Source of the DNA: Bacteroidota bacterium
GTDB lineage: Bacteria > Bacteroidota > Bacteroidia > Cytophagales > Cyclobacteriaceae
Assembly: GCA_024280115.1 (NCBI GenBank)
Contig: JAJRQT010000045.1
Span: 1 to 64,000, forward strand
DNA length: 64,000 nt
Direction of reading: 5' to 3'
Shown here in pieces: positions 1-64,000 of the stretch. Within the stretch, counting starts at the first letter, position 1, and every line of letters begins with the position of its first letter. The position numbers and the translations under genes were made by a program. Under the pieces are notes generated by a model. That model worked only from the letters and a program-made list of their open reading frames with translations, had not been told where the DNA came from and did not search any database.

Positions 1-119
1 CTTCTGGTGAAAACAATAGTGACCGCATTTAAAAGGCCGGGCTTGTCTTCTGTCAGGATCGAAATCGTATATTCTTTTTCGATTGCATGTCCTGTCGAAT
101 CTTGATATATATCTGTCAT
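1..119 (-). CDS. ilvN: Acetolactate synthase small (regulatory) subunit, N-terminal part
   Basis: The reading frame starts at the ATG at 119 and runs off the left edge, so only about 39 residues are visible. The stretch around residues 16-35 (EYTISILTEDKPGLLNAV) has the opening beta-strand and the xDKPGLL turn of an ACT domain, as in IlvN/IlvH, which binds valine and controls the catalytic subunit. It starts 17 bp after the ilvB stop, which fits translation from the same message. The call rests on this short match plus the position after ilvD-ilvB; the rest of the gene lies outside the window. Confidence 0.85.
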   Translation of the reverse strand, partial: MTDIYQDSTGHAIEKEYTISILTEDKPGLLNAVTIVFTR

Positions 120-136
120 TTTACTAAGATCTAAAA

Positions 137-1876
137 TTACTCTAATCGGATATTTGAAACGGACTCCCCTGATGGAACCATCGGGAATACATTTTCTTCT
201 TTTTCTACGACTACTTCAAGGAAATAAGGGCCGTCATGTTCAAGCATTGTTTTTAATGCATCTTTTAACCCCGCTCTTTCTTTTACCTGTTTCCCTGCAA
301 TGCCATAACCCTCGGCGATTTTAACAAAATCGGGGTTGACCATCTCTGTAAAGGAATACCTTTTGTCAAAGAATAATTCCTGCCATTGTCGTACCATTCC
401 CAGGAAGCTGTTATTCAGGACAACAATTTTTACGGGTATATTGTACTGTGATATTGTTCCCAATTCCTGTATGGTCATTTGAATGCCCCCGTCACCGGCT
501 ATTGCAATAACTTGTTGGTCTTTTTTCCCTACCTGTGCGCCCATTGCAGCGGGTAAACCAAAACCCATTGTTCCTAAACCGCCTGAAGTCACCAGTTGAT
601 TTGGGCTTTTAAATTTATAATACCTCGGCGCAACCATCTGATGTTGACCTACATCGGTAACTATGATGGCTTCTCCATTTGTCAATTCTGAAATTAGCCG
701 GACAGCCTCACCCATTTTATTTTGATTTCCTTCCGGATAAATATCTCGTTTTATAACTTTATCATATTCTATTTTATCCAGCTTTTTGAATTCTTCGATC
801 CAATCCTTATGACCTGCTTTGTTAACCTTTTTGTTAAGCATTCCCAAAGCCTGTTTTGCATCTGCATTGATCCCAACTTCTGTTTTAATTATTTTATCAA
901 TTTCAGAAGCATCGATTTCTATATGTATTACTTTGGCTTTGGTGGCATAACGATTAACATCACCTGTTACGCGGTCATCAAATCGCATACCGATTGCAAT
1001 GAGTACATCACATTCATTGGTGAGGACATTAGGGCCATAATTTCCATGCATACCAAGAAAACCCACATAATTGTGGTGATCCTGGGGAAAGGATGAAAGA
1101 CCAAGTAAAGTACATGCTACTGGTATATCAGCTTTCTCAGAAAGTTCCAAAACTTCTTTTTCAGCGCCGGAAATTAGTATGCCATGTCCAGCGAGAATAT
1201 ATGGTTTTTTTGCATTGTTAATTATTTTTGCAGCATCCTCAATGTCATCATTGTTTATAACAGGATAAGGATGATAGCTTCGGATTTTTTCACATGGTTT
1301 ATATTCAAAATCCAACTCACCAAATTGTGCATCCTTAGTAATGTCTAACAAGACTGGTCCGGGCCGGCCGGTTCTGGCAATGTAGAATGCGCGTGCAATT
1401 GCCCCAGGGATTTCATCTGCGGAAGTTATCTGGAAATTCCATTTTGTAACGGGCATAGAGATGCCCAACACATCAGATTCCTGAAAAGCATCGGTTCCAA
1501 GTAAATGAGAAGGAACCTGGCCTACGATGCATACCAATGGTGTAGAATCTATTTGCGCATCGGCGATGCCGGTCATTAAATTTGTTGCACCTGGCCCACT
1601 GGTAGCAAAACAGACGCCCACATCACCGGTGACTCGCGCATAACCCTGGGCGGCGTGAGCGGCACCCTGTTCATGTCTTGTCAGAATATGGTTGACCTTA
1701 TCCTGATAATGGTACAACGAGTCGTAGATCGGCATAATTGCACCACCGGGATAACCAAAAATGGTATCAACTCCTTCCTCCAGCAACGAAAGTATTACGG
1801 CTTCTGAACCAGTAATGCTCATTTTCTTTTTACTCGTGCCGGGCGATGATTTTTGTAATGTATCCATCTGTTCCAT
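137..1876 (-). CDS. ilvB: Acetolactate synthase large (catalytic) subunit
   Basis: A 579-residue thiamine-diphosphate enzyme that condenses two pyruvates to acetolactate, or pyruvate with 2-oxobutyrate, as the first common step of valine, leucine and isoleucine synthesis. The N-terminal pyrimidine-binding domain shows the [13 protein letters not shown] motif and the activating glutamate (RHEQGA, about residue 69). The central domain carries [10 protein letters not shown]. The C-terminal pyrophosphate-binding domain shows [12 protein letters not shown] and a downstream NN (about residues 455-490). Length is normal for the family. It lies 10 bp after ilvD and 17 bp before ilvN, in one minus-strand operon. 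Some 20 N-terminal residues precede the domain; the start used is the first ATG after the ilvD stop. Confidence 0.96.
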
Positions 1877-1886
1877 AATAGAAATT

Positions 1887-3560
1887 TTAAATTGTAACGC
1901 AACCTTCAGAGGCTGTAGCTACTGTATCAATAAACTTTTTTAATATTCCTGTTTGCGCCTTGTAGGGCGGTTTAATCCAATTTTGTCTTCTTTTTTCAAT
2001 TTCTTCGTCAGAAAGAGCGACATCAATTTTATTATTTATAGCATCAATTGTAATGATATCTCCATCTTCCAGCAAACCGATGAGGCCTCCTTCAGATGCT
2101 TCAGGGGTAATGTGTCCTACAACAAATCCATGAGATCCTCCAGAGAATCTTCCATCTGTGATTAATGCGACATCTTTTCCAAGTCCTGCCCCAACCACAG
2201 CGCCGGTTGGTTTTAGCATTTCCGGCATTCCCGGAGCGCCTTTGGGCCCCTCATGCCGGATGACGATCACATCTCCTTTTTTTACGCTTGTTCCGATACC
2301 TTCTATAGCTTCAAATTCATCTTCAAATACTTTAGCAGGGCCTGTGAAAATTTCCCCTTCTTTACCGGTGATCTTTGCGACTGATCCTTCTTCTGCTAAA
2401 TTTCCATAAAGAATCTGAATATGTCCTACCGGTTTGATAGGATTGTCAAAAGGGCGAATTATTTTTTGCCCCTTTTCTAAATCGGCAACCATTTCAAGAT
2501 TTTCTCCAAAAGTCTTTCCGGTAACTGTAATACAATTACCATCAAAATATCCTTCATTCAATAAGTGCTTCATAACACCGGGGACGCCGCCAACATTGTA
2601 TAAATCCTCCATCAGGTATTCGCCGCTCGGTTTTAAATCTGCAATGAATGGTGTTTTATCACTAATCCTCTGAAAGTCATCTATTTTTAATTTAACATCT
2701 ACTGATTTTGCCATAGCCAGCAAATGGAGTACGGCATTTGTAGAACCTCCAAGCGCCATGATCAAAGCAATCGCATTTTCAAAGGCAGCTTTTGTCATGA
2801 TATCTCTTGGTTTTAAGTCAATCTTTAGCAGATGCTTGATGGCTTTACCAATGTCATGACATTCGTGACCTTTTTCCGCGCTGGTAGCAGGATTCGAAGA
2901 TGAATAGGGGAGACTCATACCAAGGCACTCAATTGCTGCAGCCATGGTATTGGCAGTGTACATGCCTCCGCATGCGCCAGCTCCAGGAATAGAATTTTTT
3001 ATAATTCCCTTATAATCTTCCTCGTTTATTTTTCCAGCCAATTTTTCACCGTAAGCTTCAAACGCAGAAACTATGTTGAGGTCCTTGCCTTTCCACTTAC
3101 CTTTTCTGACCGTACCTCCATAGACAAGTATTCCCGGGCGGTTCAGTCTGCCCATGGCCATCATTGCTCCAGGCATATTTTTATCACATCCTACAACAGG
3201 GACAACAGCATCATAAAATTGGGCGCTTACAACAGTTTCAATAGAATCTGCGATGAGCTCCCTTGATGGCAATGAATATTTCATGCCTTCTGTTCCATTA
3301 GTGATGCCGTCACTGACGCCAATCGTATGAAAAATAAGGCCTAAAAGCCCATTTTCGTCAATGCCTTGTTTGATCTGATCAGCTAATCCATTTAAATGCA
3401 TATTACAGGGATTGCCTTGAAAACCAGTACTTACTACACCAATCTGGGCTTTTTTCATATCGGCATCCTGCATGCCAATCGCGTATAACATTGCCTGTGC
3501 TGCAGGCAGACTTTCGTCTTGTGTAATTTTGCTACTGTATTTATTAATATTATTTTCCAT
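1887..3560 (-). CDS. ilvD: Dihydroxy-acid dehydratase
   Basis: 557 residues, the usual length. It dehydrates 2,3-dihydroxy-isovalerate and 2,3-dihydroxy-3-methylvalerate to the 2-oxo acids of the valine and isoleucine pathways. The expected iron-sulfur cysteines are visible in [20 protein letters not shown] and [12 protein letters not shown], and the C-terminal part has the [12 protein letters not shown] motif typical of the IlvD/Edd family. It is the first structural gene of the visible operon. The start at 3560 lies 13 nt beyond the T-tract of an intrinsic terminator, so its transcription depends on read-through of the attenuator described in separate entries. Confidence 0.97.
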
Positions 3561-3573
3561 ATGTGTTGTGAAT

Positions 3574-3606
3574 AAAAAAAACCTTTCTGTTTAAAGAGAA
3601 AGGTTT
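3574..3606 (-). terminator. Intrinsic terminator of the ilv leader (attenuator)
   Basis: On the minus strand a perfect 10-bp stem (arms 3597-3606 and 3579-3588, AAACCTTTCT / AGAAAGGTTT) with an 8-nt loop runs into a T-tract at 3581-3574. It sits between the leader peptide and ilvD, where a simple terminator would shut off the operon, so it should act as an attenuator. The 5' arm also pairs perfectly with a segment just after the leader stop (GAGAAAGG, 3630-3637), giving an alternative antiterminator. Confidence 0.88.
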
Positions 3607-3638
3607 AGTTTTTTAGAATCTATAGTATTCCTTTCTCC

Positions 3639-3704
3639 TCAGGCATCATAAATAAGGACCACGACAGAAAGGACAAGAAGAACTATAGATGACAATATTT
3701 TCAT
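3639..3704 (-). CDS. Branched-chain amino acid leader peptide of the ilv operon
   Basis: A 21-codon frame from the ATG at 3704 to a TGA at 3639. Thirteen of its residues are Ile (3), Leu (5) or Val (5), including the runs IVLLVL and VVVLI, exactly the end products of the downstream enzymes. It lies 33 nt before the terminator stem. The codons for Leu-Ser (CCTTTCT, 3666-3672) are themselves complementary to the segment after the stop codon. Leader, pause-type segment, antiterminator and terminator can therefore form the mutually exclusive 1:2, 2:3 and 3:4 pairings of classical ribosome-mediated attenuation. No good Shine-Dalgarno site is visible, as usual in this phylum. Confidence 0.85.
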   Translation of the reverse strand: MKILSSIVLLVLSVVVLIYDA

Positions 3705-3724
3705 TAAACTATTAAATTAAAATT

Positions 3725-3761
3725 CAAAATTTTCTTTTGCTAAATTAAGAAGCAACAAAAA
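3725..3761 (-). promoter_or_regulatory. Possible promoter for the ilv leader
   Basis: On the minus strand TTTTTG (3761-3756) is followed after 23 bp by AAATTTTG (3732-3725), which resembles the Bacteroidota pair TTG / TAnnTTTG with one mismatch in the second box. A start near 3718 would leave only about 14 nt before the leader ATG. The area is very A/T-rich, so chance matches are likely. Confidence 0.3.
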
Positions 3762-3886
3762 TGTATGAATAAATTTTAAATTCAAAGAATTAAGGTTAAT
3801 TATTTTTATTTAGATTTATAGATGACCGATAAATAAATGCTATTTGTCCAGCTGGGCAAATTCACAATTGCAAAGGCTATGCTAAT

Positions 3887-4360
3887 TTACTTTTTATAGG
3901 GCCGGTAAAATATAATCTCCCCTTTTTTAATATACTCCATATTCAATTCGCTTATTCCAACTTTTCTACCATACAAGCTCGTGTTTTGATGTGCAATCTT
4001 GTAGTGGTCTTTTTTTAATACCTTATAAATAATAGCAGTATGATGAGACATGGTTTCTGTGTAAATCCTGTCATTCTTTCTATATTCTAAATTTACATTT
4101 TCAAGTTGAATGATATCGCCTGGAAAAATCTTATCTTTTTTAGGGTTTAATTTTTTACCAAAAATATAGATGCTCATCTGACTGCTTCGGTCGAGATAAC
4201 CTCCTGCATGATCCAGTGCCTCTGATGCCAAATCCCAGCACTCGCCACTATTCACTTTTTCTCCCATTACTGAATCCACATATTCTACTACAAGTTTATT
4301 TAGGTTTGGAATATTAAATTCCCACAATATGAATAATATAAAGAGTAAAGTCGTTTTCAT
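3887..4360 (-). CDS. Secreted papain-fold (CHAP/NlpC-like) protein
   Basis: 157 residues with an N-terminal hydrophobic segment (about residues 3-14) that may be a signal peptide or anchor. The body has SGECWDLASEAL (cysteine near residue 41), PGDIIQLENV and MSHHTAIIYKV followed by AHQN. This order of Cys, Gly-Asp and His resembles CHAP/NlpC-P60-type amidohydrolases, which often cut peptidoglycan peptides. The fold assignment is by motif only; no cell-wall-binding domain is present and the substrate is unknown. It stands alone, divergent from the glycosidase at 4500 with a 139-bp gap. Confidence 0.55.
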   Translation of the reverse strand: MKTTLLFILFILWEFNIPNLNKLVVEYVDSVMGEKVNSGECWDLASEALDHAGGYLDRSSQMSIYIFGKKLNPKKDKIFPGDIIQLENVNLEYRKNDRIYTETMSHHTAIIYKVLKKDHYKIAHQNTSLYGRKVGISELNMEYIKKGEIIFYRPYKK

Positions 4361-4499
4361 TTTTGAAGATGGCTTTTGTGTATATTGTAAATCTTAGAAC
4401 GTAATTTAATATAGATTAGTGAAAAGTGTTATCTTTATAATTCTCTATTATTTGTGATAGATGAATTTTGGTGAAAGTGGATGCAACTATTGACCAGCT

Positions 4500-5546
4500 A
4501 TGCCCATCATAAAAATTCTTATTTCCTTATTTACAGCCGGATTGTTTTTCCTGATGATTTTTAATATTCAGGAAGATGACTATGGTGCCCGGAGTGAAAT
4601 TGATTTTATGAATGGTGTCAGTTTTGTAGCTCCCCCCAAAGAATTTAGTGAAAATCCATTTTCTGATGTAATTGAAGTCAATGCCAATTGGGTTGCCGTT
4701 ATGCCGTATGCTTTCACAAGGGGAAATGAACCTAAAGTGATATTTGACAATGAAAGGCAATGGTGGGGAGAGCGTACCCAGGGAGTAATCAAAACGATTG
4801 AGTTAGCTAAGGAGAAAAAGCTGAAGATATTGTTAAAACCCCACGTATGGATAGGTGGTCAGGGATGGACAGGTGATTTCATATTGGAATCTGAAGAGGA
4901 TTGGAAAAAATGGGAGGCCGATTATGAAAAATATATTCTGAATTATGCGGGAATAGCAGATTCTATGGATGTAGAGGCATTTTGTATTGGTCTTGAATTT
5001 AAAAATGTCGTGATAGAAAGGCCTCAGTTCTGGAGCGACCTGATAATAAATGTAAGAGAGGTTTATCATGGAAATATAACCTACGCTGCCAATTGGGATA
5101 ATTATCAAAATGTGACATTCTGGGAGGAATTGGATTTTATAGGTATAGATGCATATTTTCCATTGTCACAAAATGAAAGCCCTACTGTTGAAGAATTGAA
5201 AAAATCGTGGGTAAAGGAAAAGGAATTGCTTTTTGAACTAAGTAAAAAATATGGATTACCGGTCGTATTTACTGAGTATGGGTACAGGAGTATTGATAAA
5301 GGAGCAGGCAACCAATGGGAATTGGAGCATCATAGGAAATACGAAGGGGACCCAAATTTTGATGTGCAGAAAAATGCTTACCAGGCACTTTTTGAGACTT
5401 TTTGGGCAGAGCCCTGGTTTCATGGCGGTTTTTTATGGAAATGGTACCCCGATCATTGGCGGAAATTGGACCCTGAAAATTCTGACTACACCCCACAAAA
5501 GAAGCCGGTAGAAAAAGTTGTCAGGGAATGGTATAAAAAACACTGA
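4500..5546 (+). CDS. Glycoside hydrolase, GH113 (mannanase-like) family
   Basis: 348 residues beginning with a hydrophobic signal/anchor (about residues 4-22), then a single TIM-barrel domain. The candidate acid/base is Glu166 in CIGLEFKN at the end of a beta strand, and the candidate nucleophile is Glu259 in VVFTEYGYRS; both fit the clan GH-A layout and the GH113 family as remembered. LLKPHVWIGGQGWTGD and FIGIDAYFPL are further barrel-strand motifs. Family members act on beta-mannan or related beta-glycans; the substrate here is unproven. The protein is probably periplasmic or attached to the inner membrane. The ClC gene follows on the same strand with a short gap. Confidence 0.75.
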   Translation: MPIIKILISLFTAGLFFLMIFNIQEDDYGARSEIDFMNGVSFVAPPKEFSENPFSDVIEVNANWVAVMPYAFTRGNEPKVIFDNERQWWGERTQGVIKTIELAKEKKLKILLKPHVWIGGQGWTGDFILESEEDWKKWEADYEKYILNYAGIADSMDVEAFCIGLEFKNVVIERPQFWSDLIINVREVYHGNITYAANWDNYQNVTFWEELDFIGIDAYFPLSQNESPTVEELKKSWVKEKELLFELSKKYGLPVVFTEYGYRSIDKGAGNQWELEHHRKYEGDPNFDVQKNAYQALFETFWAEPWFHGGFLWKWYPDHWRKLDPENSDYTPQKKPVEKVVREWYKKH

Positions 5547-5625
5547 CAATCACCTGATTTCAATTATTGCTTCTATATTTGCCATTAAAATATATTATTT
5601 CTATTCTCAAAGTTTTTTTACCTCG

Positions 5626-7401
5626 ATGACAAAAGTAGGACCACTTACCAGATTTTTAATTTGGCGAAGAAATCATATCAGTGATTCAAGGTTTGTGATG
5701 CTGCTAAGTATGATTGTGGGTATAGCTGCAGGTTTTGGCGCTGTTATAATAAAAAGGTCTGTTGGTCTAATCGAACAATTGCTCACCAGTGGTTTTTCAG
5801 ATGAATTACACAATTATCTATATTTCATTTACCCGGGTATTGGAGTATTAATAGTAGTGCTTTTTATTAAATATATACTAAAGAACCCTGTAGGTGATGG
5901 GATACCGAACATACTATACGCAATATCAAAAAATAGTAGCCTGATTAAGCCCTATCAAATGTTTGCCTCAATTATTACCAGCTCCTTAACTGTTGGTTTT
6001 GGCGGTTCCGTAGGCCTTGAAGGCCCTACGGTTTCTACAGGTGGTGCAATGGGATCCAACATTGGCAGGATATTAAGACTTGATTATCGAAGGATTACAT
6101 TGCTGGTAGCTTGTGCCTCTGCAGGAGCAATGGCTGCAATCTTCAAAGCTCCGATTGCTGCAATTGTCTTTGCTCTTGAAGTGCTTATGCTGGATCTGAC
6201 AATGGCTGCTCTGGCGCCTCTTTTAATAGCTTCTGTTTCAGCAGCATTGGTTTCGTATATTTTTATGGGGCAATATACTATTTACACAATCCCTGTTATT
6301 GAGCAATTTAGCTTGGGGAATATTCCATTTTATATATTATTGGGTGTATTGGCAGGTTTTATTTCATTAAGCTTTACCAAAGTTTATACCATATTTGAAG
6401 ACACTTTCGATAAGATTGAAACCTGGTATGTACGGTTGTTATTGGGGGTAACTATTCTTGGAGTATTATTATTCTTTTTGCCATCTCTATACGGTGAAGG
6501 CTACGATGTCGTGAGTTCCAGCTTGAAAGGAGATTATTCGGAACTCTTTAAGAATAGTATGTTCTATGAGTATCGTGAAAATACCTTAGCAATCATATTA
6601 ATGTTCTTAGCTGCAATTTTTCTAAAAAGTTTTGCAGCTTCCGCAACCTTTGGAGCAGGAGGAATTGGTGGTATTTTTGCACCTACTTTATTCATCGGCG
6701 CAAACACAGGTTTGTTTCTCGCTGAAATATTAAAATACCTTGGGTACGATACAATAATTGCTGGCAACTTTGCCCTGATCGGCATGTGTGGATTGATCGC
6801 CGGTGTTATTCACGCTCCACTGACAGCAATATTTCTTATTGCCGAATTAACCGGGGGATACCAGTTGTTTATCCCGCTTATGATTGTTTCAACTATTTCT
6901 TACACTACAGTAAAATATTTTATAAAAACATCAGTTTATACCAGGCAGCTGGCGAGAAGAGGTGAACTATTTACACACAATAAAGATAAAATGGTCATCT
7001 CGCTGATGAATGTAAAAGATTTACTTGAAACCAAGTTTAAAACAATTCATAAAGATGCAAATCTCGGGGATTTGGTGAAAGTGATTACTGCCTCAAAACG
7101 AAATGTTTTTCCCGTAGTGGATGATGATGGGATATTTTATGGTGTAGTGCACCTCAATGACATCAGGGATGTGATTTTCAAACCTGAATTATATGATTCC
7201 GTTATGGTCTCCAGTTTAATGCATGCTCCAATGACTTCTGCGACCAAAAATGATTCTATGGAAGATATTGTCGAAAAATTTCAACGGACACCACAGTTCA
7301 ATATTGTCGTACTGGAAGAAGGTAAATATGTTGGTTTTGTCTCTCGAGCCAATGTCTTTTCAAAATACAGAAAAATGCTCAAGGAGTTTTCTGAAGATTA
7401 G
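5626..7401 (+). CDS. ClC-family chloride channel/transporter with CBS pair
   Basis: About 591 residues from the ATG at 5626. A longer frame from a TTG at 5518 would overlap the glycosidase and add an unlikely N-terminus, so the ATG is preferred. The membrane domain shows the three ClC selectivity stretches: GDGIPN (about residue 90), GLEGPTVSTGGAMG with the gating glutamate (about 132) and GGIFAPTLFIGA. The C-terminal 140 residues form two CBS motifs (FPVVDDDGIFYGVVHLNDI and FNIVVLEEGKYVGFVSRANV) that usually bind adenine nucleotides. The first motif has Asp where GSGIP carries the anion-coordinating Ser. Presence of the gating Glu suggests an H+-coupled exchanger rather than an open channel; this is inference. 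Confidence 0.9.
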   Translation: MTKVGPLTRFLIWRRNHISDSRFVMLLSMIVGIAAGFGAVIIKRSVGLIEQLLTSGFSDELHNYLYFIYPGIGVLIVVLFIKYILKNPVGDGIPNILYAISKNSSLIKPYQMFASIITSSLTVGFGGSVGLEGPTVSTGGAMGSNIGRILRLDYRRITLLVACASAGAMAAIFKAPIAAIVFALEVLMLDLTMAALAPLLIASVSAALVSYIFMGQYTIYTIPVIEQFSLGNIPFYILLGVLAGFISLSFTKVYTIFEDTFDKIETWYVRLLLGVTILGVLLFFLPSLYGEGYDVVSSSLKGDYSELFKNSMFYEYRENTLAIILMFLAAIFLKSFAASATFGAGGIGGIFAPTLFIGANTGLFLAEILKYLGYDTIIAGNFALIGMCGLIAGVIHAPLTAIFLIAELTGGYQLFIPLMIVSTISYTTVKYFIKTSVYTRQLARRGELFTHNKDKMVISLMNVKDLLETKFKTIHKDANLGDLVKVITASKRNVFPVVDDDGIFYGVVHLNDIRDVIFKPELYDSVMVSSLMHAPMTSATKNDSMEDIVEKFQRTPQFNIVVLEEGKYVGFVSRANVFSKYRKMLKEFSED

Positions 7402-7702
7402 TTGGATATAGATATGATTTTGTTGATTTAATGCTACAATGAGAGAATGCTACAATGAGAGAATGCTATAATGCCTGAATGCTACAATGTTTTTTACTTT
7501 TGATTTCACAAGCTTAATAATCTTGCAAATTTCTATTGGAGGGTGTAATCTGATCTCTGTCATCATCTCATTCCATCATTTTTTCATTGCCAATTAAATT
7601 CTTGTTAGGGTCAAAGATTTAATAATAAATCTATTCTCTTTTCGTATTATTTCGTTAAATCATTAAGTTTAATACTAATAACATAGTTTACTAATAAGTG
7701 AA
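7402..7702. other. Intergenic stretch between ClC gene and toxin-antitoxin pair
   Basis: The 301 bp hold the short tandem repeat at 7430-7489 (see its own entry) and otherwise A/T-rich sequence. No reading frame, convincing terminator or promoter match could be supported. Confidence 0.5.
7430..7489. repeat. 16-bp tandem repeat, 3.75 copies
   Basis: Units start at 7430, 7446, 7462 and 7478. The first two (AATGCTACAATGAGAG) are identical, the third differs at four positions and the fourth is cut after 12 bases. The array is non-coding and lies just after the ClC stop. The identity of neighbouring units suggests recent slippage. Confidence 0.85.
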
Positions 7703-7921
7703 ATGAAACAAATAACATTAAATATACCGGAAAATAAGTACCAATTTTTTCTAGAATTGGTGAGAAATCTTGAATTTATAAAGGTTAAGAATGATGATAA
7801 TCTCAACAAAGATCAAAAAGAGTTTGTTGATGATTTGAAGGATTCACTTGCTCAGGTTGAACTTCATTTGAAAGGTCAAATAAATCTAAAATCAGCAGAT
7901 AAACTGTTAGATGAGTTATAA
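7703..7921 (+). CDS. Putative antitoxin of a type II toxin-antitoxin pair
   Basis: 72 residues, beginning MKQITLNIPENKYQFFLELV, a short beta strand plus amphipathic helix of the kind seen in small dimeric antitoxins, followed by a charged helical C-terminus that would wrap the toxin. Its identity rests mainly on position: it overlaps the next gene by 11 bp and precedes a RelE/ParE-like toxin. No specific antitoxin family is recognised. Such pairs usually repress their own promoter through the antitoxin N-terminus. Confidence 0.65.
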   Translation: MKQITLNIPENKYQFFLELVRNLEFIKVKNDDNLNKDQKEFVDDLKDSLAQVELHLKGQINLKSADKLLDEL

Positions 7922-8243
7922 AATATACTATACAAATCATTTTGAAAAGCAATTAAAGAAACTGTCAAAGAAGTATTCCTCGATTAAAAGCGATTTTAAA
8001 TCCCTTTTGTTATCACTAAAAACCAACCCTAAAAAAGGCCAGGCACTGGGAAAAGATTGTTATAAAATTCGAATGTCTATAGCGTCAAAGAGAAAAGGAA
8101 AGTCTGGCGGGAGCCGGGTGATTTATAGTGTTAAAGTTGTTGCTAATACAGTTTATCTTTTGTCCATTTATGATAAATCTGAAAAAGACAATATTAAGGA
8201 CGGTGAGTTGGATTTTTTATTGAGTAAGGCAGACCTTTTATAA
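7911..8243 (+). CDS. RelE/ParE-superfamily toxin
   Basis: 110 residues with the typical RelE/ParE layout: an N-terminal strand (YKIYYTNHFEKQLKKL), a basic helix pair, a central strand around CYKIRMSIASKRKGKSGGSRVIY with several Lys/Arg for RNA contact, and a final strand VYLLSIYDKSEKDN. Members cleave ribosome-bound mRNA or inhibit gyrase; which applies cannot be told. Its start overlaps the antitoxin stop, the usual coupling. It converges with the nucleotidyltransferase gene ending at 8264. Confidence 0.75.
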   Translation: MSYKIYYTNHFEKQLKKLSKKYSSIKSDFKSLLLSLKTNPKKGQALGKDCYKIRMSIASKRKGKSGGSRVIYSVKVVANTVYLLSIYDKSEKDNIKDGELDFLLSKADLL

Positions 8244-8263
8244 ACATATTATTGTCGGTATGA

Positions 8264-9004
8264 TCACTTTTTAACAAACTTCTCAATATCGATTTCACGC
8301 TCGCCTCGTTGTAGTTTCTCAGGAGTACCCACATCTAACCAATAGGAAGTATCATCGATATATCCCATAATTTTTTGGAGTTTTGCCAATTTTAAATAAA
8401 CATCAATAATTGAGAAACAGCCATCTTCATCGATTAATTTGAAGATAGATGGATTGATAACATGAAGGCATGAAAAAGCAAGTTGCTCCAGTTGAGTTCC
8501 CTGATTTGTAACTATAATCCTTTCTTTTGACACAGTGTTTTCCCAGCCACAGAGTTTTTTATTCTCATTAAAAAGAAAAAATCTGCTACCAGGTCGATGT
8601 CTTACTAAAAGTGTTGCCAGCGCATTGCTTTGCTTATGGAAGTTATAAAAATCCCGAAGGTCAACATCGGTGAGTGTATCTACATTGTGAACCAGGAAGG
8701 GTTCACTATCATCAAAAAACCATGACGCCTTTTTCAATCCTCCGCCTGTATCGAGAAGCTCCCCCCGTTCATCGGAAATTTTTAGGTTGATTCCATAATT
8801 ATTTTTTGATTGAAGAAAATCAATGACCTTTTCAGCAAAATGATGGACGTTTACGATAATTTCATCAAACCCATAGTTGATCAATCTCCGGATGATGATA
8901 TCGAGCAGGGGTGTGCCATGAACCTCGGCAAGAGCTTTTGGACGGTCGTTGGTAATCGGCTTTAACCTTGTGCCGAGACCAGCGGCAAATATCATCGCTT
9001 TCAT
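8264..9004 (-). CDS. Sugar-1-phosphate nucleotidyltransferase (MurU-like)
   Basis: 246 residues. The N-terminus MKAMIFAAGLGTRLKPIT with RPKALAEV is the signature of NTP-dependent sugar-phosphate nucleotidyltransferases (GxGTRxxPxT plus PKxL). Metal-binding Asp is seen in VHNVDTLTDVD, and the C-terminal part has SYWLDVGTPEKL. Small single-domain members of this size that sit beside an AmgK-type kinase are MurNAc-1-phosphate uridylyltransferases (MurU) of the cell-wall recycling bypass; that partner is the next gene, 5 bp upstream. Mannose-1-phosphate guanylyltransferase is the main alternative. It is expected to be cytosolic. Confidence 0.75.
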   Translation of the reverse strand: MKAMIFAAGLGTRLKPITNDRPKALAEVHGTPLLDIIIRRLINYGFDEIIVNVHHFAEKVIDFLQSKNNYGINLKISDERGELLDTGGGLKKASWFFDDSEPFLVHNVDTLTDVDLRDFYNFHKQSNALATLLVRHRPGSRFFLFNENKKLCGWENTVSKERIIVTNQGTQLEQLAFSCLHVINPSIFKLIDEDGCFSIIDVYLKLAKLQKIMGYIDDTSYWLDVGTPEKLQRGEREIDIEKFVKK

Positions 9005-9009
9005 AGTTA

Positions 9010-10449
9010 TTAATTTGGTTGATCCCTGTGAATTAATAAGATAATGACCTTGTCTTCATACTTTTCCTTAAGATTCTCCGCCAATCTTTCCGCACAGTAA
9101 ACAGATCGGTGTTGTCCGCCGGTACATCCAAAAGCAATTTGCAGGTTTTTAAATTCACGATTCAAATATTTGTCGATCGTCTGTTCAACAAGTTGGATTG
9201 AATTGTGCAAAAATTCATCAGCTTCTCCTCCCGATTGAAGAAAATCAACAACATCTGCATCTTTCCCATTTTTATCTTTAAATCGCTCGTATCTCCCTGG
9301 ATTATGAATGCCCCGGCAGTCAAATACAAAACCGCCCCCGTCATTATGTTTATTTTCCGGCAATCCTTTGTGATATGAAAAGCTTAAAATTTCAATATTA
9401 AGAGGAATGAGCGTGTTGAATTCTCTTCGGTATTTGAGCAATTCTTTGGATTCTGTAAGACTTTTCAGCACCTTTTCTAGATAAAGGAATCCGGGAGGGA
9501 ACAGATCATTTTTAATAATGTAATCTAATTGTTTTAGAGCATACGGGATGCTTTTTAAGAATGCCGTTCTCCGTTCATAAAATCCTCGAAACCCATAGGC
9601 GCCCATGGCTTGCATCAACCTTACAAGTACGAAAGCCCTGTAGAATTTCAGCCATTCTTCCTTATCGAATTTGAGATAATTCTGAAGCCCAACAAGGTAA
9701 TGATCTAATAGGATGTCTTTAATATCCGCAGGAATATTTGCTTTGGAATCGTATAATATGGATGCGACATCGTATTGGAGCGCGCCCTTTCTACCGCCCT
9801 GGTAATCGATGAAATAAGGCGCCCCCTCTACCAACATTATATTTTTTGACTGAAAATCCCTGTATAAAAAATAATCAGCATCGGCTTGCAGAAGGAAGTC
9901 TGTAAATCTGTTAAAATCATTTTCAAGCAATTGTTCATCAAATGGAATTTTAGCCAATTTCAGGAAATAGTACTTGAAATAGCTTAAATCCCACATCATC
10001 GATTGCCTGTCAAAAGCAGCCCTGGGATAGCAAACGCTATAATCCAACCCGTTTGACGCTTTGATCTGGAATTCCGGAAGTTTTGTCAATGCAGCCTTAT
10101 ATGCTTCGATGGCTGTTCCGGGAAATACACCAACACGGCTTCGTTTTTGTTGCAGAAAGTCAAAAAGCGATTCATCTCCCAAATCTGAGAGAAGATAGAG
10201 TTTGCCATTTTTATCCTCAGAAAGAACCTCTGGTACCGGTAGGCCGACGGAAATAAAATGCTTTGTGAAGCTTAGAAATGTCTTATTTTCCTTAATGTCT
10301 TCATTGTAAACGCCTATGGCTGATTTAGTTGATCCTATTATTCTGTAGTATTCCCTGTAAGAACCGGATTGGGGAATGCTGTTGATTTGACTGACCTTTT
10401 CACCTGACCAGTTTTCAAATATTGTATTTAATGATTCTTTATTTATCAC
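9010..10449 (-). CDS. AmgK-like sugar kinase fused to RapZ C-terminal domain
   Basis: 479 residues in two parts. Residues 1 to about 330 are an aminoglycoside-phosphotransferase-like kinase: YLLSDLGDESLFDFL, then the catalytic FLYRDFQSKNIML (HxD-type loop with Arg for His) and the metal-binding YFIDYQGGRKG, as in the anomeric MurNAc/GlcNAc kinase AmgK. Residues about 350-479 match the C-terminal domain of RapZ/YvcJ: FDCRGIHNPGRYERF, GCTGGQHRSVYCAERL and a final HRD. The RapZ N-terminal P-loop domain is absent. In E. coli that C-terminal domain senses glucosamine-6-phosphate, so a sugar sensor joined to a sugar kinase is suggestive. The gene lies 5 bp before the MurU-like gene and forms an operon with it. 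Confidence 0.8.
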   Translation of the reverse strand: MINKESLNTIFENWSGEKVSQINSIPQSGSYREYYRIIGSTKSAIGVYNEDIKENKTFLSFTKHFISVGLPVPEVLSEDKNGKLYLLSDLGDESLFDFLQQKRSRVGVFPGTAIEAYKAALTKLPEFQIKASNGLDYSVCYPRAAFDRQSMMWDLSYFKYYFLKLAKIPFDEQLLENDFNRFTDFLLQADADYFLYRDFQSKNIMLVEGAPYFIDYQGGRKGALQYDVASILYDSKANIPADIKDILLDHYLVGLQNYLKFDKEEWLKFYRAFVLVRLMQAMGAYGFRGFYERRTAFLKSIPYALKQLDYIIKNDLFPPGFLYLEKVLKSLTESKELLKYRREFNTLIPLNIEILSFSYHKGLPENKHNDGGGFVFDCRGIHNPGRYERFKDKNGKDADVVDFLQSGGEADEFLHNSIQLVEQTIDKYLNREFKNLQIAFGCTGGQHRSVYCAERLAENLKEKYEDKVIILLIHRDQPN

Positions 10450-10558
10450 TTTATTTTATTTGCGCGAAGATAGTGGATTTTTCGTTATTTAGGAAGCATG
10501 AATTTTAAGGGTTTTTACCTAATAATGGGTCATTAAATAAAAGCCCGGTGAATGGGGA

Positions 10559-10585
10559 TTGTCTTACTTGTTGAAAGTATCTTTG
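10559..10585 (+). promoter_or_regulatory. Candidate promoter of the cyclase gene
   Basis: TATCTTTG at 10578-10585 is an exact match to the Bacteroidota -7 box TAnnTTTG. A TTG lies 16 bp upstream (10559-10561), a little closer than the usual 17-23. The ATG of the cyclase is 28 bp further on, a normal leader length. Confidence 0.5.
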
Positions 10586-10612
10586 CGAGATTAGTGAATC
10601 AACTTTTTCTTC

Positions 10613-11719
10613 ATGAAAAGATTTTTTTATGATTGGTTATTTTATGTGACCCTTTGGGTAGGCATCACTTTATTTTACAGCTTCATTTATTTGTCAATTA
10701 TTCGGGCAATGCTTGAATACCTGGAGGTAAAGGAATTGGTAGAAAAGGAGCCAATATTTGCCTATATGATCTCTGATTACCAGTATTTTGAATCTTTACT
10801 TTTTGGATTATTGTTTGGAACCGCAACATTTGGTATAAATCTGGTGGTAGATTATACAGGTATCCACAAATTTTCTTACGGTAAAACAATCATCTTTAAA
10901 ACTGTTTTATATTTTTTATCCATGGCCTTAATATTTGTGGTTATGGCTGGTATTATTTTGTCTATAGGGATTTCACCTTTGACTGCCCGGGAATACCAGA
11001 TATTTTTCATTGAAAGTAATTTTCCTCTATCCTTCTACCTTGGCGGCGCTATATTTTTCATCATGTCAACATTATTGATAAATTTTATTGCATTGATGAA
11101 CAAGAAATTTGGCCCTGGTCAAATGTGGCTAATTTTCCTTGGCAAGTATAATAAGCCAATTACTGAAAATCGAATTTTCATGTTTTTGGATTTAAATAAT
11201 TCCACTACAATCGCAGAAAAGCTTGGTCATATTATTTACAGCAAGCTATTGCAAGAGTGTTTTCTCGATATGAATAAACTCATTCCAAGATCGGAAGCTG
11301 AAATTTATCAATATGTTGGAGATGAAGCCGTTCTCACATGGAAAATCAAGAATTATGATAAAAATTTCACCAAGCCGTTTCAGCTTTTCTTTTCCTTTAA
11401 AAGGAGGCTTGAAAAAAAAGCTAATTATTATGAATCCAAATATGGTGTTGTCCCGGAATTTAAAGCTGGTGTAAATGCCGGTGTGGTCACAGTGGCCGAA
11501 ATCGGAGATTTGAAACGGGAAATTGCTTATCATGGAGACGTCGTAAATACTGCGGCAAGATTGCGGGGCGCCTGTAATGAGTTTAAAAAGAAACTACTTG
11601 CTTCTGAATATGTAATCAGAAATATCAATCCATTATCTGAATACGATATTCAGGAAATAGGAGAGGTGAATTTGAGAGGAAAGAAAAACTATATTAAGGT
11701 ATTTAGTATTGAACAATGA
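10613..11719 (+). CDS. Membrane-bound class III adenylate/guanylate cyclase
   Basis: 368 residues. The N-terminal half has about four hydrophobic segments (residues 10-32, 58-78, 95-118 and 140-165) and no recognised sensor fold. The C-terminal half is a class III catalytic domain: first metal Asp in FLDLNNST, second in YVGDEAVLTW, purine-binding Lys and Asp candidates in FKAGVNAG and YHGDVVNTAARL, with the Asn/Arg of that motif as transition-state residues. All catalytic positions look intact. Domain order resembles the family with N-terminal membrane anchor. ATP versus GTP preference cannot be settled. The cytochrome c gene follows closely on the same strand. Confidence 0.82.
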   Translation: MKRFFYDWLFYVTLWVGITLFYSFIYLSIIRAMLEYLEVKELVEKEPIFAYMISDYQYFESLLFGLLFGTATFGINLVVDYTGIHKFSYGKTIIFKTVLYFLSMALIFVVMAGIILSIGISPLTAREYQIFFIESNFPLSFYLGGAIFFIMSTLLINFIALMNKKFGPGQMWLIFLGKYNKPITENRIFMFLDLNNSTTIAEKLGHIIYSKLLQECFLDMNKLIPRSEAEIYQYVGDEAVLTWKIKNYDKNFTKPFQLFFSFKRRLEKKANYYESKYGVVPEFKAGVNAGVVTVAEIGDLKREIAYHGDVVNTAARLRGACNEFKKKLLASEYVIRNINPLSEYDIQEIGEVNLRGKKNYIKVFSIEQ

Positions 11720-11780
11720 GGGACATTGCTTTTCATTTTTTAATGCTATTAATTTGAACAGATATTTAGAATTGATTTAT

Positions 11781-12239
11781 ATGAGAAATATCAGGTATTT
11801 TTGGATGGTTTTTTCGTTAAATTTGTTGGCGTCTTGTTCGGATGATGAAAAAGAATCTATTGACTCTGTGGCTTTGCAAACATCGGAAAGCCAGGAGATA
11901 AAGCAAAAGAATCATCCCGGCAAGGCTCTATACATGCAGTTTTGCCTGTCTTGTCATATGGAAAATGGCAGTGGTGTTCCAGGATTGTATCCCCCGCTTA
12001 TTAAAACTGAAATGGTTTTGAATGATAATAGGAAATTGATTAAAACCGTTTTACATGGGCAGGAGGGACCTATCACGGTTAGTGGAGAGGATTACAACAG
12101 TATAATGGCCAAATTCGACTACTTGAATGATGAGCAAGTGGCGAATGTGCTGAATTATATTAGAACGAATTTCGGAAACGATGCTGTGGCGATTACAGTA
12201 AATGATGTAAGAACTGTAAGAACAGCCGGAGTAGATTGA
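11781..12239 (+). CDS. c-type cytochrome lipoprotein
   Basis: 152 residues from the ATG at 11781. This start gives MRNIRYFWMVFSLNLLASC, a clean lipoprotein signal with the lipobox LASC; an earlier in-frame ATG at 11709 would overlap the cyclase gene. One haem-binding site is present (FCLSCHMENG), followed by GVPGLYPPLIKTE, and MAKFDYLNDEQVANVLNYIRTNF near the C-terminus supplies the Met ligand candidate and final helix of class I cytochromes. It probably carries electrons in the periplasm, tethered to a membrane. It heads a run of five same-strand genes ending at 16348. Confidence 0.85.
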   Translation: MRNIRYFWMVFSLNLLASCSDDEKESIDSVALQTSESQEIKQKNHPGKALYMQFCLSCHMENGSGVPGLYPPLIKTEMVLNDNRKLIKTVLHGQEGPITVSGEDYNSIMAKFDYLNDEQVANVLNYIRTNFGNDAVAITVNDVRTVRTAGVD

Positions 12240-12284
12240 TATTTTATTAACTCTTTTATTGATATAAATAACGAAAGTAGAGAA

Positions 12285-12887
12285 ATGATGAAAATGTTGA
12301 GATTATTTTTTTTAACCGGTTTGGTGATTGCATACTCCATGAGTATTGCACAAACAGTAAAATTAAATGTTACTGAAGAAACTTCAATGACTGTATCTGG
12401 TACATCCACACTTCATGACTGGACAAGTGAAGTGAAAACAGTAAATGGTACTGTAGAGATTGATGAAAAATTGATTAATGACGGAAAGTTTAAAATAGGC
12501 GATGAGATTGCCAGTGTCAATCTCAATATTCCAGTAAAAAGCATAATAAGTCCAAGAGGCTCGACCATGGACAAAAAGACCTACAATGCCCTTAAATCCG
12601 AAGAAAATCCAGAAATTACTTTTATGCTTACCAGCAATAAAATATCATCTGTCAGTGAGGATGCTTTTACTTTGAACGCCAGGGGAAATTTGAGCATGGC
12701 TGGAAAAACAAAAGCAGTAGAGTTCCCTGTTGAGGGAAAAATAATTTCCTCAGAGAAAATGAGCTTTACAGGGTCTTATAAATTGAATATGGTTGAATAT
12801 GATATTGAGCCTCCTTCTGCCATGTACGGACAAATCGTTACAGGTGAAGAAGTGGAGATAAAATTTGAATTAATAGTCGCGAAATAG
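12285..12887 (+). CDS. YceI-family periplasmic lipid-binding-like protein
   Basis: 200 residues with a signal peptide ending near FAQ-like site SIAQT (about residue 23). The rest matches the YceI barrel: TMTVSGTSTLHDWTSEVK, VPVKSIISPRGSTMDKKTYNALKSEENPEITF and the closing FTGSYKLNMVEYDIEPPSAMYG. YceI proteins bind isoprenoid-like lipids in an eight-stranded barrel; the ligand and role here are unknown. It lies between a cytochrome c and an FGE-like gene, 12 bp before the latter. A second, more distant YceI gene is at 62283. Confidence 0.88.
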   Translation: MMKMLRLFFLTGLVIAYSMSIAQTVKLNVTEETSMTVSGTSTLHDWTSEVKTVNGTVEIDEKLINDGKFKIGDEIASVNLNIPVKSIISPRGSTMDKKTYNALKSEENPEITFMLTSNKISSVSEDAFTLNARGNLSMAGKTKAVEFPVEGKIISSEKMSFTGSYKLNMVEYDIEPPSAMYGQIVTGEEVEIKFELIVAK

Positions 12888-12899
12888 AATTGTAAATTT

Positions 12900-13934
12900 A
12901 TGAATATCAGAAAATCAGCTTATTATTATGTAATCATCGCCGGTGCGGTTGTGTCGCTCTCTTTCGTTGGGGGTAAAGATTATAAGAATTCCGTCAATAA
13001 AATAGAGTCATTAAATCAAGAGGGAGATTTTGAAAAATATATAGAGGAAATCGATTCTACGCAGGTTAACTTTAGTATGTTACCAATTCCTGCCGGTGAG
13101 TTTTTAATTGGAAGCCCGGAAAGCGAAGCTAAAAGAGAAGCAGATGAAGGTCCTCAGAAAAATGTGAAAATAGATGCATTTTGGATGATGGAGACAGAAA
13201 TGACCTGGGATTTATTTGAATTATTCATAGATACGGAAAAAAGTGCCCTTGTGGGATATTCTTCTGAGGAAAGTAAAATAAATGCAGATGCAGTCACAAG
13301 GCCAAGTACCCCTTATCTGGATCCGAGCTTTGGAATGGGGAAAAGGAACTATCCCGCGATATCAATGACCCAATTTGCAGCATTAAATTTTTGTAAGTGG
13401 CTTTCGGAGGTGACTGGTAAACTATATCGACTACCTACAGAAGCAGAATGGGAATATGCCTGTAAGGCAGGAACGACAACGGCTTATTCATTTGGCGATA
13501 GCGTGACAGTTCTTGGAGAATATGGATGGTATTGGGATAACAGTGATGATTCATATCACGAGGTAGCACAAAAAAAGCCAAATCCATGGGGATTATATGA
13601 TATGCATGGGAATGTGGCTGAATGGACAATGGACCAATACCAGGAGGACTACTATTCTACAATTGAAGATGGTGTTGCAAACCCCTGGAGAATTCCCACC
13701 AGTTTACATCCAAGAGCTGTAAGAGGAGGGAGCTGGGATGATGACCCGGATGCGTTAAGATCATCATCGAGACTGAAGTCGAACAAAGATTGGCAAAAAA
13801 GAGATCCCCAGATACCAAAAAGCTTCTGGTGGAATACTGATGCACCATTTTTGGGACTTAGGGTTGTGAGACCGGCGAAAGAAATGTCAAAAGAAGAAAT
13901 TGAAGAATTTTTTTCATTGGCCTTGGATGAGTAA
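12900..13934 (+). CDS. FGE/SUMF1-fold protein without catalytic cysteines
   Basis: 344 residues with an N-terminal hydrophobic segment that may be a signal peptide. From about residue 60 it is a formylglycine-generating-enzyme (SUMF1/EgtB-type) domain: PIPAGEFLIGSPESE, RLPTEAEWEYACKAG, NPWGLYDMHGNVAEW, RAVRGGSW and the final FLGLRVVRP. True FGE has two catalytic cysteines just after RGGSW; here that stretch reads DDDPDALRSSSR and has none. It is therefore unlikely to activate sulfatases and is better called an FGE-fold protein of unknown role, perhaps carbohydrate- or protein-binding. It overlaps no neighbour and sits in the cytochrome-YceI-oxidoreductase run. Confidence 0.85.
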   Translation: MNIRKSAYYYVIIAGAVVSLSFVGGKDYKNSVNKIESLNQEGDFEKYIEEIDSTQVNFSMLPIPAGEFLIGSPESEAKREADEGPQKNVKIDAFWMMETEMTWDLFELFIDTEKSALVGYSSEESKINADAVTRPSTPYLDPSFGMGKRNYPAISMTQFAALNFCKWLSEVTGKLYRLPTEAEWEYACKAGTTTAYSFGDSVTVLGEYGWYWDNSDDSYHEVAQKKPNPWGLYDMHGNVAEWTMDQYQEDYYSTIEDGVANPWRIPTSLHPRAVRGGSWDDDPDALRSSSRLKSNKDWQKRDPQIPKSFWWNTDAPFLGLRVVRPAKEMSKEEIEEFFSLALDE

Positions 13935-13987
13935 ATTGAAGAACATTAAATTTTAAAATTTTATTTATAAACAATAAAGAACTCAAA

Positions 13988-15316
13988 ATGAAGAACAAAC
14001 AAATTGACAGACGAAATTTTATGAAGGGATCAGCCCTGGCAGCCAGTGGTGTTATGATGGCCGGACTCCCAGTGAGTGCGAGCGCTTTTGTAAATCCTAC
14101 TGAGAAAAAATTGAAACTAGCATTAGTCGGTTGTGGTGGCAGAGGAACAGGCGCAACTGTTCAGGCATTGACCGCAGACCCTAACGTGCAGCTTATTGCT
14201 ATGTGTGACGCTTTCAAAGACAGGTTAGACAGCAGTCTCAACAGCATTATGAATTCGGATCATCTTGCCGAAGACAGGAAGAAAAATATTAAAATCAAAG
14301 AAGAAAATAAATTCGTAGGTTTTGACGGATACAAAGAGGCCATTAAGGATGCTGATGTGGTTATTCTCGCAACTCCTCCGGGTTTCAGACCCTATCACCT
14401 TGAAGAATGTGTGAATCAGGGAAAGCATGTTTTTTGTGAGAAGCCATTGGGAACAGATTCTGTTGGAATCAGAAAATGTTTGGATTTGGTAAAAGTTGCA
14501 GAGAGTAAAAAACTTAATATTGTCGTAGGTCTGCAAAGACATTATCAAACGAAATACCGTGAAATAATGAAGCGTGTGAATGATGGCGCAATTGGGGATA
14601 TTATTTCAGGCCAGGTTTACTGGGATGGTGGAGGCGTTTGGGTGAGAGAAAGAAAACCTGAATACACGGAAATGCAATACCAGATGCGCAATTGGTATTA
14701 TTTCAACTGGCTGTGCGGGGATCATATTACTGAGCAACATGTTCACAACATTGATGTTTTTAACTGGGCAAAAGATGCCTATCCTGTTTCTGCGCAGGGA
14801 ATGGGTGGACGCCAGGTAAGAACAGGTAAAGAATATGGTGAAATATTTGATCATCACTATGTAGAGTTTACCTATGAGGATGGTTCTGTATTGAATAGCC
14901 AGTGCCGTCATATTAAGGGTTGTATGAATCGGGTTTCGGAAACTCTTATTGGGACAAAAGGTAAAGTTGATACCAGTGGAAGTGGAACTATTTCTGATTT
15001 GAGCGGAAATTCCATCTATAAGCATAGAGGGAAAAATGATCCAAATCCATATCAAGTTGAGCATGATGAGCTTTTTGCTTCTATTAGAAAGGGTGGCGTA
15101 ATAAATAATCTTGAATATGGCGCAATGTCAACCATGACATCGATTCTTGGCAGATATGCAACATACACCGGAGTAGTTGTGAAAATGGAAGATGCGCTTG
15201 CATCGAATGTCCAATTGATGCCGGCAACAAATAAATGGAGTGATAATCCTCCTATTATGCCGAATGCTGATGGATATTATCCTATAGCCGTACCTGGAAA
15301 ATCCATGGTGTTTTAA
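13988..15316 (+). CDS. Tat-exported Gfo/Idh/MocA-family oxidoreductase
   Basis: 442 residues. The N-terminus DRRNFMKGSALAASG is a twin-arginine signal, so the protein is exported folded, presumably with its NAD(P) cofactor. The Rossmann fold follows (LALVGCGGRGTGA, about residue 47) with VILATPPGFRPYH and the catalytic-lysine motif FCEKPLGTD. The C-terminal part contains WLCGDHITEQHVHNIDVFNW, typical of family members acting on sugars. The substrate is unknown; exported members of this type are common in glycan-degrading Bacteroidota. It is followed by a terminator and another Tat-exported sugar enzyme. Confidence 0.88.
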   Translation: MKNKQIDRRNFMKGSALAASGVMMAGLPVSASAFVNPTEKKLKLALVGCGGRGTGATVQALTADPNVQLIAMCDAFKDRLDSSLNSIMNSDHLAEDRKKNIKIKEENKFVGFDGYKEAIKDADVVILATPPGFRPYHLEECVNQGKHVFCEKPLGTDSVGIRKCLDLVKVAESKKLNIVVGLQRHYQTKYREIMKRVNDGAIGDIISGQVYWDGGGVWVRERKPEYTEMQYQMRNWYYFNWLCGDHITEQHVHNIDVFNWAKDAYPVSAQGMGGRQVRTGKEYGEIFDHHYVEFTYEDGSVLNSQCRHIKGCMNRVSETLIGTKGKVDTSGSGTISDLSGNSIYKHRGKNDPNPYQVEHDELFASIRKGGVINNLEYGAMSTMTSILGRYATYTGVVVKMEDALASNVQLMPATNKWSDNPPIMPNADGYYPIAVPGKSMVF

Positions 15317-15335
15317 TTAAATAAAAATGTAATTC

Positions 15336-15381
15336 AATCCCGGAATAGTGAGTTGAATAATTCGCAGTTCCGGGATTTTTT
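15336..15381 (+). terminator. Intrinsic terminator after the Gfo/Idh gene
   Basis: A perfect 10-bp stem (AATCCCGGAA 15336-15345 with TTCCGGGATT 15368-15377) and a 22-nt loop run into six T at 15376-15381. It ends the transcript of the preceding gene at least in part, though the next gene starts only 50 bp further on the same strand. Confidence 0.75.
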
Positions 15382-15433
15382 ATATGGCAAATGCCAGTCT
15401 GTATTCTTATTTTTTAATTTTAATATTGTAACG

Positions 15434-16348
15434 ATGAAAAGAAGAAATTTCCTGCAAAATAGCATGTTGGCTACAGGGGCGACCACCATAACTGCCGGAA
15501 CCAGTCTGGCAATGGGCGAGAAAAAAAAGAAAAAGAAAGCCGATTTTAAGTTAAAATATGCGCCACATTTTGGTATGTTTAAAAATAGTGCCGGAAAAGA
15601 TTTCATTGATCAACTCAAGTTTATGGCAGACCGGGGTTTTACTGCAATGGAGGATAATGGAATGATGCGCCGGAATGTAGGATTGCAAACAAAAATTGGC
15701 GAAACTATGTCCAAGCTCAATATGACCATGGGCGTATTTGTGATTGATAAGGGTGGAAATATGGAAAACACACTTGCTGCAGGCAATCCGGAGTATGTTG
15801 ATATTTTTTTAGACGGCTGTAAAAAAGCGGTTGACGTGGCCAAACGGGTAAATGCTAAATGGATGACAGTAGTACCCGGAGGTTTTGAGAGAAGTTTACC
15901 TATCGGTATTCAGACTGCTAATGTCGTTGAAGCTTTGCGCAGAGGGGCGGAGATCCTGGAGCCTCATGGATTGGTAATGGTATTAGAGCCGCTATCTGAC
16001 TCACCTAACCTATTCTTGCGGACCTCAGAACAAACCTATATGATTTGCAAAGCAGTGAACAGCCCTTCATGTAAAATCCTGTACGATATTTACCACATGC
16101 AGAAAAATGAAGGTCATTTGATCCATAATATTGATCTCACCTGGGAAGAGATCGCCTACTTCCAGATAGGCGACAACCCAGGGCGAAAAGAACCTACGAC
16201 CGGTGAGATTAATTATAAAAATGTGTTTAAGCACATTCACTCGAGGAGTACAGATTTTATTTTAGGGATGGAACATGGAAATTCTGTAGATGGAGAAGAA
16301 GGTGAAGAGAAGGTGATTGAGGCTTATATTGAGAGTGATGATTTTTAG
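15434..16348 (+). CDS. Tat-exported sugar phosphate isomerase/epimerase-like protein
   Basis: 304 residues from the ATG at 15434; this start gives MKRRNFLQNSMLATGA, a twin-arginine signal, whereas an earlier in-frame ATG at 15353 lies inside the upstream terminator. The body is a xylose-isomerase-like TIM barrel of the hydroxypyruvate isomerase type: MVLEPLSDSP and ILYDIYHMQKNEGHL supply Glu, Asp and His metal ligands, and FQIGDNPGRKEPTTGEINY is characteristic of the group. Its partner is probably the Gfo/Idh enzyme upstream, a common pairing for sugar oxidation and isomerisation. The exact substrate is unknown. Confidence 0.85.
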   Translation: MKRRNFLQNSMLATGATTITAGTSLAMGEKKKKKKADFKLKYAPHFGMFKNSAGKDFIDQLKFMADRGFTAMEDNGMMRRNVGLQTKIGETMSKLNMTMGVFVIDKGGNMENTLAAGNPEYVDIFLDGCKKAVDVAKRVNAKWMTVVPGGFERSLPIGIQTANVVEALRRGAEILEPHGLVMVLEPLSDSPNLFLRTSEQTYMICKAVNSPSCKILYDIYHMQKNEGHLIHNIDLTWEEIAYFQIGDNPGRKEPTTGEINYKNVFKHIHSRSTDFILGMEHGNSVDGEEGEEKVIEAYIESDDF

Positions 16349-16372
16349 ATTTTGAAGGATATTAAATAAAAA

Positions 16373-16400
16373 AAAGCGTTATGTGATAACGCTTTTTTTT
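16373..16400 (+). terminator. Intrinsic terminator after the isomerase-like gene
   Basis: AAAGCGTTAT (16373-16382) pairs perfectly with ATAACGCTTT (16386-16395) around a 3-nt loop, with eight T at 16393-16400 on the plus strand and a run of A on the other side. It closes the five-gene run and could also work on the minus strand for the small gene at 16448-16579. Confidence 0.9.
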
Positions 16401-16447
16401 ATTTTAATTTTTTCTTGATTGTGATGTTCAGTTTTTACTGAATGGTT

Positions 16448-16579
16448 TCATAGCATTAAACCAATTAAAAAAATCATTCCTATCAAAATCCAAAAGATCA
16501 AATTATCTTTCTTTTTAGTCTTTCCAAATACCATTGTATTTATCCCGTATTTTGATAGTTTTTGATACCTCGTCTTCAT
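16448..16579 (-). CDS. Small single-span membrane protein, 43 residues
   Basis: ATG at 16579, TGA at 16448. It is preceded by AAAGGAGGAAAT, a near-perfect Shine-Dalgarno site at ideal spacing, which is striking in a phylum that rarely uses one. The first 26 residues are basic (eight Lys/Arg), and the last 17 (from LIFWILIGMIF onward) are a hydrophobic helix with a glycine-rich face. It would sit in the inner membrane with the basic end in the cytoplasm. No family is recognised. The terminator at 16373-16400 lies about 50 bp downstream and could end its message. Confidence 0.6.
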   Translation of the reverse strand: MKTRYQKLSKYGINTMVFGKTKKKDNLIFWILIGMIFLIGLML

Positions 16580-16794
16580 ATTTCCTCCTTTTATATTACA
16601 ATGTTACCTTAATGTTAATTCAAAATTAATAAATTAATTTTAAAATAAATTAATCTCGGTGTAAAAAAGTGCTTTTATGTAAGAAAAAACCATAAAAAGA
16701 CTAAACTATGTGAAAAATAGGTGTGGATTACGTGTTCAAATAGTTTATTTGCAATGGATTTTTTTCAAAAGATAATATTGGATTAACATTTAAT
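16580..16794. other. A/T-rich spacer before the Kdo operon end
   Basis: The 215 bp between the small membrane protein and the KdsC-like gene are very A/T-rich and contain the leader of the small gene. Nothing else was recognised. Confidence 0.4.
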
Positions 16795-17550
16795 TTAGCC
16801 AAAATCTTTTTCCGCAAATGTCCCATTTGTAGATAATTTATAAATGGTATTTATCAGACTTTTTTCATTGAGAAACTGTCGGTAAATCCCATCAAATAAA
16901 ATTCGTTCTTCAATGGTGGATTCATATTTTCCGATACTGTCCAGAACAACCTCTGAAATTTCCCTGATCGCATGCTCACTCCCGGATGAGTAGGTAATGT
17001 AGTCGCATAAATTATTTTTTACACAGTAGGCATTAAAGAGTGGATTGGCTTTTCTATTTACAAGAAAGTGGATTCCAACTTCTTTTGCCAGGGAAAGATC
17101 CAGTATGTCATCAAAGACAAACAATACCTCGTCAGGTTCTATATTGTGTTCTGATTTTAATTGTGCGATCAGATCAGCCTTATGCTTTACCTGAAAATAA
17201 ACATTGTTTAACCGCTCCCTTCTGGCCCATTTAAAAGCGGTTTGATTTGTTTCTCCGGTAACAATGGCTGTATATGGAATTTGGCCTGAAATCATGTAAT
17301 ATCCAAAGCGAAGCATGTTGATCCCCATGGAATCAACTTCATTGAATGAACTTGGGATTTCTCCCTTTTCCCCACTGTTGAATACGCCGTCCCAATCAAA
17401 AAGTAAAGCTTTGATATTTAGAAGTTTTTCTCTTAACTTTTTTGGAGGAGTAATGAATTCGCCCCCGTTGGACCTGAATATATCTTCCTGCATATCATTG
17501 CTGTTTATTAATTGGATATGGTTGTCAACTTCGCGTTTACAAACAACCAA
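16795..17550 (-). CDS. KdsC-like HAD phosphatase (Kdo-8-phosphate phosphatase candidate)
   Basis: 251 residues. The HAD core shows LLFDWDGVFNSG (nucleophile and acid Asp), IVTGET (motif II), a downstream Lys in KHKADLIAQL and FVFDDILDLSLAKEVGI (metal-binding Asp pair). These fit class C0 phosphatases such as KdsC, which releases phosphate from Kdo-8-phosphate. It is 60-80 residues longer than typical KdsC, with about 45 extra N-terminal and 60 extra C-terminal residues of unknown purpose. A later start at 17493 is possible. It is the last gene of the kdsB-kdsA-transaldolase operon, 10 bp after the previous stop, and that context carries much of the call. Confidence 0.72.
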   Translation of the reverse strand: MVVCKREVDNHIQLINSNDMQEDIFRSNGGEFITPPKKLREKLLNIKALLFDWDGVFNSGEKGEIPSSFNEVDSMGINMLRFGYYMISGQIPYTAIVTGETNQTAFKWARRERLNNVYFQVKHKADLIAQLKSEHNIEPDEVLFVFDDILDLSLAKEVGIHFLVNRKANPLFNAYCVKNNLCDYITYSSGSEHAIREISEVVLDSIGKYESTIEERILFDGIYRQFLNEKSLINTIYKLSTNGTFAEKDFG

Positions 17551-17560
17551 CTAAAAATCA

Positions 17561-18583
17561 TTACGCCTCATCTAGTTTCATAAGATCCTGAATATCAATC
17601 ATTCCAATTGCCTTATTATTTTCAGTAACGATAAGTGTATCAACTTGTGAATCTTTAAATAAATTTGAAGCATCAATTAATAGGGCATTTGCTTCTATGG
17701 ATTTTGGCTGTTTTAATTCAAGGTCACCAACTTTTTTATTCACTGACGCTCCTCCTTCTTTTTCGATCATTCTTCTCAAATCTCCATCTGTGAATATACC
17801 TATAGGAGCGCCGGAATTGTCAATAACTGTGGCTGCACCAAATCCACCGACTGTCATTTTCACAAGGCAATCATGGATCGAATCTTCTTTTCTTACTGTT
17901 GGATTTACAGTAGTGATAATATCCTTGACCTGCTGGGTCATTAATCTCGTATGTTCAAAAAACTGTTTAGTCCCCAGTTCAGAAAGGTTGTTTTCTGTCA
18001 ATTGCTTAATAATTTTCCAGGGGGCCGTAATGGTATGTACGCCAACACTTAGGGCATTTCTAAAATGTTCGTTACTTCTTACAGATGAGAACATGATCTT
18101 GGTATCATAACCATAATATTCAACAGTTTGAACACATTTTTCAATTAAATCTATTGCATCATGACCCTGGTCTTGTAATCTGCCAACCAATGGACAAACA
18201 TAGGTTGCTCCCGCAGCCATGGCCATATAAGCTTGCTGAAGGGTATAAACCAAATGTATATTGACTAAAAAATCTTCATCTCTTAACCTCTTGCAAGCTT
18301 TAACACCTTCAATAGAGATAGGGATTTTAAAAACTGTTTTGCTTTTATCAAGTCCGAGTTCGTGTTGTCTTTTAGCTTCCGCAACAATTTCATCAGCAGT
18401 TGATCCCAGGGCTTCTATTTGAAGAACAGGTACAATTTTTGACAATTCAACGATGGTGCCGTCGATATCGGTAATGCCATGACGGTGCATAAATGTTGGC
18501 GTTGTGGTCAGTCCGCTAAGGAAATCAAGTTCAAAAGCTTCCTTAATTTCATTAACATCGGCTGAATCAAGATAAAGTTCCAT
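17561..18583 (-). CDS. Transaldolase/fructose-6-phosphate aldolase fused to CBS pair
   Basis: 340 residues. Residues 1 to about 215 are a TalC/FSA-type aldolase: MELYLDSADVNEIKE, GLTTTPTF and the Schiff-base lysine in FKIPISIEG (Lys86), followed by ATYVCPLVGRLQDQG. Residues about 220-340 form two CBS motifs (VIDNSGAPIGIFTDGDLRRM and LIVTENNKAIGMIDIQDLM) that look like the C-terminus of arabinose-5-phosphate isomerase KdsD. The sugar-isomerase (SIS) domain of KdsD is absent. It sits between kdsA and the KdsC-like gene, so it may feed or regulate the Kdo pathway; the reaction is not known. Ordinary transaldolases of this class lack CBS domains. Confidence 0.82.
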   Translation of the reverse strand: MELYLDSADVNEIKEAFELDFLSGLTTTPTFMHRHGITDIDGTIVELSKIVPVLQIEALGSTADEIVAEAKRQHELGLDKSKTVFKIPISIEGVKACKRLRDEDFLVNIHLVYTLQQAYMAMAAGATYVCPLVGRLQDQGHDAIDLIEKCVQTVEYYGYDTKIMFSSVRSNEHFRNALSVGVHTITAPWKIIKQLTENNLSELGTKQFFEHTRLMTQQVKDIITTVNPTVRKEDSIHDCLVKMTVGGFGAATVIDNSGAPIGIFTDGDLRRMIEKEGGASVNKKVGDLELKQPKSIEANALLIDASNLFKDSQVDTLIVTENNKAIGMIDIQDLMKLDEA

Positions 18584-18622
18584 ATGTTTTTTTAATTTGT
18601 ATCGTGTAATTAAAGATTATTT

Positions 18623-19453
18623 CTATCGATATTGTGTTACAATATTATGAATTTCAATAAGTGGTTTCATAAACTCCTCTAGTTTGCTTACATCCAACTG
18701 GCTTGCAGCATCACATAATGCTTCCGATGGACAGGGATGTGTTTCAATAAACAGTCCGTCAATGCCAGCAGCTATTCCTGCACGTCCGAGTACTTCGAGA
18801 TATTGACGTGCTCCGCCACGCGGGTCTGCACTTGGAATTCCATATTTTCTTATGGAATGCGTTACATCAAAAACGACGGGATATCCCGTTTCCTGTAAAT
18901 GATAAAAACTTCTTGGATCTACCACTAGGTCATTATAACCCAATGTAAAACCCCTTTCGGTCAGAATAATTTGTTTGTTACCAGTAGATTCGATTTTTTT
19001 TACCGGTTTGATCATATTTTCAGGGGCGAGGAATTGACCGTGTTTCAGATTTACTACTTTTCCGCTGTTAGCGGCCTCCAAAACTAATGTAGTTTGCATA
19101 CAAAGGTATGCGGGTATTTGAATAATGTCAAGAACTTCCGCCGCCGCCGCTACCTGTTCAGGGTAGTGCACATCAGATAATATTGAAAACTCAAATTCTT
19201 TCTTTATTCGATCCAGCATTTTCAATCCTTCATCGATTCCGGGGCCCATATAATAAGAGGCATCGCTGCGATTGTCCTTCATAAAGGAAGATTTGTAAAT
19301 GATCGGCACTCCAATGCGCTCTTCTATTCCTTTCAACTCTTCAGCTGTCGTCATCATTACTTTTTCATCTTCGATGACGCAGGGACCGGAGATTAGAAAA
19401 AGCTGGTCTGCGCCGTATTCTATATTTCCTACATTAAATTTCTTATCGCTCAT
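18623..19453 (-). CDS. kdsA: 3-deoxy-8-phosphooctulonate (Kdo-8-P) synthase
   Basis: 276 residues, the usual length. It condenses phosphoenolpyruvate with arabinose-5-phosphate. Visible signatures are LISGPCVIEDE, YKSSFMKDNRSDASYYMGPG, IIQIPAYLCMQT, NLKHGQFLAPENM, FDVTHSIRKYG and GIDGLFIETHPCPSEALCD. KANRSS of the E. coli enzyme is replaced by the SFMKDNRSD variant. It starts 6 bp after the kdsB stop and precedes the transaldolase-CBS gene by 39 bp, in one operon. Confidence 0.95.
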   Translation of the reverse strand: MSDKKFNVGNIEYGADQLFLISGPCVIEDEKVMMTTAEELKGIEERIGVPIIYKSSFMKDNRSDASYYMGPGIDEGLKMLDRIKKEFEFSILSDVHYPEQVAAAAEVLDIIQIPAYLCMQTTLVLEAANSGKVVNLKHGQFLAPENMIKPVKKIESTGNKQIILTERGFTLGYNDLVVDPRSFYHLQETGYPVVFDVTHSIRKYGIPSADPRGGARQYLEVLGRAGIAAGIDGLFIETHPCPSEALCDAASQLDVSKLEEFMKPLIEIHNIVTQYR

Positions 19454-19459
19454 GTGTAA

Positions 19460-20212
19460 TTATAAAATTATCTTTCTGATTCTTTCCAAATCTTCCTGCG
19501 TATCTACCGGAATACTTTGATGTTCGGTTATTCCGATTCGAATACTGCCACCATTTTCAATCCATCTATTTTGTTCAAGCTTCTCTAACTTCTCAAGATT
19601 GGATTGTGGCAAATTGGCAAAATGTTCTAAAACTTTAGCGGTATAACCATACAAACCGAGATGTTTATAAAATGTGGTTTGATCCATCCAATTTTTTCTT
19701 TCTACACCGTGAACGACCGGAATAACTGCCCGGCTGAAATACAGGGCCTTCATATTTTTGTCAAATGTCACAAAAACTTCGCTGTCATTTTCAAGGTCTA
19801 TTGGATTCGTAACCGGTATTACAAGCGTTGCCAGTTCTGTGTTTTTGTCATCAAAGCATTGTTTTAAGGTAATAATTTGTTCGGGATTCAGCATAGGTTC
19901 ATCCCCTTGAATATTTATCACCACATCAAAATCCATGTTATGTATTTTATTGGATTTTTGAAGAGCCTCAAGGCACCTGTTTGTCCCGGTGTTGTGTTCT
20001 CTGGAAGTCATCACCACCTCTCCTCCAAAATCATTTACTGCTGCTATGATTCGCGCATCATCAGTCGCAACGACCACATGCTGCAAGGCAAGTTTTGTTT
20101 TTTCATAAACCCACTGGATCATAGGTTTTCCATTGATATCAACGAGTGGTTTTCCTTCTAACCTTGTGGATCCGTATCGCGCTGGGATAATACCCAAAAA
20201 TTCCATAGACAC
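19460..20212 (-). CDS. kdsB: 3-deoxy-manno-octulosonate cytidylyltransferase
   Basis: 250 residues. It activates Kdo with CTP to CMP-Kdo for transfer to lipid A. The family signature is complete: FLGIIPARYGSTRLEGKPL, ATDDARI, VVINIQGDEPML, LYFSRAVIP, FYKHLGLYGYTAKVLEHF and LEKLEQNRWIENG. The start is either 20212 or two codons later. It is the first gene of the minus-strand Kdo operon and is divergent from kdnA-kdnB. If those two work as predicted, the true substrate is likely 8-amino-Kdo, since the homologue beside kdnAB in Shewanella uses Kdo8N. Confidence 0.94.
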   Translation of the reverse strand: MSMEFLGIIPARYGSTRLEGKPLVDINGKPMIQWVYEKTKLALQHVVVATDDARIIAAVNDFGGEVVMTSREHNTGTNRCLEALQKSNKIHNMDFDVVINIQGDEPMLNPEQIITLKQCFDDKNTELATLVIPVTNPIDLENDSEVFVTFDKNMKALYFSRAVIPVVHGVERKNWMDQTTFYKHLGLYGYTAKVLEHFANLPQSNLEKLEKLEQNRWIENGGSIRIGITEHQSIPVDTQEDLERIRKIIL

Positions 20213-20369
20213 ATCAGCTTTGATTATACCCTGAACAACTCAGGTCAAATTGGAGCGCAAAATAACAAAATTGTTATGTCAATTGAATGGATTTTCTTCA
20301 CTATTAAATTTATTGAGTCGAACTTTTAATAGAAAAAAGATAAATGGTTAATATTGTGCTGAATTTATT

Positions 20370-20390
20370 ACAGGTTCTATTTGAACCTGT
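20370..20390. repeat. Small perfect hairpin
   Basis: ACAGGTTC (20370-20377) and GAACCTGT (20383-20390) form an 8-bp palindrome with a 5-nt centre. It has no T-tract, so an operator is as likely as an RNA hairpin. Confidence 0.6.
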
Positions 20391-20400
20391 CTATAAGATC

Positions 20401-20523
20401 AGAGTTTGTTCAGGATGTTCGAGATTAAGGCTTGTGCAGTTTCTGAAAAACGGAGTTTACGCACGTAAATGAGTTTTTTAGAAACAAGCGTAACGCAGAG
20501 ATCGAACATTATGGACAAACTCT
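20401..20523. repeat. Nested long inverted repeat, cruciform-like element
   Basis: Three nested pairs of arms share one centre. The outer arms are 20401-20424 and 20500-20523 (AGAGTTTGT..ATGTTCGA and its complement, with a few mismatches), the middle arms 20430-20451 and 20473-20489 (GCTTGT..GTTTCT..AAAAC), and the inner arms TTTACG 20456-20461 and CGTAAA 20464-20469. The whole 123-bp unit would fold into one long bulged hairpin ending about 45 bp before kdnA. It may be a dispersed palindromic (REP/MITE-like) element or a leader structure; no copy was seen elsewhere in the window. Confidence 0.8.
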
Positions 20524-20568
20524 ATTTACAAATCCAGATTTTATGTTACAAATATTTAATTCAAGATT

Positions 20569-21762
20569 ATGCCGGGAATGGAAATTTTTGGCGCCGAAGA
20601 GCGCAAAGAAGTAATGGATGTCCTTGAAACGAAGGCATTGTTTCGATATGGACATGAACACATCAGAAAAGGTATGTGGAAAACGGCTGAATTTGAAGCG
20701 GAAGTTCGCAAACAAACCGGCGCAAATTATGCACATGCCGTTTCAAGTGGAACTGCGGCCGTTACAAGCATCATGGCTGCGGCAGGCATTGGGCATGGTG
20801 ATGAAGTAATCGTGCCTCCTTATACATTTGTGGCACCTATTGAAGCAGTTGTGTTGGCTGGAGCATTGCCCGTGTTTGCGGAAATTGATGAAACTCTATG
20901 CCTTAGTCCTGAAGGAATTGAAGCTGTAATCACTCCAAATACAAAGGCGGTGTTGGTGATTCATATGTGTGGTGCCTCTGCTGATCTCGATGGAATTGTA
21001 GAAGTTTATAAAAAGCACAATTTGATATTGCTGGAAGATTGTGGTCAGGCGATGGGTGCGAGCTATAAGGGAAAATCTGTTGGGCTCCACGGGGCAGCAG
21101 GCGCTTTTTCTTTCGATTATTTCAAAATTGCCACCTGTGGAGAGGGAGGTATGACCATCACAAATGATGAAGAAATATATAAAAATCTTGATCATATAAC
21201 TGATCATGGGCATACACATGAGGGAGATAACAGGGGAATGGAAGATCATCATGTGATGGGTTCAAACTTCCGTCTGGGCGAAATGAGTGCAGCGATAGGA
21301 TTGGCACAAATGCGAAAGCTTCCCTGGATTCTGGAGCAAAACAGGAAAAATAAAAAATATATCAAGGACAGATTGAAAGGAATTGATGGACTCACTTTCA
21401 GGAAAATGGAAGATGAATCAGGTGACTCAGCTACCTTTCTGAATTTCTTTGTGCCTACAAAGTCTCAAGCCACAAAACTTTTTATTCAATTGGCTGAAGA
21501 TAGTGTTGGAGGAGTCGCCAACTGGTACACAAATATGTATCACTTCATCAACCAGTGGGATCATATAAAAGAGATGAAATTCCCATCGAAACTTGCTGTC
21601 CATGATCTGGGAGCGCCGCAGGATTACAAAAATCTTTCACTGCCCATTTCAGAAGATGTGATAAGTAGATTAATTTCTGTGGGTATTCAATGCACATGGA
21701 AGGAAGAAGAGTTGGTCGTTTATACTGATAAGCTTGTTGCTTCAATAAATAAAGTACTGTAA
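20569..21762 (+). CDS. kdnA: 8-amino-3,8-dideoxy-manno-octulosonate (Kdo8N) aminotransferase
   Basis: 397 residues, a DegT/DnrJ/EryC1-type PLP aminotransferase. The N-terminus MPGMEIFGAEERKEVMDVL closely resembles KdnA of Shewanella oneidensis as remembered. PLP-binding features are SSGTAAVTS, LLEDCGQAMGA (Asp) and the Schiff-base lysine in SFDYFKIATCGEGG. KdnA transfers an amino group to the C8 aldehyde made by KdnB, giving Kdo8N. The following gene is a clear KdnB, 82 bp downstream, and kdsB is divergent, so the context is the same as in Shewanella. The start at 20569 keeps the conserved N-terminus. Confidence 0.88.
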   Translation: MPGMEIFGAEERKEVMDVLETKALFRYGHEHIRKGMWKTAEFEAEVRKQTGANYAHAVSSGTAAVTSIMAAAGIGHGDEVIVPPYTFVAPIEAVVLAGALPVFAEIDETLCLSPEGIEAVITPNTKAVLVIHMCGASADLDGIVEVYKKHNLILLEDCGQAMGASYKGKSVGLHGAAGAFSFDYFKIATCGEGGMTITNDEEIYKNLDHITDHGHTHEGDNRGMEDHHVMGSNFRLGEMSAAIGLAQMRKLPWILEQNRKNKKYIKDRLKGIDGLTFRKMEDESGDSATFLNFFVPTKSQATKLFIQLAEDSVGGVANWYTNMYHFINQWDHIKEMKFPSKLAVHDLGAPQDYKNLSLPISEDVISRLISVGIQCTWKEEELVVYTDKLVASINKVL

Positions 21763-21844
21763 TTGGGTGGTAAATTTGTAAAATAAAATCAATAATTCAG
21801 TAGCTCAACTGCTATCAAAATCAGAGAAATCAATAGGGGAAAAT

Positions 21845-22924
21845 ATGCATAGAAATTTCAAGAATATAGATAAGGTATGTTTTGGGCGAGGAGCATTCGA
21901 TCAATTGGATGATATACTTGCACCAAAGCGTTCGGAGAATGACAACTTCATGGTATTTATTGTGGATAATTATTTCAAGGGTAAGGAACTTGAAAACAGG
22001 GTTCCTGTCCATGATGAAGATTTAATGTTTTTTGAGGATGTTGATGGTCATGAACCAACCACAGAGCAAGTGGATAGACTTCGGGATGCGATTCTCAAAG
22101 AAAAAGGAATGCCCTCAGGGATCATTGGAATAGGTGGAGGCAGCATCATGGATGTAGCAAAAGCACTTTCACTGATGGTAAATAATGAAGGATCATCTTC
22201 ACTTTACCAGGGGTTAAATTTGGTAAAAAATCCGGGAATTTATCACCTCGGAGTACCCACGATATCCGGAACCGGCGCCGAGTGCTCAATGACTGCAGTA
22301 TTGACCGGACCAGTGAAAAAATTAGGTTTGAAGTGTGATTGGACAGTATTCAACCAGGTGATCCTCGATCCTGATTTAATAACAACTGTTCCAAGAAATC
22401 AGTGGTTTTATACAGGTATGGACTGTTATATTCATTGCATAGAATCCGAAAGCGGTATTTTTTATAATGAATTTTCAAGAGCTTATGGAGACCAGGCTTT
22501 AAAATTGTGCAGGGATGTGTTTACAGGAGAGGGGAGCGGTCAAAATTCGGAGAATAATGAAAAATTGATGATAGCATCTCTGTTTGGGGGTCTGAGCCTT
22601 ACTTATTCAGAAGTGGGTGCTTGCCATGCATTTTCGTATGGACTCTCTTACGTTTTTGGAATGCGTCATGGCATTGCCAACTGCATCGCTTTTAACTATT
22701 TAGAGGAATTTTATGGTGATGCTGTTCAGGAATTTAAGGAAATGGTAGCCTTTCATAATATCAAACTCCCTCAAAATATTTCAGCAGGCTGGTCAGATGA
22801 AGAAATTTCCAAAATGGCAGATGTAGCCTATAATCTCCCACACATGTGGACACATGCCATGGGATATGATTGGGAGAAGAAATTAACCAAAGAGTATTTG
22901 ATGGAGGTTTACAGGAGGATGTGA
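21845..22924 (+). CDS. kdnB: 3-deoxy-manno-octulosonate 8-oxidase
   Basis: 359 residues, an iron/metal-dependent (type III) alcohol dehydrogenase-fold enzyme. The sequence follows Shewanella KdnB closely along its length from memory: FGRGAFDQLDDILAP, GIGGGSIMDVAKALSLM, LGVPTISGTGAE, QWFYTGMDCYIHCIES, GACHAFSYGLSYVFGMRHGIANC and NCIAFNYLEEFY. The metal ligands (Asp, and His residues in DCYIHC and RHGIAN) are present. It oxidises the C8 hydroxyl of Kdo to an aldehyde for KdnA. The stop lies one base from the stop of the convergent DUF4954 gene, leaving no room for a separate terminator. Confidence 0.9.
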   Translation: MHRNFKNIDKVCFGRGAFDQLDDILAPKRSENDNFMVFIVDNYFKGKELENRVPVHDEDLMFFEDVDGHEPTTEQVDRLRDAILKEKGMPSGIIGIGGGSIMDVAKALSLMVNNEGSSSLYQGLNLVKNPGIYHLGVPTISGTGAECSMTAVLTGPVKKLGLKCDWTVFNQVILDPDLITTVPRNQWFYTGMDCYIHCIESESGIFYNEFSRAYGDQALKLCRDVFTGEGSGQNSENNEKLMIASLFGGLSLTYSEVGACHAFSYGLSYVFGMRHGIANCIAFNYLEEFYGDAVQEFKEMVAFHNIKLPQNISAGWSDEEISKMADVAYNLPHMWTHAMGYDWEKKLTKEYLMEVYRRM

Positions 22925-22925
22925 T

Positions 22926-24908
22926 TTATTCCGAATCACTCACAACCATTTGTATAATCTCATCCGCCTTTTGGTTTGTCATTTGAATTTCGGTTTTAAG
23001 TGCAACTACAAATCCATTGTCTTCAAATCGTCCACGGACCTCCTCAAAATCAGCATCTTTTATCAGCTCGTCAGAAGAGATGCCGTAACCAATACGGCTG
23101 TTTGCATCAAATTCTTTTTCTGCATCCTTCAGAATCATATTGTTGAGTTTATTTGATGCAGTTTTCCAGTCTTCAATAATCTGCTTAATCTCCTGAGAAG
23201 TAACAACAGACAAATCGATGCCTCGTCTTTCCTTGAGTATTTGTTTAAAAACTATGGCTTTATTGGCAGCATATTGATTTTGTTGATCCACAAAATAGTC
23301 CTGAAGCTGTCCAAGGGAATTTATATCATCTTTTTTAAGCTTTTGCAATAGTAATTCTAATTGTGTAAATGGCATAAATAATCCCGCAACGTCAAGCCAT
23401 TTGTTGTCTTCTGTCTCTCCAATAGCGGCAACTCTTTCATATAATTCTGAAAAAGGAAGCGGGAATGACAATTTGTCCAATAGCTCAATCATGCCTTCGC
23501 CAAGAAAGACCTGCAGCGCCAATTCGTAATATTTACGACATGTTTTTAGCATGAGCCGATTTATGCTAAGGCCCTTTACGAGTACAACCTTTTTTTCTTT
23601 CGGAGTATTCTGGTAAAGCTCATCCAACTGATCAATGGCTCTAAGTACTTTGTGGATGATGTACGGTGAAAAGAGATCGAATGTGATGCAATCGTACTTC
23701 TCCTTTGATTTTCGCTTGTCACGGGTAGGCCATTTTTGAATATCGCGTTTGGTGCCTACAGTAAATAGATTCATGGCAGGGGTCAGAAAACTTTTACCAT
23801 GCTCTTCATTAATGTATGAAAAAGGAAAATCGCTTGCGTCAAAATTATTGCTGTGTTTACCCATGACCACAGAATAAGGCCCTACTCTTGACGGCCAAAG
23901 GAGATAGGAGAAAGATCCTGTTTTGCTGCCTCGCTCCACAATTCCCTGGTGAATAGGCCCTAGCTTATACATATGATTGCTTTGGTTAGTGCCACTACCC
24001 GCATTAAAAAAGGAGTACAACCCGGTGATCATCAAGGTTGACTTGTGATGAGTTACCGTATATGGACCGGCAAAGATACTGCAGGCTTCACCATGGAAAC
24101 ATTCTGAATTGGCAAAAAATACGGAGTTTTCACCCGAAAATTGTTTACCGATCTGTACGCTCTGCCCAACAAAACACCTGTCAAGTATAGCTCCTTCTGT
24201 AACGCTGGATCCTTCCTGGATGATAAAGTGGTTGGCGGAAACGGAGGTTCCAATTTTCGTAACTGCTTGAATGGATGACAGAATCGTTCCTTCTTCGAGA
24301 TTTTGTACACCTATCAATTGAGCGCCTTCGCCGATATTTACATTTTTGATGGAAGTACAATTCAGGATAACAACATGTGGATCAATTGTTCCTTTTGTGC
24401 TTTTTTTAGTTTCTGAATAAGCGACAATTAAATCCTGTAGCTTTGTAATTGCATTCATGTCGTGGCGACATTGTACTATTAACCAGGCTGCCTGGGCAGA
24501 AAGTTTATCGTAAATTGGAAGTGTCCTTCCTCCGGCTTCATTAAGTGCCTCAACTTCTGTCCCGTTGCCGAAGGTCGTCGAACCATTCACTGATAACAAA
24601 CCGATATCTTCCAGGATGCAGTTGTCGCCAATATTATAGTTTTCCAGATGCTTCACATTTCCTATTCCCACGTGATCTCCTATCTGACAATTGACAATCA
24701 GCGAATTATAAATTCCTGTCTTCTCGTCTTTGTCATCTTTAGATTCACGACTAAGGATTCCAAGTGTATTGATGCCTTCAAAAGTAGCATGCCAAATCAG
24801 GTCTGGCGTGAAAGCTTCTTTGACTTCAATATTCATCCAATCATCAGCATGGCATCCCTGTTGCTCAAGGATGTGTATTTCTTCAGGAGTTAGTTTTCGA
24901 AATTTCAC
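22926..24908 (-). CDS. DUF4954-family left-handed beta-helix protein
   Basis: 660 residues. The first two thirds contain hexapeptide-like turns typical of a left-handed beta helix (for example IGDHVGIGNVKHLENYNIGDNCILEDIG and ILDRCFVGQSVQIGKQ split across several coils), as in acyltransferases such as LpxA. The stretch GLYSFFNAGSGTNQSNHMYKLGPIHQG is a conserved landmark of DUF4954 as remembered. The C-terminal third is helical and charged. No catalytic role is established for the family. It lies 22 bp after the acyl-CoA synthetase gene and may share its transcript. Confidence 0.8.
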   Translation of the reverse strand: MKFRKLTPEEIHILEQQGCHADDWMNIEVKEAFTPDLIWHATFEGINTLGILSRESKDDKDEKTGIYNSLIVNCQIGDHVGIGNVKHLENYNIGDNCILEDIGLLSVNGSTTFGNGTEVEALNEAGGRTLPIYDKLSAQAAWLIVQCRHDMNAITKLQDLIVAYSETKKSTKGTIDPHVVILNCTSIKNVNIGEGAQLIGVQNLEEGTILSSIQAVTKIGTSVSANHFIIQEGSSVTEGAILDRCFVGQSVQIGKQFSGENSVFFANSECFHGEACSIFAGPYTVTHHKSTLMITGLYSFFNAGSGTNQSNHMYKLGPIHQGIVERGSKTGSFSYLLWPSRVGPYSVVMGKHSNNFDASDFPFSYINEEHGKSFLTPAMNLFTVGTKRDIQKWPTRDKRKSKEKYDCITFDLFSPYIIHKVLRAIDQLDELYQNTPKEKKVVLVKGLSINRLMLKTCRKYYELALQVFLGEGMIELLDKLSFPLPFSELYERVAAIGETEDNKWLDVAGLFMPFTQLELLLQKLKKDDINSLGQLQDYFVDQQNQYAANKAIVFKQILKERRGIDLSVVTSQEIKQIIEDWKTASNKLNNMILKDAEKEFDANSRIGYGISSDELIKDADFEEVRGRFEDNGFVVALKTEIQMTNQKADEIIQMVVSDSE

Positions 24909-24930
24909 AATTGTTTTATTAAATGATTAT

Positions 24931-27057
24931 TTATACCATAATTTTAGCATCAGCTACAAAACAGCCTTTTTCTAATACAATCAGAGGGTTGATGTCCAAT
25001 TCCTTAATTTGCGGACATTCCATTGCCAGTTGACTTAGTCGCATGATGCATTCTTTCAGGATTTCAATATCCTTGGCTTTTCTACCACGGAATTCTGTTA
25101 ATAATGGATACCCTTGTATCTTCTCTATCATTGTTGTTGCATCTGCTTCAGAAATGGGCGCCACACGTAAACTCACATCACGATATACTTCCACCAAAAT
25201 GCCTCCCATTCCAAACATTATAACCGGACCGAAAGAAGAATCGCGTTTCATGCCAAGGATTACTTCTTCGCCGCCTGAAATTAAAGGAGCGACCAGTACA
25301 CCCTTTATATTGGCATCCGGCATATGTTTTTTAACATTTTGAATGATGGTAGAATAGGCCTCGCCCGCTTCATTTGATGTGTGAATCGGGAGGATAATAC
25401 CACCAACATCAGTTTTGTGTATTATATCTTGTGAAACAATTTTCATTACCACCGGATAACCTATTTTGTCAGCAGCTTCTTTAGCTTCTTCAACTGACGT
25501 GGCAACTTGTATAGGAATTGTGGGGATATTATAATTTTTTAATACTTCACTGGCGTCATCTTCTGTTAAAAAGTTACGTCCATTTTGGACTGCTTCATCT
25601 AAAATCAGCTTTGCCTTTTCTGCATTTACATCATTATATGTGATAAGTACAGATGAAACTTTGCTCTGATCCTTATGAAAATGGACAACACAGCTAAGCG
25701 CATCGGCCATAGATTCTGGTATCTGGTAGTGCGGTATTCCATTGCGTTGTAACACATCAATACCTTCCTGAACATCGGTCGCACCCATAAAAGATGCAAA
25801 AACCGGTTTATCGTAATGGCTGGATACCTTAGCGATTTCACGGGCGATCAAGTCGATATCAGTCATCGATTGAGGTGTAAGGATAACAAATACTGTATCG
25901 ACACCTTCATCTATAAAAGTAGCGGACATGGCTGCATTGTACCGGTCTGCACGTGCATCACCAATCACATCAATGGGGTTGCTTCTATTGGCAGTTGCCG
26001 GCAAGTGGCGTTTCAGGTGTTTGGCGGTCTCTTCTGAGAACTTTGCTAATTTTAAACCGTTTTGAATCACCGAATCTGTGGTAAGCACACCCGGTCCGCC
26101 AGCATTGGTAATAATAGCCACCTTATCACCGTTAGGGACCGGTTGATAGGCAAATGCAATTGCACGGTTGAACATTTCTACTACATTATCACAACGGATG
26201 ATGCCAGCTTGTTCAAAAGCTGCATCACAAATCTCATCGCCGCCAGCTAATGATCCGGTGTGGGAAGCAGCCGCAGCAGCACCCTCTTCAGTCCTCCCGG
26301 ATTTAATTATTAAAATGGGTTTCCCGCTTTTAGAGATGACCTCTTTGGCTGCATCCAACAACTCTTTTCCGTTGCTGACCTCTTCAAGATAAAGCAGAAT
26401 AACCTTTGTTTTTTCATCTTCCATGAGGTAAAACAGTAAGTCTATCTCGCTTATATCAGCCTTATTTCCAAAACTGATAAATTTCGAGAAACCGATATGT
26501 TTTGCACGGGCATAATCCAGAACGGCAGTACAGAGCGCGCCGCTTTGAGATAAAAATCCAATGGGGCCTTCTTCGGGCATCTTCCTGGCAAATGAGGCAT
26601 TCAGATGCGATCTGGGATCGGTATTTATGACACCAAGGCAATTAGGACCAATAAAAGAAATGTCATATTTCTCAGCAATAGCCTTAATTCGCTCCTCTCT
26701 TTCAATGCCGGCTCCCCCTATTTCTCTAAATCCTGCAGATATAATTATGACTGCTTTGATACCTTTTTGACCACATTGTTCCAGGGCCAAATGGCATACA
26801 GCACTAGGGAATACCAATATCGCCAAATCAATCTGTTCTTCAATATCGACAACATACTTATATGATTTTACACCAGCTATAAACCGCTCACCGGGACTCA
26901 CAGGGAAAACTATCCCATTGAAATTGGCATTGAGGATACTCATAAGAATATCGTAGGGTACGGTGCCTTTCATTTTGTTGGCTCCAATAATTGCCACCGA
27001 GTCCGGGTAAAATATCTTTTCAAGATTTTTGTGATGTAGCGATGATCTGTTTTTCAT
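24931..27057 (-). CDS. Acetate/acyl-CoA ligase (ADP-forming), fused alpha and beta subunits
   Basis: 708 residues. The N-terminal 450 form the alpha part: a CoA-binding Rossmann domain (VAIIGANKMKGTVPYDIL), a ligase domain with SQSGALCTAVLDYA and the region AASHTGSLAGGDEI that holds the phospho-accepting histidine, then TNAGGPGVLTTD. Residues about 480-708 are an ATP-grasp beta part (GYPVVMKIVSQDIIHKTDVGGI, ELDINPLIVL). Such enzymes convert acyl-CoA, ADP and phosphate to the acid, CoA and ATP, or run in reverse. No acetyltransferase (Pat-type) domain is attached. The acyl carrier protein gene lies 128 bp upstream on the same strand. Confidence 0.88.
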   Translation of the reverse strand: MKNRSSLHHKNLEKIFYPDSVAIIGANKMKGTVPYDILMSILNANFNGIVFPVSPGERFIAGVKSYKYVVDIEEQIDLAILVFPSAVCHLALEQCGQKGIKAVIIISAGFREIGGAGIEREERIKAIAEKYDISFIGPNCLGVINTDPRSHLNASFARKMPEEGPIGFLSQSGALCTAVLDYARAKHIGFSKFISFGNKADISEIDLLFYLMEDEKTKVILLYLEEVSNGKELLDAAKEVISKSGKPILIIKSGRTEEGAAAAASHTGSLAGGDEICDAAFEQAGIIRCDNVVEMFNRAIAFAYQPVPNGDKVAIITNAGGPGVLTTDSVIQNGLKLAKFSEETAKHLKRHLPATANRSNPIDVIGDARADRYNAAMSATFIDEGVDTVFVILTPQSMTDIDLIAREIAKVSSHYDKPVFASFMGATDVQEGIDVLQRNGIPHYQIPESMADALSCVVHFHKDQSKVSSVLITYNDVNAEKAKLILDEAVQNGRNFLTEDDASEVLKNYNIPTIPIQVATSVEEAKEAADKIGYPVVMKIVSQDIIHKTDVGGIILPIHTSNEAGEAYSTIIQNVKKHMPDANIKGVLVAPLISGGEEVILGMKRDSSFGPVIMFGMGGILVEVYRDVSLRVAPISEADATTMIEKIQGYPLLTEFRGRKAKDIEILKECIMRLSQLAMECPQIKELDINPLIVLEKGCFVADAKIMV

Positions 27058-27185
27058 AAGAAGAAAGGTTTAATTAAAATTACAAGATGTTTGCAATAGG
27101 TTTTAGAAATGCATTTCGCAAGATTATAGATTTAAAAATTAAGATGGAAGGTAGCTGGTTAAAGCTAAAAAATGTGGAATAAAAA

Positions 27186-27425
27186 TCACATATAGCCACT
27201 TATAAAATTCACCGCATCTGAAATGCTTTGTATCTCCAGCGCTTTGTCTTCGTCCATTTCAATTTCGAATTCCTCTTCAAAAGCACCAACCAGTTCAACA
27301 CTTTGCATAGAATTGGCTCCCAGGTCGAATATGAAGTTAGCCTCATTTCCAATTTCAGATGGCGCAATATTCAATACTTCACCGACGACTTTTTTCACTT
27401 TGTTTTCAATTTCTGATTTTTCCAT
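27186..27425 (-). CDS. Acyl carrier protein
   Basis: 79 residues, acidic and helical. The phosphopantetheine site is Ser39 in FDLGANSMQSVELVGAFEEEF, replacing the standard DSLD by NSMQ, so this is probably not the main fatty-acid ACP but a dedicated carrier. The other parts (KVVGEVLNIAPSEI, EDKALEIQSISDAVNFI) follow the four-helix pattern. Its partners are unclear; the nearest gene downstream is the ADP-forming acyl-CoA synthetase. Confidence 0.85.
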   Translation of the reverse strand: MEKSEIENKVKKVVGEVLNIAPSEIGNEANFIFDLGANSMQSVELVGAFEEEFEIEMDEDKALEIQSISDAVNFISGYM

Positions 27426-27784
27426 ATTTAGATAGGTTTAATTAATTCCAACCAAGATAATATAGAAGTTATAAAATGTAAAATTGACGGGTGTTTTATT
27501 TTTTATATTTTAAACACACATATCAGCAATCATTCCGTTACATATACTTAATGGAAATGGCCTTAACAGATATTACGATTCAAGTACAGCTAAAAGAGTG
27601 ATTGCTCTTGATAGAATATGCATATATTCTCTTGGTGAATAAGGGGAACACATTAAATCCAAATACATACTAAATTTATGGGATATACATTTTTAAATTA
27701 TATTTATTACCGTGAGTATTATATACTTGAATAACAGTTAACTTTTTGTAGAAAAAACGCTCTGTTTAAGTGCTTTGTATTGCT
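27426..27784. other. Intergenic region upstream of the acyl carrier protein
   Basis: 359 bp of A/T-rich DNA between two minus-strand genes. Apart from the expected promoter of the carrier gene, no repeat, hairpin with T-tract or small gene was recognised. Confidence 0.4.
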
Positions 27785-28528
27785 TCACCACAAATATGGG
27801 AGCACAATCTTCCTGTCTTCAGGATATCCAGAAAAATACTTCTTGTACCACGAATGATGATTTTTTGCTCTTGGAGCCAGGTTGCAAAAGGTCCATATTG
27901 CGAAGGATAAAGCGGGTAAATTTCTGGCAACTAATGCAAAACCTATCCATTCGATAATTTCGCCAAAAAAATTTGGACAGCTAATGTATTTAAAAAGCCA
28001 ACCCCTGGGTATTTGATAACCATTGCCTTGTTTTCGCAAAGTGATAAGCTTGGAATCTGCGATGTTGTTGATAATGAAACCAGTTATAAATATTATAATA
28101 CCCATCAATGAAATAATATGAAATAAGTCGCCTGAGAGTCCATTTACAAATCCAATATAGTATCCGTTTACAAAACCATTCATCAGGTTAAAAAAGGCAG
28201 CGCTTACTGAAATGATTAATGGCATCTTCTTGCCTTTTGTCCTTATCCTGAATGGAAATATTAAAACCCGGTTAATATAGTGAAGTGACCAAAGCGCTAT
28301 CAAAACCCATGAAAGTACATCCTTTTCAGTAGGTCCAAAAATCGCAAATAGCGGAAATGTTAACAATGCAGGTACTTCCATCCAAAACCAACTCCAATGA
28401 TTATCGATCATCGGGCCAAGTCCTGATGTTGTATGGCGACCGTATGGAACCCTGATTTTCAACAGTATAGGGAAAATAATTATTGGAATTGCAATCCAGG
28501 CCCACACTAAATAGTCAAACCAGTTCAT
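27785..28528 (-). CDS. Steroid 5-alpha-reductase-like membrane protein
   Basis: 247 residues with about six hydrophobic segments. The C-terminal half has the hallmark of the 3-oxo-5-alpha-steroid 4-dehydrogenase family: IPRGWLFKYISCPNFFGEIIEWIGFAL split around the NxxGE-type motif, then NLAPRAKNHHSWYKKYF. The N-terminal YGRHTTSGLGPMIDNHWSWFWMEVPAL also matches. The family reduces an alpha-beta double bond of enone lipids with NADPH; eukaryotic members act on steroids. In a bacterium the substrate could be a hopanoid, sterol or polyprenoid, which the sequence does not tell. It faces the DUF1549/1553 gene divergently. Confidence 0.82.
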   Translation of the reverse strand: MNWFDYLVWAWIAIPIIIFPILLKIRVPYGRHTTSGLGPMIDNHWSWFWMEVPALLTFPLFAIFGPTEKDVLSWVLIALWSLHYINRVLIFPFRIRTKGKKMPLIISVSAAFFNLMNGFVNGYYIGFVNGLSGDLFHIISLMGIIIFITGFIINNIADSKLITLRKQGNGYQIPRGWLFKYISCPNFFGEIIEWIGFALVARNLPALSFAIWTFCNLAPRAKNHHSWYKKYFSGYPEDRKIVLPYLW

Positions 28529-28654
28529 GGTTTTTTATCACGTTTTTCAAGTTGAAGATGTTTATGAAATTGCGAAGATATTAGATTTATTCAATTTGCT
28601 TTATATTGTCAACTATGATATTTTTACAAATTGCACAAATAACTAACTATACTT

Positions 28655-31000
28655 TTGCGACAGAATTTACTTCTTCTTCTCATATTTGGAACTTTGTTTT
28701 TATTTATCTGGTCAATGACCGGAAATAAATCTATAAGCGTTGAAGGGTCATCGAAAAGGCAAAAATTACCGAATGAAGTAAACTTCAATTTCCATGTAAA
28801 ACCCATACTTTCCGATAAATGCTTTGTTTGTCATGGTCCTGACGTCGGTACAAGAAAGGCCGGTTTAAGGCTTGATATAGAAAAAGTTGCCAAAGCTGAA
28901 TTAAAAGAAAACCCGGGGAAATTTGCAATTGTTCCTGGAGATGTTGAAAAAAGTGAACTTGTATCAAGGATTTTTTCGGACGATGAAAATATAGTGATGC
29001 CAGCCCCGGAATCTAACTTGAAATTAAGTGATGAAGAAAAAGAAATATTAAAAAAATGGGTGGAGCAGGGAGCTAAGTATGCACCCCACTGGGCTTTTTC
29101 CCCACCTGAAAAGCCCGATCATTTTCCAAAAGTTGAAAATGAACCCTGGGTAAATAATGAAATTGACTATTTCATTTTAAACAGGATTGAAGAAGTTGGT
29201 TTGGAATTGTCAGAAAAAGCACCCGATACCAAATTGATCCGGAGGTTAAGTTTAGATCTCACTGGGTTACCTCCAACGCCGGAAGAACTTGAAAAATTCA
29301 CGCAAAACAATGGGGCATTCAGTTATGAAGATTTAATCGATTTTTATCTTGCCAAGCCCGCTTATGGCGAACAGATGACGAGGGAATGGCTGGATGTTGC
29401 CAGGTATGCTGATTCTCATGGCTATCAGGATGACAGCTATAGAACTATGTGGCCGTGGCGGGATTGGGTAATTCACGCTTTTAATGAAAATATGCCTTAT
29501 GACCAATTTTTAACATGGCAGCTTGCTGGTGATCTATTGACCAATGCGACAAAAGAGCAAATATTGGCCACCGGTTTCAACAGGAATCATCCCATCACCC
29601 AGGAGGGTGGAGTGATCGATGAAGAATATCGATTTACCTATGTGAGCGACAGGACGAATACGCTTGGTAAAGGGGTTCTTGGTGTTACACTCGAATGTGC
29701 AAAATGTCATGATCATAAATATGATCCATTTTCCCAAAAGGAATATTATGGTATGTATGCCTTTTTTAATAATGTAAATGAAAAAGGACTTCAGATGGAT
29801 GCAGTGCAGGCAAAAAACCAGAAGTACTATGCAGATGCTCCTTATATAAAGATTGATGATGCGGATTTGACAGGTATTCTATCCTTTATAAATAAAACAG
29901 ACACTGTGCCTGTAAATGTCATGGTGATGAATGATTCTACGATCAGGGATACTCATTTGCTATCCAGGGGAAACTACGATGCCCCTTCGGATTTAGTTAG
30001 TGCATCCACACCGGCAGCGATTATGAAATTCCCTGAAGATTATCCTAAAAACAGGATGGGCCTTGCCATGTGGTTAACTGATAGCAAAAACCCCCTGACC
30101 GCCAGGGTATTTGTGAACAGACTCTGGGCCATGATATTCGGACAGGGGATTGTCCTAACCACTGAGAATTTTGGCGCTCAGGGTTCATTGCCTACCCATC
30201 CTGATTTGCTGGACTGGCTTGCTGTTGATTTTATGGAGCACAATTGGGATATAAAGTATATTTTGAAAAAGATGGTTACCAGCGCTACCTATCAGCAATC
30301 TTCTGTCATCACACCAGATATGAAAAAAGCGGACCCGGAAAATATTTATTTGGCCAGAGGTCCAAGATTCAGGTTGGGAGCTGAGGTGATTAGAGATTAT
30401 GTTTTAACTACAAGTGGTTTATTAAATGACGAAATTGGTGGCCCGAGTGTAAAGCCCTATCAGCCACCGGGTTTATGGGAAGAAACAAATGCAGGGGGCA
30501 ACCGGGGTATTCTGACAAAATATATCCCTGATTCCGGAGACAAACTCTACAGGAGGTCTTTGTATACCTTTTGGAAAAGAACTTTACCTCCACCTTCCAT
30601 GGCCATCTTTGATGCCCCAAATCGAGATTTATGTGAAGTCCGAAGACAAAAAACAAATACCCCGTTGCAGGCGCTCGCATTGCAAAATGACGTTCAGGTA
30701 TTGGAAGGAGCGCGTGTTTTAGCTTCAAAAATAAATGAAAAAAAATTAGATGATGTAGAGGCTTTGAAAACTATTTTCACAAGTATATTACTCAGGGATC
30801 CGACTGAAAATGAGTTGGGAGTTTTAACAGAGTACCATAAAAGTTACCTGGAAAAATTTATGAGTGACACTGAGGATGCTGAGCAACTAATATCTGTTGG
30901 TCAGTTTTCAGAAAGTATTTCTGATCCTGCTGGTACTGCCGCATTAATGATGGTTGCGCAAGTATTGTACAACCTGGATGAAACCATAACCAAAGAATAA
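28655..31000 (+). CDS. Planctomycete-type cytochrome C / DUF1549 / DUF1553 protein
   Basis: 781 residues. The start appears to be a TTG at 28655, giving RQNLLLLLIFGTLFLFIW as signal; the frame is closed by a TAA 15 bp upstream and the next ATG would remove the signal. Domains: PSCyt1 with one haem site (CFVCHGPD, about residue 57), then DUF1549 (WVNNEIDYFILNRIEEVGL, LSLDLTGLPPTPEEL, ARYADSHGYQDD, CAKCHDHKYDP) and DUF1553 (NPLTARVFVNRLWAMIFGQGIV, RRQKTNTPLQALALQND). Such proteins are periplasmic and usually encoded with DUF1501 proteins in polysaccharide loci; their reaction is unproven. It starts a tight three-gene operon. Confidence 0.86.
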   Translation: MRQNLLLLLIFGTLFLFIWSMTGNKSISVEGSSKRQKLPNEVNFNFHVKPILSDKCFVCHGPDVGTRKAGLRLDIEKVAKAELKENPGKFAIVPGDVEKSELVSRIFSDDENIVMPAPESNLKLSDEEKEILKKWVEQGAKYAPHWAFSPPEKPDHFPKVENEPWVNNEIDYFILNRIEEVGLELSEKAPDTKLIRRLSLDLTGLPPTPEELEKFTQNNGAFSYEDLIDFYLAKPAYGEQMTREWLDVARYADSHGYQDDSYRTMWPWRDWVIHAFNENMPYDQFLTWQLAGDLLTNATKEQILATGFNRNHPITQEGGVIDEEYRFTYVSDRTNTLGKGVLGVTLECAKCHDHKYDPFSQKEYYGMYAFFNNVNEKGLQMDAVQAKNQKYYADAPYIKIDDADLTGILSFINKTDTVPVNVMVMNDSTIRDTHLLSRGNYDAPSDLVSASTPAAIMKFPEDYPKNRMGLAMWLTDSKNPLTARVFVNRLWAMIFGQGIVLTTENFGAQGSLPTHPDLLDWLAVDFMEHNWDIKYILKKMVTSATYQQSSVITPDMKKADPENIYLARGPRFRLGAEVIRDYVLTTSGLLNDEIGGPSVKPYQPPGLWEETNAGGNRGILTKYIPDSGDKLYRRSLYTFWKRTLPPPSMAIFDAPNRDLCEVRRQKTNTPLQALALQNDVQVLEGARVLASKINEKKLDDVEALKTIFTSILLRDPTENELGVLTEYHKSYLEKFMSDTEDAEQLISVGQFSESISDPAGTAALMMVAQVLYNLDETITKE

Positions 31001-31003
31001 ATT

Positions 31004-32470
31004 ATGGAATTAAAGGAAAAAATAGCTGATGAAAAGCTGAATATAAACCGGAGACATTTCTTTTCTAAATTAAGTGTTGGTTTGGGCACAGTTGCCCTTG
31101 GATCATTGATGATCCCGGATTTGTTTAAAAGGGGAGGCGCTGGAATTGAAGAGGGTATGTTAAAGGTTGGAATTCCCCACTTTGCTCCAAAGGCTAAGCG
31201 AATCATTTATTTGTTCCAGGCGGGCGCCCCGTCTCAGTTTGAGTCTTTTGACTATAAACCGCTACTCCGAGAGAGGATGGGGGAGGATCTTCCCGAATCG
31301 ATTAGAAATGGTCAGCGGCTCACGGGGATGACGGCCAGCCAGGATAGTTTTCCACTTGTCGCTCCTTTTTCCGGTTTCAAGCAATATGGGCAAAACGGTA
31401 CCTGGATAAATGACTATTTTCCTTATACCGGAAAAATTGTGGATGAGATATGCATCATCAATAGCATGCATACAGAGGCCATCAATCACGATCCTGCCAT
31501 CACATTTTTTCAGACGGGGAATCAAAATTCAGGAAGACCCAGCATGGGATCGTGGATGAGCTATGGTTTGGGAAGTGAAAATAAAAATTTACCCGCATTT
31601 GTTGTTCTAACCTCCCGGGGAAAAGGAAATAGCCAGGGTTTGTATTCAAAGCTGTGGTCCAGTGGATTTCTGAATTCGAAGCACCAGGGTGTTTTGCTCA
31701 GGTCGGGGAAAGATCCGGTGCTTTATCTCAATGATCCTGCAGGTGTATCAAGGGAAGACAAAAGGGTTATAATAGATAAAATTGCCGAGCTAAATGACCA
31801 GCATTACAAGCAAACGGGTGATGAGGAAATAAAATCGAGGATTGCTCAGTATGAGATGGCCTTCAGGATGCAAATGTCTGTCCCGGAAGTGATGGATATT
31901 AAAAAAGAACCTGAGTCAATTATTAAAATGTATGGAGCAGAGGCGTTAATTCCAGGAACATTCGCAGCAAATTGTTTGCAAGCCAGAAGGCTTGCTGAAA
32001 ATGGTGTCAGATTTATTCAGCTATATCACCAGGGCTGGGATCAACATGGTAATTTGCCAGGTGAAATGTCGATGCAGGCCTTGGATGTTGACCAGGCCTC
32101 GGCAGCTTTGGTACTGGATTTGAAACAGCGCGGAATGTTGGATGATACACTGGTGATTTGGGGTGGTGAATTCGGCAGAACAAATTATTGTCAGGGAAGA
32201 TTCCGGCCCGATAATTATGGCAGGGATCATCATCCCAGGAGTTTCAGTATCTGGATGGCCGGTGGTGGTGTAAAAAAAGGAATTACCTATGGGCAAACAG
32301 ACGAATTTGGATATAATATTGTAAAAGATCCGGTGCATATAAATGATTTTCATGCCACCTTGTTGCATCTTATGGGCGTAAATCATGAACACCTTACCTA
32401 CAAATATCAGGGCAGAAGGTTCAGGTTGACGGATGTAGCTGGAAATGTTGTAAAAGGTATTTTAGCATAA
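31004..32470 (+). CDS. DUF1501-family Tat-exported protein
   Basis: 488 residues. NINRRHFFSKLSVGLG near the N-terminus is a twin-arginine signal. The body is DUF1501, an alkaline-phosphatase/sulfatase-like fold: RIIYLFQAGAPSQFESFDYKP, NSMHTEAINHDPAITFFQTG, GWDQHGNLPG, VIWGGEFGRTNYCQG and GRDHHPRSFSIWMAGGG. The His/Asp residues in these segments could bind metal. No catalytic Ser/Thr/Cys has been established for the family. It lies 3 bp after the DUF1553 gene and 3 bp before the next; the pair is nearly always encoded together and presumably works as a unit. Confidence 0.9.
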   Translation: MELKEKIADEKLNINRRHFFSKLSVGLGTVALGSLMIPDLFKRGGAGIEEGMLKVGIPHFAPKAKRIIYLFQAGAPSQFESFDYKPLLRERMGEDLPESIRNGQRLTGMTASQDSFPLVAPFSGFKQYGQNGTWINDYFPYTGKIVDEICIINSMHTEAINHDPAITFFQTGNQNSGRPSMGSWMSYGLGSENKNLPAFVVLTSRGKGNSQGLYSKLWSSGFLNSKHQGVLLRSGKDPVLYLNDPAGVSREDKRVIIDKIAELNDQHYKQTGDEEIKSRIAQYEMAFRMQMSVPEVMDIKKEPESIIKMYGAEALIPGTFAANCLQARRLAENGVRFIQLYHQGWDQHGNLPGEMSMQALDVDQASAALVLDLKQRGMLDDTLVIWGGEFGRTNYCQGRFRPDNYGRDHHPRSFSIWMAGGGVKKGITYGQTDEFGYNIVKDPVHINDFHATLLHLMGVNHEHLTYKYQGRRFRLTDVAGNVVKGILA

Positions 32471-32473
32471 TTT

Positions 32474-34621
32474 ATGAGATTAAAAGTTGTTAAGATTTTT
32501 TTTGATTTTGGAATCTATTCTTTAGCTATATTACTGGCATTTTTTTTAGTTTTTGAAAGATATTTGGAATTGCCATCTTTGGTCAGGTGGTTGGGGCATT
32601 GGCATTTGCTGATTCTTCATTTCCCCATCGTTATGATTCTTGTAACTATCGTTCAGTATTGGCGCAATGACAAGGCTTTTTCCTGGTATCTCTCATTAAC
32701 TACACTGCTAACCTTAGTTTCAGCTATAACCGGATTACTATTAAGTCTTGAAGGAGGAGCGAAAGGAGACCTGATTTTAACCCATCAATGGTTGGGAGTT
32801 TCCGTTGCATTTCTTATGTCATCCTGGTATTGGTTTTCTCAAAATCTTTCAATTCCAAAAGTATATTTTAAGGTAATACAAAGTGGATTGGTGGTATTAA
32901 TTGTTCTAACCGGGCACTATGGGGGAATGGTTACACATGGAAAAGAATTTCTGACTTTTGATCCTACAGGATCAGATGAAACTACAATCATTTCGGAAAA
33001 CCCGAATATTTATACAAATATCGTTCAGCCGGTTTTAGATAAAAAGTGTGTTTCCTGTCACAATACAAATAAATCAAAGGGGGAACTGGTGTTGGGTAAT
33101 TTTACTTCTTTAATGAAAGGTGGAGAGTCAGGAAGTCTTGTCGATGTGGATAATCCGGGTAAGAGTGAGTTGCTTCAGAGAATTCAATTTCCAATTGATC
33201 ACGAGGATCATATGCCTCCGGAGGAGGAAAAGCAACTCACCGAAGTAGAATTGGGCATAATTAAAGGCTGGGTGGAGCAAGGCGCGCCGGGCGAATTATA
33301 TTTTAGTGAACTTATAGACACGATTCCTTTATATAGCATTGTTCAGTCCAAAATTGAAGAAAGCAAAAAAAGTACCTGGAGTCATTTACCAGAGATTTCT
33401 GATGACCGGATCAATGAATTATCTTCTGTTTATTGCACAATCCGGCGAATTTATAGCAATACCAATGCGCTTCAGATATTGGTTTTTCCTCATAGTTCCT
33501 ATAGTCCGGAATTATTGAGAAATCTTAAGCCGATTGCGAAGAATATTGTGGAACTCAACCTCAGTAACTTGCCCCTGAGCTCTGATGAGTTGAAAACTAT
33601 TAGCTCTTTTTCAAATATTGAGATACTAAAAATGAGTGGAACACCAATAAATGATGATGATTTTAAAAGCATTGGTAATTTGGGAAATCTATCGATATTA
33701 AAGGTTTATGATACACAACTTGGTGACGGTGCAATCGGTCAATTGACGGCTCTTTCTGGGCTCAAAGAACTTTACATTTATAATACGCTTTTTACTAAAG
33801 AAGGAATCTCTGATTTAATTCATAAAAAGGAGGGCTTGAATGTCGTTACTATTTCCGATAAAGCCCTTGAATTCAAATCAGTTTTACCACTGTCTGAAGT
33901 AGAGCCGCTGAAATACTTCTTTAGGGAGCCCTTCTTTGTGAAGCTCAAACACCCGTTGGATGGTATTGACCTTAATTATACAATTGATGGGAGTGTTCCG
34001 GATATTAATTCACCGGTGAAGGAAGACAGTATATTTATTGATAAAAGAATGTTGTTGAAATATTTTGCTTCCAAAACCGGTTGGGGATCCAGTGAAGTTG
34101 ATTCAGTTTTATATTTAAAATCAACTCGGGCGCCGGACGAATATGAATTGGGAGAAAAGCCAAATTTGAAATTTGGAGAACGAGTAAATTCATTACTATT
34201 CGATCTTGAAAAAGGGCCTGACAATTTTGATGATGACGCATGGATGGCATTCAGAAATGAAAACTTTGTTTTGTCATGTTCCTGGAATGAAGCAGTCAAT
34301 TTGGAATCTGTTATTCTAAGTTCTTTAATCCATCCGGATCCATATATTTTTCCACCATCATCTATTGAGATCAGGGGAGGGCTTGATGAAGATAATTTGA
34401 AGCCGTTAGGTTCCTTGCGACCATCTCAATTGTCAGAACGTCAAAATCAGCAATTGAAGTATTTTGAGTGTAATGTCGAATCTACCCCTATAAAATATAT
34501 TAAAATCATCGTTAGGCCATTACAGAAAATTCCCATGTGGCATCAGGGAAAAGGTGAGCGGGGGTGGTTTTTTATTGATGAGGTTATTTTTCAAGAGCGG
34601 ACATCAGCAAAACCCATCTAA
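32474..34621 (+). CDS. DUF2231-like membrane anchor, cytochrome c, LRR-like and C-terminal beta domains
   Basis: 715 residues. Residues 1-165 have about four membrane helices with WLGHWHLLILHFPIVMIL, as in DUF2231 proteins. A PSCyt1-type domain follows with one haem site (CVSCHNTNKSKGELVLG, about residue 195) and HMPPEEEKQLTEVELGIIKGWVEQGAPGE. Residues about 340-450 are leucine-rich-repeat-like. The stretch VKLKHPLDGIDLNYTIDGSVP resembles the beta-hexosaminidase C-terminal (CHB_HEX_C) domain, and the end looks like a discoidin-type domain. It probably holds electron transfer and glycan contact on the outer face of the inner membrane, as the third member of the DUF1553-DUF1501 operon. Confidence 0.78.
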   Translation: MRLKVVKIFFDFGIYSLAILLAFFLVFERYLELPSLVRWLGHWHLLILHFPIVMILVTIVQYWRNDKAFSWYLSLTTLLTLVSAITGLLLSLEGGAKGDLILTHQWLGVSVAFLMSSWYWFSQNLSIPKVYFKVIQSGLVVLIVLTGHYGGMVTHGKEFLTFDPTGSDETTIISENPNIYTNIVQPVLDKKCVSCHNTNKSKGELVLGNFTSLMKGGESGSLVDVDNPGKSELLQRIQFPIDHEDHMPPEEEKQLTEVELGIIKGWVEQGAPGELYFSELIDTIPLYSIVQSKIEESKKSTWSHLPEISDDRINELSSVYCTIRRIYSNTNALQILVFPHSSYSPELLRNLKPIAKNIVELNLSNLPLSSDELKTISSFSNIEILKMSGTPINDDDFKSIGNLGNLSILKVYDTQLGDGAIGQLTALSGLKELYIYNTLFTKEGISDLIHKKEGLNVVTISDKALEFKSVLPLSEVEPLKYFFREPFFVKLKHPLDGIDLNYTIDGSVPDINSPVKEDSIFIDKRMLLKYFASKTGWGSSEVDSVLYLKSTRAPDEYELGEKPNLKFGERVNSLLFDLEKGPDNFDDDAWMAFRNENFVLSCSWNEAVNLESVILSSLIHPDPYIFPPSSIEIRGGLDEDNLKPLGSLRPSQLSERQNQQLKYFECNVESTPIKYIKIIVRPLQKIPMWHQGKGERGWFFIDEVIFQERTSAKPI

Positions 34622-34696
34622 TAATGGATTCTGTTTTATAAAAGCAGAGGGAGTATAATTGGTGTTTAAATGATTAAACTTCCGATTGAGCAACTT

Positions 34697-34749
34697 TGTG
34701 AATAAATGTGTGAATAAGTAATAATATTGGTGAATAAATATGTGAATTA
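34697..34749 (+). repeat. Iteron-like cluster of DnaA-box-type 9-mers, left
   Basis: TGTGAATAA occurs exactly at 34697-34705 and 34709-34717, with 8-of-9 matches at 34729-34737 and 34741-34749. Each pair is spaced 12 bp start to start and the two pairs are 32 bp apart, so they form direct repeats in one orientation. The reverse complement TTATTCACA fits the DnaA-box consensus TTWTNCACA. Binding by DnaA is an inference. Confidence 0.7.
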
Positions 34750-34797
34750 GGCATAACAAAAGGTGCAAAAGTTGTGGGGAAAACGAAGTTATTTTTG

Positions 34798-34828
34798 TTG
34801 GTGTGTAAATATATATATAATATCTTTG
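34798..34828 (+). promoter_or_regulatory. Promoter of non-coding RNA unit A
   Basis: TTG (34798-34800), a 20-bp spacer and TATCTTTG (34821-34828) form an exact Bacteroidota-type promoter, TTG / TAnnTTTG. The start of similarity between units A and B follows 6 bp later, as expected of a transcription start. Confidence 0.7.
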
Positions 34829-34834
34829 ATTCAT

Positions 34835-35130
34835 CAAGTGAGAGATAAAAGGCTGGGAGTACAATTCCGGATTATGATTGAAAACTTGTGAACAAGATGT
34901 GAAGGAACCGAAGCCGCAAGGTGGAAGTGTGAAACGGGTCAAACCGCAGAAATGTCGAAGTTCATCATTCGAAGCTTAAAGGTTGAGAAAGAAGGGTTTT
35001 TAATCTAAGGTTATGATCTCGGGCAACTGGGTGAAAAGTCATAATAACTGTAGCTTGGCGCGAATTGAAGACCACGGTCGTCTCTTCGTGAAGCGGGAAA
35101 ATATTCGAACAGAATGTCTTCCCGCTTTTG
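34835..35130 (+). ncRNA. Putative structured non-coding RNA, unit A
   Basis: About 296 nt from just after the promoter at 34798-34828 to the terminator ending near 35130. It is not coding in any frame that makes sense. It shares with unit B (35553-35842) a 5' block (CAAGTGAGAGATAAAAGGC), a middle block around GTGGA and CAAACCGC, and a 3' block at about 35022-35056 (GGCAACTGGGTGAA, then CTTGGC). Internal pairings include CTGG/CCGG near 34853-34870 and TCGAA/TTCGA near 34956-34972. Conserved order, equal length and matching control signals argue for a real RNA. It does not fit RNase P, tmRNA, 6S or SRP RNA as far as those motifs can be judged by eye. Confidence 0.65.
35091..35130 (+). terminator. 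Intrinsic terminator of unit A
   Basis: AAGCGGGAA (35091-35099) pairs perfectly with TTCCCGCTT (35119-35127), with an extra inner ATTC/GAAT pairing, followed by TTTTGTTTT. Confidence 0.85.
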
Positions 35131-35134
35131 TTTT

Positions 35135-35510
35135 ATAACGGTGCTATTTCATCTGTCCATTTTTTTCCCAGATTTTAGACTTGATCCAGTAATTGCCGGA
35201 TTTATTCCGGCATCTGTTGGCGATCAATCTCCCATAATCCAAGCTATTGGAAAAGCATGTAAATTCCATGGAATATTAAGAAGGACGAGGCTGTTGAATT
35301 TTGCTATTTGGGCCTGGCTATTCAGGCTACTACCAAACGCAAACAGTCCCCGGAATAAATCCGGGGATTATGAAGCTACACACAGGTGGTCTCGTCTTGT
35401 AATGTTGACATTTTGTGGAAAACTCCTATACACTTATGGAAAACATGTTAATATCTCATGGGATAACGTAATATTTTATGTGTATAAACTGTGTAAAACA
35501 TAGTGCCAAA
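35135..35510. other. Spacer between RNA units A and B with hairpins
   Basis: This 376-bp stretch holds several short perfect stems: TGCCGGA/TCCGGCA near 35192-35211, GCCTG/CAGGC near 35311-35327, and TCCCCGG/CCGGGGA near 35346-35368. AGACGAG-type arms lie near 35283 and 35392. A 129-codon open frame crosses it (35114-35503) but starts inside the unit A terminator and reads through the hairpins, so it is not called a gene. The hairpins may be remains of a small mobile element. Confidence 0.45.
35414..35498 (+). repeat. Cluster of DnaA-box-type 9-mers, right
   Basis: TGTGGAAAA (35414-35422), TGTGTATAA (35479-35487) and TGTGTAAAA (35490-35498) all fit the reverse complement of TTWTNCACA exactly and share the orientation of the left cluster. 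TATGGAAAA at 35435 matches 8 of 9. The cluster ends 15 bp before the promoter of unit B, as the left cluster precedes that of unit A. Confidence 0.65.
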
Positions 35511-35513
35511 TTA

Positions 35514-35545
35514 TTTGGGAGATAAAAGCAGATCACCTACTTTTA
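35514..35545 (+). promoter_or_regulatory. Promoter of non-coding RNA unit B
   Basis: TTTG (35514-35517), a 20-bp spacer and TACTTTTA (35538-35545) match the Bacteroidota promoter with one mismatch. Spacing and distance to the RNA start equal those of unit A. Confidence 0.6.
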
Positions 35546-35552
35546 GCATTAC

Positions 35553-35842
35553 CAAGTAAGGGATAAAAGGCCGGAATTAAAGCGCCGGGCAATTGACAAA
35601 ATTTGGAATTCAGTGTGTTAATGTTCATCGCACGCGAGAGCGGTGGATGAAAAGGTTACTACCTCAAACGCGCAATGTTTCCACAGAAGAAATTGAAAAA
35701 TTGAACCTGAATGTGTTGTTATTTGTTTGATTTTCAGGCAACTGGGATGAAGTCCATAACAGTAACTTGGCATGATTCAGCAACTACGGTTTCTGGAGAA
35801 TGGAGCGGAAAAATATCTGACCGGATTATTTTTCCGCTTTTT
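35553..35842 (+). ncRNA. Putative structured non-coding RNA, unit B
   Basis: About 290 nt, a diverged paralogue of unit A. Shared blocks are CAAGTAAGGGATAAAAGGCC at the 5' end, GTGGATGAAA in the middle, and GGCAACTGGGATGAAGTC with AACTTGGCATGATTCAG near the 3' end. A stem CCGG(N10)CCGG lies at about 35571-35588. Between the blocks the sequence has drifted well below half identity while length and order are kept, which suggests selection on structure. It ends with its own terminator. It is convergent with the PQQ dehydrogenase gene, whose stop lies about 30 bp beyond. Confidence 0.65.
35804..35842 (+). terminator. Intrinsic terminator of unit B
   Basis: AGCGGAAAAATA (35804-35815) pairs perfectly with TATTTTTCCGCT (35827-35838) around an 11-nt loop and is followed by five T. 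Confidence 0.88.
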
Positions 35843-35873
35843 GCTTTTAGAAGTTCGCTATTTTTAATTGATA

Positions 35874-38018
35874 CTAAGGCAACGAAAAGGCTATATAGCT
35901 ATCCCCTGGTTTTGTACCCATTTTTCCCCCTCCGCATGCAATGACGACATATTGCTTTCCATCAACTTCGTATGTTGCCGGAGTGGCATATCCCCCGGCA
36001 GGTAGTTTGTATTTCCAAAGTTCCTCTCCGGTTGTTTGGTCAAACACTCTGAAATGTTCGTCTTTAGAAGCTCCAATGAATAATAATCCACTTTCAGTTA
36101 ATATTGGCCCGCCGTAATTTTCCGTACCGGTTTTTGGAATGCCTTTTTCTGATAGTTCTTCAATTTCTCCCAATGGCACCTGCCATAAAATTTCACCTTT
36201 GTTTAGATCAATCGCATTCAATGTGCCCCATGGCGGTTTCATAGCAGGGTAGCCAAAAGGGTCGAAAAATCTATTGTATCCGGTATGAGTAAATGGCACA
36301 ATTCCTTTATTGTCATCTATCCCAACAGAGTGAGGGTCCATGGTTTCTTGTTTGCCCGCAATAAAGTCCATCACTGCTTTAATCCTTTTTTCTCCAATAT
36401 GATTCCAACTCGGCATGAAGTTTTTACCGTTTGAAATGATCTCCTTTATTTCTTTATCCTTGTATTTGTTGGTAATTCCCCTAAGCGTTGGGTAGGTTCC
36501 CGTGATATCACCTTTCATATCTTGTCCATGGCACATGGCACAGTTTGCCAGATAGGTTGATTCTCCGAGACTTACAGGATTTTCTGATGTTAGAGGATTG
36601 AGATCTATCATGGTAAGTATCCATGCCATTTCGTTTGCATTTGTATAAAGTATTTTTGATTTCGGATCGAAGGCGGAACCACCCCATTCGCCACCCCCGT
36701 CAAATCCCGGGTAGATGACAGTTCCCTGTTTGCTCGGAGGAATAAATTGTTCTCCTGTTCGAACATTGGCAAGAATCCCGGCGATGTAATTATGCGATTC
36801 CGGGCTGATATCAGTTATGTTTTCCATGGTCAGTTGCTGACCACAAAATGGTGGAGGTTTAGTAGGAAATGGTTGAGTAGGCCAGGCTTCTTCACCTTCC
36901 AGGTCTGTAGGTTTCACAGGACGCTCTTCGATGGGGAATAATGGTTTCCCTGTTTCCCGATCGAATAGAAAGATGAAACCGGATTTGGCCACCTGGGCAA
37001 CAGCATCGATTTCTTTTCCATCGTGGACGACAGTAATAAGATTTGGTGGTGAGGGAAGATCCCGGTCCCAGAGATCGTGATGAACTGTTTGAAAATGCCA
37101 GATCCTTTCTCCTGTTTTTACATCCAGAGCCAACAGACAATTAGCAAATAAATTTGCTCCTTTTCGGTTGCCACCATAAAAGTCATAGGAGGCAGATCCT
37201 GTCGGTACGAACAAAATCCCACGTTGCTCATCAAGTGCAAATCCAGCCCAGGAATTTACGCCTCCAATTGATTTGTAAGCATCCTTTGGCCATGTTTCAT
37301 ACCCAAATTCGCCCGGTTTTGGAATGGTACGGAAGGTCCAACGGACTTTTCCTGTTCTCACATCGTAGGCTCTGATATATCCTGGTGCTGCCAGGGCGCC
37401 TTCCGATACAGCCGTTCCCATTATCAGGAGATCTTTGAATATTATTCCGGGCGTCCTGGAAACAACATATAGATTTTGCGCCCATTCCCCAAGTTTAGAC
37501 TTTAGTGAGGCTCTTCCAAAAATCCCAAATGTTTGAATGGGGTAACCAGTATCAGCATTCAGTGCAAAAAGATATGGGCCTGCTGTAAAAAATATTCTTT
37601 TATCATTGCCGTCTTCCCAATAGACCACACCGCGGCTTACATGCATTGATATTTTGGCGATGGCAGCTGGGTCATATAACCATTTCTGTTTGCCGGTTGC
37701 TGCATCAATAGCAAAAACTTTTAATTTTGGTGTTGATCCATACATAATCCCGTCAATGATTATCGGGTTGCATTGTATTTGTGTGTTGCTCCTTGAATCG
37801 GTATCTCCTGTTTTATATTCCCATGCTACTTTCAACTGATCAACATTATCTCTGTTGATTTGAGAAAGGGGAGAATAGTGGCTGTTGTGTTTATCTCCCA
37901 GATAAATTGGCCAGTTTTTCCCGGTTTTGAATTTTGGATTTTCTTTTTCTGAACATGAATAAATTCCAAGGAAACTAAAGATTAGTGCAAATAAAAAAAG
38001 ACGGTGATATGTAGGCAT
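35874..38018 (-). CDS. PQQ-dependent dehydrogenase with inserted cytochrome c domain, lipoprotein
   Basis: 714 residues. The N-terminus ends in the lipobox IYSC (about residue 22), so it is a lipoprotein. The bulk is an eight-bladed quinoprotein propeller: NWPIYLGDKHNSHYSPLSQIN, KVAWEYKTGDTD, QCNPIIIDGIMYGSTPKLKVFAIDA read in pieces, KTGERIWHFQTVHHDLWDRDLP and the closing YVVIACGGGKMG. A c-type cytochrome is inserted late in the propeller (LANCAMCHGQDMKG, about residue 500). This layout fits membrane-type glucose/polyol dehydrogenases that pass electrons from PQQ to haem. Substrate unknown. It is the last gene of the catabolic run, 28 bp after the kinase. Confidence 0.88.
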   Translation of the reverse strand: MPTYHRLFLFALIFSFLGIYSCSEKENPKFKTGKNWPIYLGDKHNSHYSPLSQINRDNVDQLKVAWEYKTGDTDSRSNTQIQCNPIIIDGIMYGSTPKLKVFAIDAATGKQKWLYDPAAIAKISMHVSRGVVYWEDGNDKRIFFTAGPYLFALNADTGYPIQTFGIFGRASLKSKLGEWAQNLYVVSRTPGIIFKDLLIMGTAVSEGALAAPGYIRAYDVRTGKVRWTFRTIPKPGEFGYETWPKDAYKSIGGVNSWAGFALDEQRGILFVPTGSASYDFYGGNRKGANLFANCLLALDVKTGERIWHFQTVHHDLWDRDLPSPPNLITVVHDGKEIDAVAQVAKSGFIFLFDRETGKPLFPIEERPVKPTDLEGEEAWPTQPFPTKPPPFCGQQLTMENITDISPESHNYIAGILANVRTGEQFIPPSKQGTVIYPGFDGGGEWGGSAFDPKSKILYTNANEMAWILTMIDLNPLTSENPVSLGESTYLANCAMCHGQDMKGDITGTYPTLRGITNKYKDKEIKEIISNGKNFMPSWNHIGEKRIKAVMDFIAGKQETMDPHSVGIDDNKGIVPFTHTGYNRFFDPFGYPAMKPPWGTLNAIDLNKGEILWQVPLGEIEELSEKGIPKTGTENYGGPILTESGLLFIGASKDEHFRVFDQTTGEELWKYKLPAGGYATPATYEVDGKQYVVIACGGGKMGTKPGDSYIAFSLP

Positions 38019-38046
38019 AAAAAAAAGTTTAACTATTATATGTTAA

Positions 38047-39171
38047 TTATTTCGATTCGTCAATCCAATTTGTTAAGTATTCTTTTAGTTCGTTGAAAGT
38101 ACAACTTTTCCCATTTTGAACATAGGCCCCACTGTTGGCCATGGCGATAAGCATTGACTCTTCGATATCGAGACTAAGAAGTTGACCGAGGCAATAACCG
38201 GCATTGAAATTGTCTCCGCCTCCGGTTGAAATTTTCGGATGCTCTACAAATCTCCCGGCTATTTCAGAAATGCCACTATTATTTATAGAAATTGAACGGT
38301 CAGTAGGGTGTATCAATAAATTCCAAACTTGAATGTTGCTAAAAATATATTTGCCTTTCTCGATGAGTGATATGCCTTCCTCCAATGTTTGATTGATCCT
38401 ATTCAAACATGAATACAACTTTTCAGCTTCATTTTCATTGAGTCCGAGCGTTACTTTCCCGAATTTAGCATAACCTCCGATTACCTCCAACGCTTCTTGG
38501 ATTTCTCCATCCGATCTTCTTGATGGATCCGCGATATCAAAAAAGAAATGGTAATTGGAGTTGCCGGTATTCGCAATGATCTCTTCTAATATTCCTTTCC
38601 AAATGTCAGTGGAAAATGGTAGGTTACACCAGTCCACCAGGGCCACCAATGAGCTCCATTTTATTTTTGTAGATAAAGACTCAAATCCAGCCTCTTTTTT
38701 TACGTATTCCCAATCGAGGTTTTTAAATGGGCCAACTTCTGATAAAATTATTTTTCCATCATGGAATTCCAATGCATTGGTCAGCGCTGAATTACCTAAT
38801 GATAAAAGCTCTACGTTTTCGTGGATATCATGGAATACCATATTTATGGTTGGTTTGCCAAAATTTCCAATGCATGAAGTTTTGAATCCTAATGATCCCA
38901 ATGCGTGAGCCATAATCGGTGCATTGCCTCCAAGCTTGGTTTCCTGGGTGATTATCTCTACTTGTCCGCTTTTCCCGGCAGCTTTACTAAGGTGATCAGA
39001 AAAGTCCTTAATGTTCGTAAAATATTCAGGACCGTTTGTGGTTTGAGTTTTAACTGCCCGTTGTATAAAATCAATGTATCCATCCAGTCCGATAAATGTG
39101 TTTACATTTAATGATTCCGGGGAGATATTATTTAACTTATTGAGGGTTTCTGTTATAAAGTGTTTGTTCAT
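38047..39171 (-). CDS. PfkB-family sugar kinase
   Basis: 374 residues, somewhat longer than usual (300-340). Ribokinase-type features: FIGLDGYIDFIQRA near the N-terminus, LGGNAPIMAHALGSLGF (substrate Gly-Gly-Asn), LGLNENEAEKLYSC and ISTGGGDNFNAGYCLGQLL with the catalytic Asp in GGDNFNAG. The sugar phosphorylated is unknown. It is cytosolic, unlike its exported neighbours, so it would act on the imported product of the pathway. It lies 50 bp after the ceramidase-like gene and 28 bp before the PQQ dehydrogenase. Confidence 0.85.
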   Translation of the reverse strand: MNKHFITETLNKLNNISPESLNVNTFIGLDGYIDFIQRAVKTQTTNGPEYFTNIKDFSDHLSKAAGKSGQVEIITQETKLGGNAPIMAHALGSLGFKTSCIGNFGKPTINMVFHDIHENVELLSLGNSALTNALEFHDGKIILSEVGPFKNLDWEYVKKEAGFESLSTKIKWSSLVALVDWCNLPFSTDIWKGILEEIIANTGNSNYHFFFDIADPSRRSDGEIQEALEVIGGYAKFGKVTLGLNENEAEKLYSCLNRINQTLEEGISLIEKGKYIFSNIQVWNLLIHPTDRSISINNSGISEIAGRFVEHPKISTGGGDNFNAGYCLGQLLSLDIEESMLIAMANSGAYVQNGKSCTFNELKEYLTNWIDESK

Positions 39172-39221
39172 CTTTAATTCCGCAGAAAAAAAACTTTAAA
39201 ATAATTTGCTCTAAGTTGGTT

Positions 39222-40598
39222 TTATTCTAAAACCATATCAATTGCTTTCAAAAGCACTTGCTCTACATCAGGAGAAACGCTCGATGCCCTTTCGCTCGAT
39301 TCATACCCTCCCTGACTGTAAGCAATTTCGGTGCATACATATCCCGGACCATACTCTTCATAAGCAGCAGTGCAAATATGTTGACCGGGCTTCATTTTCT
39401 GGGCGGCCAATTGAAATTCAATAAAAGCTTCACCTGGTAGATTTAGTAATTGCACATCACCAATTTTTAGAGCTGATACATTTGCCTTGTGGCCTGAATC
39501 AGTTCTGATGAGCCATGCCAGTTGTTTCGCGGCAGTAAACCTTTTCAAAGAATCCAAAGATTTATCGGACAGCTTAGCCAATAGTTCATCTTTTACCAGG
39601 TGCTTTCCCAGGGGGAGTAAAACTTCGATGTTTTTCCAGCTTATATCTGAAGATTGTACAGGAGTTTTTATTGTTGACTCCCAAGCTTGTAACATACCTT
39701 TTTCCATACGGCTTGCCAATACAAATCTACGTTCATCAGATCCATCATTATATTTGCCGGCTGCAATGTTGCCGGCTGCACCGGTAAAGTAAATATTAGG
39801 AACACCCAGCAATTCTTCTCTATTTTCTCTGGCGATTCCTACAAAGTCAGAAGTCACATCACCTTTGCCATAGTGACTCATAGGATGTGTAGCATAATAA
39901 TTTAGCACAACTATTGGCTTGTTTTCATTCCAAAAGCTAACACATTTCAGCCATGGATCGATTAAGCCTTCCGGGGCTGCAATAGCTGCAGAATCCCTTG
40001 TACTGCTATACCTGACAATTTTTACTTGCCCATCTTCACCAAGAATTCTACGGTTTGAGGCTACTTTTTCTACTTTTGCTTCTCCAAATCCCAAGTGCGA
40101 AACAGGCCGCGCATTTTTCATGGCAATATGGATAGACCTGACTACCGTTTTAATAATATTTTGTGAAACAAGTGTGTCGTACCGCCATCCCCCTAATCCA
40201 TAATTTTCAAGAATTCTTGCAGTTGTGAAATCATTACGCCGACCATCATGTTGATGTAGAGCATGGACAGAAATTCGATCAATGGTGGTGCCAACAGCTT
40301 TAGCCAGACTTTCCCGCCATGCGTCCTGCCCTTCATTGGCAATGCCAATCCAGTCCACAGCACACAATACGATCGGTTTCTCGTCAGATAAAATGACAAT
40401 ACCTTTGGCATAAAGAGAATCAACAATCGACCTGGTTTTGGCATAGGCAACCGGACTACCGATTGGTGGGGTAACATTGACCTTGAAAACTCCAACTTTC
40501 AATGAGCTGGAACTGGTATTACATTGGGTGGTCGTCAGGATCAAAGTGCCCAATAGCCACAGAAGGATAAATGTTTGTGATTTGAATATGTTCTTCAT
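39222..40598 (-). CDS. Neutral/alkaline ceramidase N-terminal-like hydrolase, lipoprotein
   Basis: 458 residues with a lipoprotein signal ending TTTQC (about residue 26). The rest matches the catalytic N-terminal domain of neutral ceramidase: VGVFKVNVTPPIGSPV, ALHQHDGRRND (Zn-type His), NYYATHPMSHYGKGDVTSDFVG and FTGAAGNIAAGKYND. Full ceramidases are about 700 residues with an extra immunoglobulin-like domain, absent here. In glycan loci such short homologues are common and may act on N-acyl sugars or other amides rather than ceramide. It follows the DegT-like gene after a strong hairpin. Confidence 0.83.
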   Translation of the reverse strand: MKNIFKSQTFILLWLLGTLILTTTQCNTSSSSLKVGVFKVNVTPPIGSPVAYAKTRSIVDSLYAKGIVILSDEKPIVLCAVDWIGIANEGQDAWRESLAKAVGTTIDRISVHALHQHDGRRNDFTTARILENYGLGGWRYDTLVSQNIIKTVVRSIHIAMKNARPVSHLGFGEAKVEKVASNRRILGEDGQVKIVRYSSTRDSAAIAAPEGLIDPWLKCVSFWNENKPIVVLNYYATHPMSHYGKGDVTSDFVGIARENREELLGVPNIYFTGAAGNIAAGKYNDGSDERRFVLASRMEKGMLQAWESTIKTPVQSSDISWKNIEVLLPLGKHLVKDELLAKLSDKSLDSLKRFTAAKQLAWLIRTDSGHKANVSALKIGDVQLLNLPGEAFIEFQLAAQKMKPGQHICTAAYEEYGPGYVCTEIAYSQGGYESSERASSVSPDVEQVLLKAIDMVLE

Positions 40599-40612
40599 TT
40601 ATTTTGGAAATA

Positions 40613-40662
40613 ATATAAAAAAAATTGGATAGTAGATGCGTAATATTTTACGCATCTACTAT
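40613..40662 (-). terminator. 15-bp perfect hairpin with T-tract between DegT-like and ceramidase-like genes
   Basis: ATAGTAGATGCGTAA (40629-40643) and its exact complement (40648-40662) form a 15-bp stem with a 4-nt loop. On the minus strand a run of eight T follows about four bases later. It lies within the run of same-strand genes, so it should cause partial termination or protect the upstream message from decay. Confidence 0.75.
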
Positions 40663-40665
40663 TTA

Positions 40666-42030
40666 TTAAATTTTATCCAACTGGTCCCGGTTTTCATAAA
40701 CTTTGCCAAGTGCATTGATGATATCATCCATGTCATCCTGTGTGCCTAAAAGTGGTCCAGATGCCCATAACATCACCATTTCTTCATCGCAAACGATATC
40801 GCAATTAGGGCATGCCATTTCTTCTTTAAACTGCTTAAGCCTTTGTGATGTGTACATTTTTTTATATACATTTCTGGTAAGGATATTATCAACCCAGGGC
40901 TCTTTATGCAAACCATTTTTAATGTATGGGCTCAGGTTTATGCCTTCAGCAGCCAGTGCTTTTAAATATTTACTGCGATCAACATTGTTATGCTGCTTTT
41001 TATCATAATTTACTGTATAGAGATAAAAAGAACCTTCTTCTGTACCATCATACAACTTTTGTGGAGTAATTCCCGGAATATCTTTGATTTTTGATGTTAA
41101 ATACCGGGCATTTTTGTTCCGGGTATAATGGCGATCCATTACAGTGGGCAATTGTCCTAATAATATGGCCCCCTCAAATTCATTCATACGGTACTTCGGA
41201 CCAATGGTCTCTGTACGGCCGTATTTGGAAGTTCCATGATTTTGAACTGTGTAACATCTTTCCATGAGTTCTTCGTTGTTACTCACAATACTGCCACCTT
41301 CCCCACATGCGAGCACTTTGGACGACTGGTGACTAAAACATCCTAAATCTCCGATTGTCCCGAGCATTTGACCTTTGTACTTTGCAAAGTGGGCCTGGGC
41401 GGAGTCTTCGATCACCAGCAGATTGTGTTTTTTGGCAATTTGCATAATCCTTTCCATGTTAGCAGGTAGTCCGCACATATGCACGGGCATGATGGCCTTT
41501 GTGTTCGGAGTGATTCTCCGTTCGACATCGTCCGGATCGATCTGGAAAGAAAGGCGATCGATATCGGCCAAAACCGGGAGAGCACGTGCTGACAATATGG
41601 CTGAGATCGTACCCGGGTCCGTATATGGAGAAGTGATTATTTCATCACCAGGTCCCAATCCGAGTGCCTCTACTGATGTGTGGAGGGCCTGCGTGCCAGA
41701 ACCGACAGCAACGCAGCGTTTGACACCTATCATTTCAGCGTATTTTTTCTCGAAGGTAGGAACTGTGCCATTTTTGGATTGAATTCTGCACCAAATTCCG
41801 CTTTCAGTTGTTTTTGTAATTTCGTCCAACACATTCTGATCCTTATATGGCCATTCTGGCCATTTTTTGTTACTCCGGACTGGTGTGCCTCCCAGTGCTG
41901 CTAACTTGCCGGATTGTGAACTGCCGTGAATATTAAAAGCATATGTGGGTGCAATCTGGCTTGCTGCTATGGCTCCGGCGGCGGTGGTTTTCACGAATTG
42001 ACGCCTGGTAAAATGATGATTATTTTTCAT
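40666..42030 (-). CDS. Tat-exported DegT/DnrJ/EryC1-type aminotransferase-like protein
   Basis: 454 residues. FTRRQFVKTTAAGAIAAS is a twin-arginine signal, so a PLP-fold enzyme appears to be exported, which is unusual. The fold is clearly DegT: AVGSGTQALHTSVEALGLGPGDEII in pieces, VIEDSAQAHFA (PLP Asp and Gln) and SHQSSKVLACGEGG with the Schiff-base lysine intact. Export in folded form would bring PLP along. It may transaminate or otherwise bind keto-sugars made by the periplasmic dehydrogenase. It lies 284 bp from the nitrilase-like gene, a gap occupied by a MITE-like element. Confidence 0.85.
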   Translation of the reverse strand: MKNNHHFTRRQFVKTTAAGAIAASQIAPTYAFNIHGSSQSGKLAALGGTPVRSNKKWPEWPYKDQNVLDEITKTTESGIWCRIQSKNGTVPTFEKKYAEMIGVKRCVAVGSGTQALHTSVEALGLGPGDEIITSPYTDPGTISAILSARALPVLADIDRLSFQIDPDDVERRITPNTKAIMPVHMCGLPANMERIMQIAKKHNLLVIEDSAQAHFAKYKGQMLGTIGDLGCFSHQSSKVLACGEGGSIVSNNEELMERCYTVQNHGTSKYGRTETIGPKYRMNEFEGAILLGQLPTVMDRHYTRNKNARYLTSKIKDIPGITPQKLYDGTEEGSFYLYTVNYDKKQHNNVDRSKYLKALAAEGINLSPYIKNGLHKEPWVDNILTRNVYKKMYTSQRLKQFKEEMACPNCDIVCDEEMVMLWASGPLLGTQDDMDDIINALGKVYENRDQLDKI

Positions 42031-42146
42031 GAGATGGGCAGATTTATAATGTGAAATATACAGTAAATTTTTCAGATTTAATATATCTATATACGTGGCG
42101 ATTTAAAAGTTTATTTTTCAGAAAAATAAAAAAAATATAATTTATC

Positions 42147-42307
42147 AGTCCACTCCGAAAAGTCGGTATTCATTGATTTTCAACTATTCTACCTCTGACC
42201 CCTAAAGCCTGCCTGTCCGGTAGTCAGGGGGAAGCCGTTGAAAATCAACGAATACTGACAAGTCCCCTTCAGGGGATTTAGGGGTGTTATACTTTTCTGA
42301 GTGAACT
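42147..42307. mobile_element. MITE-like element with 17-bp terminal inverted repeats
   Basis: The ends AGTCCACTCCGAAAAGT (42147-42163) and ACTTTTCTGAGTGAACT (42291-42307) are inverted repeats with two mismatches. Directly inside, GTATTCATTGATTTTCAAC (42166-42184) and GTTGAAAATCAACGAATAC (42238-42256) pair with one mismatch. The centre holds CCCCTAAA / TTTAGGGG arms and a CCCCTTCAGGGG hairpin. The 161-bp unit has no coding capacity, as expected of a non-autonomous transposon or palindromic repeat. No target-site duplication was clear. It separates the nitrilase-like and DegT-like genes. Confidence 0.75.
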
Positions 42308-42314
42308 CACTTGT

Positions 42315-43301
42315 TCATTTGTTAAGTTTGACACCAAGCAATTCGCGCATCTTATTCCTGGAGGGGCGTGTATTTTTACTGAATTCATCTACATCAGAAT
42401 GTAAAGGTTTATATAATTTTGGACGACGAGATAGGGTATGAGCAAAGCCAATAGAGTTAACAATGTCATCCGCATCACAATCGGCAACCGCAATGTCATC
42501 TCCCAGGGCATTTGTTTCTGCTGCAACTCTCCCATGAGGATCTATGATACAAGCATTGCCAACCCTAATTTCGTTTGGTCCATCTGGGCCAATTCCATTG
42601 GAAAAGACAACATAACACCCGTAGTCATAGGCTCGAGATGGCAACCAACGCATTAACCATTCTCTACCCTTTGGCCCTAAAAATTCTTTACGCAATGCTT
42701 CCGGATCTTTATCTTTATTTGCCCAAAGCGCTGGAGATATAACGCCCATTCCAGCGCTTGGAATATCAAAACCTCCCGTTTGATGTGGAGCCAATACTAT
42801 TTTGGCTTTTTTCTCCCAGCATAGCATCATATAATTTTCAGTCATATTATTATCATAGCAGATTAAACTGCCAACCCTCACACCTTTGACATCAAAAGTT
42901 GAGTATTCGCTGCCGGCAGATATTTCCTGATGCACAAAGGGATGAATTTTTCTAAAGGCGTTCAATAATCCGTTGGGGCCTACAGAAACGAAAGTATTAT
43001 AAAAATTATTCTGTTCATCTTTTTCGATTAATCCGGCACTGACGATTAAATTATTGGCCTTGGAAATTTCCTGAAGCCTCAGAACACTTGGGCCATTAAT
43101 GGGTTCGGCAATGGACAAGACTTCTTTCACCGACAAGGCTTCGACGTACATGTATCCTGTAATGCACATTTCCGGGAAAGAAATGAGTTCCACTTTTTCT
43201 TTGGAAGCTCTTTGGCTCAAAGCTTCAATAACTCCGAGATTATATGCTTTATCTCTATCCTTATGCTCCATTTGAACAGCCGCGATTCTTATTTTTGCCA
43301 T
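42315..43301 (-). CDS. Carbon-nitrogen hydrolase (nitrilase superfamily)
   Basis: 328 residues. The Glu-Lys-Cys triad is visible: Glu in ISFPEMCITGYMY, Lys in NAFRKIHPFVHQE and Cys in GSLICYDNNMTEN. The family hydrolyses amides, nitriles or carbamoyl groups in the cytosol. Its exact substrate is unknown. It lies 16 bp after an isochorismatase-like hydrolase, another carbon-nitrogen bond hydrolase candidate, so the two may act in sequence on an amide or ureide. Confidence 0.9.
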   Translation of the reverse strand: MAKIRIAAVQMEHKDRDKAYNLGVIEALSQRASKEKVELISFPEMCITGYMYVEALSVKEVLSIAEPINGPSVLRLQEISKANNLIVSAGLIEKDEQNNFYNTFVSVGPNGLLNAFRKIHPFVHQEISAGSEYSTFDVKGVRVGSLICYDNNMTENYMMLCWEKKAKIVLAPHQTGGFDIPSAGMGVISPALWANKDKDPEALRKEFLGPKGREWLMRWLPSRAYDYGCYVVFSNGIGPDGPNEIRVGNACIIDPHGRVAAETNALGDDIAVADCDADDIVNSIGFAHTLSRRPKLYKPLHSDVDEFSKNTRPSRNKMRELLGVKLNK

Positions 43302-43317
43302 GCTTTTTCCTTTAAAT

Positions 43318-43857
43318 TTATTTCAGAATTTTACTTATTGCTTTAAACTCTTCGGTTCCGGCAACTTTCAGCAGTTCAAAAAGCGCCATTTCTACGCTAG
43401 TCAATTTGACCCCGGCAGCAGTCATTTTTTGCAATCCAATTTCCTTGTTCTCTTTTGATCTGGATGACACGGCATCCGAAACGACCTGTACTTCATACCC
43501 CAGTTTGATCAGATCCAGTGCGGTTTGATGAATACAAACATGTGTTTCTATACCGGATATCAATATTTGATGGCAGTTGATTGCATTTAATTTGGCCATG
43601 AACCTGCTTTCTCCACAACAGCTAAAGCTTATCTTTGGAATGGGTTGGAGATCGGGCAATAAATTAACAATTTCCGGAATTGTAGGTCCCAGGCCTTTCG
43701 GGTACTGTTCCATCCATATGATTGGTAAATCCAGAATTTTCGCGCCCTTTATGATCAATTGTAGATTATTATACAGTTTTTCCCGATCGTACATCAATTG
43801 AGCCAGTTTACCCTGAACATCTATGACAATTAAAACCGTTTTTTCTTTATTTAGCAT
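43318..43857 (-). CDS. Isochorismatase-like cysteine hydrolase
   Basis: 179 residues. The Asp-Lys-Cys triad of the family is present: VLIVIDVQGKLAQLM (Asp), PKISFSCCGESRF (Lys) and ISGIETHVCIHQTALDL (Cys). Single-domain members close to YcaC/nicotinamidase hydrolyse amides and carbamoyl groups; true isochorismatase activity is less likely without siderophore genes. It is 36 bp after the fucosidase gene and 16 bp before the nitrilase-like gene. Confidence 0.88.
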   Translation of the reverse strand: MLNKEKTVLIVIDVQGKLAQLMYDREKLYNNLQLIIKGAKILDLPIIWMEQYPKGLGPTIPEIVNLLPDLQPIPKISFSCCGESRFMAKLNAINCHQILISGIETHVCIHQTALDLIKLGYEVQVVSDAVSSRSKENKEIGLQKMTAAGVKLTSVEMALFELLKVAGTEEFKAISKILK

Positions 43858-43893
43858 GTCAAAAAAAGTTTGATTTAAAAAATTATTTAAAAA

Positions 43894-45216
43894 CTACTTT
43901 TTCCATTCATCCCGATACTCAACATTTTCCAACTTGATCACAAGCGGATTGCTCCAGGTTTTGTTCAGCCGCTGGGCCTTCACCACATTGAAGAATATCC
44001 CATCTTCAACTACAGAAAGGATTGGTTTTGGGGAGCGTTGTACGAAATATTCCATCATCAGGTCGTTTTGACCCAGGACTGATACTTTTGTTTTTGAGGT
44101 TCCTTTGAGCGATCTGATGAAAAATGCCTTTTCTTCCATCCACTTCCAATACGGAGAATTGACAAATGCATAAACAGTATTTTCATCTTTACCGGATGTA
44201 AACCAAATTCCATTTTCATTGGTGATTTTCCATGGTTTTATATGATCGATTGCATCATGATTGGCCATGTACCACAATCCGATTTCACGCAGACGACTTT
44301 CCTGCCTTTCCGGGATTATTCCATGTGCATCTGGACCAACGTTTAGCAATAGATTGCCGCCCTTTGCTCTTGTTTCAATCAATAAATTGATCAATGTTCC
44401 GGCATTTTTATACTTTTCCTCAGCAACATATTGCCAATGCGACCCGATGGTATAGCAAGCCTCCCAAGGTCCATCAAAGGGTTCATTGGGCAGGTGTTGT
44501 TCGGGAGTTTCCATGCCTCCTCGTGTAATCACTAAATCCGGATCCAGGTCCCATGCAAAGTTGGCTACCAGTGGATTTGCCCAGTCACTTTTTTCATCAA
44601 TGAATAGAATGTCAATTTTTCCATAGTCTGTCAGCAATTCCCTCAACTGCTTTTTGTTGATTTCCCAGAGCTCTGTATTCCTGGTAGATTCGGATTCATC
44701 GGATTCCCGGCTTGGAGGATATCCCTGTTTATACATTACAAAATAGTCGTCTGGAGAAAAATACAAACCTATGGCAATGCCCTGCTTGCGAAATGCCTCA
44801 ATAACTTCCTTCAGGATATCTTTTCCATAACCGGAATTCATAATATTGAAAGAGGAAGTTTTGGTATCCCACATGCAGAATCCATTATGATGCTTGGCAG
44901 TGAAGACCATATATTTCATGCCGGCCAGTTTTGCAAGCTTTGCCCATTCCTCCGGGTCAAAATCTTTGGGATTGAAACTCTTCGGCAATTCGTTAAAATA
45001 TTGATCCTGGTAGTCTTTGGATGCAACTGCAACATTATGGCTAATAATTGCACCGAGTTGTACGTCAATTGACCAGTGGATAAACATACCAAAACCGAGA
45101 TCCCCAAACCATTCTAATCGCTCCGGTTTATTTCGATCAATAGTTATCTTTTGTCCATAGGTCGCAGACACAATCCAAACGAGGAGCAAGCCAAAAAAAA
45201 TACCTGTTTTTCTCAT
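43894..45216 (-). CDS. Alpha-L-fucosidase, GH29
   Basis: 440 residues from the ATG at 45216. This start gives MRKTGIFFGLLLVWIVSATYG, a clear signal peptide, and leaves 10 bp after the sulfatase stop; a longer frame would overlap the sulfatase. GH29 features are LEWFGDLGFGMFIHWS, KYMVFTAKHHNGFCMWDTK, FNIMNSGYGKDILKEV and IGLYFSPDDYF, with the nucleophile probably Asp in IDILFIDEKSDW. It releases terminal alpha-L-fucose from glycans in the periplasm. The preceding sulfatase suggests a sulfated fucose-containing substrate. Confidence 0.9.
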   Translation of the reverse strand: MRKTGIFFGLLLVWIVSATYGQKITIDRNKPERLEWFGDLGFGMFIHWSIDVQLGAIISHNVAVASKDYQDQYFNELPKSFNPKDFDPEEWAKLAKLAGMKYMVFTAKHHNGFCMWDTKTSSFNIMNSGYGKDILKEVIEAFRKQGIAIGLYFSPDDYFVMYKQGYPPSRESDESESTRNTELWEINKKQLRELLTDYGKIDILFIDEKSDWANPLVANFAWDLDPDLVITRGGMETPEQHLPNEPFDGPWEACYTIGSHWQYVAEEKYKNAGTLINLLIETRAKGGNLLLNVGPDAHGIIPERQESRLREIGLWYMANHDAIDHIKPWKITNENGIWFTSGKDENTVYAFVNSPYWKWMEEKAFFIRSLKGTSKTKVSVLGQNDLMMEYFVQRSPKPILSVVEDGIFFNVVKAQRLNKTWSNPLVIKLENVEYRDEWKK

Positions 45217-45226
45217 AATGTTTTGG

Positions 45227-46642
45227 CTATTTTTCAAATTTAAACTTGAAATCTTCAGATGGAGTTCTTGAGGTAAGCATAAGTTTTGCCATTTCACTGA
45301 CGATTTCAGGATTTTCTGATGCAATATCATTTTCTTCACCAATATCAATACTCAGATCATACAATTGGATTGGCGCATCCAGATTTTCGGACATATCGTA
45401 TTTGACCGCTTTCCAATTTCCTTTACGAATGCTCTGCCTTCCATTCATTTCCATAAATTCCCAATAGAGATAATTGTGTTCTTTTTGATTGCCACCTATC
45501 ATGGATGGGAGGAAAGAAATTCCATCAATATTTTCCGGAGAAGTTATCCCCGCAATATCACAGGCAGTTGGGAGAAAGTCCCAAAAGGCAGAAATATGAT
45601 CGCTTTGGCTTCCCGGGTTTATTTTCCCCGGCCAGCGGGCAATCATGGGTACCCGGATGCCTCCTTCATACAATTCTCTTTTCATTCCTTTTAGAGAACC
45701 GTTGCTATCAAAGAAATCCGGATTGGCGCCACCCTCGGCATGCGGACCATTATCACTGGTGAATATGACAAGTGTTCGGTCATCGATATTTAACTCTGAA
45801 AGCTTTTTTAATAATATACCAACGTCCTTATCCAGAAGTGTAATCATCGCCGCATGAGCTTTTTGTGCCTCCGGCCAATCTTTGTCCTTGTAAAGGCCCA
45901 GGTCCGGAACTTCAAGGCCAATTTGCCCCATTCGATTTCCTTCGTTATTTGCATGCGGAATAGTATAGGCGAGGTATAGGAAAAAGCTGGAATCTTTATT
46001 GGTTTCAATAAAATTCAATGCCTCTTTAGTAAATAAATTATGAGAGTGGGTGTTTTTTTCTCTAGCCACACTTCCTATTCCTTTTGCATATGTATTCTGT
46101 ATATATTCGACTTTATTATCGAGCATGACTTTTTCATCATTCCTCCATAAGAATTCAGGATAGGAATTGTGCGCTCTGATTTGATTTAAATATCCGAAAA
46201 AGTAATCAAAACCTTTTTTGTTGGGTGTTCCTGTGGATCCTGCTTCTCCCAATCCCCATTTTCCAATCAACCCTGTCGTATAGCCTGCAGTTTTTAACAG
46301 CTCCGCAACCGTGACATCTTCAGGCCTTAAAGGCACCCTTGCGTTACCCCTCACCCATGCATGACCTGTATGCAATCCAGTCATTAAAGTACATCTGGAG
46401 GGCGCGCATACGGTACTTCCGGAATAATGGTCCATGAAACGAATGCCTTCAGCAGCCATTTTATCAATTTCCGGAGTTTGAATGATCTTTTGTCCATAAC
46501 ATCCCAAATCTCCATAGCCAAGGTCATCAGATAAAATGTAAATAATGTTGGGTTTTAATTGCTTTTCAAGATTTTCAGAGCAGCCGGTTAAACATAAAAT
46601 AACCAGTGGAATAAGTGAAAATAAATAATGTTTGAAATTCAT
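45227..46642 (-). CDS. Sulfatase (S1 family), lipoprotein
   Basis: 471 residues with a lipoprotein signal ending CLTGC (about residue 21). The formylglycine-forming motif is VCAPSRCTLMTG (C-x-P-S-R), so the cysteine must be converted by FGE or anSME; neither is in the window. Metal-binding and active-site segments follow: NIIYILSDDLGYGDLGCYG, TGLIGKWGLGE and VIFTSDNGPHAEGG. It removes sulfate from a glycan in the periplasm. It heads the catabolic gene run, 10 bp before the fucosidase. Confidence 0.93.
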   Translation of the reverse strand: MNFKHYLFSLIPLVILCLTGCSENLEKQLKPNIIYILSDDLGYGDLGCYGQKIIQTPEIDKMAAEGIRFMDHYSGSTVCAPSRCTLMTGLHTGHAWVRGNARVPLRPEDVTVAELLKTAGYTTGLIGKWGLGEAGSTGTPNKKGFDYFFGYLNQIRAHNSYPEFLWRNDEKVMLDNKVEYIQNTYAKGIGSVAREKNTHSHNLFTKEALNFIETNKDSSFFLYLAYTIPHANNEGNRMGQIGLEVPDLGLYKDKDWPEAQKAHAAMITLLDKDVGILLKKLSELNIDDRTLVIFTSDNGPHAEGGANPDFFDSNGSLKGMKRELYEGGIRVPMIARWPGKINPGSQSDHISAFWDFLPTACDIAGITSPENIDGISFLPSMIGGNQKEHNYLYWEFMEMNGRQSIRKGNWKAVKYDMSENLDAPIQLYDLSIDIGEENDIASENPEIVSEMAKLMLTSRTPSEDFKFKFEK

Positions 46643-47098
46643 AATTTTAAAATATTCGTATTAAAAAAGATGTCTTAAAGTTTTATAACGTATCTCAAAG
46701 TTTCTTGCTATGTGACCCTGAGGAAGGATATTGTTCTCAATCATGTTATCAGGCTTCAATTATTAAATTAAAAATCCATAAAAATAAATGCACAGTATTG
46801 ATTTATTTTTAGCGGATTAATATTTGAATCGGTAGTTAATTATTTATTTTTCCATAACAGCCCAGATTATCTGTTCCATAGTCATCCGAGATAATCAAGT
46901 CAATGTTTTGTTTTTTCAGCTTTTTGTTGACACCTGAACCATGTTAAAAATATCGTCAGGAATACATATATAATGTAGTGTTGTTGCATTATATTCCAAT
47001 AAATATTATTATTCAATTTGCAATTGTCCACAATTTATAATGTTTATTGTTTTGTTCAACTGTTTATTTGACAATTAGTAGAGGTGTCGTAAGGTAAA
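46643..47098. other. Intergenic region between sulfatase and histidine kinase
   Basis: 456 bp between divergent genes. It holds a sulfatase remnant (46836-46931) and the expected promoters; the rest is A/T-rich and featureless. Confidence 0.5.
46836..46931 (-). pseudogene. Remnant of a sulfatase N-terminus
   Basis: A 31-codon minus-strand frame reads NIDLIISDDYGTDNLGCYGK and then stops. It matches NIIYILSDDLGYGDLGCYGQ near the N-terminus of the intact neighbour sulfatase. There is no start codon with signal peptide and no continuation. It is best read as a decayed duplicate of the adjacent gene or a neighbour of the same family. Confidence 0.65.
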
Positions 47099-48439
47099 AT
47101 GAGAAAATTATTTTATAAAGTAAATTGGATAAGACAAACAAATGAAGAGTTAGATTCCGAGCAGAAACGATCTATTGTATTTGCACAGCTATGTATTATA
47201 GCAGCATTTGCAGCATTAATTCAAGGAGCTTGGGATCTTTACGATGGGTTCCCTTATGTTATGGCCATTGATGTTTTTATTGCGGCCATTTTATTGCTTG
47301 GTTATTACCTTAATTATAGGAGAAAAACTTATTTTGCTAAATTGTTAATTTTCATTTTTTCCAACATCAGCTTGTTTTTATTTGCTGCAGTAGTTCCGAA
47401 GGAGACTGGTATTTATTTACTTTTTTTCCCTCTGATTATTTTTCACTTTATTTCATATGATTATGAGCATAGAATTTACGCTTTCACCTTTACCGCGCTT
47501 TCTCTTATTTTAAATAGCATTTTACTGGCGACAAATTATCAACCTTTTGGATCTATTAATTTACAACCTTCAGATCCTTCAATTTCATTTCTAATCAACC
47601 TACTCTTATCTTTTGTTTTGGTAAGCATAGGAATTGCTTTCATGATCAAATTGAATCATAGTGGTGAGCAATTGTTATTAAAGAACCAGGAGAAGACAGA
47701 AACATTATCAAAAGAAGTGAATGATAAAAACTTATCCCTTGAAAAAACCAATCAAGAATTGGATCGCTTTGTTTATAGCATTTCTCATGATCTCAAGGCT
47801 CCCCTTGCTTCTATTTTAGGTTTATTAAATCTGGCAAAATATGAAAAGGATACAATTCCTAAATCTTTTGCTCAATATCTTGAAATGATGGAAGAAAGAG
47901 TAAACAAATTAGGCGGTTTTATAAAAGATATACTCGATTATTCGCGAAATTCAAGACAAGAGATAGCGTTAAGTATTGTCAACCTTTCTGAACTGATCAA
48001 GGAAGTTTTTCTTACAAACCAGTTTTTAATTAATGCTGAAAAGATCGAAATGAGCTCTCAAGTAAAAACTGATGAAGTCTTGTTCCTGGATAAGAACAGG
48101 GTATTTAGAGTGCTAAATAATCTGGTTTCAAATGCTATAAAATATAGCGACCTATCAAAAGATAAACCTGAAGTACGCGTTTTTGCAATTATTGAAAATG
48201 GCCACCTAAATCTATCTGTCAAAGACAATGGGATTGGGATTGAAGACGAGTACAAAGAAAAGGTATTTGAAATGTTTTTTCGTGGTACGGAAATGGCAGA
48301 TGGCTCGGGCTTAGGTTTATATATTGCCCGTGAAATGATTCTTAAAATGAATGGGTTAATGAAATTTGAAAGTCAATTGAATGAAGGATCAATTTTTACA
48401 GTAATAATTCCACTTGTAACGACAGCGACTAAACTGTGA
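47099..48439 (+). CDS. Sensor histidine kinase with multi-span membrane domain
   Basis: 446 residues. About six hydrophobic segments occupy residues 28-180, then a coiled region (NQEKTETLSKEVNDKN), a HisKA dimerisation domain with the phospho-accepting His in YSISHDLKAPLASILG, and an ATPase domain with N box NNLVSNAIKYS, G1 DNGIGIEDEYK, F box FEMFFRG and G2 GSGLGLYIAREM. All catalytic boxes are intact. No response regulator is encoded beside it, so it is an orphan kinase; its signal is unknown. Confidence 0.9.
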   Translation: MRKLFYKVNWIRQTNEELDSEQKRSIVFAQLCIIAAFAALIQGAWDLYDGFPYVMAIDVFIAAILLLGYYLNYRRKTYFAKLLIFIFSNISLFLFAAVVPKETGIYLLFFPLIIFHFISYDYEHRIYAFTFTALSLILNSILLATNYQPFGSINLQPSDPSISFLINLLLSFVLVSIGIAFMIKLNHSGEQLLLKNQEKTETLSKEVNDKNLSLEKTNQELDRFVYSISHDLKAPLASILGLLNLAKYEKDTIPKSFAQYLEMMEERVNKLGGFIKDILDYSRNSRQEIALSIVNLSELIKEVFLTNQFLINAEKIEMSSQVKTDEVLFLDKNRVFRVLNNLVSNAIKYSDLSKDKPEVRVFAIIENGHLNLSVKDNGIGIEDEYKEKVFEMFFRGTEMADGSGLGLYIAREMILKMNGLMKFESQLNEGSIFTVIIPLVTTATKL

Positions 48440-49142
48440 AAAATACTCCTAATTTTTGCTTGCATAATAGGGGTTAATACAGGTAGGCATTAACTCTCTG
48501 AATTAATAAGGTTTCCAGTAATACTCACAATACCCTTTATGTGTTCCTGTGTTTTCCATAAACTTTTTAATATCACATATTCAGCGCTTATAATCTTCTT
48601 TGAAGCGCTCAATTTTTGTAATAGAATGAGTCAGCAGAAACACTATTATTATGCATGGAATACAAAAATGATAAAGACATATGGCTTATAGAAAGCAGAA
48701 CCAATCGCATTGAATCATATCTATAAAATTAAGCATAGAACTAATAATTATTTCAAGTACAAACAAGCAAAATAAATTATTATTGTTACAGACATAATCA
48801 AACAGGAATAGTGGAAGAAATTTGGATATCAGTGTTTCTGCCTTTATTTTTCGGATAGTAAGACCTTTCTAACCTGGATAATCCAGAAAATAATTATTGA
48901 AACTTATAATGAGTTAGAAATCACGGCATCGTCATCGAATTTAAAAATTGTTTCTGAAAGTATAATTTTTTAGGAAATTTATCGAAATATATTGATTGTC
49001 AATGCCTTATCTCTAAAAGAGGGATATTCATGAATAATTGAAGCAATTATGTTGAGATGAAATTTTTTAAATATTATTTAATAAATAAAAAAATCCACCT
49101 TGATTGAGGGTGGATTTATAAATTCAAAAAATATAAGTTTTT
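48440..49142. other. Intergenic region before the SSS transporter operon
   Basis: 703 bp of A/T-rich DNA. It holds a hairpin at 49091-49117 (own entry) and scattered short frames of 20-30 codons that show no convincing similarity. One of them (about 48870-48975) faintly recalls the start of a receiver domain but is not supported. Confidence 0.4.
49091..49117 (-). terminator. Terminator-like hairpin pointing away from the SSS operon
   Basis: AAATCCACC (49091-49099) and GGTGGATTT (49109-49117) form a 9-bp stem with a 9-nt loop. The T-tract lies on the minus strand, so it would stop minus-strand transcription just before the SSS start. On the plus strand only ATAAATT follows, so it is at most a leader hairpin there. 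Confidence 0.55.
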
Positions 49143-50819
49143 ATGAACAATTTTCATTGGTTAGACACACTGGTCATCGTATTTTATTTCGTCGTCATCA
49201 CAGGTTATGGCTTGTGGCTGACACGGAAAATTAAAAGCAGTGACGGCTATTTTCGCGGAGAACGTAAATTCAGTTGGTGGATTATGATGGGACAGGCTTT
49301 CGGCACGGGTACGCACGCCGAAAATTTTGTAGCGCAAACCGGCGCCAGTTTCCAGATGGGTTTCGCTTCCATTTGGTATCAGTGGAAAAACATGGTCATC
49401 ACTCCTTTTTACTGGTTGATTGCCCCATGGTATAGACGTAGTGAACGTACAACAGTGGGTGAAATCATTGAAGATCGATATGGTAAAGCACTCGGAGCTA
49501 TTTATTCCGTATTTGCCATCTTGTTTTTCATTTTCGCCCAGGGCGCTATGCTAAAAGGGGGAGGTAAAGTGATCTCAATAGCCACCGGCGATATGATATC
49601 TGTAAATGGCGTAGTTATAGCGATGACCGTTGCATTCATCATTTATAGTTTTTTCGGAGGGATGGTTGCATCGGCCCATGCAAATTTTATACAGGCATTA
49701 TTGATTATAGTATTGTCGTTTATGCTTATTCCTTCTGGCCTTTCGGCGGTGGGAGGCTTTTCAGGCATGCGAGAGTCACTTCCGGAAAATTTCTTTACAC
49801 TCTTTAGTGGCGAAGTTGGGTTGGGGTGGTTTACCATAATGATGTTGGCTTTAAATGGTGTAATAGGAATTACGGCCCAACCACATATGGTATCGATGTG
49901 TGCGATGGGTGAAACTGAAAAAGCAGGCCGGGTCGGACAGACCTATGGTTCGTTTGTGAAGAGATTTGTAACCATCGGATGGGCTTTGACCGGGTTGATC
50001 GTAGCTGCATTGATCATTCAAAAAGGAAATGCACTGGAGGATCCTGAAATGGCATTTGGTTTTGCGACAAGGGAATTGCTTGCACCAGGTCTTACAGGTT
50101 TGATGATTGCAGCCATCATTGCTGCAAATATGTCTTCTGCATCAAATTTTATGGTAAATACCGGAGCCCTTTTTACCCAGAATTTTTATAAGGAATATAT
50201 CAATAAAAGTTCCAATGATAAGCAGTTACTCTGGATGGGCCGGGTCTCTGGGGTGGTGCTCACATTGCTGGGAGTAGTGTTTGCAATGTATGTTGAAAAT
50301 GTATTACATGCATTTCTGTTCATAGAAACGATTGCGGCTTTTATGGGCATCATGGTCTTTGGTGGCATTCTTTGGAAGAGGGCAAATCGTTTTGGCGCAT
50401 TGTTTGGTTCAGCTATTGCGTTTGTAATTTACTATATACTTAACTATCAGCATACCGGCTCTCTGGAGCTCGTTTATAAATGGACTCCGGATACTTTTGG
50501 TTGGGCCATGCTTGGCGGTTTTATAGTATTCATTGGCGTAAGCCTGCTTACTAAACCAGAAGATCCTGAGCGGATAGAAAGTTTCTTTGACAATATGGAT
50601 CGCCTGTCAGATGCTAAAGAACTTGATAAAGATGGTAAAAAACCATTGGCAGCACTGCACGGCAAAGCTTTGATTTTGATGGATTTCACAAGCTGGTTTA
50701 CCAAAAAAAGATGGGAGAATTTCAGCTATCGATATAAGGAAGATTGGCAGGGATTTTTACTGGCTACAGGTTTTGTAGGTGTTTTGATTTTGCTGGCTTG
50801 GTTGATTATCCAACTATAA
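49143..50819 (+). CDS. Sodium:solute symporter (SSS family)
   Basis: 558 residues with 13-14 hydrophobic segments. SSS features: WLDTLVIVFYFVVITGYGLWL at the start, GTGTHAENFVAQTGASFQMG (TM2 region with sodium-site type residues), WYRRSERTTVGEIIEDRYG and LMIAAIIAANMSSASNFMVNTGALF (TM8). Members carry sugars, sialic acids or other small molecules with sodium. Substrate specificity is not readable, but the following NagA-like gene, 9 bp downstream, points to an N-acetylated amino sugar or a derivative. Confidence 0.9.
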   Translation: MNNFHWLDTLVIVFYFVVITGYGLWLTRKIKSSDGYFRGERKFSWWIMMGQAFGTGTHAENFVAQTGASFQMGFASIWYQWKNMVITPFYWLIAPWYRRSERTTVGEIIEDRYGKALGAIYSVFAILFFIFAQGAMLKGGGKVISIATGDMISVNGVVIAMTVAFIIYSFFGGMVASAHANFIQALLIIVLSFMLIPSGLSAVGGFSGMRESLPENFFTLFSGEVGLGWFTIMMLALNGVIGITAQPHMVSMCAMGETEKAGRVGQTYGSFVKRFVTIGWALTGLIVAALIIQKGNALEDPEMAFGFATRELLAPGLTGLMIAAIIAANMSSASNFMVNTGALFTQNFYKEYINKSSNDKQLLWMGRVSGVVLTLLGVVFAMYVENVLHAFLFIETIAAFMGIMVFGGILWKRANRFGALFGSAIAFVIYYILNYQHTGSLELVYKWTPDTFGWAMLGGFIVFIGVSLLTKPEDPERIESFFDNMDRLSDAKELDKDGKKPLAALHGKALILMDFTSWFTKKRWENFSYRYKEDWQGFLLATGFVGVLILLAWLIIQL

Positions 50820-50828
50820 TAATTCGAC

Positions 50829-51746
50829 ATGGGTAAAATTACAGGATTCTACGATATTCAGGTGAATGGTTATGCCGGAATTGATTTCAACCAAAATAAC
50901 CTGTCGGCAACGGATTTTCATCGGGCGTGTGTACAGCTCAAAGATGATGGCGTTGAAGGCATACTTGCAACTGTAATTACTGCAAATTTTGAGGATATGA
51001 AAACCCGCCTGGAAAACATTGTGAAGTATCGGAAAGAAGATCCGGTTGTAGGCGAAATGGTCAGTGGTATTCACATTGAGGGGCCATTCTTAAATAATGA
51101 GAAAGGATTTCGGGGAGCACATCCAGAAAATTGTATAGTTAACGCTGATTCAGGGCAGATGGCTGAACTGCTGGAAGCAGCGGGAGGAATAACAAAAATT
51201 GTAACCCTTGCACCAGAAAAAGACAGGGATATGCAAGTCACTCGTATGCTGTCAGATTTGGGTATTGCGGTATCTGCCGGTCATTGCAATCCATCATTAG
51301 AACAACTTCATCAGGCAATCGATGCTGGTTTAAGCATGTTTACTCATTTCGGAAATGGCATACCAAACGATCTCCGCAGGCATTACAATATCTTGCAAAG
51401 GGTGCTTTCCGTAAGGGAACATTTGTGGATATGCTACATAGGAGATGGAATTCATATTCCACTGTTTGCTTTGAAAAATTATCTTGATCTCACGGGACCC
51501 GAACGCAGCATCGTAATTACTGATTGTATGGCAGGTGCAGCAGCTCCTCCCGGACGCTATACTATTTCACACATCGAATTGGAAGTAGGAGAAGACGGTG
51601 TGGTACGCGAACCTGGAAAAGAAAATTTTGCCGGTTCATCTGCGACCATGAAGAAATGCTATGACAACCTAATACAAAACATGGGGATTAGTGAAGAAGA
51701 TGCCCGATTATTGACAATGGAAAACCCTCGGAAAATTTGCAAATAA
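50829..51746 (+). CDS. NagA-like N-acetylglucosamine-6-phosphate deacetylase
   Basis: 305 residues, shorter than typical NagA (about 380) because the N-terminal beta-sandwich is missing. The TIM-barrel core is kept: FYDIQVNGYAGIDF at the start, GIHIEGPFLNNEKGFRGAHP with the metal-binding Glu, VSAGHCNPS (His), FTHFGNGIP (His), IGDGIHIP and the catalytic Asp in VITDCMAGAAAPPGRY. It would remove acetate from an N-acetyl amino sugar phosphate or a relative. It is 9 bp after the symporter and 16 bp before the NRAMP-like gene, one operon. Confidence 0.82.
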   Translation: MGKITGFYDIQVNGYAGIDFNQNNLSATDFHRACVQLKDDGVEGILATVITANFEDMKTRLENIVKYRKEDPVVGEMVSGIHIEGPFLNNEKGFRGAHPENCIVNADSGQMAELLEAAGGITKIVTLAPEKDRDMQVTRMLSDLGIAVSAGHCNPSLEQLHQAIDAGLSMFTHFGNGIPNDLRRHYNILQRVLSVREHLWICYIGDGIHIPLFALKNYLDLTGPERSIVITDCMAGAAAPPGRYTISHIELEVGEDGVVREPGKENFAGSSATMKKCYDNLIQNMGISEEDARLLTMENPRKICK

Positions 51747-51762
51747 TTTAATTCTCGTACCC

Positions 51763-53001
51763 ATGAAGAAATCATTGAAACAAAGGGTCATAATTGGTCT
51801 TAGTTTGGTCGGTCCAGGACTTTTCCTAATAGGATACAACATTGGTACCGGTAGCATCACCACGATGGCTAAAGCAGGCGCAAATTACGGAATGACTCTG
51901 TTTTGGGCTTTGATTCTTTCCTGTTTATTTACCTATATCCTCATGGTTGCTTATGGTAAATTAACACTTGTTACTGGGAAAACTGCTCTGAATAACATAA
52001 AGCGACAATTCTCCTGGGGAAAGTATTTGGCGATATACATCATGACGGCTGTTATTATTGGGGAATTACTGGCAGTGATGGGGGTGATGGGTATTGTGGT
52101 AGAATTATTGCAGGAGGGCATCAGATTAGCTTTTGGGATTGAAGGATTCAGTCCATGGATTATCACCGGCATTTTGGTTGTAATACTTTATTATTTGCTG
52201 TGGGATGGCCAGTACAAACGATTTGAAAAGATCCTCACATTTTTCGTGATCTTCATGGCCTTGTGCTTCATCGTTGTTTTCTTTATGGTGGACCCCGATT
52301 ATATTATGATAATCAAAGGAATGGTTCCAAGTATCCCCGATGAACCGGGAAGTTTTCGGCTTATAGCCGCTATGGCAGGAACAACCTGCTCGGCAGCAGT
52401 TTTTATAGTACGGAGTACCGTCGTAGCTGAAAAAGGGTGGAATGTCAATCATTTGAAGATAGAAAAAAGAGACGCTATGGTTTCTGCCTCAATGATGTTG
52501 TTTTTGAGCGGCATCATTATGGCTGTCGCTGCGGGTACATTGCATGTGATGGGGCTGTCGCTAACCAATACGATAGAACTGATTCATCTTTTTGAGCCAA
52601 TAGGAGGCAAAGCGGCAGCGCTTATTTTAATCATTGGAATTAGCGGTGCGGGTTTATCTACAATTTTCCCTATTATTCTAATCGCTCCATGGCTGATATG
52701 TGATTATACAGGAAAAGAGCGGAATATTCAAGCACCAATGTTTCGTTGGCTTGGATTAATTGGCATCTTGTTTGGTTTTGGATTTTTGATTATGGAAGAA
52801 AAACCGGTTGGACTAATGGTATTCTCACAGGCTTTCCAGGCCTGTATCTTGCCTGCGGTGGCGATTCCTGTCTATTTCATGTTAAAGGATTATAAGCTCA
52901 TGAAAAGTCATAAAATTAAAGTTGGATTTAAAATTGGTTTGATAGCCGTAATTTTGTTTTCATTTCTCACGACATATTTTGCTTTGGCAGATCTTTATTA
53001 G
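51763..53001 (+). CDS. NRAMP-like transporter lacking canonical metal ligands
   Basis: 412 residues with about 11 membrane segments. The fold is recognised from SLVGPGLFLIGYNIGTGS..AGANYGMTLFWAL in TM1-2 and the general layout. In true NRAMPs TM1 carries DPGN, whose Asp and Asn bind Mn2+ or Fe2+; at the matching positions, counted back from AGA, this protein has Gly and Ser. The TM6 MPH-type motif is also absent (AMAGTTCSAAVFIVRST). It may carry Mg2+, like the NRAMP-related Mg transporters, or something else, such as an organic substrate of the operon. It is the third gene after the SSS symporter and NagA-like enzyme. Confidence 0.75.
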   Translation: MKKSLKQRVIIGLSLVGPGLFLIGYNIGTGSITTMAKAGANYGMTLFWALILSCLFTYILMVAYGKLTLVTGKTALNNIKRQFSWGKYLAIYIMTAVIIGELLAVMGVMGIVVELLQEGIRLAFGIEGFSPWIITGILVVILYYLLWDGQYKRFEKILTFFVIFMALCFIVVFFMVDPDYIMIIKGMVPSIPDEPGSFRLIAAMAGTTCSAAVFIVRSTVVAEKGWNVNHLKIEKRDAMVSASMMLFLSGIIMAVAAGTLHVMGLSLTNTIELIHLFEPIGGKAAALILIIGISGAGLSTIFPIILIAPWLICDYTGKERNIQAPMFRWLGLIGILFGFGFLIMEEKPVGLMVFSQAFQACILPAVAIPVYFMLKDYKLMKSHKIKVGFKIGLIAVILFSFLTTYFALADLY

Positions 53002-53033
53002 TGTACTGTCATCATGCGTATTGGCAAAGCTTT

Positions 53034-53414
53034 TTAGAGAATCTCAGAATTTTCAGGTGTGTCCTTGAGCTTATAATTATTTTTAATGTAGAAATTATAA
53101 AAACCACCCTTGGAATTTGCATTTTTCAACAATGACCATATTGTAGCAGGAACATCCTGGTGTATTGATACTTTTTTACTAGATTTTACAATCAGGTATC
53201 CGAATTTTTCATTAACAGGGTAATAATGAGCACTTATCATCCAACTGGATTTATTCGGCACAAGTGTTTCGCTCATTTCGGAAAACGAATTTTCAATAAA
53301 AGCTATTATCTCTTTTTCGGTTTTCCAATTCGCCATTAGAGAACAACTGTCTTCCTGAGCTTTCAAATACATGCCTATAAAGATGAGAACAATAAAGAGT
53401 GCGAACTTTTTCAT
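53034..53414 (-). CDS. Secreted KTSC-domain-like protein
   Basis: 126 residues with a signal peptide (KKFALFIVLIFIGMYLKA, cleavage near residue 20). The C-terminal 60 residues (GYLIVKSSKKVSIHQDVPATI and LKNANSKGGFYNFYIKNNYKL) recall the KTSC domain, named after its lysine-tRNA-synthetase-associated members, which has VP..L..A.SKG.Y.N..I...Y. Function is unknown. It converges with the NRAMP-like gene and stands alone. Confidence 0.55.
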   Translation of the reverse strand: MKKFALFIVLIFIGMYLKAQEDSCSLMANWKTEKEIIAFIENSFSEMSETLVPNKSSWMISAHYYPVNEKFGYLIVKSSKKVSIHQDVPATIWSLLKNANSKGGFYNFYIKNNYKLKDTPENSEIL

Positions 53415-53841
53415 AACAATAAAATTATATTTAATATCAATATATTCATATTATATGAAAATGGTAACCTGTGGATATTAACTTAATTGAAATTATTAAT
53501 GCAGATAAGAATAACTGTGAATTAGAAAGGATTTGGCATCTGATCTCGGTATATCCCGAAATGCAGTTAAAGATCAAATGGTTAAAACATCCAAATTTAA
53601 TAAGACTTATTTTAAGAAACACGCTGAAATAAAGGTGTAAAATTGAGTTGTTTTTTTTAGATTTCAGTCTGCTAAGCATTAAGTCAGTTTAATCATGCAA
53701 AGATAATCTTCGATTCTTCATCAAATTAAAAAGTCATGGCAGAACGAAATGAGAATTGCGAAGACCTCGATAGGGGTCATAAAATAATGTTCTACAGGCA
53801 TAATGAATAAATAATTAGTAATTGAATTAACATATTGTAAA
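53415..53841. other. Intergenic region before the second sulfatase
   Basis: 427 bp of A/T-rich DNA. The only item of note is the 53-codon frame listed separately (53471-53632). No repeat or terminator was seen. Confidence 0.4.
53471..53632 (+). CDS. Doubtful small ORF, 53 residues, GTG start
   Basis: A frame from GTG at 53471 to TAA at 53630-53632. The product would be a helical, charged peptide with a mildly repetitive leucine/isoleucine pattern (LIEIINADKN, LERIWHLISV). No ribosome-binding site or homologue is known, and in A/T-rich DNA a frame of this length can occur by chance. It may be a remnant of a larger gene. Confidence 0.2.
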   Translation: MDINLIEIINADKNNCELERIWHLISVYPEMQLKIKWLKHPNLIRLILRNTLK

Positions 53842-55257
53842 ATGAAAATACTATTCCTTTTATCACCAGAAAAACCCTACAGGATATTTCAATTATTGAT
53901 TTTACGCATGCTGCAATTCAGCCTAGTACTTTTAATTATTTCTTGTAATCCGAAAGGAGATATTGAAAATGATACTAACCTGCCCAATATGATAGTGATT
54001 ATTGCTGATGATCTGGGGTGGAATGATGTTGGTTATCACGGTTCAGAGATCCATACACCAGTGATAGATAGAATGGCTCAGGATGGATTTGAACTTGACA
54101 GGTTCTACGTTCACTCAGTTTGCTCTCCGACACGTGCTGCATTGCTTACAGGCAGACCACCGAGCAGGTATGGAATATTGAGTCCTCTCGGAGATGAAAA
54201 GGTTTTGCCAGACGGAACTTTAACTATCGCTGAATTATTGAGGCAAAAAGGTTATGATACAGCGATTTCTGGTAAATGGCATCTCGGTACCGTATTGGAT
54301 GCCAGGCCAATGAATTATGGATTCAATAGCTCCTATGGATATTTACGGGGGCAAATTGATCCTTATACTCATTTATATAAAAATGGAAATAAAACCTGGC
54401 ACCGAAATGATAAACTTGTCGATGAGGTCGGGCATGCTACGGATTTGATTACCGATGAGGCCATCCGATTTATAGAAAAACCACGGGAAAAGGGCAGCCC
54501 ATTTTTCCTGTATGTTGCTTATAGTGTTCCACACTATCCTTTGGAGGAGCCAGCGAAATGGGTGAATGAATACGAGGAATCAATAGAAAATGAATCACGT
54601 CGCCTTTTTGCAGCGTCAGTAACGCATATGGATTATTCTATTGGCCTGATCTTGTCGTCTCTTGAAAAATCAGGCATTGAAGAAAATACGATTGTACTGT
54701 TTATTAGTGATAATGGAGGACAAGAAAGCTGGCATTCCAAAACTCAATATAATGGAAAGTTTAAAGGAAATGATGTGCTGGGGGATAACAGGCCCCTTCG
54801 AGATTGGAAAACATCTCTTTATGACGGCGCACTTCGGGTGCCGGCAATATTGAACTGGAAAGGAAAATTATCTGGTCATAAAACAATATCTGAAGCGATA
54901 AATGTAACAGACTTATATCCCACACTCGCATATCTCGCAGGAGCTGATATTTCTGAAGAATTAAATATTGAAGGTATAAATTTCTGGTCATCGCTCAATG
55001 GAGAATCTTTGCCAACGGACAGGGTAATGTATTGGAGAATGAATAACGGCATGGCAATTAAAAGAGGTGACTGGAAATTAATTCATTATGGAAAAACGCC
55101 AGACAAGGGAACAGACGAATTATACAATATTTCTCAGGATCCAAATGAGATTGAAAATATAGCTGCAGAAAATGAAGATATTCTTTTAAGACTTCGAAAA
55201 GAGTTAAAACAACAGTATTCACTTGACAATCCGGTTCTGGCAAAGGAGATTCAGTAG
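53842..55257 (+). CDS. Sulfatase (S1 family), arylsulfatase B-like
   Basis: 471 residues. The N-terminus has a hydrophobic stretch ending in the lipobox LIISC (about residue 34), so it is a lipoprotein; a start at 53908 would shorten it but remove the basic part. The formylglycine motif is VCSPTRAALLTGRPPSR (C-x-P-T-R). Other segments: MIVIIADDLGWNDVGYHG, AISGKWHLG, VPHYPLEEPA and LFISDNGGQESWHSKTQ. It is only distantly similar to the other sulfatase, so a different sulfate position or sugar is likely. No glycosidase is next to it. Confidence 0.93.
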   Translation: MKILFLLSPEKPYRIFQLLILRMLQFSLVLLIISCNPKGDIENDTNLPNMIVIIADDLGWNDVGYHGSEIHTPVIDRMAQDGFELDRFYVHSVCSPTRAALLTGRPPSRYGILSPLGDEKVLPDGTLTIAELLRQKGYDTAISGKWHLGTVLDARPMNYGFNSSYGYLRGQIDPYTHLYKNGNKTWHRNDKLVDEVGHATDLITDEAIRFIEKPREKGSPFFLYVAYSVPHYPLEEPAKWVNEYEESIENESRRLFAASVTHMDYSIGLILSSLEKSGIEENTIVLFISDNGGQESWHSKTQYNGKFKGNDVLGDNRPLRDWKTSLYDGALRVPAILNWKGKLSGHKTISEAINVTDLYPTLAYLAGADISEELNIEGINFWSSLNGESLPTDRVMYWRMNNGMAIKRGDWKLIHYGKTPDKGTDELYNISQDPNEIENIAAENEDILLRLRKELKQQYSLDNPVLAKEIQ

Positions 55258-55362
55258 CTATCGCCAATAATGAAAACATATTAGCTTCATTGAAACCTGA
55301 ATGGCGCTTTATTTGTTAATAATCTTAAGCTACAAATTTTGTGATGAAACCGGATTATAGTA

Positions 55363-56817
55363 ATGACACAATCGCAATTAATATACGTCATCATCCTATC
55401 AGCCTACTATGCTGTGGTAATAGTATTTTCTTTCAGGATATTACTCGAAAATAAAAATCCCCTTAAAACTCAATCATATTTGTTGTTGATGCTACTTTTT
55501 CCGGTTGTCGGGATGATGATTTACCTATTCTTTGGGATCAATTTCAGGAAGAAAAAGCTTTTTTCACGGAAAGGGTTTATTGAGCAAAAGATCATTCATG
55601 ACTGGATGAGTAACTATGAACATTTACTCATGCAGAGAGCAGATGATGTCCGGGAGTATTTAGATGAAAAGGCCAAATTACCATATCTTTTTTGGCGGAA
55701 TAACTTTTCGGCGCTGACAAGTAATAATTCTGTGACGATCCTGAATAATGGAGAAATTAAATTTCCGATGCTGCTTAAAAAACTGAATGAAGCTTCCCGT
55801 CATATTCATATTGAATACTATATTTTCGAGGAAGGGAAAATAGGAAGTCAGATACTTGATGTGTTGTGTGAGAAAGCAAAGTCAGGCGTCGAAGTCAGGT
55901 TGGTCGTCGATGCCATTGGTAGTAGTAAATTCAGACAGAAAACTATGAAGAGATTGAGGACCAGCGGGGTTCAATTTTATGAATACAATCCAGTAATATT
56001 TACTTTTCTTGCCAACAGGGTAAATTACCGTGATCACAGAAAAATTGTGATTATTGATGGAAAAACGGGTTTTGTCGGCGGACTTAATGTAGGAGATAAA
56101 TACATTAATTACCCCGGAACAACAAATTATTGGCGGGATACGCATTGTATGATTGAAGGTGAAGCGGTCTATTCTCTTCAGGTATTGTTTATTCTCAACT
56201 GGTATTTTGTGAGTAAAATATTACTAAAGCCAGAGCGAAGATATTTCCCGGGAATTTCGCAAAAAGAGGATGTCATTACATCTATCATCAGCAGCGACCC
56301 CGATTCTGACAATCCAAACTTGATGGAGGCATATTTCAGCATGATAAATTCAGCAAAAGATGAAATCCTCATAAGTACACCCTACTTTATCCCAAATGAA
56401 AGTATTATGACTGCTTTGGCAACTAGTGCTAAAGGAGGGGTTAAAGTTAAGATACTAGTGCCGGCTGAGGCTGATTCTGTTTTTGTTCATGCCGCAAGCA
56501 TGACCTACATGGGAATACTGCTTCGAAACGATATCGAGGTCTATATGTATAAAAAAGGGATGGTGCATTCTAAGGTCATGATCATTGATGAGGAATTATC
56601 AACTATTGGTACAGCGAACATGGATTACAGGAGTTTTGATCATAATGCGGAGGTGAATGCCGTATTTTTTAATCAGGCTTTGGCCAAAGAGTTAAAAGCT
56701 CAATTTCAAATAGATTTGAATGATTCTGTGCGTTTAGACTATTTGTCATGGAAAAAAAGGCCTTTTAAAATTAGGATTATCGGTTCAATAGGACGCCTGG
56801 TTGCACCATTGCTATAG
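55363..56817 (+). CDS. cls: Cardiolipin synthase (phospholipase D-type)
   Basis: 484 residues. Two N-terminal membrane helices (about residues 5-25 and 35-58) are followed by two phospholipase D repeats with both HKD motifs: YRDHRKIVIIDGKTGFVGG and VHSKVMIIDEELSTIGTAN. It joins two phosphatidylglycerol molecules into cardiolipin in the inner membrane. Length and order match bacterial ClsA-type enzymes. It converges with the MMPL-type gene ending at 56918, with a small CCCGAA/TTCGGG hairpin (56903-56917) between them. Confidence 0.93.
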   Translation: MTQSQLIYVIILSAYYAVVIVFSFRILLENKNPLKTQSYLLLMLLFPVVGMMIYLFFGINFRKKKLFSRKGFIEQKIIHDWMSNYEHLLMQRADDVREYLDEKAKLPYLFWRNNFSALTSNNSVTILNNGEIKFPMLLKKLNEASRHIHIEYYIFEEGKIGSQILDVLCEKAKSGVEVRLVVDAIGSSKFRQKTMKRLRTSGVQFYEYNPVIFTFLANRVNYRDHRKIVIIDGKTGFVGGLNVGDKYINYPGTTNYWRDTHCMIEGEAVYSLQVLFILNWYFVSKILLKPERRYFPGISQKEDVITSIISSDPDSDNPNLMEAYFSMINSAKDEILISTPYFIPNESIMTALATSAKGGVKVKILVPAEADSVFVHAASMTYMGILLRNDIEVYMYKKGMVHSKVMIIDEELSTIGTANMDYRSFDHNAEVNAVFFNQALAKELKAQFQIDLNDSVRLDYLSWKKRPFKIRIIGSIGRLVAPLL

Positions 56818-56917
56818 TTAATATATTATACAATCGTGCTGCCAATTGTATTATTTTGCTTTCAAAGGCTTCTGAGGAGGTATTTAACCTCAATAATTAT
56901 CTCCCGAATTATTCGGG

Positions 56918-59365
56918 TTAATTCATATGACTTTTAACAAAAGGAAATTTGGACACCATTTTTCGTTGGATAGCAGGTCTGTCCTCCAGGACCAGATTTG
57001 GTAAATCTTGCACAATATTTTGTTCTTTATGGTCAGTAAGCGGAGTCAATGGTTTCATTACAAATAGATGGCGAAATGATTTTGTCAATAGTACTGGCAG
57101 CAACAATAAATCAGTTAATAAGGCTACTAAAAGAGATCCGCTGATTAAAATTCCTAGCGTAGAAATACTGGAAAAATCTGACAATGGGAATATCATAAAT
57201 CCGGAAAATAACACCACAGAAGTAAAAAGCATCGGTCGCCACATTTTAGAAATGGTTTCTTTAACAGCTTCATTGACATCTGTGAAGATTTTCTTTTTTA
57301 AACGATAACTATTTAGAAAATGAATTGTATCGTCTAACGCTATTCCATAAACAATCGTGAATATCAAGGAAGTTGTAACTTTCAGGGGGATCCCTGCAAC
57401 CCCCATAAACCCGGAAGCCAGTAGGAGAGGGATAACATTGGGAACAAGAGATATCGCTGCGAGTTTCCATGATTTTGTGAATAATCCGATAACTAATGTT
57501 GCCACTGCAATAGCAAGCAATATGCCTTTTATAAGGCTCCATGCTATATGATTATTGGCATTATCCATTAAATGAGCAGCGCCGGTTATTCTATAATTTA
57601 AGTATTGAGTGTTTTGATTTAAAAAGGTTTGCAGATTTTCATTTCTAACTTTAAAGATATTGCTGCCCACGTCTGCTGTTCTGCCGGTAATCCTGCCTGT
57701 CGATTTATCTTTTGTGACAACAGGGAGAAAGCGATCCCATATTTTTTGTTTATCTGCCAGTTTCATTACCCTTTCCAATTCCACCTGTGAATCGGGAATT
57801 CTGTAATATTTCTGACTTCCCCCATGGATGGCTTTATTTATACTTTTTATGAAGCTGAGTGGGCTGAACAGAAATCCCACTTTATAATCGTTTTTCAAAT
57901 AATTCTCAACTTTATCCATTTCCTGAAGCATCTTATAATCCAGAATTGTATTACCCGACTTAGCGTATATGCTCATTTCAAAAGGGCGGATTCCGGAAAA
58001 ATTTTGCTCAAAAAAATCAAGATCTTTTTTCAAATTGCAGGTTGGATCCAGATCATCTAGAAAGTGGTTGTTTATTTTCAGATTGAAAGTGAAGTAGCCA
58101 CCTGCCAGAATTGCAATTGCATAGGCGCCTAATATTAATTTAGGTCTGTTGAAAATCAGATTTACGAGTTTACCTTTATTCTTTTCACCCTTTACCGATG
58201 GTTTGTTAGCAGACGGCTTGATGTGCAATACCTTCATCGCTGTCGGAACAAATAAGAGATTGATAAAAAATGAAATCAGGATACCGGCTGCAGTAAAAAG
58301 CCCAAATCTTTGAATAGGTATTACAGGGATCATTACAAGCGAGGCAAAACCAATGGCCGTTGTGAATGCATTCAGAAAATTAGGCACGCCCGTTTCGATA
58401 ATAGAAATTCTGATGGCAGTATCCTTAGGAACTCCAACTTTATATTCATTTCTAAACCGGGTAATAAGATGTATACTACTGGAAGTACTGATAACAAATA
58501 TAAGTGTCGGAAGCAGGGTAAGCATAAGGTCTAACTGAATGCCCAGCCAGCCCATTATACCAAAAATCCACACGAGTGACAATAGCACAGCGCCCAGTGA
58601 AAGGGTTACATATCTCATACATTTAAAAATGATGAAGAGCGACCCAATGAAAAGAAAGCCTGCTAAAGCCGCAAAAAGGCCCATTTGACTCTTCATTCGA
58701 TTCACATAATAATGCTGTGTGCGAATTCTGCCCGCAATATGAAATTCATCAAATTCGTGAGAAGATAATACACCATTAATAGAAAGAAGGAGTTTGTCAT
58801 TTTCCTGCCTTGATAATTTCCCGTCTTTTTTAATAAGTAGCGAAACAGTTTGTTTATCGGAACCAAAAAATGAACCAGTGTATATGCCTGAGGCATAAAC
58901 CTTTTTGCTGTCGGAATTATATTTATTCGGTTTGTCCACATGTATGAGCGGTATCCGGATAATTCCCATTGGACCTTTAATGGCTTCATTTAGGTTGGTT
59001 GGTGAAAATACTTTTTTAATTCCTGGCAAATTCTTTAATTCATTGCTGATTTCATCTAATTGCCCGAGAAATTTTTTTTGAAATACACCTTCCTTATTCC
59101 TTATCCCCACCAATACAAAATCATTCTCGTTTTCAAAAGTATCCCTGTATTTGTAATAATAACCTACTTCAGGATCTTTCGAAGAAAAGAAGCTTTCAAT
59201 GTCGTAATTGAATTTTAACGATGGGATAAATGAAGCCCAAAAAATGGTGATTAGCAGAATAGTTGAAAAAATAATTGCAGGATGAACCTTGAATAATACT
59301 ACTTTAAGTGCCTTTCCAAATGGTTTTACTAGAATATTTTGAACTATGTGATATACTTTGTTCAT
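56918..59365 (-). CDS. MMPL/RND-superfamily membrane transporter
   Basis: 815 residues in two similar halves, each with a membrane helix, a large periplasmic domain and five more helices, as in MMPL/hydrophobe RND proteins. Helix-rich segments include LMLTLLPTLIFVISTSSSIHLITRFRNEY in TM4-5 of the first half and TSLIFTIVYGIALDDTIHFLNSYR in the second, which carries the conserved Gly-x-x-x-Asp-Asp motif for proton coupling. Such proteins move lipids or hydrophobic compounds (hopanoids, lipoproteins, lipids). The thioredoxin-like gene lies 4 bp upstream, so the two are one operon. Confidence 0.88.
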   Translation of the reverse strand: MNKVYHIVQNILVKPFGKALKVVLFKVHPAIIFSTILLITIFWASFIPSLKFNYDIESFFSSKDPEVGYYYKYRDTFENENDFVLVGIRNKEGVFQKKFLGQLDEISNELKNLPGIKKVFSPTNLNEAIKGPMGIIRIPLIHVDKPNKYNSDSKKVYASGIYTGSFFGSDKQTVSLLIKKDGKLSRQENDKLLLSINGVLSSHEFDEFHIAGRIRTQHYYVNRMKSQMGLFAALAGFLFIGSLFIIFKCMRYVTLSLGAVLLSLVWIFGIMGWLGIQLDLMLTLLPTLIFVISTSSSIHLITRFRNEYKVGVPKDTAIRISIIETGVPNFLNAFTTAIGFASLVMIPVIPIQRFGLFTAAGILISFFINLLFVPTAMKVLHIKPSANKPSVKGEKNKGKLVNLIFNRPKLILGAYAIAILAGGYFTFNLKINNHFLDDLDPTCNLKKDLDFFEQNFSGIRPFEMSIYAKSGNTILDYKMLQEMDKVENYLKNDYKVGFLFSPLSFIKSINKAIHGGSQKYYRIPDSQVELERVMKLADKQKIWDRFLPVVTKDKSTGRITGRTADVGSNIFKVRNENLQTFLNQNTQYLNYRITGAAHLMDNANNHIAWSLIKGILLAIAVATLVIGLFTKSWKLAAISLVPNVIPLLLASGFMGVAGIPLKVTTSLIFTIVYGIALDDTIHFLNSYRLKKKIFTDVNEAVKETISKMWRPMLFTSVVLFSGFMIFPLSDFSSISTLGILISGSLLVALLTDLLLLPVLLTKSFRHLFVMKPLTPLTDHKEQNIVQDLPNLVLEDRPAIQRKMVSKFPFVKSHMN

Positions 59366-59369
59366 CAGA

Positions 59370-59807
59370 TTATTTCAATGCTTCTTTCCCAAATTTCACC
59401 AATTGATTGACATTTTGATAGCCAACGGCGGACATTTTAGGCATTCCGTTGTGATTGATGATAAATAAAGATGGATAAGCCTTGACCTCATATTTTTCAG
59501 ATAGGGCGATACCTTCTCCTTTTTCCATGTCTATTTTTAGATTGATAAAATTTTCGTTGTAAAACTCACCGACTTTAGCCGCAGGGAATACTTTATTTTG
59601 CATTAATTTACATGGGCCACACCAACTTGCATAGGCATCAAGAAAGATAAGTTTATCTTCTTTACGTGCAAGCTCGAGTGCTTCCTGCATCGATCCTTCA
59701 AAAAATTTTATTCCTTCATCTTTGTCTTCAGTTTTATTGGATTTTATTGTCGCTTTTATAAATAGAAATGCGACAATCAGTGTCGTAAACAGAATGATCA
59801 TTTTCAT
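59370..59807 (-). CDS. Thioredoxin-like (thioredoxin_7 type) periplasmic protein
   Basis: 145 residues with a signal/anchor at the N-terminus (MIILFTTLIVAFLFIKA). The active site is CGPC in FLDAYASWCGPCKLMQNKVF, with the cis-Pro in KAYPSLFIINHNG. It resembles periplasmic thiol reductants of the DsbD-partner type. It lies 4 bp before the MMPL-like gene, so it might keep thiols of that system reduced; this is inferred from position only. Confidence 0.9.
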   Translation of the reverse strand: MKMIILFTTLIVAFLFIKATIKSNKTEDKDEGIKFFEGSMQEALELARKEDKLIFLDAYASWCGPCKLMQNKVFPAAKVGEFYNENFINLKIDMEKGEGIALSEKYEVKAYPSLFIINHNGMPKMSAVGYQNVNQLVKFGKEALK

Positions 59808-59970
59808 TTTTTGTATTATTTTTTTGTTTAATTATTTATTGAACCTATTACTATGAGCAGTATTGAATTCATGAATTTCCACAAAATAATCAAAACAGTA
59901 TCATTTTATAGTGGTTACAATCACCTCTCAAAGAGTGGAATTCCAGAAATATTTATAAAACTTTCCAGGG

Positions 59971-60270
59971 CTATAATCCTTTTAAAAAAAGTATCTTCTC
60001 ATCGTCCTGGATTATTGATACAATTGAACAGTGTGACGGATAGGTAATACTATAATTTTTTTCAAGATTTATATTTTTCGAGTTTGCTTTGAACAGGTCC
60101 TCACATTCTACGTTTCCTTCCGGAGAATAGCGGGTTATTTTATATTGATTATCGTTTTCATTTTCTATTACGAACCAGGATCCTGCGCCTTCTCCGGAAA
60201 GCCATTTTGCTCTTGACGGTAGGTTGGCAGGTAGCTCGGGTGCAGGTAATACTTTAGGGAGGTTAACCAT
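59971..60270 (-). CDS. C-terminal part of a frameshifted DUF6695-like gene
   Basis: Reads on from the preceding gene in the -1 frame: LPSRAKWLSGEGAGSWFVI, YKITRYSPEGNVECEDLF and HCSIVSIIQDDEKILFL. In DUF6695 proteins, as remembered, a stretch like KAQWLSGIGAGAWFEI and a following ISPYGNVD block form the C-terminus of the same chain. Here they lie in another frame from the N-terminal part, so this is either the tail of a broken gene or a separate product from the ATG at 60270. See the frameshift finding. Confidence 0.55.
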   Translation of the reverse strand: MVNLPKVLPAPELPANLPSRAKWLSGEGAGSWFVIENENDNQYKITRYSPEGNVECEDLFKANSKNINLEKNYSITYPSHCSIVSIIQDDEKILFLKGL

Positions 60271-60941
60271 GATGATTTTATTAATTCCAATTTTTGTTTT
60301 GAAAGTATATTTACTTTTACGGCACAAGATTGATCTATTCTGACGATTTCTCCTCCGACAGCTTTCAAATTCCACATAGGAGTTGGGCTTATTGTAGGAG
60401 GAAATTGTAATTTAATTCTTTTCGAAAAAGCAGGTTTCCCTGCTTTTATGGCACTGTTCACAAATCGAGAGCAATTCGTTCCATTTGGCAACAAAGGGCC
60501 GTATTGTATATGTACTTTATCTTGTAATAGCTTTGTAAAATGCATGGCTTTGGCATAATTAATCCTTGTAACTGCACCAAATATTGCCCCTGTCCCATGT
60601 GTTGAAGGATTGTTATACAGCTCTGAAAGGATTTCTTTCAGATTGTGAATTTCTTTATTTCGCTCCGAAATCTTAGCTTTTGTTTTGATCTTAAGATCAT
60701 GATCGGTTTCTCCACTTCTTACCCTTCCATGGCCATGAGGTGCATGGTATCTGCCAAAATCGAAATAGTGACAGCTGCCTGTTGCATCATCTATCAGGAC
60801 TATGGCAGAGTGGCCGACCTTGTAATACCCATTGCGGTTAAATCCAAGGTAACTGAGTGGGGCATCATACCAGGCGCCTGCTTGTTTGCAGAGTGTTTCG
60901 GGCCATGCCAGCGCTATTGCAAATCCGTTATGCATATACAT
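60168..60941 (-). CDS. DUF6695-like protein, N-terminal part (frame broken)
   Basis: 257 residues as read. The N-terminal 190 match DUF6695-like proteins: GFAIALAWPET, YKVGHSAIVLIDDATGSCHYFDFGRYHAPHGHGRVRSGETD, NPSTHGTGAIFGAV and PNGTNCSRFVNSAIKAGKPAF. After about residue 225 the sequence turns unlike the family and ends, while the expected C-terminus continues in the -1 frame. One missing A in the A5 run at 60291-60295 would restore one open frame. Function unknown; the family is restricted to Bacteroidota as far as remembered. It overlaps the NRDE gene by 14 bp. Confidence 0.65.
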   Translation of the reverse strand: MYMHNGFAIALAWPETLCKQAGAWYDAPLSYLGFNRNGYYKVGHSAIVLIDDATGSCHYFDFGRYHAPHGHGRVRSGETDHDLKIKTKAKISERNKEIHNLKEILSELYNNPSTHGTGAIFGAVTRINYAKAMHFTKLLQDKVHIQYGPLLPNGTNCSRFVNSAIKAGKPAFSKRIKLQFPPTISPTPMWNLKAVGGEIVRIDQSCAVKVNILSKQKLELIKSSWLTSLKYYLHPSYLPTYRQEQNGFPEKAQDPGS

Positions 60942-61662
60942 ATTGTTTGAAATGTTCCATGAGCGAAGTCTTTTGATTTTTCAGTAAGTCATTATAAACC
61001 ATGTGAAAATTTTCATGAGAAATAGCAACTTGCGTAATGCTCACTGTTTGCAGCCCGTTTGTTCTTTCCATTACCAGGTCATTGCCCGGATTGTCTCCAT
61101 GTGATGATCCGTGAAACCTTAAAATGCTTTCACCATCAATTTTTTCAGATCTTTTCAGCCATGAGTTGAACCATTGTGCTCTTTGATTTCTAACTGCTTT
61201 ATTATAAAGAGTAGCTGACGACCAGAAATGGGCCTGTCCGGGATTAAGTTCTTTTATATATTTTTGTGTTGAATCCCATCGAAACTCAAAGAGCCTTGGA
61301 GTTTCATCCATTTCAATAATGACAAGTGTAAAAGGTGCGACCTCATTCAAGTCGCAATATTCAAAAAAATCGTGAATACCTTCATATTCAAATGATTCTA
61401 ATAGCAATTTCCCTCTGCTCTTTGCATACTCTGCCTTAGGTACATGGTTTTCGAAAGCGCCGTTCAGTAAACAACAAATTCTGCTATTATCTCCGGCAGC
61501 AATCCATGTCCCTCCCGATACAAGATCTTGAGGAAAATATACTTTTGCATCGCCGATCACTTTAGAAACAGGAGCAGAGGTCAGGCGCACCTTTTTCTCA
61601 TCCCTGTTGGAAGTAAGAATAAACTCATGCTGATCTTTTGGTATAAAACTTACGCTACACAT
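60928..61662 (-). CDS. NRDE-family (TANGO2-like) protein
   Basis: 244 residues starting MCSVSFIPKDQHEFILTSNRDE, with the family's N-terminal cysteine after the initiator Met and the NRDE motif. GGTWIAAGDNSRICCLLNGAF follows. An N-terminal Cys suggests an Ntn-hydrolase fold. The eukaryotic relative TANGO2 is linked to haem/lipid handling; the bacterial role is unknown. It overlaps the DinB-like gene upstream by 13 bp and the DUF6695-like gene downstream by 14 bp, so the three are translationally coupled. Confidence 0.88.
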   Translation of the reverse strand: MCSVSFIPKDQHEFILTSNRDEKKVRLTSAPVSKVIGDAKVYFPQDLVSGGTWIAAGDNSRICCLLNGAFENHVPKAEYAKSRGKLLLESFEYEGIHDFFEYCDLNEVAPFTLVIIEMDETPRLFEFRWDSTQKYIKELNPGQAHFWSSATLYNKAVRNQRAQWFNSWLKRSEKIDGESILRFHGSSHGDNPGNDLVMERTNGLQTVSITQVAISHENFHMVYNDLLKNQKTSLMEHFKQYVYA

Positions 61663-62159
61663 TCCTTACGATATCTTATAGTTGAAGGTGCTACACCCAG
61701 ATTTTCATTTAATTCCACTTTTTGTTTTGACACAGAAAGCGCGATCTTAATAATGGCCAGATGGTGAACAGTATGGTCCATCGCGTAGGCGAGTTCTCTG
61801 TACAGCGATGATGGAATACTGACTTGATTTGTGGATAGAGAAGTTGAGTAATTAGCCTTTAGGGTTAATGGAAAATCTTTTTCAATTTTTTCCAAAAATC
61901 GAATAGTTTTTTCTATGGATTCTAAAGCATAATTTATATACGATTCAATCTTTACATCCCTTTCCCTGTCATCATAACTGACCGTACGATTCTCAATTCC
62001 TTTTTCAAGACAACTATAGAATTCAAGTATATGCCTGAAATGCTGGCCAATGGTAGCTTCGTTTAGAATCTCCACCGGACTGGAATACACCTCTAATGGC
62101 AGTCGTAAAAGCAAATTCTTGATTTCACTGAGTTTATCGATGTTATGTTTTATTAGCAT
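61650..62159 (-). CDS. DinB-like four-helix protein
   Basis: 169 residues, mostly helical. The DinB/YfiT-type metal-binding histidines appear in ATIGQHFRHILEFY and AYAMDHTVHHLAII. Such proteins often are thiol-dependent transferases or metal-bound enzymes of unknown role. It starts the coupled DinB-NRDE-DUF6695 set, with a 13-bp overlap to NRDE. Confidence 0.8.
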   Translation of the reverse strand: MLIKHNIDKLSEIKNLLLRLPLEVYSSPVEILNEATIGQHFRHILEFYSCLEKGIENRTVSYDDRERDVKIESYINYALESIEKTIRFLEKIEKDFPLTLKANYSTSLSTNQVSIPSSLYRELAYAMDHTVHHLAIIKIALSVSKQKVELNENLGVAPSTIRYRKECVA

Positions 62160-62216
62160 TATTAATAGTTTATTATATTTTTAAATGTCAAAATGGTAGG
62201 TAAAATATTTAAAACT

Positions 62217-62256
62217 AAAAGCCCTCATGTTTATACTTGAAACAACCCGGGCTTTT
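62217..62256 (-). terminator. Intrinsic terminator after the YceI gene
   Basis: AAAAGCCC (62217-62224) and GGGCTTTT (62249-62256) form an 8-bp stem; on the minus strand it is followed by AGTTTT. It closes the OB-fold/YceI transcription unit that ends at 62283. Confidence 0.65.
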
Positions 62257-62282
62257 ATTAACATGTTTTATATATTATTAAT

Positions 62283-62846
62283 TTATTTATTGTATTCTGA
62301 CTTTATAGTGATTTCAATTGTCTTCGCAATATTTGTTGAGGGCTTTCCTTTTTCGAAGGCAATTTGATAATCAGCCAGCGTGATTTCCATTTTTGCATCC
62401 ACTGTTATTTTATTTCCCTGAACAGTCACAGTGCCCTTCTCAGTTATTGGTTTTGTAACACCATGTATATCCAGCTCACCGTTAACATCTGCATTGTAAG
62501 TGCCATCTTTTCCAAAGTCAATGTCACCTAGGTTCGTGATTTTTGCTATGAGTTTAGCCTTTGGATATTTCTTTGTATCAAGAAATTTCGAACTGTTATA
62601 ATGTTGCTGCATCTTGGCTTTTTCAAACTCAAAACTTTGCATAGGTACGGAATAAACTACATCACCGGTTGATACGTCAAGGGTACTTACCACTTTATAA
62701 TTATTTGCCGTAATATCTTCCAGGGAAGTATGCGAAAAGAAGCTGATATGACCTGTTTTACTTACAAGTTTACTCTCGTTTGGTGTAAAAGCGGTTGCAA
62801 ATACTACAATTGCTGCAACGGCTATTGATAAAATTGACTTTTTCAT
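62283..62846 (-). CDS. YceI-family secreted protein
   Basis: 187 residues with a signal peptide (IAVAAIVVFATAFT). The mature part has the YceI barrel pattern: KTGHISFFSHTSLEDITANNYKV, VPMQSFEFEKAKMQQHYNSSKFLDTKKYPKAKLI and GELDIHGVTKPITEKGTVTV in pieces. It is distinct from the YceI at 12285 and belongs to a subfamily that sits beside small OB-fold proteins in Bacteroidota. The OB-fold gene lies 67 bp upstream. Ligand unknown, likely a polyisoprenoid lipid. Confidence 0.9.
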   Translation of the reverse strand: MKKSILSIAVAAIVVFATAFTPNESKLVSKTGHISFFSHTSLEDITANNYKVVSTLDVSTGDVVYSVPMQSFEFEKAKMQQHYNSSKFLDTKKYPKAKLIAKITNLGDIDFGKDGTYNADVNGELDIHGVTKPITEKGTVTVQGNKITVDAKMEITLADYQIAFEKGKPSTNIAKTIEITIKSEYNK

Positions 62847-62913
62847 TGTTTTTAATTTTTTAGTTATTAATTTAAAATTTCTTTATAAATGATTAATTGA
62901 ATTTTTTTTAATT

Positions 62914-63381
62914 CTAAAGCACATCACATTTTTCCAGGATTACATCTTCGTAAAGTTCCAGATCTTCGTCATAACCGGCACCTGAACGTATTACTCCTTT
63001 TATAGTGACATGGTCACCTTTTTTAAGCTTTTCAGCATTTACATTTGTGTTTGCCATGAATGTGCAACTCACTCCCGCATTGGCATCGGAATCCTTTAGC
63101 AAAACAACTTTCTGACTGTTCATATCTTCATCGATAGATGCGACAGTTCCGGTAACGGCTATAATTTTTGATTCTCCTTCTTCCTGAAGGTACTTGTCAT
63201 TAGCTATTTGAGCATCAGTCAAGTATTCGCTTACCAATTGTCCGGCTTTCATCTGAAAGTCTGCAGCCGCCGCCTGGACATCTCTATGGGGCATGTTGAA
63301 CATGTATAGGGCGACTACGCCTCCGACAATAATTCCACTCACCATAAGGATCAGGCTCCATTTAACAAATTGTTTTTTCAT
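62914..63381 (-). CDS. OB-fold (tRNA_anti-like) membrane-anchored protein
   Basis: 155 residues. A membrane anchor (WSLILMVSGIIVGGVVALYMF) is followed by NMPHRDVQAAAADFQM, a landmark of this group, and an OB-fold (KIIAVTGTVASIDED, GVSCTFMANTNVNAEKLKKGDHVTIKGVIRSG). It recurs in Bacteroidota next to YceI. A nucleic-acid role is unlikely given export; it may bind a small ligand or protein. It is upstream of the YceI gene on the same strand and probably shares its promoter. Confidence 0.8.
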   Translation of the reverse strand: MKKQFVKWSLILMVSGIIVGGVVALYMFNMPHRDVQAAAADFQMKAGQLVSEYLTDAQIANDKYLQEEGESKIIAVTGTVASIDEDMNSQKVVLLKDSDANAGVSCTFMANTNVNAEKLKKGDHVTIKGVIRSGAGYDEDLELYEDVILEKCDVL

Positions 63382-63420
63382 AGTATAAAAATTTAAAAAT
63401 CAATAGTTTACTTAATGAAT

Positions 63421-63462
63421 AATCGGTTAGTTTAATTGTTAATCTGAGGAAATTAACCGATT
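63421..63462. promoter_or_regulatory. Inverted-repeat operator candidate upstream of the OB-fold gene
   Basis: AATCGGTTA (63421-63429) and TAACCGATT (63454-63462) are perfect inverted repeats; with the next four bases they match over 12 of 13. The pair lies 40-80 bp upstream of the start at 63381, a typical place for an operator. It has no T-tract, so a regulator site is likelier than a terminator. Confidence 0.45.
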
Positions 63463-64000
63463 GTTTTGATCTAATAGTCGTGGGGGTATTTAAAACCTGA
63501 CAGGAATATGATTTTTTTTATTGAGCAGCTAATTTTTATTATCTTAATGTAAGATCCTGTTGACGTAAGCATGCCTACGGACCAATGTCAGTAAGTTAAG
63601 TTTCCGTCACTGCGAGCGTAGTGTGGCAGTCTGTATATTTTAACCCAAATGCCCCAAATTAGAGATCGCTTCGTTCCTCGCGATGACGTTCGGGGCTTAA
63701 CTTATTGACATGGGCCTATGGACAGGCAAATGTCAATTAAAAAAAATGTTTTTCGCCTATACCTTGGCCTGCGCCTGGGCAGACCTAAATGAACATATAG
63801 ATTAATGGTCTGTGACAATAATGACCATGGAATAAGTTTCTTGTGGAGAATAAAGTAAGAGTAAGTGGATATATTATGGCTTTAATTGCCCGGGAACATC
63901 AATCCTTTTTTTCTACATCCTTGATGATCTGATTTTTAAAGTCTCTGCCCTTGTTGGTGTTGTCACCATAGTCGTTAACCTAAGAAAAAAATCAGATTTT
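63463..64000. other. Gene-free right edge with repeats
   Basis: About 540 bp without a supported gene. It holds the palindromic repeat at 63572-63728 and, near 63758-63786, short GC-rich segments. A minus-strand frame near 63895-63979 reads like the end of a protein (DYGDNTNKGRDFKNQI) but is preceded by an in-frame stop at the window edge. Confidence 0.4.
63572..63728. repeat. Long imperfect palindromic repeat of the CGTCACTGCGAG type
   Basis: Arms near 63587-63600 (ATGTCAGTAAGTTAAG) and 63697-63712 (CTTAACTTATTGACAT) pair with one mismatch. Inside, CGTCACTGCGAG (63605-63616) faces CTCGCGATGACG (63677-63688) with two mismatches. Outer arms begin at TGCC and end at GGCA. The inner motif resembles the widespread GTCATTGCGAGC/GCTCGCAATGAC intergenic palindromes seen in many bacteria. 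It has no coding capacity. Confidence 0.75.

Follow-up and report, generated by a model that had tools for sequence, protein, structure and literature searches.

A predicted family of structured RNAs with DnaA-box-like arrays upstream of most copies in Cytophagales

Introduction

Two similar segments of about 300 nt lie near the middle of the window, the whole 64,000-nt stretch of Cytophagales DNA analysed here. The initial annotation read them as tandem paralogous non-coding RNA genes that might represent an undescribed structured family. Whether the two segments, named W1 and W2, are RNA genes, to which family they belong, what controls them and how their product might act were the questions of this analysis. 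To our knowledge, the non-coding RNAs of Bacteroidota are poorly mapped.

Predicted transcription units W1 and W2

Sequence analysis and matches to the covariance model R1 showed two units where they had been annotated, each consisting of a promoter, a folded RNA and a terminator:

34798..34828, forward strand: promoter of W1, with TTG (34798-34800), 20 bases and the -7 box TATCTTTG (34821-34828), from the sequence
34834..35136, forward strand: structured RNA gene W1 including the terminator, with an R1 match at 34833-35091 (246 bits) and the terminator placed by sequence
35093..35135, forward strand: intrinsic terminator of W1, GCGGGAA...TTCCCGC followed by a T-rich run, from the sequence
35515..35545, forward strand: promoter of W2, with TTG (35515-35517), 20 bases and the -7 box TACTTTTA (35538-35545), from the sequence
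35552..35849, forward strand: structured RNA gene W2 including the terminator, with an R1 match at 35551-35803 (175.5 bits)
35805..35849, forward strand: intrinsic terminator of W2, from the sequence

The RNA starts had been put at 34835 and 35553; the terminal helix P1 places the structured RNA one base earlier, at 34834 and 35552, and the rest of the placement stood. W1 and W2 could be aligned over their whole length, with an identity of 52% in an alignment of 38 sequences. Both are preceded by TTG, 20 bases and a TAnnTTTG-like -7 box, the last base of which deviates in W2; these elements were taken to be promoters on the assumed Bacteroidota promoter consensus. Each unit has its own GC-rich terminator hairpin followed by a T-rich run. 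The initial annotation saw no sensible protein encoded, and the single listed ORF of at least 60 aa between the units (35114-35503) was without a Pfam match. Folding of the single sequences against shuffles gave a modest z of -1.45 for W1 and -2.78 for W2; since single-sequence folding is modest, the case for an RNA rests on comparison. At 28655-34621 of the window, this Cytophagales genome carries a gene cluster in the style of planctomycetes, with PSD1/PSCyt2, DUF1501 and PSCyt1.

Fold and covariation

An alignment of 17 full-length copies was given a hand-made structure of 46 pairs. In this alignment, 93.3% of the cells were paired, two-sided changes occurred at 32 of the 46 pairs, and 114 double-change cells were counted against 36 in shuffles; none of 500 shuffles reached any of these values. 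When one strand was moved by one column as a sliding control, pairing was halved. A mutual-information scan of 38 long members, blind to pairing, returned helix pairs in all of the top eight ranks; at lower ranks, column pairs outside the structure were also high, and the ninth pair suggests an extension of helix P7. The initial annotation had staked its reading on covariation, which was found to be strong for the whole fold and good for the internal module M, in agreement with the mutual information.

The RNA is closed by the long-range helix P1 (YCAAGU with RCUUGR), within which lie the near-invariant strands GAGRGAUAAAAG and UAACWGU and the hairpins P2 and P6. Module M and hairpin P5 lie within helix P7, in which only 76.5% of the cells pair. 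Beyond P1 follow hairpin P8, with a YACG loop, and then the terminator. An outer P6 helix of the W1 fold was dropped, as no consistent support was seen by eye. The outermost P1 pair over 30 diverse members was CG in 12, UA in 10, UG in 6 and AU in 2, and P1 and P8 were retained in members with a diverged or shortened middle. The elements in the window are:

34834..34839, forward strand: 5' strand of P1 in W1, pairing with 35053-35058, by covariation
34853..34870, forward strand: hairpin P2 of W1, by covariation and the mutual-information scan
35018..35031, forward strand: hairpin P6 of W1, CUCGG-GCAA-CUGGG, by covariation
35053..35058, forward strand: 3' strand of P1 in W1, by covariation
35059..35090, forward strand: hairpin P8 of W1, with the YACG loop, by covariation
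35552..35557 and 35765..35770, forward strand: P1 strands of W2
35771..35802, forward strand: hairpin P8 of W2

On this comparative evidence, W1 and W2 almost certainly belong to a real family of folded RNAs.

Module M and its copy number

Module M is a three-way junction of about 64 nt, composed of a stem, GAAGGRG, a hairpin, UYUGARACGG-loop-CCGCAGAA and a closing stem. It was placed in the window as follows:

34893..34958, forward strand: module M of W1 (GAAGG...UGAAACGG...CCGCAGAA), by covariation and a match to model R3 (62 bits, W1 being one of its 20 training sequences)
35611..35676, forward strand: diverged counterpart of module M in W2, by alignment, with no R3 match at E 0.05

Module M had 50 double-change cells against 16.6 in shuffles, a value reached by none of 500, and its two-sided pair count was reached by 11 of 500 shuffles. 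The outer stem was paired in only 72% of the cells because its register shifts. For the training of R3, 13 of the 38 long members gave no usable segment, and 20 of the 25 usable ones were taken; the five not taken were W2, L053, L054, L050 and the second copy of L090.

A search with R3 over 47 sources gave 47 matches in 27 sources. W1 and most other long copies had one module, and the RNAs of genus g114 had four (L092 and L095), three (L093, L094 and L096) or two (L102, which is the same locus as L084, and L156). R3 found no module in W2, L053, L054 and the second copies of L051, L090, L091 and L098, nor in any short or class-level member tested. Because 20 of the 47 sources had no R3 match, module M cannot be the sole functional part of the RNA. 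Repeated modules were about 100-220 nt apart. The sequence of L094, followed from start to terminator, had one promoter and one terminator, and sequence pieces of the other multi-module copies suggest the same arrangement there.

Distribution, paralogy and gene neighbourhood

BLASTn analysis of W1 revealed matches in 12 of 98 relatives' genomes, its own included, and the full-length ones had 66-79% identity. W2 had matches in 15 of the 98, its own included: one full-length ortholog (G002, 68%), one good partial match (G004) and, for the remainder, mostly short, weak and chance-like matches.

Model R1 was trained on a set that contained both W1 and W2, with L018 and L012 left out. Its genome tallies, like those of the broader model R2, are lower bounds with rough E-values, because 7-8 candidates were scored per genome (the copy in G009, later scored at 47 bits, was missed): at least 75 of 245 genomes and 34 of 84 genera in the family of the window (E 0.001, weak matches included); at least 32 of 291 genomes in the order at E 0.01 (20 of the same family, 9 of the small-genome family f8 and 3 weak others); and at least 26 of 247 in the class at E 0.01, many of them weak (3 of the same family, 7 of f31, 6 of f25, 6 of f44 and 4 single others). 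In this undercounting scan, the majority of the genomes had no R1 match, and the distribution was patchy, with 0-4 matches per genome. Model R2 gave poorer E-values than R1, and in a draw across the phylum it matched 4 of 296 genomes, all of the family of the window. By sequence comparison, the RNA family appears to span several families of one bacterial class. With the terminator, the long form is typically about 300 nt, and lengths ranged from about 215 to 620 nt.

W1 shared 77% identity with its ortholog in G002 and W2 shared 65%, against 52% between W1 and W2, and the two orthologs in G002 lie on different contigs. Of the annotated tandem paralogy, the paralogy therefore stood and a recent local duplication did not, since orthologs are more identical than W1 and W2 and occupy separate contigs in G002. 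W1 and W2 are old paralogs.

In the window, G002 and G003, W1 or its ortholog is next to a PSCyt1 gene. The W2-type copy faces a PQQ dehydrogenase gene in three genomes, those of the window, G002 and G004; in G004 this copy was assigned by position (56% identity to W2). In G004, the W1 ortholog lies beside a steroid-dehydrogenase gene with no PSD cluster between them; dependence on the PSD1/DUF1501 cluster was ruled out, as G004 keeps the RNA without the cluster. Peroxiredoxin-like neighbours occurred at four loci only and were judged coincidental. Because neighbours differ between genera and the orientation to them is mixed, a role in cis is unlikely. A riboswitch or cis-acting leader was rejected on the gene maps, which showed no conserved downstream gene and a terminator followed by convergent or unrelated genes. 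Neither a conserved neighbour nor a target hints at how the RNA acts.

Several further copies were observed. In family f8 (L137-L144, genomes of 1.2-1.6 Mb), most had two copies; at 5 of the 8 loci, the copies flank one gene, which in L137 is a BNR-repeat gene by Pfam, while the L144 copies are adjacent, L142 has one copy and a remnant, and L143 has one. A partial, decayed copy (34 bits) lies at 12493-12592 of L091, followed downstream by an intact one at a distance of about 300 nt. Remnant-like copies were seen at 5155-5226 of L142 and 1839-2007 of L072. At 1648-1820 of L198 (G015), a strongly diverged possible second RNA (R1, 14.7 bits) lies behind a DnaA double box.

Comparison with known RNA classes

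No recognisable RNA class had been seen in the initial annotation, and a search with Rfam 15 at the gathering score agreed, giving no matches in the window or in the loci of 20 relatives. When 34750-35900 was scanned permissively, four weak Rfam matches were all that appeared. ARAGORN found no tRNA or tmRNA gene in the window, by which tmRNA was excluded. For 6S RNA, neither RF00013 nor RF01685 matched anything in the window, and no 6S RNA was found in 12 relatives including G000, where only RF00013 was informative, RF01685 being silent in control genomes too. An RNA of mobile elements, as with GOLLD and ROOL, was rejected, since W1 had no BLASTn match in phage and plasmid records; one viral-contig match to the RNA-start pattern looks coding and had no R1 match.

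The combination of strong covariation with no Rfam match at threshold supports the undescribed structured RNA family that had been suggested. In the available text of the open literature on Bacteroidetes structured RNAs, DnaA with small RNAs, DnaA boxes in Bacteroidetes and 6S RNA in this group, this RNA was described in none of the papers among the matches listed. Independently transcribed structured RNAs are a known genre, and the newness proposed here is that of the RNA family and its wiring.

DnaA-box-like arrays upstream of the RNA

Arrays of 9-mers resembling the DnaA box precede both promoters in the window. Boxes were scored over eight fixed positions:

34697..34781, forward strand: array of W1, TGTGNATAA-like 9-mers in the direction of transcription, from the sequence and family-wide statistics
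34697-34705 and 34709-34717, forward strand: W1 boxes, both exact
34729-34737 and 34741-34749, forward strand: W1 boxes, 7 of 8
34762-34770 and 34773-34781, forward strand: W1 boxes, weak, 6 of 8
35414..35498, forward strand: array of W2, DnaA-box-like 9-mers, from the sequence
35414-35422, forward strand: W2 box, 7 of 8
35435-35443 and 35446-35454, forward strand: W2 boxes, weak, 6 of 8
35479-35487, forward strand: W2 box, exact
35490-35498, forward strand: W2 box, 7 of 8

Across the family, 106 upstream regions were collected (copies with 120 bases upstream, internal modules of one RNA not being counted separately) and reduced to 89 by a 75% identity filter. Alignment of the 106 regions on the RNA start showed recurrent TGTGGATAA-like words. 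In the 89 non-redundant regions, TGTKNAWAA occurred 142 times forward and never in reverse; in shuffles, the forward count averaged 8.8 and never exceeded 16. Box positions piled up at -60/-61, -71/-72, -83, -93/-94 and -104/-105, and the 11-bp phasing of 162 sites had an R of 0.80, a value that did not exceed 0.19 in any of 1000 random draws. With one mismatch allowed (7 of 8), a forward box was present in 76 of the 89 regions and a reverse box in 6. Exact head-to-tail pairs with a gap of 2-3 bp were found in 31 of the 89.

The consensus of the derived matrix was TGTGGATAA, the reverse complement of the DnaA box TTATCCACA. Within the window, TTATNCACA occurred 8 times against 3.25 expected, and 3 of the 8 were in the arrays of W1 and W2. 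Judged from these sequences, the upstream 9-mers are very probably DnaA sites that control the RNA.

Thirteen of the 89 regions had no box at 7 of 8 or better, and about half of these had, by eye, a different TCATYGGTA-like element. At L128, L129, L135 and L152-L155, a TCATYGGTA/ATGATN4GTCAT-like element was seen by eye near -45 to -65 instead of boxes. The regulator may have been swapped in such copies.

Box pairs elsewhere in the genomes

A strict double-box pattern matched 29 sites in 118 genomes of the family, and its reversed control matched 1. R1-confirmed RNAs tied with dnaB as the commonest strict double-box target, with 7 of the 29 at the RNAs and 7 before dnaB. The others were at a contig end beside a gene that usually adjoins dnaB (1), at an origin-like site (1), at a divergent parA-like gene (1), at a divergent XerC/D-like recombinase gene (1), at dprA (1, lying 544 bases upstream with a small ORF between), at a UPF0047 gene (2, one identified by Pfam and one by eye) and at unassigned loci (8).

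With a looser pattern, 39 genomes yielded 29 matches, which fall at 27 loci; some of the matches are due to chance, because the reversed control gave 9. These 27 loci comprised 6 R1-confirmed RNAs, 3 sites before dnaB, 1 each at dnaN, dnaE, nrdB (divergent) and uvrA, 2 sites that are origin-like by box density only, and 12 unassigned. The two scans overlap, with G000, G008, G015, G018 and G022 having matches in both. At the nrdB, parA-like and recombinase loci, the boxes point away from the gene. It was the looser search that led to the RNA copy of G009.

Individual loci were also recorded. Tandem boxes stand before dnaB in nine genomes of one family over both scans (L217, L222, L223, L228, L229, L230, L184, L181 and L182), and boxes lie near dnaN, dnaE, nrdB and a parA-like gene in single genomes (L176, L189, L170 and L224). 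In L221 and L238, of two genera, a UPF0047 gene (that of L238 identified by eye) has a double box within it or next to it.

Domain IV of the DnaA encoded in the genome keeps GGRDHSTVIHA and aligns with PDB 1J1V, which we take to be the E. coli DnaA-box complex. Box pairs 2-3 bp apart near a promoter, the pattern sought for a DnaA regulon, were found in the sequences. According to the available text of PMC11317965, E. coli DnaA prefers box pairs 2-3 bp apart, which matches the spacing here. A DnaA regulon for Cytophagales can be drafted from these box sites, as a prediction from sequence.

Proposed mechanism and alternative explanations

Taken as a whole, the observations are best explained by a trans-acting, multi-branched structured non-coding RNA of the DnaA regulon, a reading that we consider likely. 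Comparison shows independent units, a conserved fold (P1, P2, P6 and P8, with M in many long members) and phased boxes upstream of most copies, and the box-bearing promoters suggest an RNA tied to the replication cycle. DnaA protomers would sit on the arrays in pairs, head to tail and along a single face of the DNA, starting at about -60 and continuing upstream, and this binding would control transcription of the RNA. Activation is likelier than repression, since the arrays stop at a fixed distance before reaching the -33 element. Under DnaA control, the RNA level would consequently rise or fall with DnaA activity. The RNA would then work in trans, and its near-invariant junction motifs most likely bind a protein; for a trans-acting, protein-binding RNA, the sequences give a chance somewhat short of even. 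The number of modules could set the binding capacity, making the RNA a sponge or a scaffold that links the replication state to other processes. More tentatively, and on balance doubtfully, the RNA may be an arm of replication control: a modular RNA, switched on by DnaA, would capture a replication or cell-cycle protein or serve as its scaffold, and in this way would act back on initiation or tie it to metabolism, with a strength tuned by module and gene copy number.

Two alternatives concern the boxes. In E. coli, datA and DARS are sites of DnaA titration and reset, and the loci described here could likewise work as DNA, the site merely happening to sit at an RNA promoter. Several boxes per site and often several sites per genome would suit such a role; however, the boxes run in one direction and keep a fixed register with the start, and an RNA fold under selection is not needed for pure titration, which leaves this reading improbable. 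There is as little chance that another factor with a DnaA-like site binds the 9-mers. T frequently replaces the second G of the box (39%), as in TGTTGATAA, which such a factor might explain, but the same variants stand before dnaN and dnaB, and both the gene set and the 2-3 bp spacing match DnaA.

Other alternatives concern the action of the RNA. A family of trans-acting, base-pairing sRNAs for sugar and polysaccharide genes, as FopS/GibS in Bacteroides, would account for the paralogous copies and for the many copies near sulfatase, SDR, SMP-30 and GntP-like genes (names assigned by eye). This is unlikely, as no neighbour is common to most loci, G004 retains the RNA in the absence of the neighbouring PSD cluster, the neighbours in the small f8 genomes are accA, an S41 protease and BNR proteins, and DnaA boxes are ill-suited to a nutrient signal. 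That the RNA is the Cytophagales equivalent of 6S RNA, a regulator of RNA polymerase, is very unlikely. It has a long-range closing stem, and the 6S slot may be open because the 12 relatives yielded no 6S RNA; but the 6S-type rod with a central bubble ending in a closing stem is absent, the fold is multi-branched with a separate hairpin (P8) and the terminator outside P1, and a patchy family of 0-4 matches per genome does not fit.

The preferred reading, an RNA of the DnaA regulon, would add a structured RNA family that occurs in several families of one class and whose regulatory input can be tested. If it is true, RNA is a channel by which replication initiation in these bacteria reaches the rest of the cell. 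The phased arrays would offer a promoter system for how DnaA oligomers control transcription, and the natural variants with 1-4 modules a ready dose series.

Comparison with known systems

CsrB and RsmZ are protein-titrating RNAs whose repeats are small GGA hairpins. Repeated modules in one RNA could titrate a protein in the same way, a sponge action that is conjectural here; unlike theirs, the present repeat is a three-way junction of about 64 nt, repeated in one genus. OLE, GOLLD, ROOL and raiA are large structured RNAs of unknown or special action. The present family is like them in its big conserved fold and its predicted own transcription, and differs in that W1, W2 and the loci of 20 relatives match no Rfam model at threshold.

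As described in the available text of PMC8959179, CcnA of Caulobacter crescentus is likewise a non-coding RNA linked to replication and cell-cycle control, and its gene holds three weak DnaA boxes. It is presumably activated by CtrA and acts on CtrA accumulation and perhaps on gcrA translation (PMC8959179, same text). By that description it is set apart from the present RNA as a 182-nt, alphaproteobacterial RNA located at the origin. FopS/GibS of Bacteroides thetaiotaomicron, which act with RbpB, are also multicopy paralogous non-coding RNAs of Bacteroidota with their own promoters (PMC11697453, available text). They differ, as described there, in a common R1 seed sequence, a single-stranded 5' start and the repression of glycan transporters, and that text mentions no DnaA arrays such as those of W1 and W2. 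The DnaA double-box targets of E. coli share with the present loci TTATCCACA-like box pairs 2-3 bp apart; compared with the targets covered in the available text of PMC11317965, the arrays here are longer, keep phase with the promoter and belong to an RNA gene.
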